From Rutstroemia sp. NJR-2017a BVV2 (taxonomy: Eukaryota > Ascomycota > Leotiomycetes > Helotiales > Rutstroemiaceae), in assembly GCA_002946415.1 (NCBI GenBank), contig NJPS01000062.1, positions 682,001 to 746,000 of the forward strand: DNA of 64,000 bases, read 5' to 3'. This document shows positions 1 to 64,000 of the stretch, piece after piece (position 1 is the first letter of the stretch; every line of letters starts with the position of its first letter). The notes beneath the pieces were generated by a model. The model ran no database searches. It worked only from the letters and a program-made list of their open reading frames with translations, and was not told where the DNA came from. The translations under genes were made by a program, and so were the position numbers.

Positions 1-1837
1 AACTCCGCTCATCTAACCCCACACAGGAACGCATCGTATATACCATGCCGCCCACCTTCCAATCCTCCACCCCGCAGGAAAGCAAGCGGGATTGGACTAG
101 ACTAGACCGTCTATGAGCACCTTTCTCGGTATCTTATAATCTCTTGCCCATCATGCATTCAGTCCAGACCCAAATTGCTCACGAGTACTGGAATAGTGCC
201 TGGCTGAGGCGACTCTTCTGCCTCATAGCATCCCCGTGACACTTTCATTTCGGTGATTGAGGACCGATCGCCTTCACGAGATAGGACTGCAATATAGTTG
301 GCTTTTCTCGCTTCATATTCCAGATGACTGCACTAACCATCAAACACTACCGTCCTAAATCTACACTGGCCAACTGTTTGGATTGATATATACAGCTAGA
401 AGAAAAAACGAAACTACCAATCCAGAAATCGCGGAGCTAGAATCCTCCTCCCATAACTGCAACGGAGATCTGCCGGTTTACTTCAACCGGGCTAGCAGTG
501 CGGTATGAAGGCACACACAGAGACATGTTAGTAAATGATTAGGAGAAGCCGAGAGAGAGGAATGCTGGTGGATACTGGACAAGTGTAACTTCCTAGCCAT
601 CCAGAAATCGTCGGTGCAGAGAGATTCATAGGGATATAGTGGAGAAGGAGCAGGGAAAAGATGACGAGATGGAACTCAGGAGAGTGTGGTTGTGGGCACA
701 AAGTGAGCGGAGGATATAAGAATTTGTTAGCCGAGTTGTACACAAATGTAGATGAATGCTGAGTTTGAAGTCCAAGAATGCGGATTGGGGACCCGTGCGT
801 GTGATGAAAGCAAGCAAGTACTAAGTTCATCGGTGTGGGAATCCACGCAACGAGTGGATTTTAGAGATCCAGTCTCTAGGCCACACTCAATGTACGAGAG
901 AAAGTGAAGATATAAGGAGAGAAGAGCCAGACCAAGTCCTAGTGGACCCCAACACTTCTGCAGCCCTGTCTGAACATCCAACGACCACTGCAATCATGGA
1001 AACTATGTTAGAATCGCTTCCGCTGACATCGCACCATCCCTTTACCTTTCCAATATGCTTCGCAGACATACAAAATCTTGCTCTCCTCAAGAGAACCGTC
1101 CAACCCACGTGTGAGACAATGAGAATAGCATGTATTGAAAGTGTTCATTGAGGAATCGTTAAGAATTGTTAACTTCTACCAACAAGCATAATAGCTCTCA
1201 TTTGACTTAGCACTCACCTCTTCTCCGTTCAGTCTGATTACTTGTGTGCTTCTAATTAATGTTGCCCTCTAGATTGTCTCAATGACCCCTTCTACCTCCT
1301 CAAGTTTCACCCAACACAGCCTTCAGCACTTCCCCCTAGAGGGCAGCCTAATCGAGGTAGAGGCTCATCACTCCAACGATCAGCTTCGTGAAAAGGACAA
1401 GCTGGAAAAAAGCACTCATATCCCTCTCCAGTGTACCCTTCCATTTTCCCTCCCAGACCTCACCCCTCCATTTGCCAAAGCTTGCTATCTATCCAACCAC
1501 GTCCTACACAGCAACAAGCGCACTGCGCCGCATGTTTAACCTCGAAGAACATGACCTAAGACGATCTGATGACTGGTGCTGATATTCATTTGTAAATGTA
1601 TGTATATATATGCATTTTTAACTTCTCTTACATTGCATCTACCCACCCACAGTCCGCCAACGTCGTCTTTCAACGCTCCGCTCCGCTATGCTTAGCTATT
1701 CGACCAAAGTACTATCTCATACTTTACTACACGCTATGCATGACATCAAAATTCTCACTCTCCCCACCTCTTCTCATATACATACTGTCTCAACCTCTCC
1801 AGACTCCACCCAGATTCACATTTTCAACAGAAACTCT
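1..1837. other. Intergenic, no gene seen
   Basis: No reading frame here looks like a protein and I see no tRNA-like or other RNA gene. The right end is the 3' flank of the fumarase gene. Short open frames overlap on both strands without domain-like sequence or consistent splice signals. Confidence 0.6.
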
Positions 1838-3622
1838 CTATTTCTTGTACTCCTCCGGGCCAATCATCAGCTCCGGTCTAACCAACTTGTCAAAGTCCTC
1901 TTCACTCAACGCCTTCAACTCCATCGCCGACTCCTTCAACGTCAGTCCTTTCTTGTGCGCATTCTTGGCCACCTTACTAGCCATATCGTAACCGATCTTT
2001 GGGTTCAGGCAAGTTACTAGCATGAGACTTTTGGGCAGGTTAGTTTCCAGTCCAGACAAACATCAGCAGAAGAGATATGATGGGAAAACTCACGATTCCT
2101 TCAAGATACTTGAAATCTTCTCCTCGTTGGCCTTTAATCCAACCACCAAGTTCTTCTCGAAGCTTCTCATTCCATCACTCAAGATTCTGATGCTGTGCAA
2201 CAAATTCCTAATAACCAATGGCTTGAAAACATTCAGCTCGAACTGACCGTTCATACCACCAACCGTTGTTGCAGTTCCATTGCCAATAACTTGTGCGCAA
2301 ACCATAGTCAAAGCTTCAGCTTGTGTGGGGTTGACTTTTCCAGGCATAATGGAGCTACCGGGTTCGTTTTCAGGTAAAGCGAGTTCGCCAAGACCGCAAC
2401 GAGGTCCGGATCCAAGATATCGGATGTCTTGAGCGATTTTGAATAGGGAGGAGGCGAGGGTTGTGAGGGAACCAGAGGCTTGAATGATGGCATCGTGAGC
2501 GGCAAGGGCTTCGAATTTGTTGGGAGCGGTCTTGAATTCTGTACCAGTCATCTTGGTCACTTCCTCTGCGATAGCCTCGGCGAATCCTTTGTAGGTATTG
2601 ATTCCGGTACCAACTGCAGTTCCACCTTGTGCAAGAAGTCGAAGGTGGGGTAGCGAGCTCTCAACACGCTCCATGCCGTAGTCGAGCTGTGCGACATAGC
2701 CGGAGAACTCTTGGCCGAGAGTGAGGGGTGTTGCGTCCTGGAGATGCGTTCGTCCGATCTTGATGATGTTCTTGGCTTCAAATTCGTCGACCTTGGCTTG
2801 GAGAGCATCGCGGAGGGATTTGATGGCTGGGAGGAGCTGTTGTTCAATCTCGAGGACTGCTGCAATGTGCATAACGGTAGGGAAAGTATCGTTGGAGGAA
2901 GCACTCATGTTGACATGGTCGTTGGGGTGAACTGGCTTCTTGCTGCCCATCTTTCCGCCCAGGATTTCGATTGCGCGGTTTGAGATGACCTCATTGGCAT
3001 TCATGTTTGACTGGGTACCAGAGCCAGTTTGCCAGACAACCAAAGGGAAATGATCGATGAGCTTCAAGTCTGCAACTTCAGCTGCAGCTTGCTGAATAGC
3101 TTCTCCGATTTTCGGGTCTGTCGAAATGGTGAGCCCCCATCGTTCCAAAAATGTATCAAAGTGATTGTGGTGTTTCCTTCAAGAGGACGTACCAAGTCCA
3201 AATTTCATGTTCACAGTAGCAGCAGCCCCCTTCAAGATACCAAAGGCCTTGATAATTGGAGGAGGCATGCGATCTTGTGGTTGATTGATTCTGAAATTTT
3301 CCAATGAACGCTCCGTCTGAGCTCCCCAGTATTTGTCTGCGGGGACTTGCACCTCCCCAAATGCATCGGTCTCTGCTCTTGTTTCTGCCATTTTGTATGC
3401 TGTTGAGTGGAAATGTCTTTGCGGACGAAGGATAGAATATTCAGATTTGCTCTGTATAGAAGGAATGCTTTGTCGGAAGGCTCGGGTTGAGGAAGTCGCA
3501 GATCTGCTTGTGATATTCGCAGATGTGGTGAATGTTCGTGCGACTGCCCGAGGTAACGGAGCTCTAAATGTGCAGGTCCGGAGCATCTTGAATAGGGAAG
3601 GTCTTGTCAGGTAGCTGCACAA
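1838..3622 (-). CDS. FUM1: Fumarate hydratase, class II (mitochondrial/cytosolic)
   Basis: Catalyses reversible hydration of fumarate to malate in the TCA cycle; the cytosolic form also clears fumarate. Exons read 3622-3193, 3117-2094 and 2027-1838, with introns of 75 and 66 nt (GTACGT and GTGAGT donors), giving about 535-547 residues. Class II hallmarks are present: [28 protein letters not shown] and the lyase signature [15 protein letters not shown]. The first exon has Met codons at 3622 and 3586, followed by an Arg/Ser/Thr-rich stretch typical of a mitochondrial presequence. A third in-frame Met at 3391 starts exactly at the mature enzyme ([14 protein letters not shown], about 470 residues). 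Dual targeting from one gene is known for fungal fumarases; here it is inferred from this start arrangement. I favour 3586 for the mitochondrial form because the sequence that follows looks most like a presequence. Confidence 0.96.
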
Positions 3623-4547
3623 CCCGTAAAAATATATCCAATTGAATCAAAATGAAGAATTGAAGGGATGAAGATAATTGTAACTCTGTCGTCAATTTCA
3701 AGCAGACGGGAATAAATGGTCTTTGGTCCTAGACGTCTGAACTTGAAAAAAAATATGGATCTCCAAAGGTTTCATCCGCACAGGCGGAAGAAGTCGGCCC
3801 CGGCATCGGGATAACCCGCATGGATATATTAACGAGCCGTGCCTTGCACCATGACGACGTCGCATTGAACGAACGGGGCACGTACCAAAGTGAGGGGCAT
3901 TTGAAGGTCCAGGCGAAGACTATCAGAATCCGACGCATAGCATCAACCTTTGACATACGCGATTTTGGTGGAGGTAGTGGGGAAAAGTAACTCAAGAAAG
4001 TCATTACACGGCTTCACCAGTGAGCTTTGTACTTGTTCGACTATCAGTAGTTGACTGCTGGTACTAGCGGATGAATCTATGCACATTTTCACCTAGGCAC
4101 GATGACTTACTCCCTAGAATGAATTGTTAGGTACATTGGCGAAAAGGACCCCTTTTCCCTTCTAAGGTGCTTTTGTTTCAATTTGTCAAGGATTACAACA
4201 AGTCTCTCTAATTGACCCTGAACTGCTATCATACTGTCCCCGGACCCTTCCCCTCCCTCAAGCCCCCTCCGAAGAAATATTAGCTAATTCACAACTTTCT
4301 TCAATCGTTACCGCTACCGACCAAGCTTCTCTGATACAAAACAGACTATGCAGAACAAGTATATCTACAAAAGAAAGCAAGCGAAATCCAATACTGCTGC
4401 AATAGACCTGGATTTCAGGATTTCCAATCCCCAACAAAGTAAAGCAAAAGAAACGTCTTTTAGTGCCCACATCTACTCCACGGGGAAACCCAATCGGTCA
4501 TTCGAAACGGGTGAGCTTAACCACGAACCAAAGAGCAAAGGAGGACG
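3623..4547. other. Intergenic between fumarase promoter and kinase 3' end
   Basis: Holds the 5' flank of the fumarase gene and the 3' flank of the kinase gene. I see no gene or structured element here. Confidence 0.6.
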
Positions 4548-7500
4548 TTATCGAGGTGCTGAGTTCACCGTCTTTACCATCATTCTTTTCTTGTCCTCAT
4601 CCATTACAAGGACGCCTCGGACTTGCAATACAGAATCTAGAGTCTCCACTACTTTGTGGAAGCTGCTTGCTGCTCCTCTTTCCTGGGTGATTCGTGCTAC
4701 GCTAAGGTGTGCCTTTCTACCGTGTGATAAATGCTCGAAGACCGTCATTATTTCAGCGGCGAAGGCAACCTCTTTTAGATTCAAGTCTAACCCGAGTTAG
4801 TCAGTTGTAGATTACTGTTCGGAGTTACTTACAATTTTCTGCACCCACCCTTCCAAAGACGATATTTCGTTGTTTGTCAACCTGTGCATCACGAATGCCG
4901 TACCGCTTCCAGTCCTTCAAGACTTTAGTAACCTCTTGACGGGCAGATCGCTTCGAGATAGAGAAGCAGATGAACCTCGAAGCGGGTTTCACATGGAACA
5001 GCTTCGCCAACCAGTTTTGCTGGGGTTCGATTTGACGCGCATAAGCTCTTTGTTGCATACGGTTCAGACGATGTTGATGTTGGGCCGCCTCTGCAATAGA
5101 ATCTTGAATGCTCATTTCTTCTTCGAACATATCGTTTCCTAAATATCAGTTAGTACACATCTGAAAGGGACCGATTTCAAATAGAGTGTTTACCTCCGAT
5201 GGTCATGCCAGTGTCCAAATGCTTCCTTTTGAAAAGTCTTCCGATACTGAACCCCTTTTTCTTTGCTGGCACTGATAGTCCATCTATATCTGGCTTTAGG
5301 TTATCATTGTTTGGAATTTGCGATGTCAAACCATCAATACCCGCGATTGAGGATCCTCTTGATTCGTCAGAGTCACTAAGCTTAGAATTACGCCTGAACC
5401 AATTTGTCCGCTTCTTTACTATGGTTCCGGAACCGCTATCCTGACCGAAGGGATCATCCGCATTAGTGTCTTCGTCAATTCGGAATAGCTCAGGTGCAAT
5501 ATCTACTTTCGAGCCGCCATGATATTGTTGTCCGAGTCTTAGGCCCGATGACGGCGCTCTCAGGGATTGATCGACATCCTCAGATCCAATCATCGGTACT
5601 CTATTCGAAGTCTGGCCACTCTGTGAGCTTTTCTTTCGTATTGTCAAAGGCGCTGGAGCTCTGACAGGACTGATAGATGTCGTGGAGGCATTGACTATAC
5701 GAATTGTCTCTCTTTCACTGCCCTCCATTCTTGAGTATCTGTCGCCAACGTGGGTGCTTTTCTTCTTTAATGTGCGAGGCTCTGGCGCTGACGCAATACG
5801 ACTGTTCTTTCCGTCACCGAACTGCTGAAATGCTGCTTTCTTTTGTTTTCTTGGAGATAAATCCTCGCCATATGCTTCGTGGATTGATGGTAGTGGTCGT
5901 GGTACAGTCCTTGCCTTGTTGTCCACAGGCGCAGATGCCGTCCGGCGATCGGGCTGTGCTTGAAGAGGGGAAGTAGGTTGTATGAGGCGATCAATATGTG
6001 ATACCATACGATCTAGATAGCCAGGTGAATCTTCACCTGAGATTTTTCGTAATTCGGCCTGCTTTCGCGCTTCCAGAAGTTCCTTCTTGACAGATTCAGA
6101 ACGAGCAGGAGGTGGTGGCAAAGTTCGTGTCTCCAGCGACTCTCGCTTCAGCTTTTGACTCAGTACAGATACCCTAAGCAATGGTGATGGTTCTCGCGAG
6201 GCAATGCCTGAACTCGCAGAGAGTTGGGACTTATTATGAGAGGCAGTGGACGAAACAACAGACGATCTGTTAAATGCCTCGTCACAATCTTTAGCCAGAC
6301 TGCTACTCAACTGACGCACGTCTTCATTCCAGATTAGACTGCTCCTGCTGGACTTCTTGGTTCCACTGGCAACTTTTGAGGTGGTCGCTTGCGGTTTTCT
6401 CGATCGAATATAACGCGTTGAGGTGGAAGGTTCAAGCACTGGCCGTAAGGTGTCTCCTCCATCGTCAGTAACTTCAGTGTTGTTACTGTGACGCCTCGAT
6501 GGCGGAGCCAAGCAAGATCCCGCGGAAACATTTTTTTGGCTGCCCAGCGATCTTTTTCGTATGTGGGAAAAGTCAATGCCGCGCTTGTGTCCTACCGTCG
6601 CACGGTAAGGTGCACTCCCCCGACTCCTTGTAGAACTTGCAAGTGAACTACGCGACGCGTAAACTCTTAATGATGGCTTCTGGAGTCTGCCACGACCGTC
6701 CATAGATCTGGTTGAAGAAATACATGACGATTGGCGAAGCTTATCAAAAGAGTTGCTCTTAATAACCTGGACGTCGTTCTGCGGGGCGTGAATGGTTACT
6801 TTGACTTGATCGTCAGACCTTAACGAGTCGAGATGCTGCGGCCGAGATGCATTAAATGGATCGTAGGTCTGCTCGGTTCGGTTACTGACTACAGTAAATC
6901 TGGACCCTTGCTGTCGCCGATGGCCTTTCGATTTTGGCTGCGGAAAGTGACACGTGGAATAGGTCTTGGTCAATGCCGGGGGTCTAATGTGATGATAGTC
7001 GCTTGTAGAGTATGAGATCTGAGGAATGTAGTTTTCGAGCTGGATATCCCGATATTTTAGAAGCAAGCCATAAAAAAGCTTCTGATCATTTGGTCTGTAG
7101 CCAGTGTCAGCAGAACATGAGATCCAAGGATAGAGAGGCACCTACGTGTCACTCAAAAGGGCCTCGATGAGTTCTTCTTCAGAAAATTGATGCCACATGG
7201 ACCAAAGCTGCCTGAAGAGGTCTTTGTTGATGTCGCTTCGGCGAAGAACAGGACGCCCGCAATCCTGCAAGCTCAATGCTTGCAGACTTTGGGTACCACT
7301 GAGATTGTCGAGGTAATCATACTTTCTGACTAGAGGATGCCTCCAGATATGATTCATATCGATCCTATCTCTGGGGTTAACTTGCAATATCCTCCATATA
7401 AGATCTACCGCATCTTTGCTAAACTCTGGAGCCATTTCATACTCTCCCTTCCGGATCTTGTGAAGCAGTGGATTGAGGTCTTTATCGTTACCAAAGCCTT

Positions 7501-8600
7501 CGACATCGAATGGCAGTCGTCCACAAAGGCTGGCATAGAGAATTACACCAAGACTCCAGATATCAACTTTATCTCCGCGGTATCTGTGTCCACCAATTAA
7601 TTCTGGAGCAGCATAGTGCGGGCTCCCACAAGATGTCTCAAGTTTGTGGTCGGGTCTTTGATGCAGCGCAGCCATGCCAAAATCTGCAATCTTAACATCC
7701 CCGCTGGATGTGATCAAGATATTCTCCGGTTTCAGGTCCCGGTGACAGATGTTGAACAAATGACAATAGCCCACCGCGCTTAAGAGTTGTCTAAAATATT
7801 TCATTGCGACCTCTTCTGACAGCCTTCCATTGTTCGCGATTTTAGCGAAGAGCTCCCCATCGTCGACGTATTCAAGGACCAGGTATCTGATGTCCGATTA
7901 GCTGATAGTTCACTTCAATATGGTAAATATCCACTTGCATTTCAGTACGATTCTCCCAAATATCATAGATTTTCATGATGTTCGGATGCTGAATCAGTTT
8001 CATAATTGCAACTTCTCTCTCTATACCCACAGGCATCTTCCGTAGTCCATCTCCTGTATCTACCCCCATGGCATCTAGCTTCCCGAGGTCTTTGAGACTT
8101 CCTGCCTGCGACAATTGAGCATGTTTCTTTTGGACAATCTTGATAGCGGCCATTTGATGAGTGTCAACATGCTTGGCAAGACGCACTCGAGCAGTTGCGC
8201 CCTCGCCTAGGGTTCTACCCAACTTCCAAGGACCTATGAACTTTTTGATGTTTTTGCCATCCGAAGCAGCGGAAGAAGCGGTGGAAATCTGAGAGCTGCG
8301 CTTAGAATATGTCGCAGCGGTTTTCGATATAGCTGAGAGCCTCGGGTTGACGGCAGATACAGGAGAGCTTGTGGGTCGGTCATCTCGTAGCGGATAGTAA
8401 CCGCCAGGTGAGATGGGAGAGCCTGGCGCAGGACTGAAGGCATGTAGCAAGCCATCTCGTCTCAGGCTATCACGATTGACAGACGGAACTTGTTTTGATT
8501 CCAGCCCTGCGCCATGGGCTTGGGTATTGTTGACACGCCGCGTTGCTTCACCGAGAGGAGGCCGGCGCGTTGGCGGGCGCGACGTGGGTTGACTACTCAT
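4548..8600 (-). CDS. Nim1/Gin4/Hsl1-family serine/threonine kinase
   Basis: A morphogenesis-checkpoint kinase; fungal relatives act at septin rings and oppose Wee1. Exons read 8600-7939, 7886-7146, 7094-5194, 5138-4833 and 4786-4548, giving 1282 residues, normal for the family. The kinase domain starts near residue 75: glycine loop GEGATARVRLA, AAIKIVQK lysine, HRDLKPEN catalytic loop, ADFGMAAL, and activation segment TSCGSPHYAAPE typical of AMPK-related kinases. About 630 mostly disordered, Ser/Arg/Pro-rich residues follow. The last two exons encode a conserved C-terminal KA1-like membrane-binding module (from LFHVKPASRFICFSI). The first intron (7887-7938) only works with a GC donor, AT/GCAAGT, joining ...ENRTE-IYLVLEYV; the nearby GT does not keep frame. 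The start is the Met followed by SSQPTSRPPTRRPP. Whether it is the Gin4 or Hsl1 orthologue cannot be settled by eye. Confidence 0.92.
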
Positions 8601-10136
8601 TGTTTTGATACAGTGATGCCGATTTCCAACTACTAACACGACATGGTCTGCTCCAGGACTTTAGAGTCTTCTTCGTATGCAATCGGTTCGATGTAATATT
8701 TCCTGTGCCGGTAACGCGAAGATGTTGATATATAGTTAATGCAAGCCGGATTTTCGAGGAGAGCTAATATGATTCGGATATGCAACTCAGTAGAGCATAG
8801 TAATGCAAGGTGAAGCTACCCTTTCGCTCTATGTCCAAAATGGAGGAGAAAGAAGCACTTGAGGTCAACAATTAGTCTTTTTTTGTGCTGCCGCCGACGG
8901 ATGCCATTGTAGCCATGGTGTGAGATAGTAAGGAATAACTCACCAGATTATGAGCTGGTCCCGAGATCAAGAACTCAGCTAAGATTGTGAGAACTATTAG
9001 GTAGGAAGGTTGTGTTTGAAAATGCAAAACTGTGCTGGATTGACGTGAAGAGAAAGAGCGAGGGGAAGTGTAAAAGAGAATTAAGTAAGTAGGAGGATTT
9101 TAATACAGGAGATCAGAGTGATGAAGAGGAAGAGTAGTGGAAGGAAAGAAAGTGCTATTTTTCAAATCAAGCTGTGAGGTTGCGAAGATGCAAAGATTTC
9201 AATGTCCTCGATCAATTGATAGTAAACAGGAAGTAGAATTGTGATGACTGTACTGGTATTGGAGGTTTTGATTTCTGTTGATGTTTGTTGACATGGAGAA
9301 TTCCCGATCCCCCGCAAATTAGGGACATGCCGCAACAAGAGGACAGGAATGTGCGAATTTACTTATTCACTTCCATGAAAACTTCCAGACTTCCTAGAAT
9401 CGCTCCGTCTAGATGATTACGAAGTGTCATTGGCTCGATCATGCAACAATCTCCCGGGAATTCCTCATGAAGAACTACTTAAGATCTGGACCAACCCATC
9501 GGATACAGTGTTTCTACCTACCCATTGCTATGGGGCGTTCCTACTCTCCTCCTCCCCTACTCTGCTATTTCCCCACTCCCCTACTCCCCTACTCCCATAC
9601 CTTACCGAGTCCCTCCTTTCATGGATGGTAAAGTAAGTATGGAAATACCTTACATATTCTTCCTGAATCGGGCACTGTGCGCGTCTCAGTATGTAAGCAT
9701 AACTGTGCTTGGTGGTCGATGAAAGCATCGAGCAATTAACCAAACCCTTATTTGAGATATACCTCCCGGACTCAACCCATTCTCCAACCAGTATGTGAGT
9801 GACAGAGATCAGCTTAAGTGGTCGAAGTAAAAGTTAAGTGATGAGCGAAGTGACATGAAGTGATATGAACAGACGAACGACGTTCAAATGGTGGGGTAGT
9901 TAACACGATAAGACACTAGCGACTAGATTGTCCTAGCGTGTTCTTGCTTGCTAGCAAATCGCGGGTTCCCTGTAATGCGACGCGTCCCGCACGATTTTCC
10001 AAAAATAAGAACAGTGCCTATAATTGTGTGAAATTGTTAAGTCGCAACAGAAAGGGAAATTCAGATACCGCCCTATCCCTATGCACTATCAATAGCCCTG
10101 ATTAAGACTGGTCACATTCATCCACCTCGACCAGAA
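8601..10136. promoter_or_regulatory. Shared divergent promoter region, kinase and SMC5
   Basis: 1.5 kb separates the divergent starts of the kinase (-) and SMC5 (+), so it must hold both promoters and 5' leaders. A pyrimidine stretch at about 9541-9600 repeats CTACTCCC-type units. I see no further gene. Confidence 0.5.
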
Positions 10137-13100
10137 ATGGCCCCCCAAATGCCTTACCGCAGGCGTCGTTCGAGATCGCAGATGGAAGAAGATGGTGAAG
10201 AGGATGCTGTTCGAAGCTCAGCTAGGTCGACCCCTTCGGAGCCTGCCAAGCGACCACGAACGAATGGTTACAATCCTGAATCCGAATCCGAAGCAGAATC
10301 TCCAAATCTCGAGAACTCAGAAATCATAGACGATCATCATTCAAGGAGAAAGACCCGTGGTCCCCATCATAGCATACCCAACGGCGGAAGTACTGGATTC
10401 GCACCTGGTGCCATCCTTCGAGTAAAGCTTACCAATTTCATCACCTACGATGACGCCGAGTTCTTCCCTGGTCCCAATCTTAATATGGTCATTGGACCGA
10501 ACGGCACTGGCAAAAGCTCGTTGGTTTGTGCTTTCTGCTTAGGATTGGGCGCCGATCCAAAGCTTCTGGGACGAGCGACAAAATTTGGAGAATTCGTAAA
10601 GCACGGTACGAGTGACGCTTTTATTGAGATCGAATTACAGCGACGGCCCAATGAGCGTGAGAACCACATCATCAAACTAAGAATCATAAAAGATGGAGAC
10701 AATCGTGAATGGTGGTTGAATGGAAGGAGGTCAAATCATAAAAATGTTACAACCTTGACTAAGTCTTTAAACATCCAGATCGACAACCTTTGTCAGTTTC
10801 TTCCACAGGATAGGGTTTCAGAATTCTCGGGCTTGACTCCGGTGGATTTATTGCACCAAACGTTGAGAGCTGTCGCGCCACAGGAAATGCTAGACTGGCA
10901 TGAGGAGCTTAAGACGCTCAGGAAGGCACAGAAGACGAAACGAGGGCAATTCGAAACAGACAAAGAGCAGCTTGCCAATCTGCAGCAACGACAAAACAAT
11001 CTCCGCCCTGAGGTTGAACGACTCGAGGAGCGAGCCGAGGCTGAGAAGAAGTTAGTGTTGCTGACGAATACCATTCCATTCGTTGAATACAGGACAGCAC
11101 GGAATCGTCATATACAATGCAAGAGTGAACTGAAGGAGGCTGACAAACGACTGAAACGTCTCGAAAGTCGAGTCGAACCTACCTTACGATTAGTCAATGA
11201 AAAAGAGGAGCTTGAGCGAGAACTCGCCGAGATTGTCAAGGATCGCAAGAAGGGTATTGACATTGCAGAGAAGGGTGCTGATGATATTCTGCGTGAAATC
11301 GAATTATGGTCCGAGAAAATCCAAGAGTGTGAACGGAGAATAATAGCTGAGCGTGAAGGTGAAGAGAAACGGAAGAAAGATTTGGCAAAAATTCGCAGAC
11401 ATATGCTGGATCTGGAGGCTCGCCTTCGAGAGCCTGCAATCGAGTTTGACGCGAAAGAATATAATGATCGTATTGTAAGCATTTCATTGGATGGTGACTG
11501 TTGAGCATGAGAGCTAATAGCGAATTAGACAGCCATTAACCACGAGATCAAAGGCATACAGGAGAGAGTGGATGAGCTCAGCAAGAAAAGTGAAGAGGTC
11601 AAAATTGGGGGAAGGACTATTCGAGCCGAACAAGAGAAGACGAAGCAAGCTCTCGCCGACTTCAACAGCCAAGCAGGAAAGCAGGTGAATAAAATTGCAC
11701 AATACTCTAAAGATACAGCTCGTGCCTGGAAATGGGTCCAAGAAAACAGAGACAAATTTGAGAAAGAAGTTTATGGGCCACCACTGATTACCTGTTCTGT
11801 CAAGGACCCCAGATACACGGACTTGATAGAAGCTCTGTTCCAGCAGAGCAATGTTCTCACTATCACAGCACAGACACAAGCCGACTATAAAACACTAGTC
11901 AACCAATTCCATTCTTCTGAAATGAAATTGGCAGAAGTTAGGATTCAGACCAGTGTGCAGAGCCTGGCCGAGACCATGAACCCCCCACAAGCCTCGGCGG
12001 AACAACTAAGAGAACTAGGCCTTGATGGTTGGGCCATTAACTTTATTGACGGTCCTGAACCTGTCCTTGCCATGTTGTGTAATGATGTTCAAGCTCATAG
12101 GTCGGCCGTTACGCTTCGGGAACTTAAGGACGAGCAACATCAGAGGATCAATAGTAGTGGGATTAGCTCCTTCCTGACCAGGTCAACCATGTTTAAGATC
12201 ACGAGGCGTCGAGAATATGGCCCCAGTGCTACCTCAACTAGGACATCAAGGATCACGCCTGCCAAATTTTTTGTGGATGGTGTGGTGGATACTTCAGGTA
12301 GAAGAGAAATTGAGGAGAAGCTTGAAGCACTAGACAAGGAATTCGAGGAGAAAAAAGGAGAAATCAATGAATTGAGAGCCGAGATGCAAAAACTTGGATC
12401 GACGCGACAGGATAGGGCTAAAGACATGGTAAATCTTCTGACCCCCAAGTTTGCTGCATATACTAACCATGATATGCTAGGATAAAATAAAAGAAGAGAA
12501 AAACATGAAGCAAAAGGCGCTAGGAGAGCAGAAGGCGCTTCCGGGGCAGATCAGTGAGTGACCAAGAGAAACACTCCACTATTCACCTATTGACCTTGAC
12601 GCAGATCGAGAGAAAGAGAACTTGGACAGACTTGAGAATGCAGCCGCTGAATCCCGGAAAGCCATCCAAGAAATAACGAAAGAGCAAGACACAGCATGTC
12701 TCAAGAAGGGCGCGGACGTTTTGAAACACATTGAGAAAATCAAGGAGATAGTCGCTTGTCATGACGAACTCGATGAAGCGGAAGCCAGACGAATCGAAGC
12801 CGAGTCAGATGTCGCTGCTCTCCGCGAACGCAACATTGGAATCGTCCAAAAACTCGAAAACGAACGTGCATTGGTTGCGCGTGTTAAACAAGAATCTCAA
12901 GAAGCGACACAAACAGCCAAGCGGGCTCTTGAGCGCTGCAAACAGATCACCAGTGAGGCCGAAGCAACCAATCAAGAAGATATGGAGTACTTCAGGAATA
13001 TACCAGAAGGAAAAACGGTTGAGGAGTTGGAGAACGAAATTAAGAGCGAGCAAAACAAGTTGGAACTTATCCAAGCTTACAATCCAAACGCAATCCGGGA

Positions 13101-13784
13101 CTTCAAGAAACGCCAGGGTGAGATTGAAAAGCTGGAGAGCAGACTCAGCAGTACAGAAGAAGACCTTACCTCAATTGAGCAACAAACCAATCATATCATG
13201 CAAAAGTGGGAACCGAGGCTTGATGCTCTTGTTGCGGAGATCGGCGAAGCATTTTCGGATAACTTTGAGCAAATTGGATGTGCAGGCGAGGTGGGAGTAT
13301 TTAAGGAAGACGACTTTGAGAATTGGGCGATAGAGATCAAGGTTAAATTCAGGTATGCTTCGATCACGCTCATTTTCCACCCCGCCTAACTAACAGCCTC
13401 TGCAGAGAAAACGAGACTCTTCAACTCCTTGATAAACATCGTCAGTCTGGTGGTGAACGTAGCGTTTCCACAATTTTCTACCTGATGTCTCTCCAATCTC
13501 TCGCTGTGGCACCTTTCCGTGTAGTTGATGAGATTAACCAAGGTATGGATCCCAGAAACGAGAGAATGGTTCATGGGAGAATGGTAGAGATTGCTTGCCA
13601 AGTACATACCAGCCAGTATTTCCTGATCACGCCCAAGCTGCTGCATGATTTGAGGTACGATCGAAGGATGAAGGTGCTTTGTATCGCAAGTGGGGAGTTT
13701 ATGCCTGGAGAGAAAGAGAGGTTCAGCGTGAAGGGAGTTCTTGAGAAGAGGAGACTGATGGGACCTATTGGGGTTGGTGCGTAG
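10137..13784 (+). CDS. SMC5: SMC5, SMC5/6 complex subunit
   Basis: ATPase subunit of the SMC5/6 complex, which handles recombination intermediates and replication stress in the nucleus. Exons read 10137-11474, 11529-12428, 12481-12553, 12605-13352 and 13406-13784 (introns 51-54 nt), giving 1145 residues, the usual SMC5 size. After about 85 disordered, Arg/Glu-rich residues come the SMC head (GAILRVKLTNFITYDDAEF) and Walker A GPNGTGKSS near residue 120. The SMC5-typical CQFLPQDRVSEFSGLTPVDLL follows. Two long Glu/Lys-rich coiled coils flank a hinge near residues 520-650. The C-terminal head carries the ABC signature QSGGERSVSTIFYLMSLQ and Walker B VVDEINQGMD. All junctions keep frame and restore family sequence, including the 73-nt third exon. 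Nothing suggests decay. Confidence 0.95.
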
Positions 13785-14421
13785 ATGCTAGCCAATAGGA
13801 AATGTGCGGCGGGAGTATTAAGGAGTAGAGATGAAGAAAGGGGAAGCTCCTGTTTGTGGTGGTGCTTGGACGGATATCTAGTGTATGCTAGGCATTTTAT
13901 GGTTGTCATGATACCCGGGTTATGAATAGGGATAGGGCACAATTGCGTTTAAGAGCGATATAAGTGTATTTATTAGATTGGTGTTACAGGATGAATATGA
14001 TGGGTATCCCTCTTATGTCCGTCACAGATATAATTAGAGTTAGGTTAGTGGGTGGATTACAAAAGCCAGTATGGTATTCCTTGCAGTTTCATTCAGCATT
14101 TCCAGTCCAATTGAATTTGATGCGAAGAGAACTGCTTCGAATTTACAGGCCCAAGATATTTTATTTTCGTAATCACCTTTCCAGAAATTGAATTGGCATT
14201 CGTACCTTTGAATATCGTCTTCAAAGAGACAATTCAAAAGATTCCAGAAGTCCATCAGCTAGTCTCGCTTACCCCTCCACTCAAAATATCACCCTCTCCA
14301 CACTCCCACAATCTTTCTTTCCAGCCATCCCCGCCTTCTATATGTGCAATATATATTTAAACAACGAGCCCTCTTTCAACCACAAGTTGCATGGCTTAAC
14401 CGTCAAGTAACTGCATTCCAA
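13785..14421. other. Intergenic, SMC5 3' flank and tRNA 5' flank
   Basis: No protein gene is apparent. A TATA-like run (tatatttaaa) lies about 70 bp before the tRNA start at 14422 and may help RNA polymerase III initiation; this is only suggestive. Confidence 0.5.
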
Positions 14422-14460
14422 CCCTCGGTCGTCTAGTTGGTTTATGGCGTCCGGCTGTAA

Positions 14461-14472
14461 TTGGTCAGTTAA
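14461..14472 (+). other. Canonical tRNA-Tyr anticodon-loop intron
   Basis: 12 nt (ttggtcagttaa) between A37 and A38, the standard site cut by the tRNA-splicing endonuclease. One-base alternatives in placement cannot be excluded because A and T residues flank it. Confidence 0.8.
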
Positions 14473-14486
14473 ACCGGAATGTCGCG

Positions 14487-14542
14487 GTAAGTTTCACACC
14501 TTACCCAATTCTCTCAGACATGTGCTAAACATATGTCTATAG
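14487..14542 (+). other. 56-nt intron-like insert in the tRNA-Tyr T-stem
   Basis: The insert begins GTAAGT, contains GTGCTAAAC and ends TATAG. Its length and signals match the spliceosomal introns of neighbouring protein genes. It can also form two hairpins: GGTAAG (14486-14491) with CTTACC (14500-14505), and AGACATGTG (14516-14524) with CATATGTCT (14530-14538, one G-U), which puts CTAAA in the loop. Precise removal restores the T-stem. Known nuclear tRNA introns in fungi sit at position 37/38, so a second intron here is not expected. Whether the spliceosome, the tRNA endonuclease or neither removes it cannot be told from sequence. Confidence 0.7.
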
Positions 14543-14586
14543 CGTTCGACTCGCGCCTGAGGGACATCAACATCAAATTTTTGGAC

Positions 14587-14594
14587 TTTTTTTT
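14587..14594 (+). terminator. RNA polymerase III terminator of tRNA-Tyr
   Basis: A run of eight T residues begins 23 nt after the discriminator base, the standard Pol III stop. Confidence 0.85.
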
Positions 14595-15175
14595 CCTAAT
14601 ATACATTTCATTTTTGGGACTTTGAGGGGTTTGTGTGGTGGGTAGTACGATGGTGGGGTTAAGCGGTGTTTAGCCGAGTCATCCGTTGCTCCGATGTTCT
14701 TCTTTCGTCACGTTCTGCTTTGTTGAATTCGTAGCAGCGATGTAGTGGTTTCGTGCTGTGAAATCTTTTGCCAGAGTTTTTTCTGAATTAATCTACGCAT
14801 TAGTTAGTTGACTCGAATTTTCGCTATCCTTGCGTTTGGCTGATTGGTCCAGGCGACTAACTTTTGAAGTGCATCATATTCAGTCCTCTCTGTATTCTCG
14901 GAACAGTCGACCAACTGTGAAGAGTCCAAAGTATCTCACTCCCTCTACACCAGTCTCTAGTCCATCCTCTACTTGCATAGTCAGGACGAATCTGTATTGT
15001 AACATATATATCATTATAGTATGTAAAGATCTAGCATTGTAAATGCGATGGTATCACATGATCTCATAATCATGCTCCAAATGATCATTATACGTATTAG
15101 CCCATCCAGTGTCAAATTCAAATAACTTTTTGAGAGCAGAGATCTTTTGTTGGAAAGCCTTTCCAGAGCCTTTTC
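14595..15175. other. Intergenic, no gene seen
   Basis: Lies between the tRNA terminator and the 3' end of the small secreted protein gene. It is AT-rich without convincing coding sequence. Confidence 0.6.
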
Positions 15176-15716
15176 TTAGTGTCCGCCGAATAGACCACTG
15201 AAGCTCCAACCGTCGTTGGAACGGCCGCCTTCAACCTCCTTCTCGAGTCCCTTTCCGACTTCTTTCTCGAGTCCCTTTCCGGCTTCCTTCTCAACCCCCT
15301 TCTTAACTTCATGCTCAACTTCATGCTCAACTCCCTTCTTGAATTCATGCTCAAACCCCTTCTCAACCTCATGCTCAATCGCGTGCTTAATCTCCCCCTC
15401 AATCCTCTTGACTTCCTTGCCGATTGCTTCCTCGGCAGGCTTGATCAAAGGCTCGGCAAAGGGTTCAATGATCTTCTCCTCGGGTGCGAATTTGTGATCG
15501 ATCATTTCGGTAACATCTTCGGCAAGGCCTCCTATGATGGGAATATCCTCGATTGGTTTCAGGAGTTCTCCGAATATACCCTCGTGACGGGGCACCTGGA
15601 GTGCGGTTAGCTTGGGTGGAGGGAGTTGTGTGAGGTGGTGGGTGTCTACTTACGATGGAGGGGAGAGCGAGGACCAAGGGGATGAGGGAGATGATGAAGG
15701 CTGCTGAGAATTGCAT
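15176..15716 (-). CDS. Small secreted protein with Glu/Lys/Gly repeats
   Basis: A predicted 160-residue protein from exons 15716-15654 and 15595-15176, joined across a 58-nt GTAAGT...AG intron. Residues 1-18 (MQFSAAFIISLIPLVLAL) form a clear signal peptide; the intron lies just after it. The mature part starts acidic with a Pro/Ile-rich stretch, then becomes a charged repetitive tract. Units such as EHEVKKG, VEKEAGKG, LEKEVGKG and LEKEVEGG occur with about 8-residue spacing, before an aromatic/Gly tail (WSFSGLFGGH). There are no cysteines in the mature protein, so it is not a typical cysteine-rich effector. The tract should form amphipathic helix like LEA or apolipoprotein repeats. I do not recognise the family and assign no function. 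The real signal peptide, the clean intron and the sustained frame support a genuine gene. Confidence 0.75.
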
Positions 15717-17371
15717 GGTGATGGATTGTGAGGGAAGTGCTTAAGGTTGCTGGCCTTGTCTGAATAAGCCCAACGATAGGCTTGGAAGTTGGAAGGTAGA
15801 GGGAAAGGAATGAGAGAAAACCCGTTCATTCTGCAGGCGAAGAGAAGTTTATGTATACAATTTGAGCACTACATCTTACAAGAACAAACCTTTCTGATTC
15901 CCACGATTCAATAATGCAATTATAGACTTGCATATGGGTATCCATCAACAAGTTTGGTTGAAGTCCATCAAGATGGCCCAGACTTGGGAAGGACCGACTA
16001 GTGTACCAGAAATTAAAAGGAGATAACAGCTTACCTTCTACTTGAACTTTATGTAGAAAGAACAAGCCAATCAGCTATATAGAATTCCGAAGATACCATG
16101 GGTGGTTTTTCTCGGGTTGTTTTTTGTTTTTGTTGAAGTTAACTTCTTCGAACATTTGGACTATCAGAATCTCTCAATTACCTGATTGAGAGTTATTAAG
16201 AGAATAGTAAAAGCTACTCCTCCTGGGAGAAGATAGATCGCAGATCGCATTTTCACTTGAAATGCTGATTTTAACTTCCTTGTGTATATTTGCTCGAAAT
16301 TGCATCTTCCATGTCCTCGTGATCGAGGATGGCATTTACTTACCAAGTAAGTTAGTTCGTTTTAGCAACGTGGAGATGGACACTAGATGTTTCCTCATGT
16401 CTTTCTTCAGAAAGGATTTGAGATGGCGTACGACCTTTTGCGAGCCATCTCCCTCCAAACGCCCACACCTAAAATTTCGTTGACTTGCACCACTCCACGT
16501 TTGCATGCCAACTTCCGAATAATTTTCGCACCTACCTAAATCTGTCGACAGCAAACCTCAATATATACCTTTTCAGAACCCGCAAATTATTATTGAACAA
16601 CCGCCTTCTCAGCATTTTCACCTGTGATTTCATTACACTCATCATGCGAGAGGCACTTGTCTTTTAAACTTCGCCCATAGGGCTGCCCTACCCATTAGTA
16701 GGGCTAACACGATACAACTGAAGCTGCACAGCCTTAATCGTCATAATCATCTCGAAGATGAATAGCCATTGATGTTGATGATCTCCTGGGCTTTATATGC
16801 TTTAGAGTCACTCCATGAATGTGCACTCTTCGCTGTACCACGCTGCAAAGACAAACACTGGCCTAATCGCCTTGAACCACCCTCACTCACCTCGTGTATC
16901 CCAACCGCTTTTTATATTGACGGATAGTCCAGCTTCTTTTCTTACCTGGTCTTGTAGCATAATTTTCTATACCTACCTTGCTATACCCACCTGTGGCGCC
17001 TGCCATCTCTGCATCTCCGCATCTCTGAGCCGCCTTGGTCCCCTTCATCCCAACGAGCCATTCCGTACTCAAGTTCGTAAGTATCTTCCACCCAAAATTG
17101 TCCTATCCATTCTACATCCATCATCATTTCCGACTGCTCCATCATGTCTCTCAAATCGATCAATGTAAGATATCACCCACCGTCTTGTCCAATTTCCGCA
17201 CACATTGAATATTCCTCCAAACGCAACTCAGAGCGATTCTCCTACCACAACGCACATCTCATTCCTTATTCTCCACAATTTCACCCACCTCACCTCTTCC
17301 CTTTTTCCCTTCCCTTCCTTTCCCCCTCGTCCCCCACCATCATACTACCCCCACAGGATCCACCCACACAA

Positions 17372-17408
17372 CCCCCCCCCCAAAAACCCCGAAGCCCAAA
17401 ACCCCCAC

Positions 17409-17446
<38 letters not shown>
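17372..17446. repeat. C10 and A37 homopolymer tract
   Basis: Ten C residues at 17372-17381 are followed by C/A-rich sequence and an uninterrupted run of 37 A residues at 17410-17446. Such a run is a slippage hotspot and may be the poly(A) end of an old retroposed copy, but I found no recognisable element upstream. Confidence 0.85.
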
Positions 17447-17448
<2 letters not shown>

Positions 17449-18140
17449 AACATACAACAGTGAGGATTCGCTGGTGGTCACCCACCCAACTACTAATTCA
17501 CCGATTCAAGGCTTATGTATGGCAGAGCGGACGGGATGCCCAGTTCTCCTTGATCTGTGGTCGTATGTGACAGAAGTACAGATATCAGCGTATATGTATG
17601 TAGACGGAATAGTGAGATGATATGGAAACCGAGGTTAGTCCTGAGGAAGGGGGACAGGAAGGGATTGGAAAAGGAAGGACGTACCTTAGTAGTTAGCGGC
17701 GTGGAGTGAAGTGCTCGGAGTAGATACTCATCTTAAGGCCGATGAGTTTGATTTCTCGTAAGTACTAGTTGGTGTTCCTTGCCGCAAGCCATCAACTGAC
17801 TTACTTTAATCAAGCGAACTTCATGCCATCTCTTCCGCGTTGCTGCCTCCAGTTCCGTGTATTGTAAGACATTACATTCCCAGACGTAGAGCCAATACTG
17901 TAACGGATATCTCATTCTCACCATCAGATGCGAATATCCATCTAGGCTTCTGTCTGCTTCTTGCAGCCTATAATACTTTAACTTCCTTCCCCCGACCGTT
18001 TCGATGTTCTACTTCACATTCCCTTCGCTCGGTCTGTGATCATGTCGTTCGTTCGTTCGTCCGCTCGCTCGCCCACTATCACTTTCAGTCCCAAGAAAAA
18101 CACACAGCAATAAGAAAATTAAATCACCAAAACCCCCTTA

Positions 18141-18183
18141 CCCAGCTCCTCTCATCTCCTCTCATCTCCTCCCATCTCCTCCC
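18141..18183. repeat. CTCATCTCCT-type pyrimidine repeat
   Basis: Tandem near-copies of a 10-bp unit (ctcatctcct, ending as cccatctcct) lie within a longer C/T-rich tract. Noncoding simple repeat. Confidence 0.75.
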
Positions 18184-19477
18184 TCTACCTTTTCCCCATC
18201 CTTCGCCCTCCCATCTCCCATCCCACGTCCCACATCCCTCCCAACCCACCATCCCCTTCTCCCATCCCTCCCCCAACCACCCATCACAAACAAGGATAGA
18301 TATCTATAAATACCAAGCATCCTTCTCACAAGAAGAAAAGGGTCCACAACGCACGTAGCTCATCTCCTCTCATCTCATATTTGCTCCCCTTCAACACTCA
18401 AATCACATCACTTCACACACATCATATCACACACCGCACAAGACAATGATAGTGATACTGATAGAAAAGAATAATATCAAATCGAATCAATGAACTTGCA
18501 CTCTATCGCCTTTCCCCTTCCTCTCTCCCTCCAATCTCTATTATCTCTTCTACACATGCGTATAGATATATAGATACCATATCATATGTACAGTAGAAAA
18601 GCACCCGAGTAGATATGAAGATAGATAGATAGATGTGATACATTTGCCTATGACATGACAAATCTCACTCCACAACCTCACCTCACCTCCCCGCACCGCC
18701 GCACTTCATCCTCTCTCTCACGCCTCAAGCCAGTACGTAGTAGAGCACAGCACAGCACAGCACGCAAGCAAGCACACACGCAATCAATCAATCAATCACC
18801 ACAACAAAACCGATATGCTCAACTGCTTACTTGCTTAATACTAGCTTGCATGCATGCACGTCCACTGCCACTGCATTCATTGCATTGTATTGCACCACCT
18901 ACTAAGCACCCCTAGCTCCTCTCTTCTCCGCTCCTCATTTTAGAAACAGACAGATACTTGTAATAAACTCCATCGCTCCACCTCCCCACCCCATTTCCCA
19001 TCAACCCAACCCCTCGCAATCCCCAATTCGCCCGCTCCATTCAGAAATAGACGGACAAATAGAATCCGCAACTGGATATCGATAAGGTAAATTTTGCACG
19101 TGCATTTACATCCCATCCATTCCATCCCGAGCCCATTCCATAAAAGCAAAGACCTTCGCCAATTCATTCCTGCCATCCATCCCACCACCCAACCAACCTA
19201 TCCATCGTACAAGCGACTATAACCACAGTCTTTGTTTGCTGTCGATATAATTCACCCCGTAGCCCCGGCACCATGCAATTAGCTTTAAAGATCTCAACGC
19301 AAATGCAACCCCCCATCTAAAAAACTGCCCGTGATATGTTTGATGTGATGTTGTGAAGTCGAAGATGTAGATGTGGTTTCATCGCACTTCTTTAACCCAA
19401 CTAAAAAATAACAAATGAAAATGAAATCTGTTGTGACAAGTGTGTGTGTGTGAATATGTATAGGTCGGTGAGGTGTA

Positions 19478-21637
19478 TTAGTTTAGTATTCCTTCCCACA
19501 TCCCTGGACCACCAAAACCGCCAAAAACAGGATGAATGTTTGATTGCGACAAGCCGCGTGCCGCTTCGGCAGCACAGCAAACTCTTTTGCGTCCAAAAGA
19601 AGCCGATGACAAAGGTTGCAGAGCAACTTGTGCACCAGAACCATTTTCCACCATTCTTGTAGATCGTGATTTGATGAAGTCATCTGACCAAGCACTCTGC
19701 TGGTATTGAGTCGACAACATCTCCCGAACGTTCTCTTGCAGAGAGTTGTCAATGGATTGTGTCCTGCTTCTTTTTGCACCAGCACGATTTGGTGATTCCA
19801 TAGATCTAGGATGACTGTGCAATTCTTGCAAGGCACGTGCAGCTTCCTCATCTTTGGAGAAGTAATCCATCTCAGCCTCACGTCTAGCTAGGGGTGTATC
19901 TAGAGACAAGTCTAAGAAACCCTTGCCAACTGGCCCAGTGTAGGACTCAGGTGATGAAGTAGGCCCACTTTCGCAAAAGTCTTCAGGTACTGTAGCAATA
20001 ACAGCTCTGTTCTGCTTTTCACTACACAGCTTCGCGTACCGACAGCGCGCTTGAACATCCAATTTGGATGAAATTGGCGCGCTCATCAATGACGATGCAG
20101 AGGAGATTGAAGATGAACGAGATGATCTTGATGAAGTATCTGAGACCATTGACTCAGGAGAAGAGATTGAAGAGATAGAGTTGGCCAAAGAAGACCGACG
20201 ATGGCAAGAGTATGCTTGAGGAGATGAAGTCAAGTGAGATGTCCACTTCTCGCTTGCCTGAGCACTGCACAGGCTTGTTGCTTGCGCAATGGCGAGACTC
20301 ATCGATGACTTACCGAGCATATAAGATGCAGCACTCACAGCAGGAGTGTTGAACCCAGTGCTCTGGGGAGTCAGACGTGGCGTAGGAAGTAAACCAAGAG
20401 CTGGCGCAGGTTTGCTGGTGGGATAGGCAGTGGATGGGGATGGCTCCATGATATTAGGTGTGTAATATTTTGGTGTTGGGGTGGATTCGTTGGAACCATA
20501 TCCAAGGGATGATCGATCGATAGCCAAAGGCGTGAGTGTTCTAGGTGATGACGCGCTAATACTTTTGATGTTTGCTTTTGCGGACAATGAGGGTACAATG
20601 CCATCAATGTTATCCAATGCAGGGTTGAGCTTCAGAATTATCGATTTCCAATCAGCGCATTGTTCGGCAACACGTGGACATGGAGCGCCAGAAGATGGAG
20701 GTAGCGACGGGGTGTATTTGAGTACGATATCGGTCCAGCGCTGGAAAACTGCATCGGTGATATGTAATCGCCAGTTGACCGCGACAAGGAATGCCATCTC
20801 ATTTTGGTTAATCTCGAGAGTATTCAATCCAGAAATCTTGCTCCATGCGCGCGCCGAATAATTCCGGTCCTGCAAATACTTTGAAGCCAAAATAAGAGCT
20901 GAAAGGAACATCCGTCGACCACATTGAAGAGCTCGAGAGGAGTGCATATCGTCTGGCTGTTCCATGGTGAAGTCGGTTTTGGGTACGCAAGGCTTGATTA
21001 GTATCAGGTAGTACAAGGCAACCTGGAGGGTGGAGTAACTCGTTCGCGATCGCTTCAGAGTTTCTTGTATAAATGTACGCAGAGGAAGAACTCCTTTGAC
21101 ACCCATTTCGCTACGGCATGTAACCGATGAAAGGGGCCAAATAGCTTCGACAATCTGGGCCGAAGAATCTGGGGAATGGTTGAGCGCATGGACAGGGAGT
21201 CAGGATATCATAGTTAGCTTACCGACGAGGCTGTCGACAAAATTGACCTTGCGATCAGATTGACGTATCAAAGATGGAGGGCATCCTGTGCGGGTGGTGG
21301 ATCCAACACTGGTCCTCCTAGGGTTCTGCCTTTGTTCCGGAGCAACTTCCACCGGTATTCTATGTTTCGGCCAAAAGGTGGCAATGGGATTCTTTTCGCA
21401 GACGCTGATAGCGGTAGTAAAGGAAGGTGGTGGCTGACTTGTGCAGCAATAACTTTCGGGTATCTCAGAATCGGAAGACGCATTGGAAATAGAAGAAGTG
21501 TCGTCGGATGTTTGCGAAGAAGCATCCGACCAAACGGAAGAAGTAGAAGAAGAAGCCGACGAGGCTATGGAAGAACTGTAAGGACCATTTTGGTATGACG
21601 TGATGTAAGGCGGCGAATTCTCTTCGGCGCAATTCAT
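19478..21637 (-). CDS. Pcl/Pas1-type G1 cyclin
   Basis: A cyclin of the group that partners Pho85/Cdk5-like kinases. Exons read 21637-21223 and 21168-19478 (54-nt intron, GTAAGC donor), giving 701 residues. The N-terminus is Ser-rich and disordered. The cyclin box spans roughly residues 135-260: VDSSAQIVEAIWPLSS, PLRTFIQETLKRSRTSYSTL, then MFLSALILASKYLQDRNYSA and AWSKISGLNTLEINQNE, which are hallmark Pcl-type cyclin sequences. The remaining 440 residues are Ser/Pro-rich with many S/T-P sites, consistent with CDK phosphorylation and turnover. Relatives act at the G1/S transition and in polarised growth. The gene is preceded by an unusually long region without genes, which may point to a long leader or complex control; that is inference. 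I cannot tell which Pcl subtype it is. Confidence 0.88.
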
Positions 21638-24600
21638 CTTCGGGGAATATTTTGTTTTTTTTGTTTGGTTGGTGAAGAGAAGTTCTATTCGAGGTAAAAC
21701 TCCAGTCGCCGTCTGTACAAAGCCAAAATCAAATCGATTAAACCGTTATAGACTGTTCCTGAGAGACCTTCTGACTAGATACAGGCCCGTGCAATAACGC
21801 GTTTGTCGTTGCAGAGCTAGATGATCGAGGTAGGAGGAGGAGAAGACTAGACTTAAGAAGAGGTCGAGAGGACTGCTTCAAGAACGATATAACCGGTAGA
21901 CGATGACAATGTAAGACTGGCGACTGGAGAAGATGTGAGGAGACTTAGGAGCATGTTGACCTTTTCCGACGAGTGAAATGGTAACTGTTGAGATAAATGG
22001 TGGGCTAGTTTGGTGAATTCAAACCAGCTTTCCCATCGGCGGAGACGCCACGCGACTTTGGATGAGAGGGAAGAACGAAGTGGGTGCAAGGTATGCTTTT
22101 TCCTAAATCGAGGAGTTGATCAATCGAGGTATGCAGCGAAGTGCCCGTTTGTATATGTTATGAGTGGGTTGTAGGTGGTGTTGTTGTTGTCATCGAACAA
22201 AGGATTGAGTGGAGTATGAGTAATTTGTTTGTAGGCGGAGGTGAATTTAAGTCGAAGGCGACAGAGACATATGGCGGAGAGGTGGCTTTTTCTGATTTGA
22301 AGACTGCTGTACCGTTCGACTCAGAGGTCACGATGATGTGTGAATATGAGCTTCTGGATAAGGGTAGGTAGTTTCAGGTAATTTTTCAGGTACCAGAAAG
22401 GCGTACTCGTGGGTGGTAGTCGTGGTGAGTCGGGTGGTGGTGGAGTAGTGGTGGAGTGGTGGTGGTGTTATGTGAGGTGGTGATACCCTTGAATTTAATC
22501 AAGTATGACTGGTTGACAAGTGGCGAGAGTGAATCCACCCACCTAAAGCCGGTATCGTAGTGGGAGTGGGAGAGTAGCGCGCTTGGGATTTCAGGCTTTC
22601 AGGTATCCGGTAGCGAAAATGGTAAATCGAAGAATGAACGAAAGCGAGATAAATAAAGAGTAATAAAGAGGAAAAACCAGTGAAAACCAGTGGTAAACAA
22701 GGGAATCGCGTAAAAGTCGAGTGAAATAATTTAAATAAAATAAAGAGGTGATAGGTGGCGAAAAGGAGGTTGAGGTTGATTTTAGGTAGAAGTGCTGGCT
22801 TGTGTTTGAATTGGCGCCTGTTGGTTGGAGACCTGGAGGACTGGAGACTGGTATGAGTCGAAGGTGGTAGGTGGTGGTGGTAGGTGGTGGGTGGTCGGAC
22901 TGTTAGGAGGCGGACTTTGTCGCAGGCGGGCGGGTACGATACTGGGAGGTAAAAGCGAGCAAGTCTCCAGCTATGCTTGCCGGCCGAGTAAAATTAGATT
23001 GCGTACGGTAGGGAGGAAAGGGAGAAGTCGAGATACGTGAGTGAGTATGAGTATTGGGTAGTGGGTATTTTGGGTAGTGAGTCGAATAATATGAACAAGT
23101 CTTGGATTGGGAGTTCCGTATGAGTAACTGAAATAGCACTGTTTTTTGCCTTTTATTGGGGGATTTTTCCTTTCCTTTTTTTTGCCTTTTTATATTTTCC
23201 TGAATGAAGTATAAAACAAGAGTTGAGTTGAGATAGATGAGATGGGTGGAATTTGCAGACTTCAGAGAGCCGCTGGTCTAAAAGTTCGTGGAATCATACA
23301 TTTTGACGATGAAGACAGAAAAGAGAGCAAGATGCGATACAGGCGGGCATGGCCTCTATTTTGTTACGATTCTTACCCGTCCCATCACATCTGGGGCTGC
23401 ACGCTGCACGCTGCCCACTGCACTCGTGTTGGCTAATGAATAATGGCCGATGAATGGCTTACGAAGGTACAACTCTTTGTACGGTGAGTCATTGGCACCA
23501 CAAGCACGCTTCCTCCAATCTCTGAGAGTCTGAGATCCCTTTGCAGCCTTTTGATCCCTTTGATCCTGGGAAGTCTTCGCATCCTGGCACGCGCTAGGGC
23601 CGGACGGGACTGGGCTGGCTGGGGGAAAGGCAGAGCGGCGCATTGGTAGCCCAAAGAGCAGGGATGCGCAGTCTAACCTGGAGCTACCTAGCCGGGCAAT
23701 GATGAGTCGAACGCTTTCACCCCAAATTCATTTTTCAGCCACTCTTTTGCGTCCTGCAAATCACCATCCACGATTCCTAAGCCATGAAGACGAAAAGAAA
23801 TTGGTCCTTGCGGGGTGGTGGCCATTTCACCATCAGCCATCAGCCCCCATCAGACAAGCCAAGTACTCGAATACGGTGCAGTAAGTAACAACAAAGGGAC
23901 AAGAACAGAGGAGAGGACGGAATTCAAAGCGTTGACGATGTTCTCCCGCCACGCCACTCTCCATGACGCGGAAAAGAGCTTCGTATCACTTCGTACTCCT
24001 CCGCGCCCAGGAACTTTAATCGTACAATTCCGACATTCTCTCCCGACCTTCGCCATCTATGTACTGTAGGTATATACGGTGTGTCGCGCGGTTCATCAAT
24101 GTTACACTCTACCGAAAGGCAATGGAAGAGGGAAAAGGAATGTTGTGCCTGGCTGCCTGCCTGTCGCCAGTCTTCCAGGTCCTCTCTGCTTTCGTCTACA
24201 CCTCCATTTCATCCGGCTGTAATGATTCTAATGCGCCTTGGTGATGTGGACGCGGTTGTACTTAGTATGATACTGCACCCTCAGCCCGTCTGTGCAGTCG
24301 CTACAGTTTAATGAACGCGTAAAGCATAGCCTTGCAATCAATGCAGACTCCAGGACGATCAGGACTATCACAAGCAGTATCAGTCCAACCATCTCGGCAT
24401 CGGCATTTGAAAAGGGAAAGGGAAAAGGAGGTTTCAATCTCATGTTCAAGATCCGGTGTGGGGTGAATACACTCATGAAACCCATACGTATGCGTATGCG
24501 ATTCCTCTTCCTCTGTTCTATTTTCGAATCTCTTCCCCCCCTCCGAACTGCATACCCAACGCTATCCATGCATCGGCCAGATGCTGTGCAGTGCGGGAAG

Positions 24601-25751
24601 GCTTTGAATGCTTCGATGGTGTTCGAGAGATGCAAATGATCGCCTCAGCCTCTCCAGAATTGCGTACTGATTAGCACTCAACCATTTTGCGCTCGTGGCT
24701 AGCCGTGCTAATGAAGTTTTTAGAGGGTCCAATTGCATTGCTTGCGCATTGTTCTGATGAACCAGATCTAGCTTCAGCTTATCACAATCTTATTGCCACA
24801 TTCCTGTTTTTATTATCATCGGTGGCCGGCAGAACGGCACCCGTGGCATGAACAATTTACCGTAATATTGACTTACGGACAAACGCACCCAAGACTTCGG
24901 TTCCGGGCCACACAGAATTACTCACACCTCTTACCTCTTACCTACAGAAGGTCATCATGAAGTTGTACATTCCGCATCCGCCCAGCAAGCAGACGTTAAA
25001 TCATGCTACAGAACCAAATCCATGCGACACAGAAGATATGCCAGCTGCAAGATGGGGATGATCAGGAATGGCTTCCGGATACACATGTCTGCTTCTCCCA
25101 GCCGTGTTGGCGTCCGGTATCATCGCCAGTTTCATACCCTCACATTTTACTAAGGCCGTGTTACACATCACTCAGCAAACCCGTCAGCCCCCTCTAAATC
25201 TGGAGGTTTAGGAGACTCAGATTAAGTCAGCCTTCCTTTCCTTGCTTTCGGAGCATAATATTAAATCCGAACCACATTCATAAGCATCACTGTTGCAGTT
25301 CAGTGCAGTTCCATCGCTACGTATGTCCGCACAACAGAATGGCAGCTTGTGAAAGATCACTCGACCACGATCTCGACTTTCCTCCGCGATCTCATTGTAG
25401 CATTTAACAAATAGGACCAGCTCATTTCAATAAAGCCTTCTACCTGCCATCAGTTTGCTCTACCCTTGATACACACAACCAATTATCAAATCGAAGGTAT
25501 TTCCCCGCTTTCCGAGCACGCTTCACGGTGATTGGATTTGTCATGGGCAGCATCATGCTGCAGCTTGCCTTTGGCTTCATGCTCGTTCCCGGCGCTGCCA
25601 CAAAATTTAAATTGATTAGTCCTGTATATTCCCCTCGTACTGTGCTTCGAGCCCTTCGTATGGCTTTCTTTTGCGCAACGGTCCGCTTCATGTACCAACC
25701 AAAAAGAAAACCTTGATAAACAACCTCACATCTTGCTTGCACTTGGCGAGG

Positions 25752-25787
25752 CCTTTCGAGCCTTTCGAGTCTTTCGAGCCGTTCGAG
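25752..25787. repeat. 9-bp tandem repeat, four copies
   Basis: Units are cctttcgag, cctttcgag, tctttcgag and ccgttcgag. The last resembles a Pol III B box (GTTCGAGCC) but no tRNA fold surrounds it. Confidence 0.85.
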
Positions 25788-26481
25788 CCCCTCCTAGAAT
25801 CATGATCACTCTGTCAAAGTTCTTATCCTATACGTACTTCGGGCATCTCACGATGACTCAATGTGAATCCAACCATTCTCACCCACTCTGCCACTCCCAG
25901 ACTGCAAGTGCAAGCGTTGGCATCACACCCGAGCTCCAGAAAACTAGATTATGCAGCATCGGCGAATTACTGTCCTCGTATGTATTACGGTGCTATCTCT
26001 TCCCAGCCGACGAGAACAAGCGCACCTCGCAAACCATCACGAGAGCTTGAGAACGAGACACGAAACGAAGATGGCGTGCGCTTATGGGCTGGCTGGCCCA
26101 ACGGTTCCAAAGCAATGAAGACATTGTATTCCCCGTCGTCATCAGGTGATGGTGAATGGCAAACAAACACATCATCTTAATGTAAAACATCTACAGCGAT
26201 CATCAAGGATATCCGACGGGTACGGTACTACGGGGCCATCACCTCACGGCGAGTCCTGCTTTGGTCGCTCTCCCCGCGTAGCCCTTTCGCGCGTTGGCAT
26301 TTCTGCATCGCACCGACCGGCCCCTGGCGCTGGGTGTTATTGTATTTACCATTGCGACACGAGGAAATAATAAAGGCTCCTATCAGGATCCCAAACTCTT
26401 ACCTATCAGCTCAGAGGTAAAAGTCATCGATCACGATACCAGTTAAAACACGACACAAAATGACCACGCCATCTTATCATC

Positions 26482-26515
26482 CCATCCATCCATCCATCCA
26501 TCCATCCATCCATCG
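26482..26515. repeat. CATC microsatellite
   Basis: About eight tandem CATC units, noncoding. Confidence 0.85.
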
Positions 26516-29500
26516 TCAGTTTGTACACGGTACTCCGTAACCGCTGCTCCAGTCCACATTCGTCTACTCCTTTCCTTTCCTTTGCCTCCTCAGCTATGAA
26601 AGTGGGAGTAACTTTATTTTTCCCTCATCGACGAGTGACAATTGACTCATCCATCATCAGCAGACAGATACAATAACCCCCAAGCCTTTCTCGCCCCCGT
26701 CCGTATAGGTACCTCTTCGGCCTATATCGGCACATCCGTTTACCCCATCCCAATAAGACGCAAGATGTCTAATCCCCAAATCTAGATTCGCGAAAGCGGA
26801 AATCTTCCAGAATATCTGCACCGAAGCTCTAGCTCTATTGGAGGGATGCATCACAGTCCGGCAGGATTTTCATGCATGCCTTATATAGCAATTATACACG
26901 TTTTCATTGGTCTAGCCCGGAAAGAAGCAGAGAATTTTCAGCCACATGTTTCTGCACCGACCAGCCTCGAGGTACGGTGGCCGGTTTGTGCCGGCAGCGC
27001 GACGGTGTCTCCGATATTCTGGGCATAACCTTAACAAACAGCAAGGAAGAAAGTAACGTTCGCGATGAAGAGTCAAAACTGAGAATAAGAATTCAAATCT
27101 TCTTTTCTCTTCCTCCAAGCAAGAATACGCTACAGCAAAAGTTTGTTTTTTCCTCACGCGGTACGCTTTCGCTTGCTTCCATTTTTCCCAGCCGGCGACG
27201 ACTAGGATTCAATTCCTTTGGTCCGTCCGACACCGACTTACTTTGCTCACTGAGATCGCACAGCTGCCAGGCAGGTAAGCCACTTCCATCGAAGCGAAGT
27301 TTTGGGAGGAGTTAGTGAGAAAGCATCGCGGGTTGGGGTTTCGGTATACTACTTTCAGTAGTGTACGGACTGTAGGCAGCAGTCAATCCCCAATCCCACC
27401 CCCCAGCATCGCAATCTAATGATTCGGGTCCTTGAACGCCATGAGCTTCTTTTTTTTCCAAATCTCGCTATCCCATCTTTCTATCAGGCTGAGAATTATA
27501 TTATGTGCTGCTGTTATTGTTTTTGCGCTCATTCGTTGCCTGCTTCTGCGTAGGTTATATGAGATACAGCCCCGCCAGTATGATCCAAATCCAGCCTCAA
27601 GTAAGGCTACAGCTGTGTAGGCAGATTTTGTTTATTGGTTGGTGGGGGGTGCTTCTATTCCTATATTTCCATTCCAGAAAGACTAAGGCTCGCGTGCGCA
27701 GTGCGTGCCTACCTGGTCGAAATCGAAACTTTTCACTGCCATTTCGGAAATCTGGGAAATCTAAAAGCAGGGCGGTGCTGTGACTGCGACTGCGATGCGA
27801 ATGCCTTGTTTCAGTTGGGGGATCGTCAGCGCATGTCATGTGATGTGAGTCACGATCTGGCACCAACGCTATAGAGCATCCTGGTTGTGGATCCTGTTAC
27901 CTAGGTTACTGGATCTTGTTCTGCGCCTTTGGGGAGAAATGGATTGGGTTGATTGGGTGCTGGGTTGCGAGGTACGGTAGGAAGTTACTCTCAGCTAGGC
28001 AAAGGATCGGTGGGTGTACATACAGTATGGAGCTTATTTGATAGGTAGGTAGGTGACCTCTGCTATGGGATGAAGATGAGGCGATTTGATCACGATGAAG
28101 TCTCGTGCCTCCCTCGATGTCTGGAATCTCGGAGCTTGCGGTTGGTTGGAGTGCTGTTGTCTTACTCATTTTCAAGATAACGAATAGTTACCAAACGTTA
28201 AGTTAGCAAGGGCTGGACCTTGATTTGTTTCTTGCCTCCATCGGCGTTATGGGAAATGCTCCGAATCCGGCGGCAAGGTGGAGCTGAAATGCTACCATGT
28301 GATTGATGTGTTCGGTGCGGCTAGATTCAGCTCGTTTGCTCTGACTCTTAAGACTCTTGCCGCCTCGTGATGTTTAAGCGATTTTCTCGGTCTTTGCCTC
28401 TCGGTAGTTTAAGGACGGTGGGGTCTATTCTAGGTATGTATGTATGTAGTCATTAGCATCATGAAGTCGTGTTCGGCTTAGGAGATGGAGATTTGGGGAG
28501 GCGGGAAGGGGGCAAACCACTTTGGAATCAAGTGGTTGGTGTCGACGTGTTGGTGTTGCCTTGGTAGCGCAAGTGCTTATGGCACCTATCAATAATAATA
28601 TCTTGGAATCTTCGTAAAGACTCCATCTTTCGCGGTGTGATATCCCATCCGGGTGATTCATAAGCTCACCTACTGCTCCGCTTGTGGATATGCAAACTGG
28701 TACAATCTGCTCGAGTGAGATGCATGTGGTGGGAGCCTGGCTTCACAGTGGAGAACTTTGTAGAAAGACTCTAGCGATAGTCTAGATCTTGAGATGTTCG
28801 CATGGTGCTTGCTACATATACAGTAGTTAGAGATATAGTACTGAATCAACCAAAGCAACTTCATCATATACCTTCCGCCATCTCCTCTCATGCCAACGTA
28901 GCCCAACAGTGCTTAGCAATCCTAAATGAGTCTACATGATCACTCCCAATATCCCACCCATCGCCTGTATACCGTAGAGGATAAATTAAGCTGGGACAAG
29001 ATACGGTCTCGGTTATGATGATATCGATGAACAGTTCTAGGTTCAGATGTGAATCGATGTGGCTATCACAAGAGCTGAGTGTCCAATATGACGGGGGTAG
29101 AATTGCACTTTGTGCTTTTGTGTAATTGATTAAGTGAAATGATTGTATTCATTCATCCTTCTTGTTCTAGACCACATCATTCATTAGATGCTACAAGATA
29201 TTCGCATGTCTACTCTACATATAGATTGGCAGCTCTAGCGCCTAGGATCGCTCCGTCATTGGAATGCCTAACTGTCAACACAAAACCTACATCTATATCT
29301 TCCACCTAACCAATCTATCTATTCAAACCATCACTCAATGTACAAACTTAAACTCCGCTCTAGCTATATCATACTCCTTACTCTTTCACCACTCTCCCTC
29401 CTCAAACTACCACTTCTCTCCGCCTCCTCTCCTCTCCTATTCCTGTCATCTATCTAACTCTGCTCTCAATCTAAACCCATCCCTCATCTTTATCTCATTC

Positions 29501-30234
29501 CATATATATACATGTATCCGTCTAAATCTGTATCACTTAACCTCTGCCTCCCACCAATACTTTCATTCCGTGTAGCGAGCAGCTTCATATCTACTTTATA
29601 CTCCTCTTTCTCAGCTGATTTCTGTACCGGGCTATCTACCCCAATCTTCCATGTTTGCATTTCCCTTCCCTTTCAAGAAATTCCTTGTCCATTTTCCTGT
29701 TTCTTGTTTCTAACACTGGGGTTGACTCGATGGGGAGATGGAATGAGGGAGGGAGAAGTTTGGATGGTTGTTGAGATGGAAGATATGATTACTTGATTGG
29801 TATGAGCGGTTTTGTATAAGGGGTAGAGGAGATCAGGGTGCTGTGGGTGTGGAGGGTGGAGTTTGTAGTGGTGGAATTTGCGGTGCAGTAGTAAGGAAAT
29901 AATATGATGTTTTGGTACTGAGTTTGATGCTTGGGGTCCGGGAACGAGGGTAGTTAAGTTCATGGGCGAGATGAGAGGGGAGACAGGGTTTTGAGTACAG
30001 GCGTGAAATATGAGGATGGCTGGATTTTGTTTAGAAATTGTGCCGGACACAGCGGCTGAAACTGTCTGTGTATGTTTCTGCGATACTCCGTGAGGGTGGT
30101 GGTGATGTGAATAGATTGGCTAGAAGATGCTTTTTGGGGGATGTATATTGATGGGAGATTTTACGGAGGTTGTGCTGGTTTTTGGGTTCAGAGGTGTGGG
30201 CCGGTATAGATTTAGGAGATTTAAGTATTGACAA

Positions 30235-30262
30235 GGAGGAGGAGGAGGAGGAGGAGGAGGAG
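30235..30262. repeat. GGA trinucleotide repeat
   Basis: About nine tandem GGA units, some 560 bp upstream of the POP1 start. Confidence 0.85.
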
Positions 30263-30823
30263 ATAATGGTTGTGCTGAGAAGTTGAACATTTCGATGGAT
30301 GGGAGTGTTTCGTGCGTGGGATGCTCATGGTGAGTCTAGATCTACCTTTGAGAGATGGGTCATAGGACGAAACATAAGACTATGAGAGTGGTTCATCGCC
30401 ATTACTTGGGAGTGAGTGAGGGGTGTATTGGAATGAAGAGGAAGCCATGATGAAGTATTGTGGGTAGATCACGTACTGCCGCAATGCACTCATTTGCGGT
30501 GCATAGGTGCGGTAGCTTGGGTGATCTTGACCGATTCATCTAATATGGGCACAAGGCCCTTCTTTATAGTCCACCTCTCTGGCCCACCTCTCTATCGCCA
30601 TCCGACGTTCAGTTAAATTACATTAGGTGAATATGCCGACAAGTATTCTTTCGAGGGGGAACGGCGGTGCAATAGACGATATCACGGTGATGTCGGAGAA
30701 TCATTGTTGCGGCACCGCCTTCGACAGCAGGCAGAATTTCAATAATTTTTGGAACTTTTGATTGAGCTTCCAGATTAACGATCTGATTATTCCTGCTGGG
30801 AAAATGCTGTAGCAAGATCAATT

Positions 30824-33517
30824 ATGCCGCCCCAAAATTCAAATGGATCTTCCGGTCCCTCGAGCACCAAAAAACGCAAAGACCCCCCTCAATCGTCCTC
30901 AGGAGGGAAACCCGATGGAAGCAAAGGACGCGACATAAAGCGCGCCAAGTCCAGAGATGCGCGATCAATTATGACGCAGACCGCGGACACTGCACTTAAC
31001 AATGGAGATTTGGATTTGCAAGCCTTTCTGAAAGCGAGGGAGTTTGAAATAAAGGCTCTCGAAGATGGCATGCAGAAATCGAAAGTCTCTTTAAGTACTA
31101 GAGCTTTTCAGCAAGTTCCGCGGGACATGAGGCGGAGAACAGCAAGTCATAATGTGAAGAGGGTTCCGAAGCGTCTGCAAAAGAGAGCGGGGAGAGAAAT
31201 GAAGGAGGATAATACACCGACCGTGAAGGCAAACAAGAGGAAACCTAGGAGTTCGAGAAGTCATATACGACGAGAGACAGCGAAGAAATTGGGAGGTTTG
31301 GCGGAGAAGAAGAGGGCTTCTAAAGGTGTTGTGGATGCTGCTGGTATTATTACAAGAGAAGCCAGACCAAAAATACGGAAAAATGCATTGAACGCGCCAC
31401 CCAAGCCGAAGTCAAAGTTTAGGAAACGACAGGTTTACAAGACATGGTTACCTACTCATCTGTGGCATGCAAAGAGGGCGAAGATGACGGATCCGAAAAA
31501 TCCTTTGTGGAGAATGGCTATACCGCTCACCTCGAATGAGAAGTCGTATCGACCAACACATAGGGCGTCAGGAATTAGAGGAGCTGTGGCTTGGGATGTG
31601 AGCTATATGAGTACAATTGGTCTGAGAGGGCCGATAGAATCTCTTAGGAGAGTTCTCTCAGCTGTAGGGGTGCCGGATACAGACGTGAGTGGGCCAAAAG
31701 GCGAAAGCTGGAGGAGAGGTAGACGAAGTTGGAACGGCTGGCTCAGCAAACAAGTCAAAGACCAACAATTACAAATTAGCCCCGCGGTTGCATTCTGGGA
31801 CATCACTTCTGAAGAAACCCCAGACAGTGTATCGGAAAATCCAATAAGACAAATCTACATCAGAATCCATCCTGCTGCTTTCCTTGAGACTTGGAATGAG
31901 CTACTTCGTCTTTCGAAACTACAGCGTCCAAGTATACAAATTGAAGATCTTCGGTTTGAGATTGGAAGCATTGAAATTACTGGTCCGGGCTCGACGGAAG
32001 CTCTACTTGGTATACTTCATCCGTACCATGAAGCTGAAGCGTCGAAGGAACCACATGCACAGACTTTCGCTTCTTTGGGCGGTGTTACAAACCCTGCGTC
32101 TCTACCTGCGAACTCCATATTATCATTTTCTATAATGGATCCTAGACTCCGCTACCCTCCTCGCAAAATCACACTTCCCGATCCTAATGATGAGGACGCA
32201 AATTTCTCCCTGCTCGAGACCTTATCTACTTGGCCAGCGGATAAAGCACCAGCGTCTTCACATCTGTTCAACAGGGACCAACGCTACAAAGCCACTCGCC
32301 TTCCCTCACAGAAAGCTTTAAATCGCCGCAAAGCCCTAGCACCACCAGGAGCATTTCCGTCCATCACCGAACGCGATCCATCCATACCTATTATGCTTCT
32401 GACCTCTCGCATGACGCCCGATTCATCAACCCAAGGTAGCTGGACTCTACTCGTTCCATGGAAATGCGTCCTGCCCATTTGGTATGGTTTAGTACACTAC
32501 CCTCTTTCTTCTGGCGGAAATCCACGATTTGGAGGCCTGCAGGAACTGAGACAGATACACTTTGAGCACGGAGTTCCATGGTTTCCGGCTGATTATCCTG
32601 GGACGAATTCTGGATATGCGTGGGAGGTTGATCAGAGGGAAAAGAGGAAACGAGATTGGGATAAGAGACCAAAAGGGAAGAGAATTGAGTGGAAATCTGT
32701 TGATTTAGGAGGTGGGAAAAGGGGCGAAGTGGGATTGGGCTGGGCTTGTGATTTTGGAAAGGTGGTTGGATTGCCGACAGAGTCTTCAGCCGGTCAGGAG
32801 AGTACTGTGGCTTCCGATTCAACGCAGTCAACTGCTCCAGTTGAGATACCAGCTCCAGCCAAAGAACCTGATAACCCTTTCAATCAACTTACCAGCAAAC
32901 ACGTATCTTCTCTCCTTTCGTCTCCTGATGTAGATCTTCCGCCGTCAAATTTCCTCACTACAATCCGTGTCACGCTTCTCTCCCGCGGCGTCGCCACACC
33001 TTGCGCACGTATTTACCGTCTGCCATCTTCACCTCTACTAAGCAACCCCGATTCCACAAACACAACATCCACTTCTACAACCTCTCCTACCCTCCGCGAT
33101 CAATGGCTCTCGTTGGTCCCCGAATCAACGAAATCTAAGCCTCTACCCAACTCGAAAAAACGACCCCTTCAAACACGCATCCCCCTCAACACGCCTCTTC
33201 CGCAACGTGTTCGTCTCCTAGCTCAGCAGCTTCTTCAAAATCCACCGTTACCGTATCCGAAGGTCAAAGAGGAAGAAGATGATTACCCGATTGTGCCGGA
33301 TGAAGATGATTTAATAGGCTTTGTGACGACTGGGGAGTATAATTTGGCGGAGGGGAAGGCAGTTGCGCTGGGTAGTGTAGGGGTGAAAGGTTTAGTTGAA
33401 GGGGTGAGGAGGGATAGGGATACGGATGGGAAGGAGGGCAAAGAGGGAAGATGGTGCATAGTTAGGAATGTTGGGGAGAAAGTTGGGAGGCTGGCTAGGT
33501 GGGATCTTGTGAGGTGA
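30824..33517 (+). CDS. POP1: RNase P/MRP protein subunit POP1
   Basis: Largest protein subunit of RNase P (tRNA 5' maturation) and RNase MRP (rRNA processing), acting in the nucleus and nucleolus. It is a single 897-codon exon. After a basic, disordered N-terminus, the POP1 signature begins near residue 90: RAFQQVPRDMRRRTASHNVK and VPKRLQKRAGREM, then a basic stretch and WLPTHLWHAKRAKM. The POPLD domain is clear near residues 535-600 (GSWTLLVPWKCVLPIWYGLV, then FPADYPGTNSGYAW). A C-terminal segment containing FLTTIRVTLLSRGVATPCARIY matches the end of the family. Length and domain order are normal for fungal POP1. The start Met sits directly before the basic N-terminus with no upstream in-frame alternative that improves it. 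Confidence 0.95.
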   Translation: MPPQNSNGSSGPSSTKKRKDPPQSSSGGKPDGSKGRDIKRAKSRDARSIMTQTADTALNNGDLDLQAFLKAREFEIKALEDGMQKSKVSLSTRAFQQVPRDMRRRTASHNVKRVPKRLQKRAGREMKEDNTPTVKANKRKPRSSRSHIRRETAKKLGGLAEKKRASKGVVDAAGIITREARPKIRKNALNAPPKPKSKFRKRQVYKTWLPTHLWHAKRAKMTDPKNPLWRMAIPLTSNEKSYRPTHRASGIRGAVAWDVSYMSTIGLRGPIESLRRVLSAVGVPDTDVSGPKGESWRRGRRSWNGWLSKQVKDQQLQISPAVAFWDITSEETPDSVSENPIRQIYIRIHPAAFLETWNELLRLSKLQRPSIQIEDLRFEIGSIEITGPGSTEALLGILHPYHEAEASKEPHAQTFASLGGVTNPASLPANSILSFSIMDPRLRYPPRKITLPDPNDEDANFSLLETLSTWPADKAPASSHLFNRDQRYKATRLPSQKALNRRKALAPPGAFPSITERDPSIPIMLLTSRMTPDSSTQGSWTLLVPWKCVLPIWYGLVHYPLSSGGNPRFGGLQELRQIHFEHGVPWFPADYPGTNSGYAWEVDQREKRKRDWDKRPKGKRIEWKSVDLGGGKRGEVGLGWACDFGKVVGLPTESSAGQESTVASDSTQSTAPVEIPAPAKEPDNPFNQLTSKHVSSLLSSPDVDLPPSNFLTTIRVTLLSRGVATPCARIYRLPSSPLLSNPDSTNTTSTSTTSPTLRDQWLSLVPESTKSKPLPNSKKRPLQTRIPLNTPLPQRVRLLAQQLLQNPPLPYPKVKEEEDDYPIVPDEDDLIGFVTTGEYNLAEGKAVALGSVGVKGLVEGVRRDRDTDGKEGKEGRWCIVRNVGEKVGRLARWDLVR

Positions 33518-33809
33518 TAAGGTAGGAGTGGCCATTTTACGAAGGAGCTTGGCTGTTGAAAAGAATCTGTCCGAATGTTGGATATCCATACGATACCGTA
33601 ATAGCTCATGCGTCTTTGGGTTTGCAGATTACATGTCCCAAGATCTGAACGCGAAGGAGCGGGTGAAAAGTGGCCTATGGAGCCGCCACATAGCCAAGGA
33701 GTCTCTGACGAATCAAGGCTGGCTGGGTCATTGTTGATATTTGATACTTCGTCCATCCATTCTCTACGTTACGCCTCTGTACATGCTAACACTCGATGAT
33801 CATCACAAA

Positions 33810-35020
33810 TTACAGTATCGCGCCCCTACTTTCCTTCAGTATCGTCCAAATTTTCTCAATTGACTCCACAACCTGCTCAGGTAACTTTCCCTCCCCAATG
33901 CTCCCCACATTCTCACTGATCTGCTCCAACCGGCTCGCACCTAATATAATAGCATCTCCACCTCCGCCCCCCCCAAGTTTCTCCTCTGGGTTCTCCATCA
34001 CCTTCATGTCCTCATTCCTCGCCACTGCTCCTTCCAGAGCCGAATGCCAACATATCCACCTCAGCGCCGCACTCCGAGAACTAATACCAAGTGGAGCTAA
34101 GATACCTTTGAGTTCTGCCATTGCTTCATGGAGTTGTGGGTCACCGTAAAGGTTCTGGAAGAATTTACCAAGGGGATTGGTGCTGCTGAAACGGGTTTGG
34201 CTCGGAGCCTCAGGTTGCGGTTCAAGCGTGTATGTTCCAGTTAGAAAGCCTGCTGCTAAGGGTCTGTTTGGCGTTAGTTAAGCCTGGGGAGAGAGAATGA
34301 GATGTTATATAGGGTTAAAGAGAGTTGATTATTCAATGGAGGGCAAAATACCGAAATGCATAAAAGTTCAGTTTCAGCTCCTTCAGAGTAGGAAGTAACT
34401 CGCTCTCCATACCCCTCGTGACGAGATTATAGTCACCTTGGTAGACAGTTGGTTTTACAAAACCGTTCTCTTCGCAAACGCGTACGAAATCACGGACTTG
34501 CTTGGGAGAGTAGTTGGAAAGACCGAGCTAGGTGATAGTTAGCTATGTACATATGTCGTTGCTGGGTGGAATGGAGCGGGTTCAGATGGTGGTCAATACA
34601 ACTTACTCTTCTAAAAGCCCCTTTCCGATACTGCGAGTCTAGTGCAGCGGCTTGCTCGAGCAGAGGGGTTTCAGGATCTGGGCGATGACAATACAAAATA
34701 TCGACTTGCTTCACTTTCAACCGTCCCAAGCTCCCCGCCAACGAGCTTTCAATGGCTTCGAGACTAAGTTCTCCCTCACCGTTCCCAGCAGCTGGGTTGG
34801 TGAAGATTTTCGTACTAATAGAAAATCCCTGCTCGGCCGCCTGGACTTCGCCGAGAAGAGTCTCGGATAATCCGAATTTGCCGGGCGGATAACGAGCTGC
34901 GGTGTCGATGTGGGTTATTTGGTGGTGCTTGAGGAGGTCGAGGAGGGCTTGGACGGAGGAGGCGGTGGGGAAGTTTTGCCCGATGGTGGCGCCGCCGAAA
35001 ATCAGGGTTGGGGAGGTCAT
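33810..35020 (-). CDS. Aldo/keto reductase (aflatoxin-aldehyde-reductase-like)
   Basis: An NADPH-dependent reductase of aldehydes or ketones, probably cytosolic. Exons read 35020-34607, 34527-34352 and 34263-33810 (introns 79 and 88 nt), giving 347 residues. The (beta/alpha)8 catalytic set is visible: Asp-Thr-Ala-Ala-Arg-Tyr (HIDTAARYPPG), Lys in ISTKIF and His in DILYCHRPDPETPL, followed by LGLSNYSP and YQGDYNLVTRGMESELLP. The C-terminal cofactor-binding stretch includes AIILGASRLEQISENV. This is the AKR7-like subgroup, with relatives in aldehyde detoxification and secondary metabolism. The substrate cannot be inferred. It lies tail-to-tail with POP1 (292 bp apart) and head-to-head with the MFS transporter downstream of it; co-regulation with that transporter is possible but unproven. 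Confidence 0.93.
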
Positions 35021-36523
35021 GGTGAACTTATACGTAGTGCTTCTGGGCTTGAGAATTTCGGGAGAATAGATAAAGTGAGATGGAGGCAGGTTAGGTGTGG
35101 AAAATTAGAGAGGAGCTTATTATTTCCTGAGGTGCAGTAGTTCACCAGCAGTTGCAAGTCTGACTAATATCAGTTCTTGTATCATTGGTGGATAGGCTTG
35201 GGTTGCTGAATGCGAACGCCGATGCATAAACTCATACCAAAACTTACGATTGTTCGTATCCCCTTTCTTATTTTCCTCCATAACGCTAGTACCAATAATC
35301 ACACACACACTTCTTAGGTAGCTTCCTCTCTTCAACCCTCCTTTTGACACACGTATTAGCTACACCGTGACCACCATATCCCTGGACCAACTAACAAATA
35401 GTCGACCTCAAAGCCAACTGTTGGGAACTAACAATTGAGAGGAGAAAAAGCGAACGGCAATTTGAAAATAATATTGAATATTATTATAAATACCTTCACG
35501 GCTTCCTCCATATTTAGTATCGACCTAACAGATTCGTGATCTCAATAACTATCAGTTTATTCTCAATATCACTAGGCTCGCTACTGTAATTCGTATGTGC
35601 GTGCGTATTAGAGTATAACCTCAATATCAACCGCTGTACCGCTATCATATACTATTCCCTATACTGAATGAGGGGACTAATATGTCGCCCGACAATTTGT
35701 CGGCCCACATTTGGACTCTGGGTGAAATCGCAGACGATATTGTGTTAATTGCTGTGTATTAATTTACAGCAGGAAGAACTAGTCTACTCTCCTAATCTAT
35801 CTACTATGTACCGAGCACGCCTAGGATCAGATGCAGAAGTCATGATGTTGTTTGTATTGAGATATAACAGACGAATGGTCGCGGATATAGTATGCCTAAT
35901 GAAGACAGTTATTGTATACTGGTATCTCTCCTATCGTGCCATATCGTGACAATTTCAGCTGTATTGCTCAACAGCATGGCATAAAACCCCACAAGGCATA
36001 AATCATCATTAGAGAATTCGAATGAAATCAGAGCTTTGTGATTCTTTGAAATAAGATTGGAGAGATCAATATAGGATCTCGATACCTGGTGCGTAGCATA
36101 TTTTGAACGAATACTTTGGTATGATAGTTGCTTGTATCTTGTGTGCCTAGTAGGAAAAGTGGAAATGTACGTTGAAGTTAGACCCCTATTCGCATATGTT
36201 TATTGCATTGGGTTCGGTAGTGGGTCCCATAGCCTAATTATACGACTGGAAGGCGGGGTAAAGGTTGCTAATACCTGGCCGTAAACCTACATTACTCGGT
36301 ACTGTACGGTCGAAGTGGCTACCTATCAACGTTTCTGATCGGTTTACACCATATAACTATACACAGTCAGATGCAGAGTAGTTTTCGCTCGTATAACTTT
36401 ACGAATCGTGCACTATCTAGACGGATGAAACCCTCATAAATCATGATGGATTTCGAAGCCCAACCCGAAAAATCAAGGAATAGTCACGAAGGTCAGGAGT
36501 CAATTCGCCGTCACTAGGAGGAA
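35021..36523. promoter_or_regulatory. Divergent promoter region, reductase and MFS transporter
   Basis: 1.5 kb of AT-rich sequence between two divergent starts. It includes TATA-like runs such as attattataaata near 35.48 kb. No gene is apparent. Confidence 0.5.
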
Positions 36524-38336
36524 ATGGAGAAGAGCACCACACCTAACGTCCTCATCTCCGGCACCGTTGACCTGGAGCCCGAGATAAAGCACCCCAAAGG
36601 TATTAAGCTAGCCGTTATCATTGCCTCGTTGGCTGCGTCTGTATTTTTATGCGCGTTGGTAAGAAAAAAGAATGCGGCCCTGATCATCGTCGCTGTGCAT
36701 TCGGTCGTACTAAGTTTCCCCCAGGACGAGACAATTATTGCTACTGCAATTCCCAGAATCACCGATGATTTCAAGGCTCTTAATGACGTTGGCTGGTATG
36801 GCTCGGCCTAGTACGTAGTCTCATCTGCTCATTCCTCAGCATATCCAGGTCAATTGATTACGCATCCAGTTTCATGACCTTCGCTGCTTTCCAACTTATC
36901 TTCGGGAAACTCTTTACTTTCTACTCGATCAAGAAGGTCTTCGTGGCCTCGGTTGCGATTTTCGAAGTAGGCTCTTTGATCTGTGCAACGGCGCCGACGT
37001 CAATTGCTTTTATCATTGGTCGCGCCTGTGCTGGGCTTGGGAGCGCCGGCATTAATGCAGGTTTTATCATGCAAGTCGCCCAATGCAACATCTCCCATTA
37101 CTGGGGCTCTTGCTTATACAGAACAAATTAGCATTCTGGCTGCATCTCTGCCTCTAGAGAGGCGCCCAATCTTTGTCAGCTCATACAGTGGTATGTATGG
37201 CATCGCCGCTGTCGTAGCTCCAATCCTCGGAGGGTATTTCACAACTAACTTGACATGGCGCTGGTGCTTTTACATCAACCTTCCTATAGGCGGGAGCGCG
37301 ATTCTGGCTATGTCACTGTTCTTCCATCCACCACCTAAATCAAAACAGTCGTCCTTCACGTATCGTGAGATGTTCAACCAGATGGACATACCAGGGACAG
37401 CAGTCCTGATTCCAGGTGTGATCTGCCTCCTGCTTGTGCTACAATGGGGCGGCCCTGTCTATCCCTGGAGAAGTACTCCTATCATTTGCCTGCTGGTTGG
37501 CTTGGGGGTGACCGCTACGACTTTTGTCACCCTCCAGATGCGGAAAAAGGATATGTCCACCATACCTCCTCGAATAATCAAACAGAGAAGTGTAGCATGC
37601 AGTACTGCTTACGTGTTCTGTGCAGGCGGGGCCCTCAATGTCTTTCAGTACTTTGTAAGTTTCTGTCACTTGTCTAGAAGTGAACGTAGTTTCTAAAAAT
37701 GAGCAGTTACCAATCTGGTTCCAAGCTATACAGGGCATTAAAGCATTCGATTCAGGCACCCGCATCCTACCTACTACATTGGGAACGGTACTCTTCTCCT
37801 TTGTTGCCGGGTTTGGCGTTGCAAAGACAGGTTACTACACGCCGTTCATGATAGTTGGTGCTGCCTTACAGCTCATCGGTGCTTCCCTTTCAACCACTTT
37901 CCACGTCTCATCGCCAGCTACACAATGGGTCATCTACCAGTTAATTTTCGGTGCTGGAGCCGGGCTCGGTATTCAGCAAGCGCACACCGCGGCTCAAACA
38001 GTTCTTGCAGCTGCAGATGTTCCTACCGGAGCTGTGATACTTATTTTTGCGCAGATCATGGGTGGCACTATCTGGTTATCGGTGGCGCAAAACATATTAA
38101 CCAGCCAGTTGCTTCATGGGTTGAAAGACTCCGTGCCTAGTCTAAATTCACAGATGATATTGGACATGGGTGCCACTGAATTGAGAGGTCTAGTTGGGGC
38201 ACAAAACTTGGATGGTGTACTTGTAGTGTACAATCATGGTATAACCAGAGTGTTTTGCTGCGCGGTAGCGTTGAGTGCGGCTGCATTGATTGCAGCTGCA
38301 GGAATGGAATGGAAGTCGATTAAGAAGACGCGTTAA
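36524..38336 (+). CDS. MFS efflux transporter, 14-helix (DHA2) type
   Basis: A membrane drug/proton antiporter-like exporter of the plasma membrane. Exons read 36524-36658, 36725-36810, 36870-37070, 37132-37654 and 37707-38336, giving 524 residues. Family sequence reads through the joins: [76 protein letters not shown] and [14 protein letters not shown]. The third intron (37071-37131) fits only as GC-AG (AT/GCAAGT...TTAG). It joins [21 protein letters not shown] with the family's usual spacing; GT alternatives either break frame or lose the helix. Such proteins often export toxic or self-made metabolites, but the cargo is unknown. The adjacent gene is also an MFS transporter but of a clearly different subfamily, so this is not a recent tandem duplication. 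Confidence 0.9.
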
Positions 38337-38811
38337 AGACGATAGAGGATATATAGAAGTTTCATCGCAGAATCCCATTAGGGTAACCTTATATATAATC
38401 TGATCAGTTTGCAAATGATACAAGACTAGATTCTGCGCGAAGTACTTGCGTATAAACCTAGGGAAAAAGGTGTACTAGGATGCTAATTCTACAACCACCA
38501 AAGTTCTGCTATCAAAACTAAATTTTCCACTCTGACTAAAATGAAGTTAAAGTCTATATAGACATATTCAATACGAAAACTAGATTAAATAAACCTCTCC
38601 AAAATTGAAAGTTCAGTGGCCGGCGTGCGGATAGTTAACTTGGTGCATCCCCAGGGGTGCTGCCGCTAATTAGGCCTGATGCGGAATCCTGCAGAAGACA
38701 AAAATAGTGTACCTCGTACCTTTGAACTTCCTCGACTCACCCTCCGCTCCAGGAATACCAATTTGAGCGGGTTAATTGAGTGAAACAAGAGATCCATTCA
38801 TCCATCATAAA
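38337..38811. other. Short intergenic region between two MFS genes
   Basis: Contains the 3' flank of the first transporter and the promoter of the second. No gene. Confidence 0.6.
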
Positions 38812-40484
38812 ATGGAAAACCCCGAGAATCATGACAATCCCACCAATCCCTCCACCAACATCACCACCGAACAAACCCCTCTCCTACCACCCCTCTCCTC
38901 CTCACCCATAAACCACGAGCGACCGCACGTGCTCCATTCAACACCATCACACAGCACCACCACGATCCTAAACCTCATCTGCGGCGTGCTCTTCCTCGCC
39001 GCCTCCGCAACCGGATTAATCAACGTGCCCCTAACGAAACTCGTCGAGGATGCCGTGTGCAGGCAGTACTACGGCCGGCCCGACATCGAGGAACAGCTCT
39101 GCAAGCTGGAGACCATCCAGTCCGATGTTGCGTTTATCTTTGCGAGGATGGGTATGTGCGAGGCTGTTGTGGCGCTGTTTACTGCGTTGCCGTGGGGGAT
39201 AGCTGCGGATAGGTAGGTGTGATTTTCGTTATGATTTTATGGCCCCGTGCGTGACGTGACGTTGGGGTGTTGTTTATTTATTTTGTTATAGGATTGGTCG
39301 CAAACTTGTTTTTTCGCTGGCATTACTTGGGATGGCGCTGGGTGTGTTGTTCGTGATGATGGTTTTGTGGTGGGAGGATGTCTTCCCTACGGCGTTTGTT
39401 GCGTTGGGTTCGGTGTTCTATGTTATCGGCGGCGGTAATGCTGTTTCAATGGGGATATTGTTGAGTATAGTAAGTAATGTCATACCGGATGATCAAAGGT
39501 ATGTTATTATTATTACTCATCTGCCATGTTCAAAAATTGACCGATCATAGAGCTGTAGCTTTCATGCGTCTCCAAGTAAGTGGGCTGGTCGGTAGCTTGA
39601 TTTCTCCAGCCTTATCGTCAGCGATGATGGCTATCACTGGTCCCTGGCCTGTTATGCCGGTAGCTGTTGCTTGTTTGGTGGTTGGTGCTATGGCGTTCTT
39701 GTTCGTGCCGGAAACTATCCAGCATAAGGATGAAGATGGCGAAGAAACTGGGCTCGATAGCCCACATATAGGCTTCAAAGACCATACACTTCGAACTCTG
39801 AGTCAACTCAAAGAGTCACTGTCAATTGGGAGCTCGCCACCGCTGTTCCTCCTCATTCTCACCTGTCTAGCCACAACACCTTTCGCCACCGGAGTCCTCC
39901 AGTTCCTCGTCCAGTTCGTTTCGAAGCGCTACAGTGTACCCATCAAGAATACAGGCTACATCCAAATGACCTACGGCCTCCTACAAATAATCCAAGCCCT
40001 CATAATACTCCCCTGGATCTCCAATCTCCTCCTCAAACCCACAATAGCACCAACATCAACACCCACCATTATCCACATTCCCAACGAGCCCAAGCGCGAC
40101 CTACTCCTCGCCAAATACTCCTTCTACTCCATCCTAATCGGTTTTCTGATCCTCGGTTTCGCGCCCAGCATCGCTGTATTCATGCTCGGACTAACGATCC
40201 TAGCGATCGGCTCGTGCTACAATTCGTTGGTTCGGAGTCTGATGAGTCTTTATGTAGACGAGAAGTATCTCTCTCGTTTGTTTTCGCTGGTGGGGATGGT
40301 GGAGATTATTGGGAGCTTGTTTGGGGCGCCGATGATGGCGGGTTTGTTTACGCTGGGGATGAGGCTGGGTGGGGGGTGGATTGGCTTGCCGTATTATGGA
40401 TTGGCGGGACTTTGTGGGGTTTGTATAGGGATTTTGTGGTTCGTTAGGTTGCCTGAACGTGGGGAGTCTGAAGAGGAGAGATAG
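38812..40484 (+). CDS. MFS transporter, 12-helix type
   Basis: A predicted membrane transporter of 513 residues. Exons read 38812-39212, 39292-39498 and 39551-40484 (introns 79 and 52 nt). The hydrophilic N-terminus is rich in Asn/Thr/Pro and has TEQTPLLPPL, resembling a dileucine sorting signal. The first helix (LICGVLFLAASATGLINVPL) is followed by an extended loop with CRQYYGRP...EEQLCKLE. Loop 2-3 holds the MFS motif GIAADR-IGRK, split by the first intron. The C-half contains FATGVLQFLVQFVSKRYSVP and LGFAPSIAVFMLGLTILAIG. The long first loop is typical of a fungal subgroup found next to biosynthetic genes. The ATG at 38812 is the first usable start. No backbone biosynthetic enzyme is nearby, so substrate and pathway are open. 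Confidence 0.88.
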
Positions 40485-42020
40485 AGCAGTTGAAGATTGG
40501 GGTAAAATTGTGTAGATTTATGGAGCTGATGCTCTACATTTACTTGTATTGATCACATGGAGATTAAATCCTAGGACATATTGAGTTTAGCTAGAATCCT
40601 TATAAGCGGCTGAATATGCTAAAAGGTGAGTGGGTGACTGTTAAATATCCTTAATAGCATCACTACAACGCATTCCTCCATAATCTCAACACCACTATCC
40701 CCAACATACTATCACTCACTCATTCCTTCTTCTCCCCTCCTCAACTACGACCTCACTAACACGCTCTCAAACCGGAACCTCCACCCTCACCCACGCCCTC
40801 CTCACCAATTCCCCCTACCACCAAATTTCGCAATCATATCAACAACCCGCACCACCGTGCCTCACCCTGCACCCTTTTCTACTACAATCTATCCCTTGCT
40901 AACCTAATTCTCATTGCATCTCCCCACAACCTTGCATAGTTCTCTCAGCACCCTATGCATTGCTCATCCAGAAGGTCGTGAAGGGACTTGGGAGAAGAAA
41001 AGGAAAAATATTAAGACAGATAAGTGAATAGCTAAATACACTTCCAATATGTTTTTCCACGGAAATAAATCAGTCACCATGGACTCCACCTCCCTATTTC
41101 TGAGGCAAGGGCTTAAGTTTGACGTTTAGTTCCCTGGGGTAGAGTTGAGTTTTTATGTTAGTCCATATTCGAATGCTCGAGGGATAAGTCTGGGGCGGTG
41201 ATGGAAGGGGGATATGGAGAGTGCACGCGAGAGGAAAGATTTCTTTTCCACGGCTCATGGACTTTTAAAGCGACGGTTACTCTTAACGGCGCTCGGTCGT
41301 GTTCGCCTTAAGAGTTGTATGCATGCTAGAGGCGTTCGAACTTCCAACCGTATGTCACGCGATACAAGATTCACTAGAATATGTAGGTGTCCCTTCTTTA
41401 CCAACATAATCTGTATCTTTAATACAAGAAGATGCGTCTATCTAACATAGGAAGGACCAGTTGTATACTGGTACGCGGACAATCGTACCTTACACATAGT
41501 GACCATTGATACATAGGAACAAATCAGAATGGCCGATATCCGGAAACATTCTTCTGTATTCGAATTTTATCATTTCCCTCCATACATTGGGATTCTGATT
41601 CTTAGTATACATAGAACCGAGAGGAGAGGGGATAAGATGGAAGTGGAGGTGAAGTAGTAAGTGAGTGGACCCAAAAGGAATTGTAGCGCTAGTAATAAAT
41701 ATCTTATCTAAAGGCCCATCATCATTTATGTTCGAGCACGCAAGAAACACACAGGAAGAGGAATAACATTAATTGCTGGAGAAGCAGCTATCCAAGAACC
41801 ATGGTACAGGACTAGCGTAGTATGAGTATGCAAAAGGGGAATGTATCAAGGTCGAAGGAAGGAAAACTGAGGTATGTTTTGCTCTGAGAAAGGGGAGGTA
41901 TGCGAGATAACCTACGAGGACTTGCATTTGCTTATGGGATCAAGATAGAGGACAAGAAGCGCCGGCCTTGAACGCATTCCGGTGAAAGTTTCCCGTCAGG
42001 ACATCTATTATGAAAAGGGG

Positions 42021-42052
<32 letters not shown>
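42021..42052. repeat. GATT microsatellite with flanking direct repeats
   Basis: Eight GATT-type units are bounded on both sides by gaaaagggg (42012-42020 and 42055-42063), an arrangement suggesting insertion or expansion between short direct repeats. Confidence 0.8.
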
Positions 42053-42269
42053 AAGAAAAGGGGTATCTGCTCTTTTAGACGAATGAAGACACCAAGCAGG
42101 AAGACTGATACTTGTCGAACGGTAGGCCCACATTGTAGCAGGTATGATGAAAGGATAATGCACTTGCGGTTACCCACTGGAAATAGACATCTGGTCCTCG
42201 AATTTTGAAGTTCTCTCCCTCCCCTATTCAAAAAAGCCATCAAGCTGCTCTATTGGTAGATCTAGGCTG

Positions 42270-42930
42270 GTGAAGCCTCCAATGCAATGGGCGTCTGCGG
42301 GACGTAGCCGGTGCTTCAAAGCGAATACATTGCGTCGAGATCATGTCAACTGCGGAGGACACGGAAGTAGCGGCCAAGTTCCAAATGAGTATCTGGTCAT
42401 CCCTATGGAAGATGCCACGAACTTTGACAATAACATGATAAGACAACTCAGGAGACAGTTCGACATAAATCACAATGGGCACAAAACTGTCATATCATTG
42501 GCCGCGCCATCCTAACGTCGAGCTGACCAGAACCGTCTACTAAAGCTAACGGATCCTTCGAACCGTCGGAGGTTTCCCCAGATTTTCAAGGATTGAATGC
42601 ACCCAGACATACAATAATTACCGCCATGTTCGAATTCGTATTCTGGCTAAAACCAACAACAGGTTCCTGCATGCCCTCATTGACCAAAACCCCGTAACTA
42701 GGGTGGACGCAATCGCAAAGGGCGAACTTTTCCCTACGACATCCTAATGCGGTAGAGGAAGCCGTCCACTATCGACGAGATTGGTGGTCAATGGAATCCC
42801 TAATGCCATGCTAACCTTGCGACGAGCAACGGATATACTGCTTCCCGAAGCGTTGGATGAATGGCGTCCACACAAACTATGTAAACCGGTTGCCACTGGG
42901 ACATGGTGGTACTATAGGAAAGGATAGGTA
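42270..42930 (+). pseudogene. Possible decayed gene of unknown family
   Basis: Protein-like stretches occur on + in more than one frame. One (from 42270) includes GQVPNEYLVIPMEDATNFD. Another (from about 42550 to 42930) includes RFLHALIDQNPVTRVDAIAK and, after one stop, ATDILLPEALDEWRPHKL and TGTWWYYRKG. Composition resembles coding sequence, but stops and a frame change prevent an intact reading. I do not recognise the family. Chance open frames remain possible. Confidence 0.25.
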
Positions 42931-45900
42931 TATGAGCCACTGATAAAAGTCGCAAGAAAATCAAAGGCTGACGCCATAAAACCTGCTACAATCCCTGACA
43001 ATATAAGGGGGCCACTTTCCCAAACATATAAATCGCCATGTATGAACATGGTAGATCGATACCGGAAGAAGAGCCCCTGGCCGACGCAATATGGCAGATT
43101 CTCACCACGCATATCGCATTTTGGAGAATTGCATGCTGCATATGCGTAGGGAAGATCATTGGCGCGTGCGAACCAGCCAATTGCCCAGCCAAAGCCACAC
43201 GACGACGTGTTCCCAGAGAGAGGCTGAATTACCTAGGTTACACTGGGTACTGAGCAGGCGGTAGGGTGCTATTCCCGATAGGTTGCAACAGTGCTGGTGG
43301 CAACGGCTGATCTTATGTATGATAGGCTTCGAGCTCGGAGATTTAAATGACAGAAATAGCATGGGTACCCGTACAACGCAACGAACGACAAAGCAGAAAT
43401 CCTCTCGGGTGTCAGGAAAGTGAGCGGACGTCAACCCGAAATCCTTGAAACAATTGGACACATGCACGTGAGATTGTATCGTAGTACTGGACTTGCGGTT
43501 ACCGTGCTGCCACGCTGCGGGATGAAGTAAGAACCCAAGTATTCCTTCCTGCCTTACTGACTGACACTTGGACATTGACATAGACGGGAAATGCTTAGTA
43601 GAAACCCTAGGTTCCATCCATGGCCTATATCTTATTGCGATGCATAAGGGCGTAAAAAGCTATCGATTTTGACGAGAGGGGGAAATGTAGGTAAGCCAAA
43701 TTTCTGTGACTGGGAATGGACTTCCGAGTTCTTTCCATTTGAGATCAAACGTCCTCGAAGGCTCGAACCCGATATTGCCACATGAGAAACTTGGTCAGCA
43801 CTTTTGTGCTCTGAGATAAGATAAGAGAAAACTAGGTAGCAATAAACACATTCAACGTTTGGTGTATGTGTAAGTGCAGTGGGTGCAGGCGCAGATAGCC
43901 ATGACAGCTCATAAGTGGTGACCGCTGAGTAGAGTGATACTTAGTAGTTACAGTAATGTGATTTGTACAGATGTAAACATTAAGCACGGATGAATATGAT
44001 TCGCGAATCAATTGATTGGTGGTGCAAAAGGCGGCCTAGATTTATAGGGGATTTTGATTTTCTGCATCTCGATTCGATCAGTCGGCGCAGGCCTTCTTGA
44101 ATTACTTGTCCAAATTGTGGAATTCCGTCCGCAACTTCGGGTTTGAATAGGACAGCATTATGGATCCTCAAGCGCAGGTAATTGAAAAGCTTGGGCGTGG
44201 GAACGTCGATCAATCATCGAGTCTTCAACGTGTGTGCGTTGGAGCGACCTGGATATCGTTGGCTTTGCGTGTGCATTCAGCGTATTGAGACATCAGCAGC
44301 TGTTGTCCTCTCATCCTCAGCTTCATCTTCTTGAACTACAGTGATCTGAGCATGGGTAGGATTCCAGAAGAGAAGAGGTGCATCTTCTCACGACACGACA
44401 TCAGAGCACAAACACCGTTGCCATGCTGTTCGACGATCATGTCAACAAGTCGCAGGCCCTCACGAACAGGACGAAAAAGCCTAAAATAGTATTCCGTTAG
44501 GCCTTCCTTCTAGAAATCTACGCCTAACTAGCCCTAAAATGAGCGGTCGGTCGATCGACGTCTGACCCATAAAGACCCGTAGAAAAGTGGTGGATCCGAA
44601 TGGGACCATTTCTACGTCTCCCATGAAACCTTTCCCACTTTTTATTTTAATTTGTAAAGCTTGATGAATCTCATTCGCGGCAGCACTAGAACGCGTCAAA
44701 CTTATGGAGCGGAACCCAGGAAGACGCATGCTCGTTCTCAGCTCTGATGGACAAATGGATGCCAGGACTCGGAATCGGACTTATTGACGTTCTCCTCTTT
44801 GATGGATAATTGTCGTGGAGCTTGCGCGGGCCATTGTAATGCGTGGGGGTGTTACGACGAAGATGATCGTTTTACATCTTGCTGATGCTGGTGTTTGTGT
44901 ACTGTACATTGTATGAATGCAATTCGTTCAAAGTTTCGTTTGGAAGCAAGATATCTCCGGCCGTGCCGGCTCCCTATCAAAAGGGGTTCCGCGTATTGCG
45001 GACATCGTTATCGACGAGTATACCGGTTTTCCAGTCAACCCATGTTCTCGCACATTTAAGGCCTGCTAGGATCAATACGGCACCGAGGACTGGCTGCTGT
45101 CGTAAAAGTACGCTTTACCTCGCACGGACATTACTCTCATCGTCAATGCCCCTCAAGCGGCTGTTCTCCCAAAAAGTCCATCTTTTCGATATTAACGACT
45201 GTCGTCTGAGCTTTGAGACAGAAGCCGTCATCGAGACAGGGTGCTTCAGAATGACTTGAATTTCGGCAGGCGGGAATCAAGACCTAGATTCTCGGCAAGC
45301 CCACACGCCCAGGTCTTCATAGAAGAATTTTCCAGCTACTGTACACACCCGCTTGTACATCGTGCATCGACGAAGATCTGCCATGACAGAGGATGATGGC
45401 CTCGGCTTTCGAGAAGAAGCATGTCCCCCGGTGAATATCATTGGCTAGGTACGAAGTAGAAGCTGATTCGAAGGGTGGAACATGCGTGAGATGGGGGGCA
45501 TTGAGGATACTTTTGCTGTGGATTTGCGGTATGTACGAAGATTGTTTTTCGCGAAAAGGCTCAAGAGGAAGAGAGAGCCTATCGCTCGCGCCTTAGAAAT
45601 TTCGTACTCGGCGCAAGGACCAGAGCTCGAGGATTGGAGTCATTGGCCAAGCTGGCGTGGGAGCTATCCTGCTATGCTGCGATCCCTGCAATCGCAATCT
45701 TGAATTGCACAGCCTGGTGTAAAACACATTATTTTCACCCCTGAAGCCCTGCAGCAATTTTGTCATCGTTTCTGTCAGTAAATGTCAGTAGAACCACGGA
45801 CACATGTATCTATTTTGCATCGCGCCTCTTTCCGACATGAAGCTCATCCAAATCCTCCAGGGCTGGTTGTGAACACCGCCCGCGCTCACTTTAAAGGGGG

Positions 45901-47884
45901 CACTACTACGAGGATGACAACTTGGCAGGAAGGAAGTGAGTAGCATGGACTTAATTATTGATGTCAAAACGGTCAGACAGAACAACAGGACCTCGTCGAC
46001 AGATGACAAAGTAATCTTCCAAGGCAAGTAAGATAGAGGATAGGAGAGAGGTATATTGAAGGAAAAACGGGTATATTCCCAAGGTAGGTTAAGACGAACC
46101 ATATAAGGATCTGACAAAGTTAATAGTACCGGTTGGTAATGTAATGCACCCGTATTCCGAAAGTTTCTGTGTCCACTATCCACTGTCCACTGGGATGTAC
46201 GAGGGTAAGTTCTCGAAGTTTGAATTTTCCCTTCGGGTCGTTCCTCTCTACTTCGTACTTCGTATGCCAACTTGAGACTGTCTGAAAAATAGAGACCCTG
46301 ATACGACAGCTTTATCAAGGTTGGTGCCTGAAAATCTACAAGTACGTTCATTGCATTCGTAGGTTTGCATTGTCATCCTAACTTTCAAGGGGTATGAATG
46401 TCCCTTCCCATCCCTTCCCAAAAAAGATTGCACAGCCCATTTTGACAGATTCATTGCTACTTCTTCTGATGTTTTGATAGAACTACCGGCTTTCCGTACC
46501 CAGCGGCGAATCAGGAATTTCGCGATAATTCTGAGGAGGTACACTGGTGGTGCTTGGTAGAGAGAGGGAGGATAGCTAGACCATCGACGAGTAGAGGACG
46601 GGACGTAGATTCAGAACAGAAGAACTACGGGATATGTGACGGGCCAAACGTCTCAAGTACCGGTGTGATTAGTAATGCGATACCAGCAAAAGATAGAGTT
46701 TCCTATTCACCGCTGCTGTCAAGCTCAAACTGACGGTTTCCTCCATTGACAAGTTGATGCTTATTGATATCCAAAAGACCTGTTCTCACCCTTCGCTATT
46801 ACCTATTAGAGTATAGTGGGAACCAATGGCGTGAAGCGCGAGGAGTGCCATTAGAGTTAACGCTCTTTGCCTGGCCGCGTACCGTAGCAAAAACAAAAGG
46901 TAGCGACCAACGACCAGCGAACAGTGAACAGCAAACCCGACCCCGGGCCCGAACTCGTAGAGGATATCTACCCCCTCCCCTCTTTGATACATCCAGATCA
47001 AGCTACTCTTATCTAACACCAGAGGCACCAACACACGTTCTGAGTCAAGGGAAGAAGAGGAACAGGAAGAGAAAGTCCCAGGAGGAGGGAACAGGAAGAA
47101 AGAGAGAAAGCAGCCGGGGAAGAAAACGAAGAATTATAAAAATTATAAACAAATGTCATGCGCAATTGTGCAAGTGTATGTATATATACACGTATACTTA
47201 TAGACACTTTACACGGTACAGGCCAAGAACCAGCTTTTTAACTTTGGATTACCTCATTCGTCCTTTATCTTGGCTTCCCAAGTTCTCCATTCTCCCTCGT
47301 TCTTGTCAAAAACAACCACCACCACTTTCCTCCCTCCCTCCCTCCCTCCATTGCGCCCTCCTTTCGAAATTTCCCTCAAATGCTCCACGACCAGGGGTGC
47401 TGCAATACTAAAAGCTATTGACCAATCCAACACGTTTTCTACCAGCGTAGCACGCGAGTAGCCCGACCATTCACACATACTTCGTGCTTCCGCAGGTAAA
47501 CTAGAGTAAACGCCTTTTTCTTCCCTCGCACCTCCGCACTCAACTCACATCATCAGCCATCCGACATAATCCACTCTCTTTTTTTGGGTTTGAAAATCCA
47601 CACATTCACCACACTCCAAAGCCTCCCGGTCTTACGGCGTCACACTCGTTTTAGCATTCACCTGAGATTTCTTAATCGATTCCGACAAGAAAATTAATTA
47701 GATCTGCTAAGCTATCGTTTGATACCGAAACAGGAGGACGCAAAAAAGTTGGCAGAAGCAATTATAAGTCACGATAACTTTTGGGACCAATTTGGAGGCG
47801 ACTCGGTCTATCGAACGGACGAGGGTCGGCATCTTGAGCTGCTCTAATCTCAAACTTGGTCAATAGGCCTTCACTCCGGCCATA

Positions 47885-50527
47885 ATGGCGCCCGCACCTC
47901 CCAGATTGAGAATTCTATCAGGTTTGTCTAAAGTCTTCATGTTCATCCTCTCTACATCCCCCTCTGCTCTGTTCTGTTTACATCGATTGATACGCATTCT
48001 TCTCTGCCTGCCTATCGCTTGCTACAAGAAGAAGGGTCGGTGTCTCGGATATCTGCAGATACTCTTATTTATGTTGCTGGCACAATGAGTAGCAGCGAGC
48101 TAATCAATGTTTGTGTAGTTGGCGGAAATGCAGTCTCTGCTTTCCTCTCTTGGCGGCTCCAAGCTACCAACGCCTGCGACGTAACATTAGTATGGAAATC
48201 TGGGTTTGACTCTGTATTTCAATATGGCATATCGTTTAAGTAGGTTAAGACACCGTTCCTATCAGAGAAACTGTGGAATAACACTAGGGCAGATCCACAA
48301 CTTTCGGAAATGAGCGATTTAAACCGCGACATGGTAGGTGTTCCGTCCCCTGTTATTAGAGCCAGCACTGATATCATTTTTTAGTCGTCCGCGCCCCCGA
48401 AGAAGCTGCAAATAATAAGGAAGGCCCTTTCGACTACGTTCTACTTTGCGTGAAAGCTCTCCCCGACGTATACGATCTCGCGGCAGTCATCGAATCAGTC
48501 GTTACACCACAGCATACGTGCATCTTAGTCAACACGACACATACACTGGGTGTAGAAGCACATCTCGAGTCAAGGTTTCCCAGCAACGTTGTATTATCTT
48601 TGGTCTCTGGCGCCGAGATAGTCCAGCTTGGAGCGAGCGAGTTCGAACAAAAAGGGTCCACTGAGATATGGGTAGGGCCTGCAAATAAGAATCCCTCAAT
48701 GCCTAGCACAATACAAGGAGATATGGCGGATGCCTTAGCAATGACCTTAAGTGGTGGGCAGGTCGATTGCCATGTTTCCCCAAACATCAGACAGCAGCAA
48801 TATGAAAGGATGATCGGGTAAGCTTGGATTCTCTTGTTAGAAAGCGATTAAACTGATTTGTGCACTTTAGCCCAATCGCATTTCATCCACTGAGTGTGAT
48901 TTTCGAAACACCATCCCACGCAGCCTTACTGGAAAAAGTTGGAGTAAAATCCATGGTCTCAGAGGTCTTCGATGAGCTGGTCAACGTTGCCCAAGCACAA
49001 GAGTGCACATTTCCACCTAATTTCAAAGAAAAGGTCATGCAGGAGATGACCAAACCTACAGAGACAAACAGCATCATGTACCAAGACTACGCCGCGAAAC
49101 GACCTATGGAGGTTGAAACTTATCTAGGCTCACCTATCAAGCTCGCTCAAAGCGTCGGGATCAAAGTACCTCGAATTGAAACCCTGTATGCAATTCTTCA
49201 CAACGTCAACATCGTAAACCAGCAACGAAAAGAAGTCGCTTTAACGCCTTCCCCAATGGTACCACCTATGAGAATGTCTTCCGCGCCTCCCCCAAGGCCT
49301 GCGATGAACGGCGGTCCACCAAACGGTGCTGGAAGGGGAAGAGGTCGTGCGCCTTCCATGGGTGCCCCTCCACCAGGCATGCGACGTGGTCCACCTCCGA
49401 TGAATGGCGGACCGCCGAATGGTCACCCCAGAACCCCAAATTCATATCCTCAACGAAATCAGTCAAGACGAGGGTCTATGGAAGGCAATGACCTTGAAGA
49501 ATTCAGTCATCTGGTCTTGTACGACGACATCCCAGAAGGCGGTGAATCTCCGTTCCCTGGAGATGGTGAACTGACGCTGCGGGAGCGCGAGCTAATGCTC
49601 AGACAACGTGAAATGGCATTGCGAGAACAGGAGATGCGGATGCGTAGGGGTGGACCACCACCAGGACCTCGACGAGGTCCATCAACACCATCTGTACGAA
49701 ATGGAGGCTTCGATGATGACGACGACGATGATTACTACGTCGACCCTGCAGATGTACCCGCAGTTCCATTGATTGACCCTGACAACTTCGACATGATGAG
49801 TGTTACATCTAAACGAAATCGGAAACAAGTACCAAGCAAGCAGCAGTTGCGGTCTAATCCAGAGTTTGGAGACGGACCTACCCCTCCTCGACGAGGCGGC
49901 GGATTTTTACGCGCCAATTTACCTAGAAACCGGTCAAGCGCGAGAATAATAAGCCAAGTACCTGGCTTACACGACAATCTCATGGACGATCCATTGATGG
50001 GTTACTCGTCTAACCGCTACGGAAATGTGGATAGAGCACAGATGGGCATGGATTCAAGGACTAATTCCCTGACATCTGCTAGACTGGATGAGTTCCAATA
50101 TGGCGCAGCTGGTCCACCAACGAACGGACAGGGAGGACCTTATCCTAGACGGGCAAGTCAATCGCCCGGAAATCCCTACAGTCCACAAGCAGGGAGAGGA
50201 AACAGAAGACCATCACCACCCAACGGCTATATGGGAGGCCCTGCCAACGGTAGACCTTCACCTCCAGCAGGGGGTATGAAGCAACCAGTACCACGACATC
50301 CTCCAGGACAGGGAAATATGATTGCGCCGCAACAGGTTGAGCAATATGTTGGGGTGAGCGCTCTCCATCAATCCAAAGGTGCTATGAACGTACGAAGTCT
50401 GACTGGAAGTGCCAGCGCTAGCGCAGGGAGTGGTGATAGCGGCGCCAGCGCCAACCTTGACTCGGAGCCCTCTGCCAACAGCAGCCAGAGTAGCCTCGGA
50501 CGTCGCCCACCTATCGGGGTGAGGTAA
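47885..50527 (+). CDS. Ketopantoate-reductase-like (PanE/ApbA) protein with disordered tail
   Basis: Exons read 47885-47921, 48119-48239, 48293-48333, 48385-48817 and 48871-50527, giving 762 residues. Residues 1-320 form a PanE/ApbA fold: Rossmann start RILSVGGNAVSAFLSWRLQ, then FGNERFKP, DYVLLCVKALPD, the dehydrogenase C-domain (MIGPIAFHPLSVIFET) and LGSPIKLAQSVGIKVPRIET. The remaining 440 residues are Pro/Gly/Arg/Asn-rich and disordered, with RERELMLRQREMALREQEMR helical repeats and an acidic DDDDDDYYVDPADVP segment. Similar long-tailed proteins occur across filamentous fungi, so the tail is not a private fusion. The classical enzyme makes pantoate for coenzyme A, but the non-canonical glycine motif (GGNAVS) and long tail make a non-metabolic role possible. 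Intron 1 is unusually long (197 nt) and holds an alternative in-frame start at 48085. Confidence 0.85.
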
Positions 50528-52141
50528 TTGAAGATAAACAACCAGAAGATTCGTTGATATTGGTCATGTTCGGAAGTCGGCATCATGTTCGTCTTGAATG
50601 CGAATGTCATACCAGTTTACCTAATTCAGCTTCGGATTTCTTCTGATGGACGGTCTTTTCTCTCTCCTTCGACTGCATATAAAAATTTCCGCTTTTCTTT
50701 CTACTCTGCTTTAATCGGTTCAACTACCAGAATATGACTTTTCTTGTGGAGGGAATAATGATGAACACTCAATTAGATTTTGGTGGGGTATGAATGGAGG
50801 AGCATCGCCGTTTCACGTCCCGGAAGAGAGATGGAAGAGTACATACGCATGCGCTTGCGAGACTAATCGCACACTTTTGTTTTTCCTTTCTGGTAATATT
50901 GCATTGGGGATGGCGTCATTGATGTCTACTGCATATAATTCCGATTTTCCTTTTTTCTCTCCATTGTTGTTGCGTCTGGCGCCAATGGGTGACCGAACAA
51001 CATTCTTTTCTTTTGTTGATGGACAGTGATGGGTAGGGGGATATCGGGGGGTTCTTCAGTATACGACATATAAAGGTTTTTCTACTTTCCTTTCCTGATT
51101 TTGACGGGGAGGGGAAGATTCTGTTCGGCGCTGTGTATCAATCAAATTTTGGGAGGCTAGGAGATAGGCGGTATGCAATAAAAATACTGCGAGGTGGTGC
51201 TTAAAAGGAATCAGATGAAAATGAAGATGATGGCTATGAGATATCTATTTGCTGTTGGTTGTTGGTAGACGAAATGGATGGGTTAGGTGTAGGTGGTTGT
51301 ATAGAAAGAGTCTTTGAAGGAACGACAGGGGGGCGAAGGGGAGACGAGAAAGCTTAATGGGAGCCAGGAGAAAAAAAAATAACAGGAATCCCCAGTCAGT
51401 CATTTCCGGCAACAAATACGAGAGATAGTTTTGAACAGTGTTTGTGAAAGCCTTTTGTTGATGTGATTAATAGGTATGCTTGTGTGATACGGAGGAGATG
51501 AGAGGAGGCGGGCGTGCGTCTGGTCAGTGCTATGTGATGTGTGAAGTGTTTGGAACTCCTGCCTGTGCTGCCAAGGGGCTGTAATCTTTGAGTGCAGGAG
51601 TTGTGTTCTGGAGCTCAGATATTGGGGTTGTAAACTTTCGGGGATAAACACATGAGGGGACTGGGACTGACCGAAGAGACAGGTCGAACAAAGGTGGAAG
51701 TACTGTAGTGACACTCGCTTCAATCAAGAGCATTTGATTGGGATATGAAATCTTTATTACTCGTGTGAACTATTGATAACTTTACCTACCTCCCATCGCC
51801 GAATTGTAATGCCTACCTCAATACTGCTCTTTACCGTTATGGCAAGCCACACTCCACTGACGCGACGCGTTTATCGGCGCACGGCGTGGCTGAAAAGAGC
51901 GGTGGCAGAATTTCTCACAGCTTCTATCTATCTTTCGACCTTGCGCATCGCATCATCACTTCAACCTCAGCGACCGGAGAATACCACGTTACTACATATC
52001 AGGCACTTTTACGACAAGTTCCCGCTATTCAATGCCCGCCAAAGATTGCGATTAAACAATAGCAAGAAGGAGGAAAAGGAGAGGCAAGAAGAAGGACGAC
52101 TAAGTTCGAGTTAAGGACCATTGGAGGAGAAATCGAAAGCA
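50528..52141. other. Intergenic, no gene seen
   Basis: The 3' flank of the preceding gene followed by the 5' flank of the WBP11-like gene. Small minus-strand open frames near 51.4-51.7 kb show no domain or signal sequence. Confidence 0.55.
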
Positions 52142-53227
52142 ATGCCGAAGGAAAAATCCATTAATCCCGCGCAGGCGGCGAGGAAGGCTGAAAAGGCTAA
52201 GGCTATTAAGAAAGGTGTGTTAATTTCCTCTGGTTTTTGGTTGATTGGGCTCAGATGTCGTTGGATTGGAGCTGTGCGGGTTGTCCTCAAATTCATTGCC
52301 CGGAAGTTCTGTACTTTACTTCCCTCTTCTGCCATCACCTCACTTACCGCGCCCCAATCACTTACTGACGTTCTACCCATAGGCAAAGCAACACTGCAAG
52401 CGCAAAAAACGGAGCGACTGGCGAAAAAGAATCCCTTTCATCTGCAAAAACAACTCGATGAATTGAAGGCCGTGGAAGAATCCGGTGGGAAATTATCTGC
52501 GCATGAGAAGAAGCTTGTGGAGGGTCTCGAGAAGGAGATCAAAGCTGTGAGGAAGGCGAGGGAGGAGAAGGGAGTGGTGGATGAACCTAGAGGTGCTGCT
52601 GGGGGGAGAGGTGGGAGAGGAGGATTTGGTGGGGGAAGAGGTGGGGCAGGGGTTCTGGGCAAGAGGAGGAGAGATGGAGATACCGATGAGAGTGAGAGTG
52701 ATGAGGTAGATGAAGAAACGAAACGGATTCCGATGCCGAGAGATACACCGCCGCCGATACCGAAGGAGGTGTTGGATAAATGGTATGCAAAGAGGAGGGA
52801 GAGGTGGCAGAAGCGGAATGCGAATGCGAATGAGACGCCGTTGGGAGGGAATGATCGGGGAAGTTTTGGTGGGAATAATGGGGGAATGGGTGCTGAAAGA
52901 CCGAAGATGGAAGTCAAGACCGTTTATGAAGCTAAACCGGTAATAAGAGATTTGAGGAAAGAGGCGACGGCTTTTGTGCCGGCGGTGGTGAGGCAGAAGA
53001 TGCAGAGGGGGAAGGGGGAGGGAGGGTTGATGGAGGAGGATGAGTTGGAGAGGTTGGAGAGGGAGGGGTATGTTAAGGGGATGGGTGGGGGAAGTGGTGA
53101 AGGGAAGAGCGAAATGGATAGGGGGGTAGAAGGTGGAGGTGGGGAGATAGAAGGTATAGAGCAAAGGGGGGCAGGAGTGGGAGACATGAATGTTGAGATG
53201 GAGGAGGTGGAGGATGAGGATGCTTAG
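52142..53227 (+). CDS. WBP11-like splicing factor
   Basis: A nuclear protein related to WW-domain-binding protein 11, which associates with the spliceosome. Exons read 52142-52214 and 52383-53227, giving 305 residues. The N-terminus MPKEKSINPAQAARKAEKAK matches the WBP11 entry motif, continuing as KKNPFHLQKQLDELKAVE after the join. An Arg/Gly-rich patch (GGRGGRGGFGGGRGG), an acidic Asp/Glu/Ser patch and the proline motif RDTPPPIPKEVLDKWYAKRR follow. A conserved C-terminal motif is PVIRDLRKEATAFVPAVVRQ. The 168-nt intron is a multiple of three and has no stop in frame, so an unspliced message would encode a 361-residue form. The ATG at 52142 is chosen because the family motif begins there. Strong purine bias on + creates long false frames on the opposite strand. 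Confidence 0.8.
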   Translation: MPKEKSINPAQAARKAEKAKAIKKGVLISSGFWLIGLRCRWIGAVRVVLKFIARKFCTLLPSSAITSLTAPQSLTDVLPIGKATLQAQKTERLAKKNPFHLQKQLDELKAVEESGGKLSAHEKKLVEGLEKEIKAVRKAREEKGVVDEPRGAAGGRGGRGGFGGGRGGAGVLGKRRRDGDTDESESDEVDEETKRIPMPRDTPPPIPKEVLDKWYAKRRERWQKRNANANETPLGGNDRGSFGGNNGGMGAERPKMEVKTVYEAKPVIRDLRKEATAFVPAVVRQKMQRGKGEGGLMEEDELERLEREGYVKGMGGGSGEGKSEMDRGVEGGGGEIEGIEQRGAGVGDMNVEMEEVEDEDA

Positions 53228-53888
53228 ATGAGTAGGTAGTATTCAATGTGTGTATATTCATTAGAACAGCAGAGATGGACTACCAAGAGATTAAATGGGT
53301 GATATTAAGCGAGCGAGGGATTTGAATTTGATACCCAAGTGTTGAGTTGAAGCTGTGCTATCTTTCCACCAATCCATTTATGCGGGAATTGGGGGGCTGA
53401 TGGGGACAAATAGCTGGAGCGCTTGACGGGATAGCTGGCTGGTGTGGAATGTGTGGGCTTTCAAGCTGTGTGTATGCATTGCGACGGAGTTTGGGTGGGA
53501 GATTGAGGAATAGTTGGAACGTGATTGGTGGTGTGAAGTTGCTCGCAAATACTTTCCCTTGATTATTAATATTACCTCGCAGCTACTTCCCAGTGATTTA
53601 CCAATATCTCTTCGGAAATACTTCCCAGTGATTTACAAACATCTTTCCGCAAATACCTTCTAGTGATTGCAAACATTAGACCGGATAACTTTCACTTCCA
53701 TAGCAAATCGCGATGTCCCGCGACGGTATAAGAGGATGCGACAGTCTCCCCTTATGTCGAGAACTTCCACAGCCAAACGAAGTGACAATCCGTCTTCTCA
53801 TTACCCTCTCCAAAATTCTTGACTGGTCACTTAATCGCTGCCTTTTACATCTACGAATCTCAAAACGAATCTCAAAACGAATCTCAAA
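53228..53888 (+). promoter_or_regulatory. Dehydrogenase promoter with tandem repeats
   Basis: 661 bp between the WBP11-like stop and the dehydrogenase start. It carries a four-copy 35-bp tandem repeat at 53545-53682 and a three-copy 12-bp repeat that runs into the start codon. Confidence 0.55.
53545..53682 (+). repeat. Four imperfect tandem copies of a ~35-bp unit
   Basis: Copies start at 53545, 53579, 53614 and 53649, each opening with a gcaaatac-like motif followed by ttcccagtgattta-like sequence. Copies 2 and 3 are most alike. The array lies about 200-340 bp upstream of the dehydrogenase start, a place where repeated protein-binding sites would act. Confidence 0.85.
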
Positions 53889-53889
53889 A
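53854..53889 (+). repeat. Three perfect 12-bp repeats ending in the start codon
   Basis: Three perfect copies of cgaatctcaaaa at 53854-53865, 53866-53877 and 53878-53889. The last A of the third copy is the A of the dehydrogenase ATG, so the repeat forms the end of the 5' leader. Confidence 0.9.
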
Positions 53890-55005
53890 TGGTGTCCTGG
53901 GCTATCACTGGCGCGACGCGAGGCATCGGCGTAAGTTTTCCCTGATCAACACCGCAACCACATCCGCAAATGCTAACAAGACCATCTTTGCAGTTCGAGT
54001 TTGTCAATAAGCTTGTGAGTCTACCGCTGTAAACACAGTCACATCAAAAAGGACATATTACTGACTGGGCCACCGCAGTCCAGCGATCCAAAAAACCAAG
54101 TGTTTGCCCTCATTCGAAGTCGAGGAACTTCCGGTCCGCTTGAGGAGCTTGCTTCAAAGCGTAAAAATATTCATATCATCGTGACGGATATCTCCGACCC
54201 GAAGAAGTTGGCCCAGGCTGCCGCTGAAGTCTCCCAAATCACGGCCGGTTCGCTTGATGTCTTGATTCTCAACGCTAGCTCCGCAGGGCCGGAGACCAGC
54301 GCGCTACCACCAAGTGCTTTGTGAGTAAACAGGCTGAATGTGCTTGAGAGTTCAAATTGCTAACAGAGTGCAGCCATGGCAAGGAGGAAGCTCTCGAGAG
54401 GGAGATCAACGAGAATGTTTGTTCCTTCAGCTAGCACTTCAGTGATAACTGCAAAATCTGACTGTTCACAGGTCAAAACAAACGTGATCAGTAATATCTT
54501 CGTCGTCAACTCCTTCCTCGATCTCGTCCGTAACGGCAAAGAGAAGAAGATCATACTCATTTCCAGCCAGAGTGGAGACATTGAGTTCAATCGTCTCACC
54601 GGCCTTCCTAACGTGCTGGGGTATTCTGCCGCCAAGGCTGGCATGATGGTCGTCATGACTAAGTTTGGTGCTGAATTGGCCCAATATGGCATCAAGACAT
54701 TGTCTCTCAGTCCAGGATGGGTAAACACGGATGCTGGTTAGTCAACGCAGGCGAATCATGTAGGCGCAGATAACTGATTCAGAACAGCTCAGGCAGTCAC
54801 CGGCGATCCGGAAGTGCGCAAATTCGTGCTCAATGTGTTTCATAGGCTCGACCCCAATGTCAATGGACCGGCTCCGGTAAATGAAGCAGTCGCGAATATG
54901 CTTCAAGTGATTCAGAACTTGACGGAAGCGGACAGTGGGAAATTTTTGACACATCACGGGAAGAATGTTTTCGGAGATAGCGGAAACAATGTTGATTGGT
55001 TCTAG
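53889..55005 (+). CDS. Short-chain dehydrogenase/reductase
   Basis: A Rossmann-fold NAD(P)(H) oxidoreductase of 276 residues. Exons read 53889-53930, 53994-54014, 54079-54320, 54374-54416, 54472-54736 and 54788-55005; the second is only 21 nt. The cofactor motif TGATRGIG is at residues 7-14, DVLILNAS corresponds to the NAG motif, the catalytic Ser lies in ILISSQSG, and YSAAKAG gives the Tyr-X3-Lys pair. The following LSPGWVNTD matches the classical SDR substrate loop. All active-site residues are present, so it should be functional. The substrate is unknown. The Zn2Cys6 regulator lies tail-to-tail 75 bp away; such pairs are sometimes functionally linked in fungi, but this is inference only. 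Confidence 0.9.
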
Positions 55006-55080
55006 TCTGGAAGCTGAAAGATCTATCTTCATAGATATCAAACCAGTAGGTAGGAATAATGATAGGCCTAAGACCAAGGA

Positions 55081-56814
55081 TTAGGCAAATAGCGGCATGA
55101 ACGAAACTCCACCCACAACCGCATTGAAAATCGTGAGATGATCGACTTCATTCTCCATATCGAGATCATGCTGATTCCACACAGCCTCAACCAAATGCTG
55201 AATGAAATGAACATGACTTGATCTTCGTCTTCGATCTTGCCGACTTTGTTCAAAGACGTCCAGGACAGCAAGTCGCTGATTATCGTCAACTGCTTCGCAG
55301 GCGATAATGAACAATGGCCATGCGTGCTGGCATGTTACCATCTTGGTCAGCAGCAATATTCCCTCTCTCACTAGTCGTCTGTGACGGAATTCTATCCCTG
55401 AAACGCGGTGCACTATCCGATTGACATATATCAAGCATGCAAGTCTATGGAGATCAGAGACCATGGTGTTCCGGGATATCGGTGTTGAAGATTGTATGTG
55501 GAGAGAGCCGTAATATCCTACTGCTTGGGAAATGTTCTCTTCCAGCATCTTTACGCGCTCAATTCGAGCATTCGTCTCGGGGGATCTTGGGACTATAGCT
55601 AGTCTACATGTATGTACAACGAGCTGGAGGACATCAATTGGACAGCCAATGTTGGTCTCTACCTGCCGCAGTATTAGATGATGTCAAAGAACGAGCAAAA
55701 GACTTCCATTTACCTTTGAACCGCTTCCCTCGATAGCTCTAGACGATCTTACTATGGGAGCAAAGCCGCAACCTTCATAAGGTACATGCCAATGTCTGAT
55801 TGTGAACTCTGCGAGGACCTCGTGATAATAAATCCAATCAAGGAAGACCGAATATTCTTGCCGAGCCAGCTTATGCATTGCTGGTGACGTGTTGATGATT
55901 CTTTTCACTGAGCATAGAAATACAACCCAACTGCCTTTAGAGTTTGAATCTGAGAGCTGTGATTGTTAGCCGACTAGACTATGGCAAGCCTGTGAGGACT
56001 GGGCGGGGTATATTACCTCACAATGATACAAAAGCATCATCGCCATCAAATTCTGAATCAGCGTCTTTTCATCCAGCCAGTTGATTGGCTCTTTGAATGA
56101 TGATACCACGAGATGTTTGTAGCGAAAGCTCTTCATGTTACCGTGAAGCTGCAGCGATGCGAGAGCAAATACGCCTTGGAGGACTGGATTGGTCTCATCC
56201 GATGGATCGGAGAATGCAATTCGCAAGATAAATTGTGCTAAAACCTCCTCGTCGGTGGGTCCTAGTATCAGTGATCTTGATTCGTGGACTGAGACGTTTT
56301 GGTTAATAAGATGATTAAGTCGGGAGACACATACTACATACAGAATCCTAGTAAATGCGACTCTTCTCTGTTGATAACGGGTGGGGATAGATAGGTCGGG
56401 CTGGGGACTTTCATAGTACGAAGGTAACGAGCTATAGGTGAGTGCCGTTAGTATCAAGCAGCTTGCAAGTGTATCAGGTGATTCCCACTAGAAATATTTC
56501 CGTTCCCCAGCTCCTCCGAGAGCGATAAGTCCCAAGAAGATAAATTCAGAAACCTCTTGGCATTCGGCTGAATATTATTCACCGTATCTCGCGAGATAAT
56601 TGCTCTTCTCCCGTCGCCATCCCGAGGCCAGGATAGCTGGACGCCGTAGCCTTGACAGACGCGCCGCGCTTTCGTGCAGTTGCCACATCTCGGCCGCTGC
56701 GAGTCACATCGGACTTTGCGCTCTAAGTAGAAATCAGCATGTCAACATTCGTATGGCAGGTTATCCAATCTTGGTGTGTTTACTTCTGCAAGTCCAACAC
56801 CCTTTTATTGCCAT
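55081..56814 (-). CDS. Zn2Cys6 transcription factor
   Basis: A fungal-specific binuclear zinc cluster regulator. Exon 1 (56814-56784) encodes MAIKGCWTCR and is joined across a 61-nt intron to exon 2 (from 56722), completing CWTCRKRKVRCDSQRPRCG and NCTKARRVCQGY: all six cysteines are present. Later exons read 56431-56017, 55956-55714 and 55662-55081, with clean GT-AG joins, and encode the Fungal_trans_2-like middle/C-terminal region (FILRIAFSDPSDETNPVLQG, KIHR-free helical sequence, then EENISQAVGYYGSLHIQSST). The join between exons 2 and 3 is uncertain. The acceptor TATAG at 56432-56436 is good and needs phase 2; the in-phase donor is a weak GTTTCT at 56553 (122-nt intron, 479 residues). That choice would drop the plausible coding stretch FLNLSSWDLSLSEEL. 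A frame lesion is the alternative. Target genes are unknown. Confidence 0.8.
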
Positions 56815-58295
56815 GGCGAGATTCTTGGTGCTTATCCTCTAATTCGTCGTAAAGTGAATGTGATAGGGGCTCAGCCTGAAAATGAATTCATGTTGCGCTG
56901 CGAATCTTCTCTGATGCAAAGGTTGAATGCCAGCGTAGACATCGGGAGCGTTCCCATAGACGGTTCCCTCAAACATGGTGGCAGCCGAACAATCCCTACA
57001 CTCGAGGCAGGTCCATATCCACTGGCCTCCGAATTAGAATAACGTTATATTAACCAGAACAAAGGATTGGTCGGCCACCGCATGTCTGACACGCCACATC
57101 TCGGAGAAAGTTGCAAAGGATGATTAAGCGGACAAACGATGGCAGATAGCCGAAGCTACGCCGCTAGGCCCGAAGTGGAGAAACAATGGACTAACAATAG
57201 ACGACGTCAAATATTCGGGTTCACGATTATGAGGTGCAATATTCCGAACGAAGCCGGAGTTAACGAGCTCTCAGGCTCTAGTATGTTAAGTATTGACTGA
57301 AGTTTGGTCGCCTTACTTACTGATCCTACTTACTGAGTTACTGCAATTTTGCTACTCGTGACATTCAACGACGTGAGGTGTAAGATGTGCGATCTGCAGC
57401 ATCTACTAGTACACAAAAACAGAAATCCCTATTCTTTGTCGGCAGTTATGCTGATAGTTTAGCTTCTTTGTTAATCGCTCCGTTATTAAACAAAACTCTT
57501 TGTGTATTTTTAGGAGACAATTGTAAGAGGAATCCGCTTTGTGAACCACCATTGTCACTCTCTCAGGACCGAGGAGTGGCGTCACTTTTGGGTTCAGAGC
57601 AATTGTTCGATGTTCGAAATGCATAGTCTCTACTGTGTAGCGAGGAGCTGTCTCTGACAAATCTCTATCCCAAGTGGGGAGAAATGGTTATTATTCGGAA
57701 TTTATTCCTAGAGGGTGAGATGTATGCCATTCAGCTACATCAATTGCAAAATACGCAAAGACCTGCTAGGCTGCTATATAATATATACAAGGCCAAGGTG
57801 TAGCCTTTCTCGCCGTGATTCTTCTCGGAAGACCGTGTGTTGCGAGTTCACGAGGAATTCTTCATTTTCTTTTGGATCACTCCGCAAGTTAGTCGGTGCC
57901 AGTGACGACGCATCAATCTTTAATATTACAACCATTGTGGGCGTCTGAGATTCAGAACCATTAAAATAAATGATGCCATGTCTAGCCATACCGTCAGCAT
58001 GCCAGTGCGAATATCCAGTTACTTGTGAACAGCTACCAAACTTACCTTTATTCACAATCAGAACAATACTCGAATCCCAATGTCAAATTATTTTGAACAT
58101 AGCCTTGACAATTGGACAATGATTTACAGCACCATGTATTTGTTTATAAAGCTCGGCTTAAATCTCTTTGGCCCCCTACCGACAAAATATAAAAAAAAAC
58201 AGCGTATCTAGTATTGCATCTGATAAATTCCATCGTTTCGTGACAGCGAACTTTGCGAGATATCGGTCTTCGAATCTTCACCGTAACTTAAAAGT
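56815..58295. other. Intergenic, AT-rich on the right, possible BTB-like fragment
   Basis: Starts with the regulator's promoter. On the - strand, 57406-57660 reads an 84-residue frame containing LLGPERVTMVVHKADSS and LKIHKEFCL, reminiscent of the start of a fungal BTB/POZ domain, but it ends quickly. A second minus frame (57774-58055) is not recognisable. The right half is AT-rich and leads into the first paralog of the unknown family. Confidence 0.4.
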
Positions 58296-59273
58296 ATGGG
58301 TTTCCCATTTTGGACAGACTGGGAGTGTGGTCTCTTGTTACTGGTCATCGATTGGTACATTGTGGGAGGTTCGTGCTACCCAGTATATAAAGAGGTTGGT
58401 GCCACAACCAGAGAGTGGGCAGAAACTCTTGCACCATATATGGATCCACCTTCGCGAAGAGTTGGAGCTCAAGCACTTGTTTCTAAAGAGAGAGCGTATA
58501 GCCATTTTGGTATCAGGGGAAAATGGAGGGAAATTAGGGGGAACAACAAATCTCGAAGAGATGCCGTCTCTGCTCTCTTCGAGAAAGTTTTACCATTCAG
58601 AGAGTTGATAGAATCTACTCATGGTGTATCGATAAACTACATCAAGTATGATAAGCTCCCTGCAGGTCTATACGTGCAAGTCAGGTCGGTTGAGACCTTT
58701 GGGTGGGCAGGAATCATTTCCGAGTATCTGATCTCTCGCTGGAGAACTGAAGAGCAAGCCCCGGAAGTTGAAGCCGATAGACACAAGCAAAGGACTGTGA
58801 GGAATGTGCTTTATAGGGCGGCGGAAAAAGAAGTATCGAGTTTGGTGGGGCAAGATGGGAAGATCAAATGTCAAGGCCCAGATGCTCCTCAGTGGCTGAA
58901 ATACTTCAACAGCTGTCAGAATACTCAAAAGAGCGAGAGCCCAGGTGTTATACAAGGGCCTGAAGTCCCAACTATTCCAGAGGGCGAGAGCATAACCGTT
59001 ATACAGGGGCCTGAAATCCCAAGTTGTGAAGAGAGTGAGAGCCTAGCCGTTATACAGGGGCGTGAAAACCCCAGTGCTGGCAGTAAATCGCAAGAGAAGT
59101 TCCTGCCTGATAGGGCACTTGATCACTATGACTTCGGCTTCAACTACGACTTCGACTTCAACTTTAACGACCACTACGAAAAATTCCTCGAAACTCAACA
59201 ATCGCAAACTGACGTATCTAGTAACCAAATATCTACTACACAGCTGCCTTCTTCCGACGAACAGGGCCAATAA
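58296..59273 (+). CDS. Unknown Trp-rich-domain family, copy 1
   Basis: An uninterrupted 325-residue frame. I do not recognise it by name. Residues 6-25 (WTDWECGLLLLVIDWYIVGG) are shared with the two copies downstream. A second conserved block (FGIRGKWREIRGNN) and KVLPFRELIE end a ~105-residue N-terminal domain. The spacing of tryptophans and the basic K/R-W-X-X-[IL]-R-[EG] block recall Myb/SANT or trihelix DNA-binding domains; this is inference. A middle block with EYLISRW and DAPQWLKYF matches copy 2. The C-terminal part has three ~22-residue repeats with VIQGPE[VI]P or VIQGREN, then an Asp/Phe/Tyr-rich tail (DFGFNYDFDFNFNDHY). There is no signal peptide or membrane segment, and no intron is needed. 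It lies in AT-rich DNA. This is the most complete member. Confidence 0.7.
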   Translation: MGFPFWTDWECGLLLLVIDWYIVGGSCYPVYKEVGATTREWAETLAPYMDPPSRRVGAQALVSKERAYSHFGIRGKWREIRGNNKSRRDAVSALFEKVLPFRELIESTHGVSINYIKYDKLPAGLYVQVRSVETFGWAGIISEYLISRWRTEEQAPEVEADRHKQRTVRNVLYRAAEKEVSSLVGQDGKIKCQGPDAPQWLKYFNSCQNTQKSESPGVIQGPEVPTIPEGESITVIQGPEIPSCEESESLAVIQGRENPSAGSKSQEKFLPDRALDHYDFGFNYDFDFNFNDHYEKFLETQQSQTDVSSNQISTTQLPSSDEQGQ

Positions 59274-59896
59274 GTTAATGTCATGATTATGGGGTTATCT
59301 AACCTGGGTACCCCTAACCGACTGCCTAAGAATAGGACACCGTATACGGTACATTTCTAGTCAACTACTATCGTCGTCTAGAACGGTAAATATACTTGAG
59401 CTTACACTAATTATAATATCTAACAGAGCTGTGGTCCTGTGGACTTTGTGGTAAGCTGAAAATCGAAATTTACAACACTTAATATAGAAATAGAACCCAC
59501 TGACCACTAATTTTATTGGAGTATCTCTTGATGCTCTTTTTGTGCTTCGGAAACCAGAAATAATGGATATAGTTCCATGAAATGGGACTTGGGGATATAT
59601 TCTCTGGATATTTGGAACTTTCACACTTCAGATGATATCGGAACAATTGAGATCAATGATCATTCACGCACACTGTGACTACTAACCCCTTCTAACTAGT
59701 AAGTGGAAAACGATTCACAGGACCATAAGACCCCTTGTAACCTATATACATAATGACATTTATTACCTTGAATTTTCACAATCAAATACGGGATCAAGGC
59801 GAGTCGATAATCTAATTTACTTTTACGATCCTTGCGAAACAACTGGGGAACAACACACCACGCAAATTAAATTTCATTGTACGAATTCACAGAATC
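59274..59896. other. AT-rich spacer between paralogs 1 and 2
   Basis: No gene seen. The last 20 bases before copy 2 resemble those before copy 3. Confidence 0.6.
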
Positions 59897-60862
59897 ATGA
59901 CGTCGCGTGAGTGTTGGACGGACTGGGAGAGTGCGGTCTTATTGCTTGCTATCGATTGGTGTACAGTGCAGGGCGAATTTGAGCCAAATGGTGTTGAAAT
60001 AGCTAAGCTGACAGAGGATTGCGTCAAGTTTCTACAGCCTTTCATGGAGGTGAAATCATCCAGACTGCTACTTTCTAAGCCATTCGATGCGACCTCGGTG
60101 CGCGTTAGGTGGAGACGTCTTCGGGAAAGCCGTGACACTATGGGCGAAGCATTCAACGCTATTGAAAACAAAGTCCTACCCTATAGGGAACAACTAGAAG
60201 TTAGGGGTTTTCCCATATAATATATATCCCGGGATATACTTCCTGGAACTAAGAATTCGCTGGGAAATTCCAATGGTGCTGGGGCGATCGTTGGCGGCAC
60301 ATACACATTAAAAGAATGGACCAGCCCCCTACGCGAAAGGGAACCAACAATAGTAGCAGTGAAAGAGGCAAGATCAGAAAGAGAGACACTCTTTATAATG
60401 GCCCATACAGAGGCTTCATATTGGAATGAGCAAGACCGAGCGACTAGATCCCTTCGAGACGCTGCTCCCGGTTGGTTGAAATCCTTTGATGGCCACCCTA
60501 TGAGGACAGCTTCCACGCAACAAGCCGTCTCCACTCTACGGAAATCCACAACTGGTAGAAAAGACACTAAAACCTATCAAACAAACACAAGCCAAGGGCA
60601 ATGGATTTCTCCCTACGCGCAGGACACAGAAGCCCCACTGGAGACAGCGACTCGGGAAGAGGACACGGCCTTCCCGCCACAGACTACGACTACGATACCA
60701 TCAGCCGTGGCCTTCCAGAAGGCTACAGGCTATAAAACACAGTATAATACCAGTGCCAATACACAAGTGGCAGGGAGTTACCAACAGGACACCTCCCAAC
60801 AGCAAACAACTGAACCAGGTGCTCCATATCTGCCCTGGCCATCCAGTTATTTTTCCAGATAA
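59897..60862 (+). pseudogene. Unknown Trp-rich-domain family, copy 2 (one in-frame stop)
   Basis: The frame runs 322 codons to the end stop but is interrupted by TAA at 60218-60220, after 107 residues. The N-terminal block CWTDWESAVLLLAIDW, the basic block RVRWRRLRES and KVLPYREQLE match copies 1 and 3. After the stop the same frame continues with conserved family sequence (DILPG, TYTLKEW, AAPGWLKSF) and a Gln/Thr-rich tail. The stop sits in a column where copy 1 has Asn and copy 3 has Cys, flanked by matching residues, so it is one nonsense change, not a frameshift. I found no splice sites that would remove it cleanly. It may be a recent pseudogene, a truncated ~107-residue protein limited to the N-terminal domain, or a readthrough gene. 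A C-to-T change in AT-rich DNA (RIP-like) could explain it. Confidence 0.65.
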
Positions 60863-61638
60863 CCGGTAGAACGGCACTTGGTTAAGTATTCAGACACAAC
60901 TGATCCCATACAGTGTCATACTTGCAAGTGGCGCACATAGCAAACAATACCGAACAACTTCCGTCAGTCGAGATTCTGTGCGCCGATGATATTTCCTTAT
61001 GTGCTGGAACTCCAACATTTCAAATCAGGCAGAATTTATATGCGACTTGGATCATGCAGGCGCGGAAAACTAATCCACCAACAGAGGAGTCACGGCTGGC
61101 CTAGCTGAGACTTTCTCCAAATTTATCAATATAAGATTTTGATTTAAAATATTTTGTGTTTGACGTGAATGTTCTAGAAGAGCAGATTCATTGACTAATG
61201 ACTAACAACTTATAACTCTCTGAACCAGTGATGATCTTTTGGCTAAGCTGGCAATATTGTACTAGACTACTAGTAACAACGCGGTGATATAATCTCTTTA
61301 AATTTTACTGCCAGGAACTATCTCGGCGCCTCGGGGGCAATACTTAGATATTGTTCACAGAATCATACTTATTATAATAACTACAAATGATATATATATA
61401 TTATCTTGTTTGAAGTTGTTTCACTGAATATCAAATGAACAATCTCTCTATATACAATGAGTTTATCTATAAAGCTAGATATATATTTCTTTCATCTTCT
61501 TAAAGTTATTGAATATAAGAATAACTAAGAGAACGAAGCTTTAAAGCGTTTTATCTTACTACGGATCTAGCTATTTTGGCAAGAACGAAAGAAGGTATTA
61601 TTGCGCCAGATACATTTCTCTGTATATTTCACATAATC
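60863..61638. other. AT-rich spacer between paralogs 2 and 3
   Basis: Very AT-rich, with TATATA runs around 61.39-61.50 kb. A 63-codon frame at 60913-61104 has no family resemblance. No gene supported. Confidence 0.6.
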
Positions 61639-62397
61639 ATGTCGTCTGATCAACAAAATCCTCATCACGTTACTCAATGGAGAGACTGGGAAGCTGCAAT
61701 CCTGATACTCGCTATCGACTGGTACACTGTAGCGGGCAAATTCTCCCCAGACTATTTCGCGCTGGCCCGAATAGTTCGGAAATGGATCGAAATCTCAGAG
61801 CCGTTCCAAAATCTCAAATCACAAAGACTCAGAGATTTCCATGCTAACCCAGACGGGCAGCAGGACGACGGATTTGATAGCCGTTTTATTAAACAGAAGT
61901 GGGTAACGTTGAGGGAGCACAAAAATTCTCGACCCGCAGCAATTGCTGCCATTGCTGCTAAAATTCTGCCTCACAAATTTCAAATGGAACAAGCTCTCAA
62001 CATTCGGATATGTTATGATGTTGATGATAGTCTGCCTGGAAGATATGCTCAGCCGGCATCTACAGATGAAATGGGACAAGTCACAACTGCCACATATAGA
62101 CTGAAGCACTGGGTAGGTCTAGGCAGAATCGGAGCCGTTGACGAAGCCATCATAAAGCAGGCAAGAGCTCAAAGAGAGTCTGCCTATGACAATTATCATA
62201 ATAAAGCCCCAAGAAGCGCAGGCAACAAACCAGGACTACGACCAGCAAAAAGCAGCATCAGTCTAACCCAGCCCCGAGAGGCGAAGACGACGCTCGGTAC
62301 TACGATCCGGAGTATCTACTTGACCAAGCCCGAAGCACTGGAGACTACAATCAATACCGCGACCTGCAGAGTCTCTTTGGCCAAAATTCCCAAATGA
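61639..62397 (+). CDS. Unknown Trp-rich-domain family, copy 3
   Basis: 252 residues from the ATG at 61639, chosen because the sequence before it (ttcacataatc) matches that before copy 2 (ttcacagaatc). The conserved N-terminal domain reads WRDWEAAILILAIDWYTVAG, KFSPDYFALARIVRKWIE, FIKQKWVTLREHKN and KILPHKFQME. Later blocks SLPGRYAQP and TYRLKHWVG align with copy 2. The last ~60 residues are Ser/Thr/Lys-rich and unlike the others. In the overlapping frame the stretch to about 62424 reads a more protein-like, acidic/Tyr-rich end (GEDDARYYDPEYLLDQAR) resembling copy 1's Asp/Tyr-rich tail. A frameshift or missed intron near 62.19-62.28 kb is therefore possible. The N-terminal domain is intact. 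Function unknown; Myb/SANT-like DNA binding is only a suggestion. Confidence 0.6.
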   Translation: MSSDQQNPHHVTQWRDWEAAILILAIDWYTVAGKFSPDYFALARIVRKWIEISEPFQNLKSQRLRDFHANPDGQQDDGFDSRFIKQKWVTLREHKNSRPAAIAAIAAKILPHKFQMEQALNIRICYDVDDSLPGRYAQPASTDEMGQVTTATYRLKHWVGLGRIGAVDEAIIKQARAQRESAYDNYHNKAPRSAGNKPGLRPAKSSISLTQPREAKTTLGTTIRSIYLTKPEALETTINTATCRVSLAKIPK

Positions 62398-62969
62398 CAG
62401 AGACAATCAGTCGTACCAATAAATAGCCTTTTTCGTAGACTCGGTTCCGTAGGATGAGACGCTTCGTCATACACGTGATCACGCACTCGATGCTGGGCAA
62501 TGGGCCGAGCTGTCGAACTTTAGCATAAAGAAACTAAAAATTCACGCGTTGTTTTATGAACAAAATATATCCTTGATTATGAAATCACAGTGACCAACAT
62601 CCTCCACCAAGTCTCATCAGCCGCGAACTACGGCCTCAAGGCCACACAGATAGAGAGAACCAGGGAATTCACGGGGGAGCCACTTCAACACTTGTAAACC
62701 AGTTTTCAGAAATTCGAAAAGCTTTTCTATTCACCGCATCACCATTCATCATACTATCATATCATATGACCGACTATCTTTTCTTTTCTGCTCTGAGAGG
62801 AAAACCAGGAACAATCTTTTTTTCTTCTTGCTTTGCTAGTAACCATGACCCATCTGAAGAAAAGTAACAAAAGCTTAGACTAACAACTATTGCGACGATA
62901 TAAGCTGGAAAGGAAAAAGACATAGAGATCATTTCTTGTTTGGGCACAAAATGGGAATATCAGAAGCAT
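62398..62969. other. Intergenic, 3' flank of SUB2
   Basis: Between the third paralog and the end of the helicase gene. It may contain the alternative C-terminal stop of copy 3 at about 62424. No other gene seen. Confidence 0.55.
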
Positions 62970-64000
62970 TTAGTCGGTTTTGGTGTATGCGGCAGAATCA
63001 ACACCTCCCTCGGGGTATTCTCTGTTCAAAGTTGTTAGCGAACTGGATGTTGCTTGCAAGGAATGTAAGGTAAGAAACTTACGGAAGTGCGACTTCGAAT
63101 CTCTTCTCAACGGCTTTAAGAACTTCTTGATCTGCTTCGCTGCTAACGAATGAAATAGCAAGACCCTTGGTTCCGAAACGACCGGCACGACCGACACGAT
63201 GAAGGTATGAGTCTGCGTCCGGTGGTAGATCATAGTTGATGGCCAAGTTAATTTTGTTGACATCAATACCACGACCGAAGACATCAGTGGCTACACAAAT
63301 ACGCTTGTTGAAATCCTTGAAGTCGTTGAAACGCTTGATACTATTTGTGCGTTAGTAAGAGTTAACACAGGGAAAAGATGGAAATACGAACCGTTCCTCT
63401 TGGCTGACACCAGAGTGGATTGCAACTGAGGGGAAGTTACATTCGCGCAAGAGTTTGTCGAGCTCAGTTGCACGAACTGTACTCTTGACGAAGATGATAA
63501 CTTGGTTGAAAGAAAGTTCGTCAAGAAGTTCGTTGAGACGCCTGTTCTTTTCCTTCTCTTCCAACTTAATGTAGTATTGTTGTAGACCATAGAGAGTGAG
63601 TTTCGTCTCGTTGTCGATGTAGATTTCGAGAGGATTTTGCATGAACTTCTTGCAGATAGGTCGAACCTCCTGGGAAAGGGTGGCACTGAACATCATGACC
63701 TGCTTCTGGGGGGGTGTAGCGCGGAAGATCTCTTGCACGTCGCGACGCATATCTGTGTGGTTGTTAGGAAGAATCGACTATGGGGTAGCAGCTCTACTTA
63801 CCAATTTGATCCAACATCTTGTCACATTCATCAAGAACGAAGACTTTGACACTGTTGAGACGCAAGTACTTGTCGCGAACGAGAGCGTTTAATCGACCGG
63901 GGGTGCCGACAATGATGTGTGGGTGCGTTTCGGGGTTCTTCAACACCTCTACGTCTTTGCTGATGGGAACACCTCCGTAGAATACACCAATCTTCACCTC
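62970..64000 (-). CDS. SUB2: DEAD-box RNA helicase SUB2/UAP56, 5' end beyond window
   Basis: An ATP-dependent RNA helicase of spliceosome assembly and TREX mRNA export, in the nucleus. Visible exons read 64000-63802 (continues past the edge), 63752-63392, 63340-63083 and 63021-62970, with introns of 49, 51 and 61 nt. Motifs in order: Ib [11 protein letters not shown], the UAP56-typical DECD box in [14 protein letters not shown], motif [16 protein letters not shown], motif [16 protein letters not shown], motif [15 protein letters not shown] and motif [14 protein letters not shown]. The C-terminus is [16 protein letters not shown]. The DECD box plus this ending identify SUB2 rather than other DEAD-box proteins. 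About the N-terminal 140 residues, with the Q-motif and Walker A, lie beyond the window. All visible motifs are intact. Confidence 0.96.

Follow-up and report, generated by a model that had tools for sequence, protein, structure and literature searches.

A putative spliceosomal-type intron in the T-stem of a tRNA-Tyr gene, one of several similarly interrupted tRNA genes in a Rutstroemia genome

The tRNA-Tyr gene described here carries, besides an ordinary anticodon-loop intron, a second insert within its T-stem, very probably a U2-type GT-AG intron of the spliceosomal kind within a tRNA gene read by Pol III, and one member of a set of such introns. The gene lies in a 64,000-nt stretch of the genome of Rutstroemia sp. 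NJR-2017a BVV2 (contig NJPS01000062.1, positions 682,001 to 746,000 of the forward strand), referred to below as the window; coordinates are those of the window unless a contig is named. The reading of the insert as a spliceosomal-type intron was put forward in a preliminary description of the window, and it is supported by a second tRNA-Tyr gene on contig C23, in which a diverged insert interrupts the same exons, as well as by inserts with like signals in tRNA-Ser(AGA), tRNA-Arg(TCT), tRNA-Thr(TGT) and probably tRNA-Arg(CCT).

Direct reading of the sequence places the whole gene at 14422-14564 on the plus strand, the strand of all its parts. The 5' exon (14422..14460), identical in the C23 copy and in a third copy on contig C2, comprises the acceptor 5' strand (14422-14428), the D arm with the A box, the 5' strand of the anticodon stem and the anticodon GTA (14457-14459), with nucleotide 37 at 14460. 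It is followed by an ordinary TSEN-type anticodon-loop intron of 12 nt at the 37/38 position (14461..14472), the sequence of which differs in the C23 and C2 copies. The middle exon (14473..14486) consists of nucleotide 38, the anticodon-stem 3' strand (14474-14478), a 5-nt variable loop (14479-14483) and the first three T-stem bases, GCG (14484-14486). At this point, between nucleotides 51 and 52, the T-stem is interrupted by the 56-nt spliceosomal-type insert (14487..14542), which is present in the C23 copy and absent from the C2 copy. The insert begins with GTAAGT, a candidate 5' splice site identical in the C23 copy (14487..14492), contains the branch-site-like GCTAAAC, also conserved there (14524..14530), and ends with TAG as a candidate 3' splice site (14540..14542), which is CAG in the C23 copy. 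The 3' exon (14543..14564) resumes the T-stem with CG (14543-14544) and continues with the T-loop TTCGACT (14545-14551), the T-stem 3' strand CGCGC (14552-14556), the acceptor 3' strand and A73. We take the B box to be the uninterrupted stretch 14543-14553, assigned by inspection with the B-box consensus. The first T run 3' of the gene, five T long and resembling a Pol III terminator, is at 14578..14582, and a run of eight T follows at 14587-14594; the longest T run within the gene is three. A full-length 5S rRNA gene without an insert is located about 3 kb away, on the minus strand (17449-17568).

Exact excision of the insert joins GCG to CG, and the restored GCGCG pairs with CGCGC at 5/5 positions, as proposed before; removal of both introns leaves a mature tRNA-Tyr of 75 nt. 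The gene coordinates, the 12-nt intron, the 56-nt insert and the 75-nt product given in the preliminary description were all confirmed on re-reading. Its account of the signals within the insert stood for the GTAAGT start and the TATAG end, but the branch motif GTGCTAAAC is weaker than was claimed, being one base off CTRAY, the usual fungal branch-site consensus.

Among the possible excisions at the tRNA-Tyr locus, 21 leave a variable loop of 4-5 nt, and two of these produce a T-stem with 5/5 Watson-Crick pairs; these are one-base slides of each other with an identical RNA product, and the GT..AG excision is one of the pair. When both strands of the window were scanned for GT[AGT]NG..YAG excisions of 35-90 nt, one out of 2,030 gave a tRNA recognised across the joint, namely that of the tRNA-Tyr insert. 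A looser scan of the window for any GT..AG pair 30-120 nt apart yielded 3 accepted excisions out of 42,283, all of them at the tRNA-Tyr locus. Since ARAGORN is lenient at this locus, accepting 82 of 3,430 arbitrary excisions, pairing of the stem is the better measure. The scan applied to the window also recovers all nine interrupted loci described below, with each of the three Ser loci accepting a second, longer excision in addition. Without excision, the tRNA-Tyr gene of the window was reported neither by ARAGORN nor by Rfam at the gathering cut-off. Being missed by Rfam is by itself no sign of an insert, because a genome-wide Rfam scan reported none of the three tRNA-Tyr genes, the uninterrupted C2 copy included. 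Candidate mRNA introns of the window, collected for comparison (22 rows at 14 places), resemble the tRNA inserts in size and signals, a resemblance that speaks for compatibility rather than for an independent consensus because the motifs were required in the scan.

A search of the 43.4-Mb assembly (79 contigs) found three tRNA-Tyr genes: the window copy and those on C23 and C2. In the C23 copy, the mature exons are the same as in the window copy, and a 57-nt insert, GTAAGT..CACAG, occupies the same site; the two inserts are identical at 49 of 55 aligned bases, and identity over the stretch in the DNA search is 86%. The C2 copy is uninterrupted at 51/52. The preliminary description had raised the question of whether all tRNA-Tyr genes share the insert and had taken several intact ones, if they existed together with a lack of reads joining 14486 to 14543, as a mark of a pseudogene; two of the three genes carry the insert, the C2 copy lacks it, and this is the only uninterrupted tRNA-Tyr gene found. 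The C2 copy alone would leave the pseudogene reading open, which is countered because the C23 copy and other isoacceptors carry inserts as well. A mobile insert was considered and rejected, the Tyr insert on its own as a query matching only the two Tyr loci in the DNA search (E up to 10). In both Tyr inserts, two hairpins are predicted; one would enclose the 5' splice site, and the 5-nt loop of the other would display the CTAAA of GCTAAAC. These predicted folds are unusually strong (z -4.5 and -3.1), and few of their pairs change from one copy to the other; the six other distinct inserts are without such a fold (strongest z -1.9). If it forms as modelled, the hairpin over the 5' splice site of the Tyr inserts could be an obstacle to U1.

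In total, inserts were found at nine of approximately 74 distinct tRNA loci examined, corresponding to five isoacceptors and eight distinct genes. All eight distinct inserts have GT..AG ends and measure 48-65 nt, with GTAAGT, GTAAGC, GTATGT or GTTAGT as the donor and TAG or CAG as the acceptor. The extended 5' splice-site consensus is similar to GTRAGT, and the insert donors, compared with this consensus and with the window introns, are of the same extended type. The inserts occupy four sites, 51/52, 47/48, 53/54 and 4/5, none of them being the canonical 37/38 position. All three tRNA-Ser(AGA) copies found, two on C43 and one on C33, are interrupted at 47/48 by GTAAGC..CAACTAATA or TTACTAACA..TTCCAG; the two Ser genes on C43 share one insert, so that the second of them counts as a ninth locus but not as a distinct gene. 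Both tRNA-Arg(TCT) copies, on C36 and C43, are interrupted at 53/54, by GTATGT..GCTAACC..ACAG and GTAAGT..GCTAACG..CCAG, respectively. One of two tRNA-Thr(TGT) copies has an insert at the same position (GTTAGT..TACTAACA..TATAG), and the other, at locus L082, is uninterrupted with the same T-stem. The one tRNA-Arg(CCT) copy, which also has an anticodon intron, is interrupted between acceptor nucleotides 4 and 5 (GTAAGT..TATTAACAA..CCTAG). We regard this insert as the least certain of the set: its position is 5' of the A box, with a first exon of only 4 nt, and such a layout is difficult to reconcile with the A box determining where Pol III starts. The branch motif is CTAAC or CTAAT in the Ser, Arg(TCT) and Thr genes and TTAAC in Arg(CCT), ending in these six distinct inserts 9-17 nt before the insert end; both Tyr inserts have CTAAA, which departs from CTRAY. 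A one-base slide gives the same product in seven of the eight distinct genes, so the insert junctions are fixed only up to such a slide.

The interrupted genes have the features of nuclear tRNA genes. ARAGORN recognised two of the eight distinct genes unexcised and all eight after GT-AG excision; the two accepted unexcised are the Ser genes, with a misplaced intron, and two isotypes are misread after excision because the program misplaces the anticodon intron. Following excision, the acceptor stem is paired at 7/7 and the T-stem at 5/5 positions in all eight, G-U pairs counted. Unexcised, the T-stem is broken in five genes and the acceptor stem in Arg(CCT), and both stems are whole in the two Ser genes, in which the insert is positioned just beyond the T-stem and its excision therefore restores spacing rather than a stem. 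Each of the nine interrupted genes has a run of 5-8 T that starts 6-17 nt downstream, and internal T runs do not exceed four, a 4-T run being present in two genes, Arg(CCT) and the C43 copy of Arg(TCT). By inspection, the A box is whole despite the inserts, and so is the B box in Tyr, Ser and Arg(CCT). Genes interrupted at 53/54 have the final AG of the intron in place of the first two B-box bases. Pol III can therefore plausibly read the interrupted genes, their boxes either staying whole or being stood in for.

Differences between copies also leave the stems intact. Between the two Arg(TCT) genes there are differences at 9 of 72 exon positions. All nine fall within the acceptor stem, yet this stem is still paired at 7/7 positions in both genes. 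The Ser copies differ at 3 of 82 exon positions: two changes make up a compensatory acceptor pair, T-A to C-G, and the third, A to G in the T-stem, leaves a G-U pair. Preservation of the stems through these changes argues, from the sequences, that the cloverleaf is under selection in the interrupted genes. As for the inserts, the two in Arg(TCT), despite their common site, are not more similar than shuffled sequences (p 0.90), and GTAWGT, GCTAAC and CAG are kept in both; the Ser insert pair is identical at 43 of 53 positions.

A DNA search of the genome with the joined exons recovered three Ser(AGA), two Arg(TCT) and one Arg(CCT) loci, all broken at the predicted sites, and no uninterrupted one. 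The Ile(AAT), Pro(AGG), Asn, Val, His, elongator Met and Leu genes that were examined have anticodon-loop introns only, or none. The approximately 74 loci are made up of 60 from the Rfam scan (after subtraction of three duplicates on contig C74), the three Tyr genes and 11 from A-box matches, one of which is degenerate. The Rfam tRNA scan, with 63 scored hits, some overlong or cut short, and 1,404 first-look candidates, missed known genes, and it is no full census, since none of the three tRNA-Tyr genes was reported. The A-box matches considered were, for one list, the first 100 of 238 places, and 20 and 15 regions from the lists were read; the tRNA census is accordingly a lower bound, and uninterrupted copies could have been missed by it or could lie in unassembled sequence. 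In the course of these searches, tRNA and pattern matches on contigs C25 and C74 were found to recur at identical coordinates up to at least 1.08 Mb; the assembly thus holds a duplicated or alternate long contig.

It is conceivable, albeit very unlikely, that the interrupted genes are dead copies with insertions, the work being done by uninterrupted genes. Uninterrupted tRNA-Tyr and tRNA-Thr(TGT) genes do exist, and the acceptor stem of the C43 copy of Arg(TCT) includes three G-U pairs, which might be taken for decay. However, the Tyr exons are the same across copies, and in Ser and Arg(TCT) the exon changes keep pairing while the inserts diverge yet retain their splice signals. Moreover, the DNA search recovered Ser(AGA) and Arg(TCT) genes in interrupted form only, though their codons UCU, UCC and AGA are in use: the POP1 gene of the window contains 23 TCT, 11 TCC and 21 AGA among 897 codons. 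The protein it encodes (30779-33514) is 89% identical to that of Clarireedia jacksonii and 77-78% identical to those of Monilinia, Botrytis, Ciborinia and Sclerotinia over the searched region, which agrees with a host in Helotiales close to Rutstroemiaceae and Sclerotiniaceae. On the strength of the stems that stay paired, and with no uninterrupted Ser or Arg(TCT) copy among the loci found, we reject the pseudogene reading.

Removal by the tRNA endonuclease and ligase (TSEN, Trl1), in the manner of the ectopic BHB introns of archaea and some algae, appears equally improbable. Such a route could draw on the ordinary anticodon intron in the same tRNA-Tyr gene, and tRNA introns that are multiple or at odd positions are described for archaea, with entries also for a red alga, C. 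merolae (PMC4033280). Against this, none of the seven testable genes has 4/4 pairs in the 4-bp central BHB helix, either at the exact junction or with equal slides of up to 2 nt, the best among the registers listed reaching 3/4; Arg(CCT) lies outside the exact-junction test, its first exon being too short. GT..AG ends are present in all eight distinct inserts, as against 3 of 32 anticodon introns as placed by ARAGORN, two of the three being misplaced by inspection, and there is no fold common to the inserts. BHB introns were therefore rejected for lack of the central helix.

Group I introns follow a U. Although putative small group I introns of 56-81 nt are described in fungal rRNA genes (PMC3160393) and both Tyr inserts are structured, it is hardly credible that we are dealing with very small, degenerate group I introns or with some other element that splices itself or is structured, given that the 5' exon ends in G in seven of the eight distinct genes and in C in one, that strong structure is missing in six of the eight inserts, and that no Rfam intron family matched the window or the seven interrupted loci scanned.

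Three motif patterns searched genome-wide for further interrupted tRNA genes showed no enrichment over reversed controls (99 vs. 153, 69 vs. 75 and 70 vs. 63 matches), as expected if interrupted tRNA genes are few, and it is consequently the tRNA loci alone that carry the case. As a control, 34 loci with similar motif combinations were subjected to 209 excisions, none of which produced a spliced tRNA. These loci were chosen by eye (31 of 139 matches of two patterns and 3 of 99 of another), and most pattern matches were excluded for having a base other than G before TTC, for being repeated on contig C74 or for belonging to a locus already known. Two pattern scans for relatives in IMG/VR returned no matches.

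Several other RNA-like sequences were observed elsewhere in the genome. Four similar copies (L105-L108) start like an A box and have, close to their 3' end, a hairpin of the GGCGCCCCGCGGGGGCGCC type, with T runs following wherever the examined stretch extends that far; they had no Rfam match (E up to 1) and are possibly an unnamed Pol III RNA or SINE family. A further repeat family (L102, L103 and L115) has the A-box-like TGGCTCARTGGYAAAGC and is not readable as tRNA. Locus L086 (C34:1185043-1185893) holds two tandem tRNA-like genes of 137 and 146 nt, in which the anticodon-loop inserts are long and the anticodons odd; these may be tRNAs that are decaying or specialised.

If the inserts are spliceosomal-type introns, Pol III would use the intact A and B boxes of tRNA-Tyr to produce a precursor with two introns of different kinds. 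The nuclear spliceosome would recognise GTAAGT, the branch site and YAG, and branching followed by exon ligation would rebuild the T arm. Removal of the anticodon-loop intron would follow established tRNA biology, with cleavage by the tRNA endonuclease and joining by the tRNA ligase. The spliceosome is nuclear, and the yeast anticodon intron is cut in the cytoplasm; repair of the T arm would for this reason come first, and the factors of later processing and export would need it to recognise the tRNA. Since all Ser(AGA) and Arg(TCT) genes found are interrupted, insert removal is probably essential for these two tRNAs, and decoding of UCU/UCC and AGA should depend on it. Judging from the loci at hand, we consider it likely that the spliceosome has become obligatory for tRNA maturation in this Helotiales lineage: at least five isoacceptors and four positions, extending to the acceptor stem, appear to have been invaded, and all Ser(AGA) and Arg(TCT) genes found would need nuclear excision before UCU/UCC and AGA can be decoded, so that translation would be coupled to the capacity for mRNA splicing.

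Should this interpretation be correct, the spliceosome would be able to process Pol III transcripts that are uncapped and highly structured and that come from essential genes, and the inserts would provide a short, clean substrate for studying cap- and Pol II-independent splicing. The uninterrupted and interrupted paralogues of one tRNA within one genome would constitute a record of intron gain or loss. In addition, essential tRNA genes of such fungi may escape standard tRNA annotation. For C. jacksonii, the nearest named relative, annotation with tRNAscan-SE is given as 131 tRNAs with 22 anticodons (PMC12310695), a count that is consistent with missed essential tRNA genes without proving it.

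Overall, the inserts would extend a known class, the spliceosomal introns of non-coding RNA genes, to tRNA. Splicing by the spliceosome and the splicing of tRNA are usually presented as two separate systems. Among the titles and opening lines of abstracts listed in open PMC text, a scope outside which most of the subscription literature lies, none described nuclear tRNA genes with spliceosomal introns, and the word stem "spliceosom" is absent from the main text of two reviews of disrupted tRNA genes (PMC4090602, PMC4033280). The canonical 37/38 introns, one of which sits in the same tRNA-Tyr gene, differ from the inserts in their site and in having no GT..AG ends with a branch site. They are removed by an enzyme other than the spliceosome. 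The ectopic tRNA introns of archaea and the multiple ones of Cyanidioschyzon merolae are of the BHB type and are cut by the splicing endonuclease. It is in this type that the archaeal and C. merolae introns differ from the inserts, in which the full BHB helix was not found; the likeness lies in their sites outside 37/38, with several introns in some genes (PMC4033280). A different parallel is offered by the rDNA of ascomycetes, chiefly lichen fungi, with its spliceosomal introns, which are described as having been removed by yeast from Pol I transcripts (PMC8527467). These, too, are mRNA-type introns ectopic in a gene outside the Pol II system, but the setting there is rRNA and Pol I, as opposed to tRNA and Pol III here. 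The introns of fungal U6 snRNA and U3 snoRNA are likewise short, with GT..AG ends and a branch site, for which the inserts have candidate motifs, and they too lie in genes for small structured RNAs. Pol III is the polymerase of U6 as well. According to a paper of 2017 (PMC5832005), frequent interruption by an intron was so far known for no small structured RNAs other than U3 and U6. In the genome analysed here, by contrast, the single full match to U6 is intronless, and the hosts of the inserts are tRNAs with internal A and B boxes.
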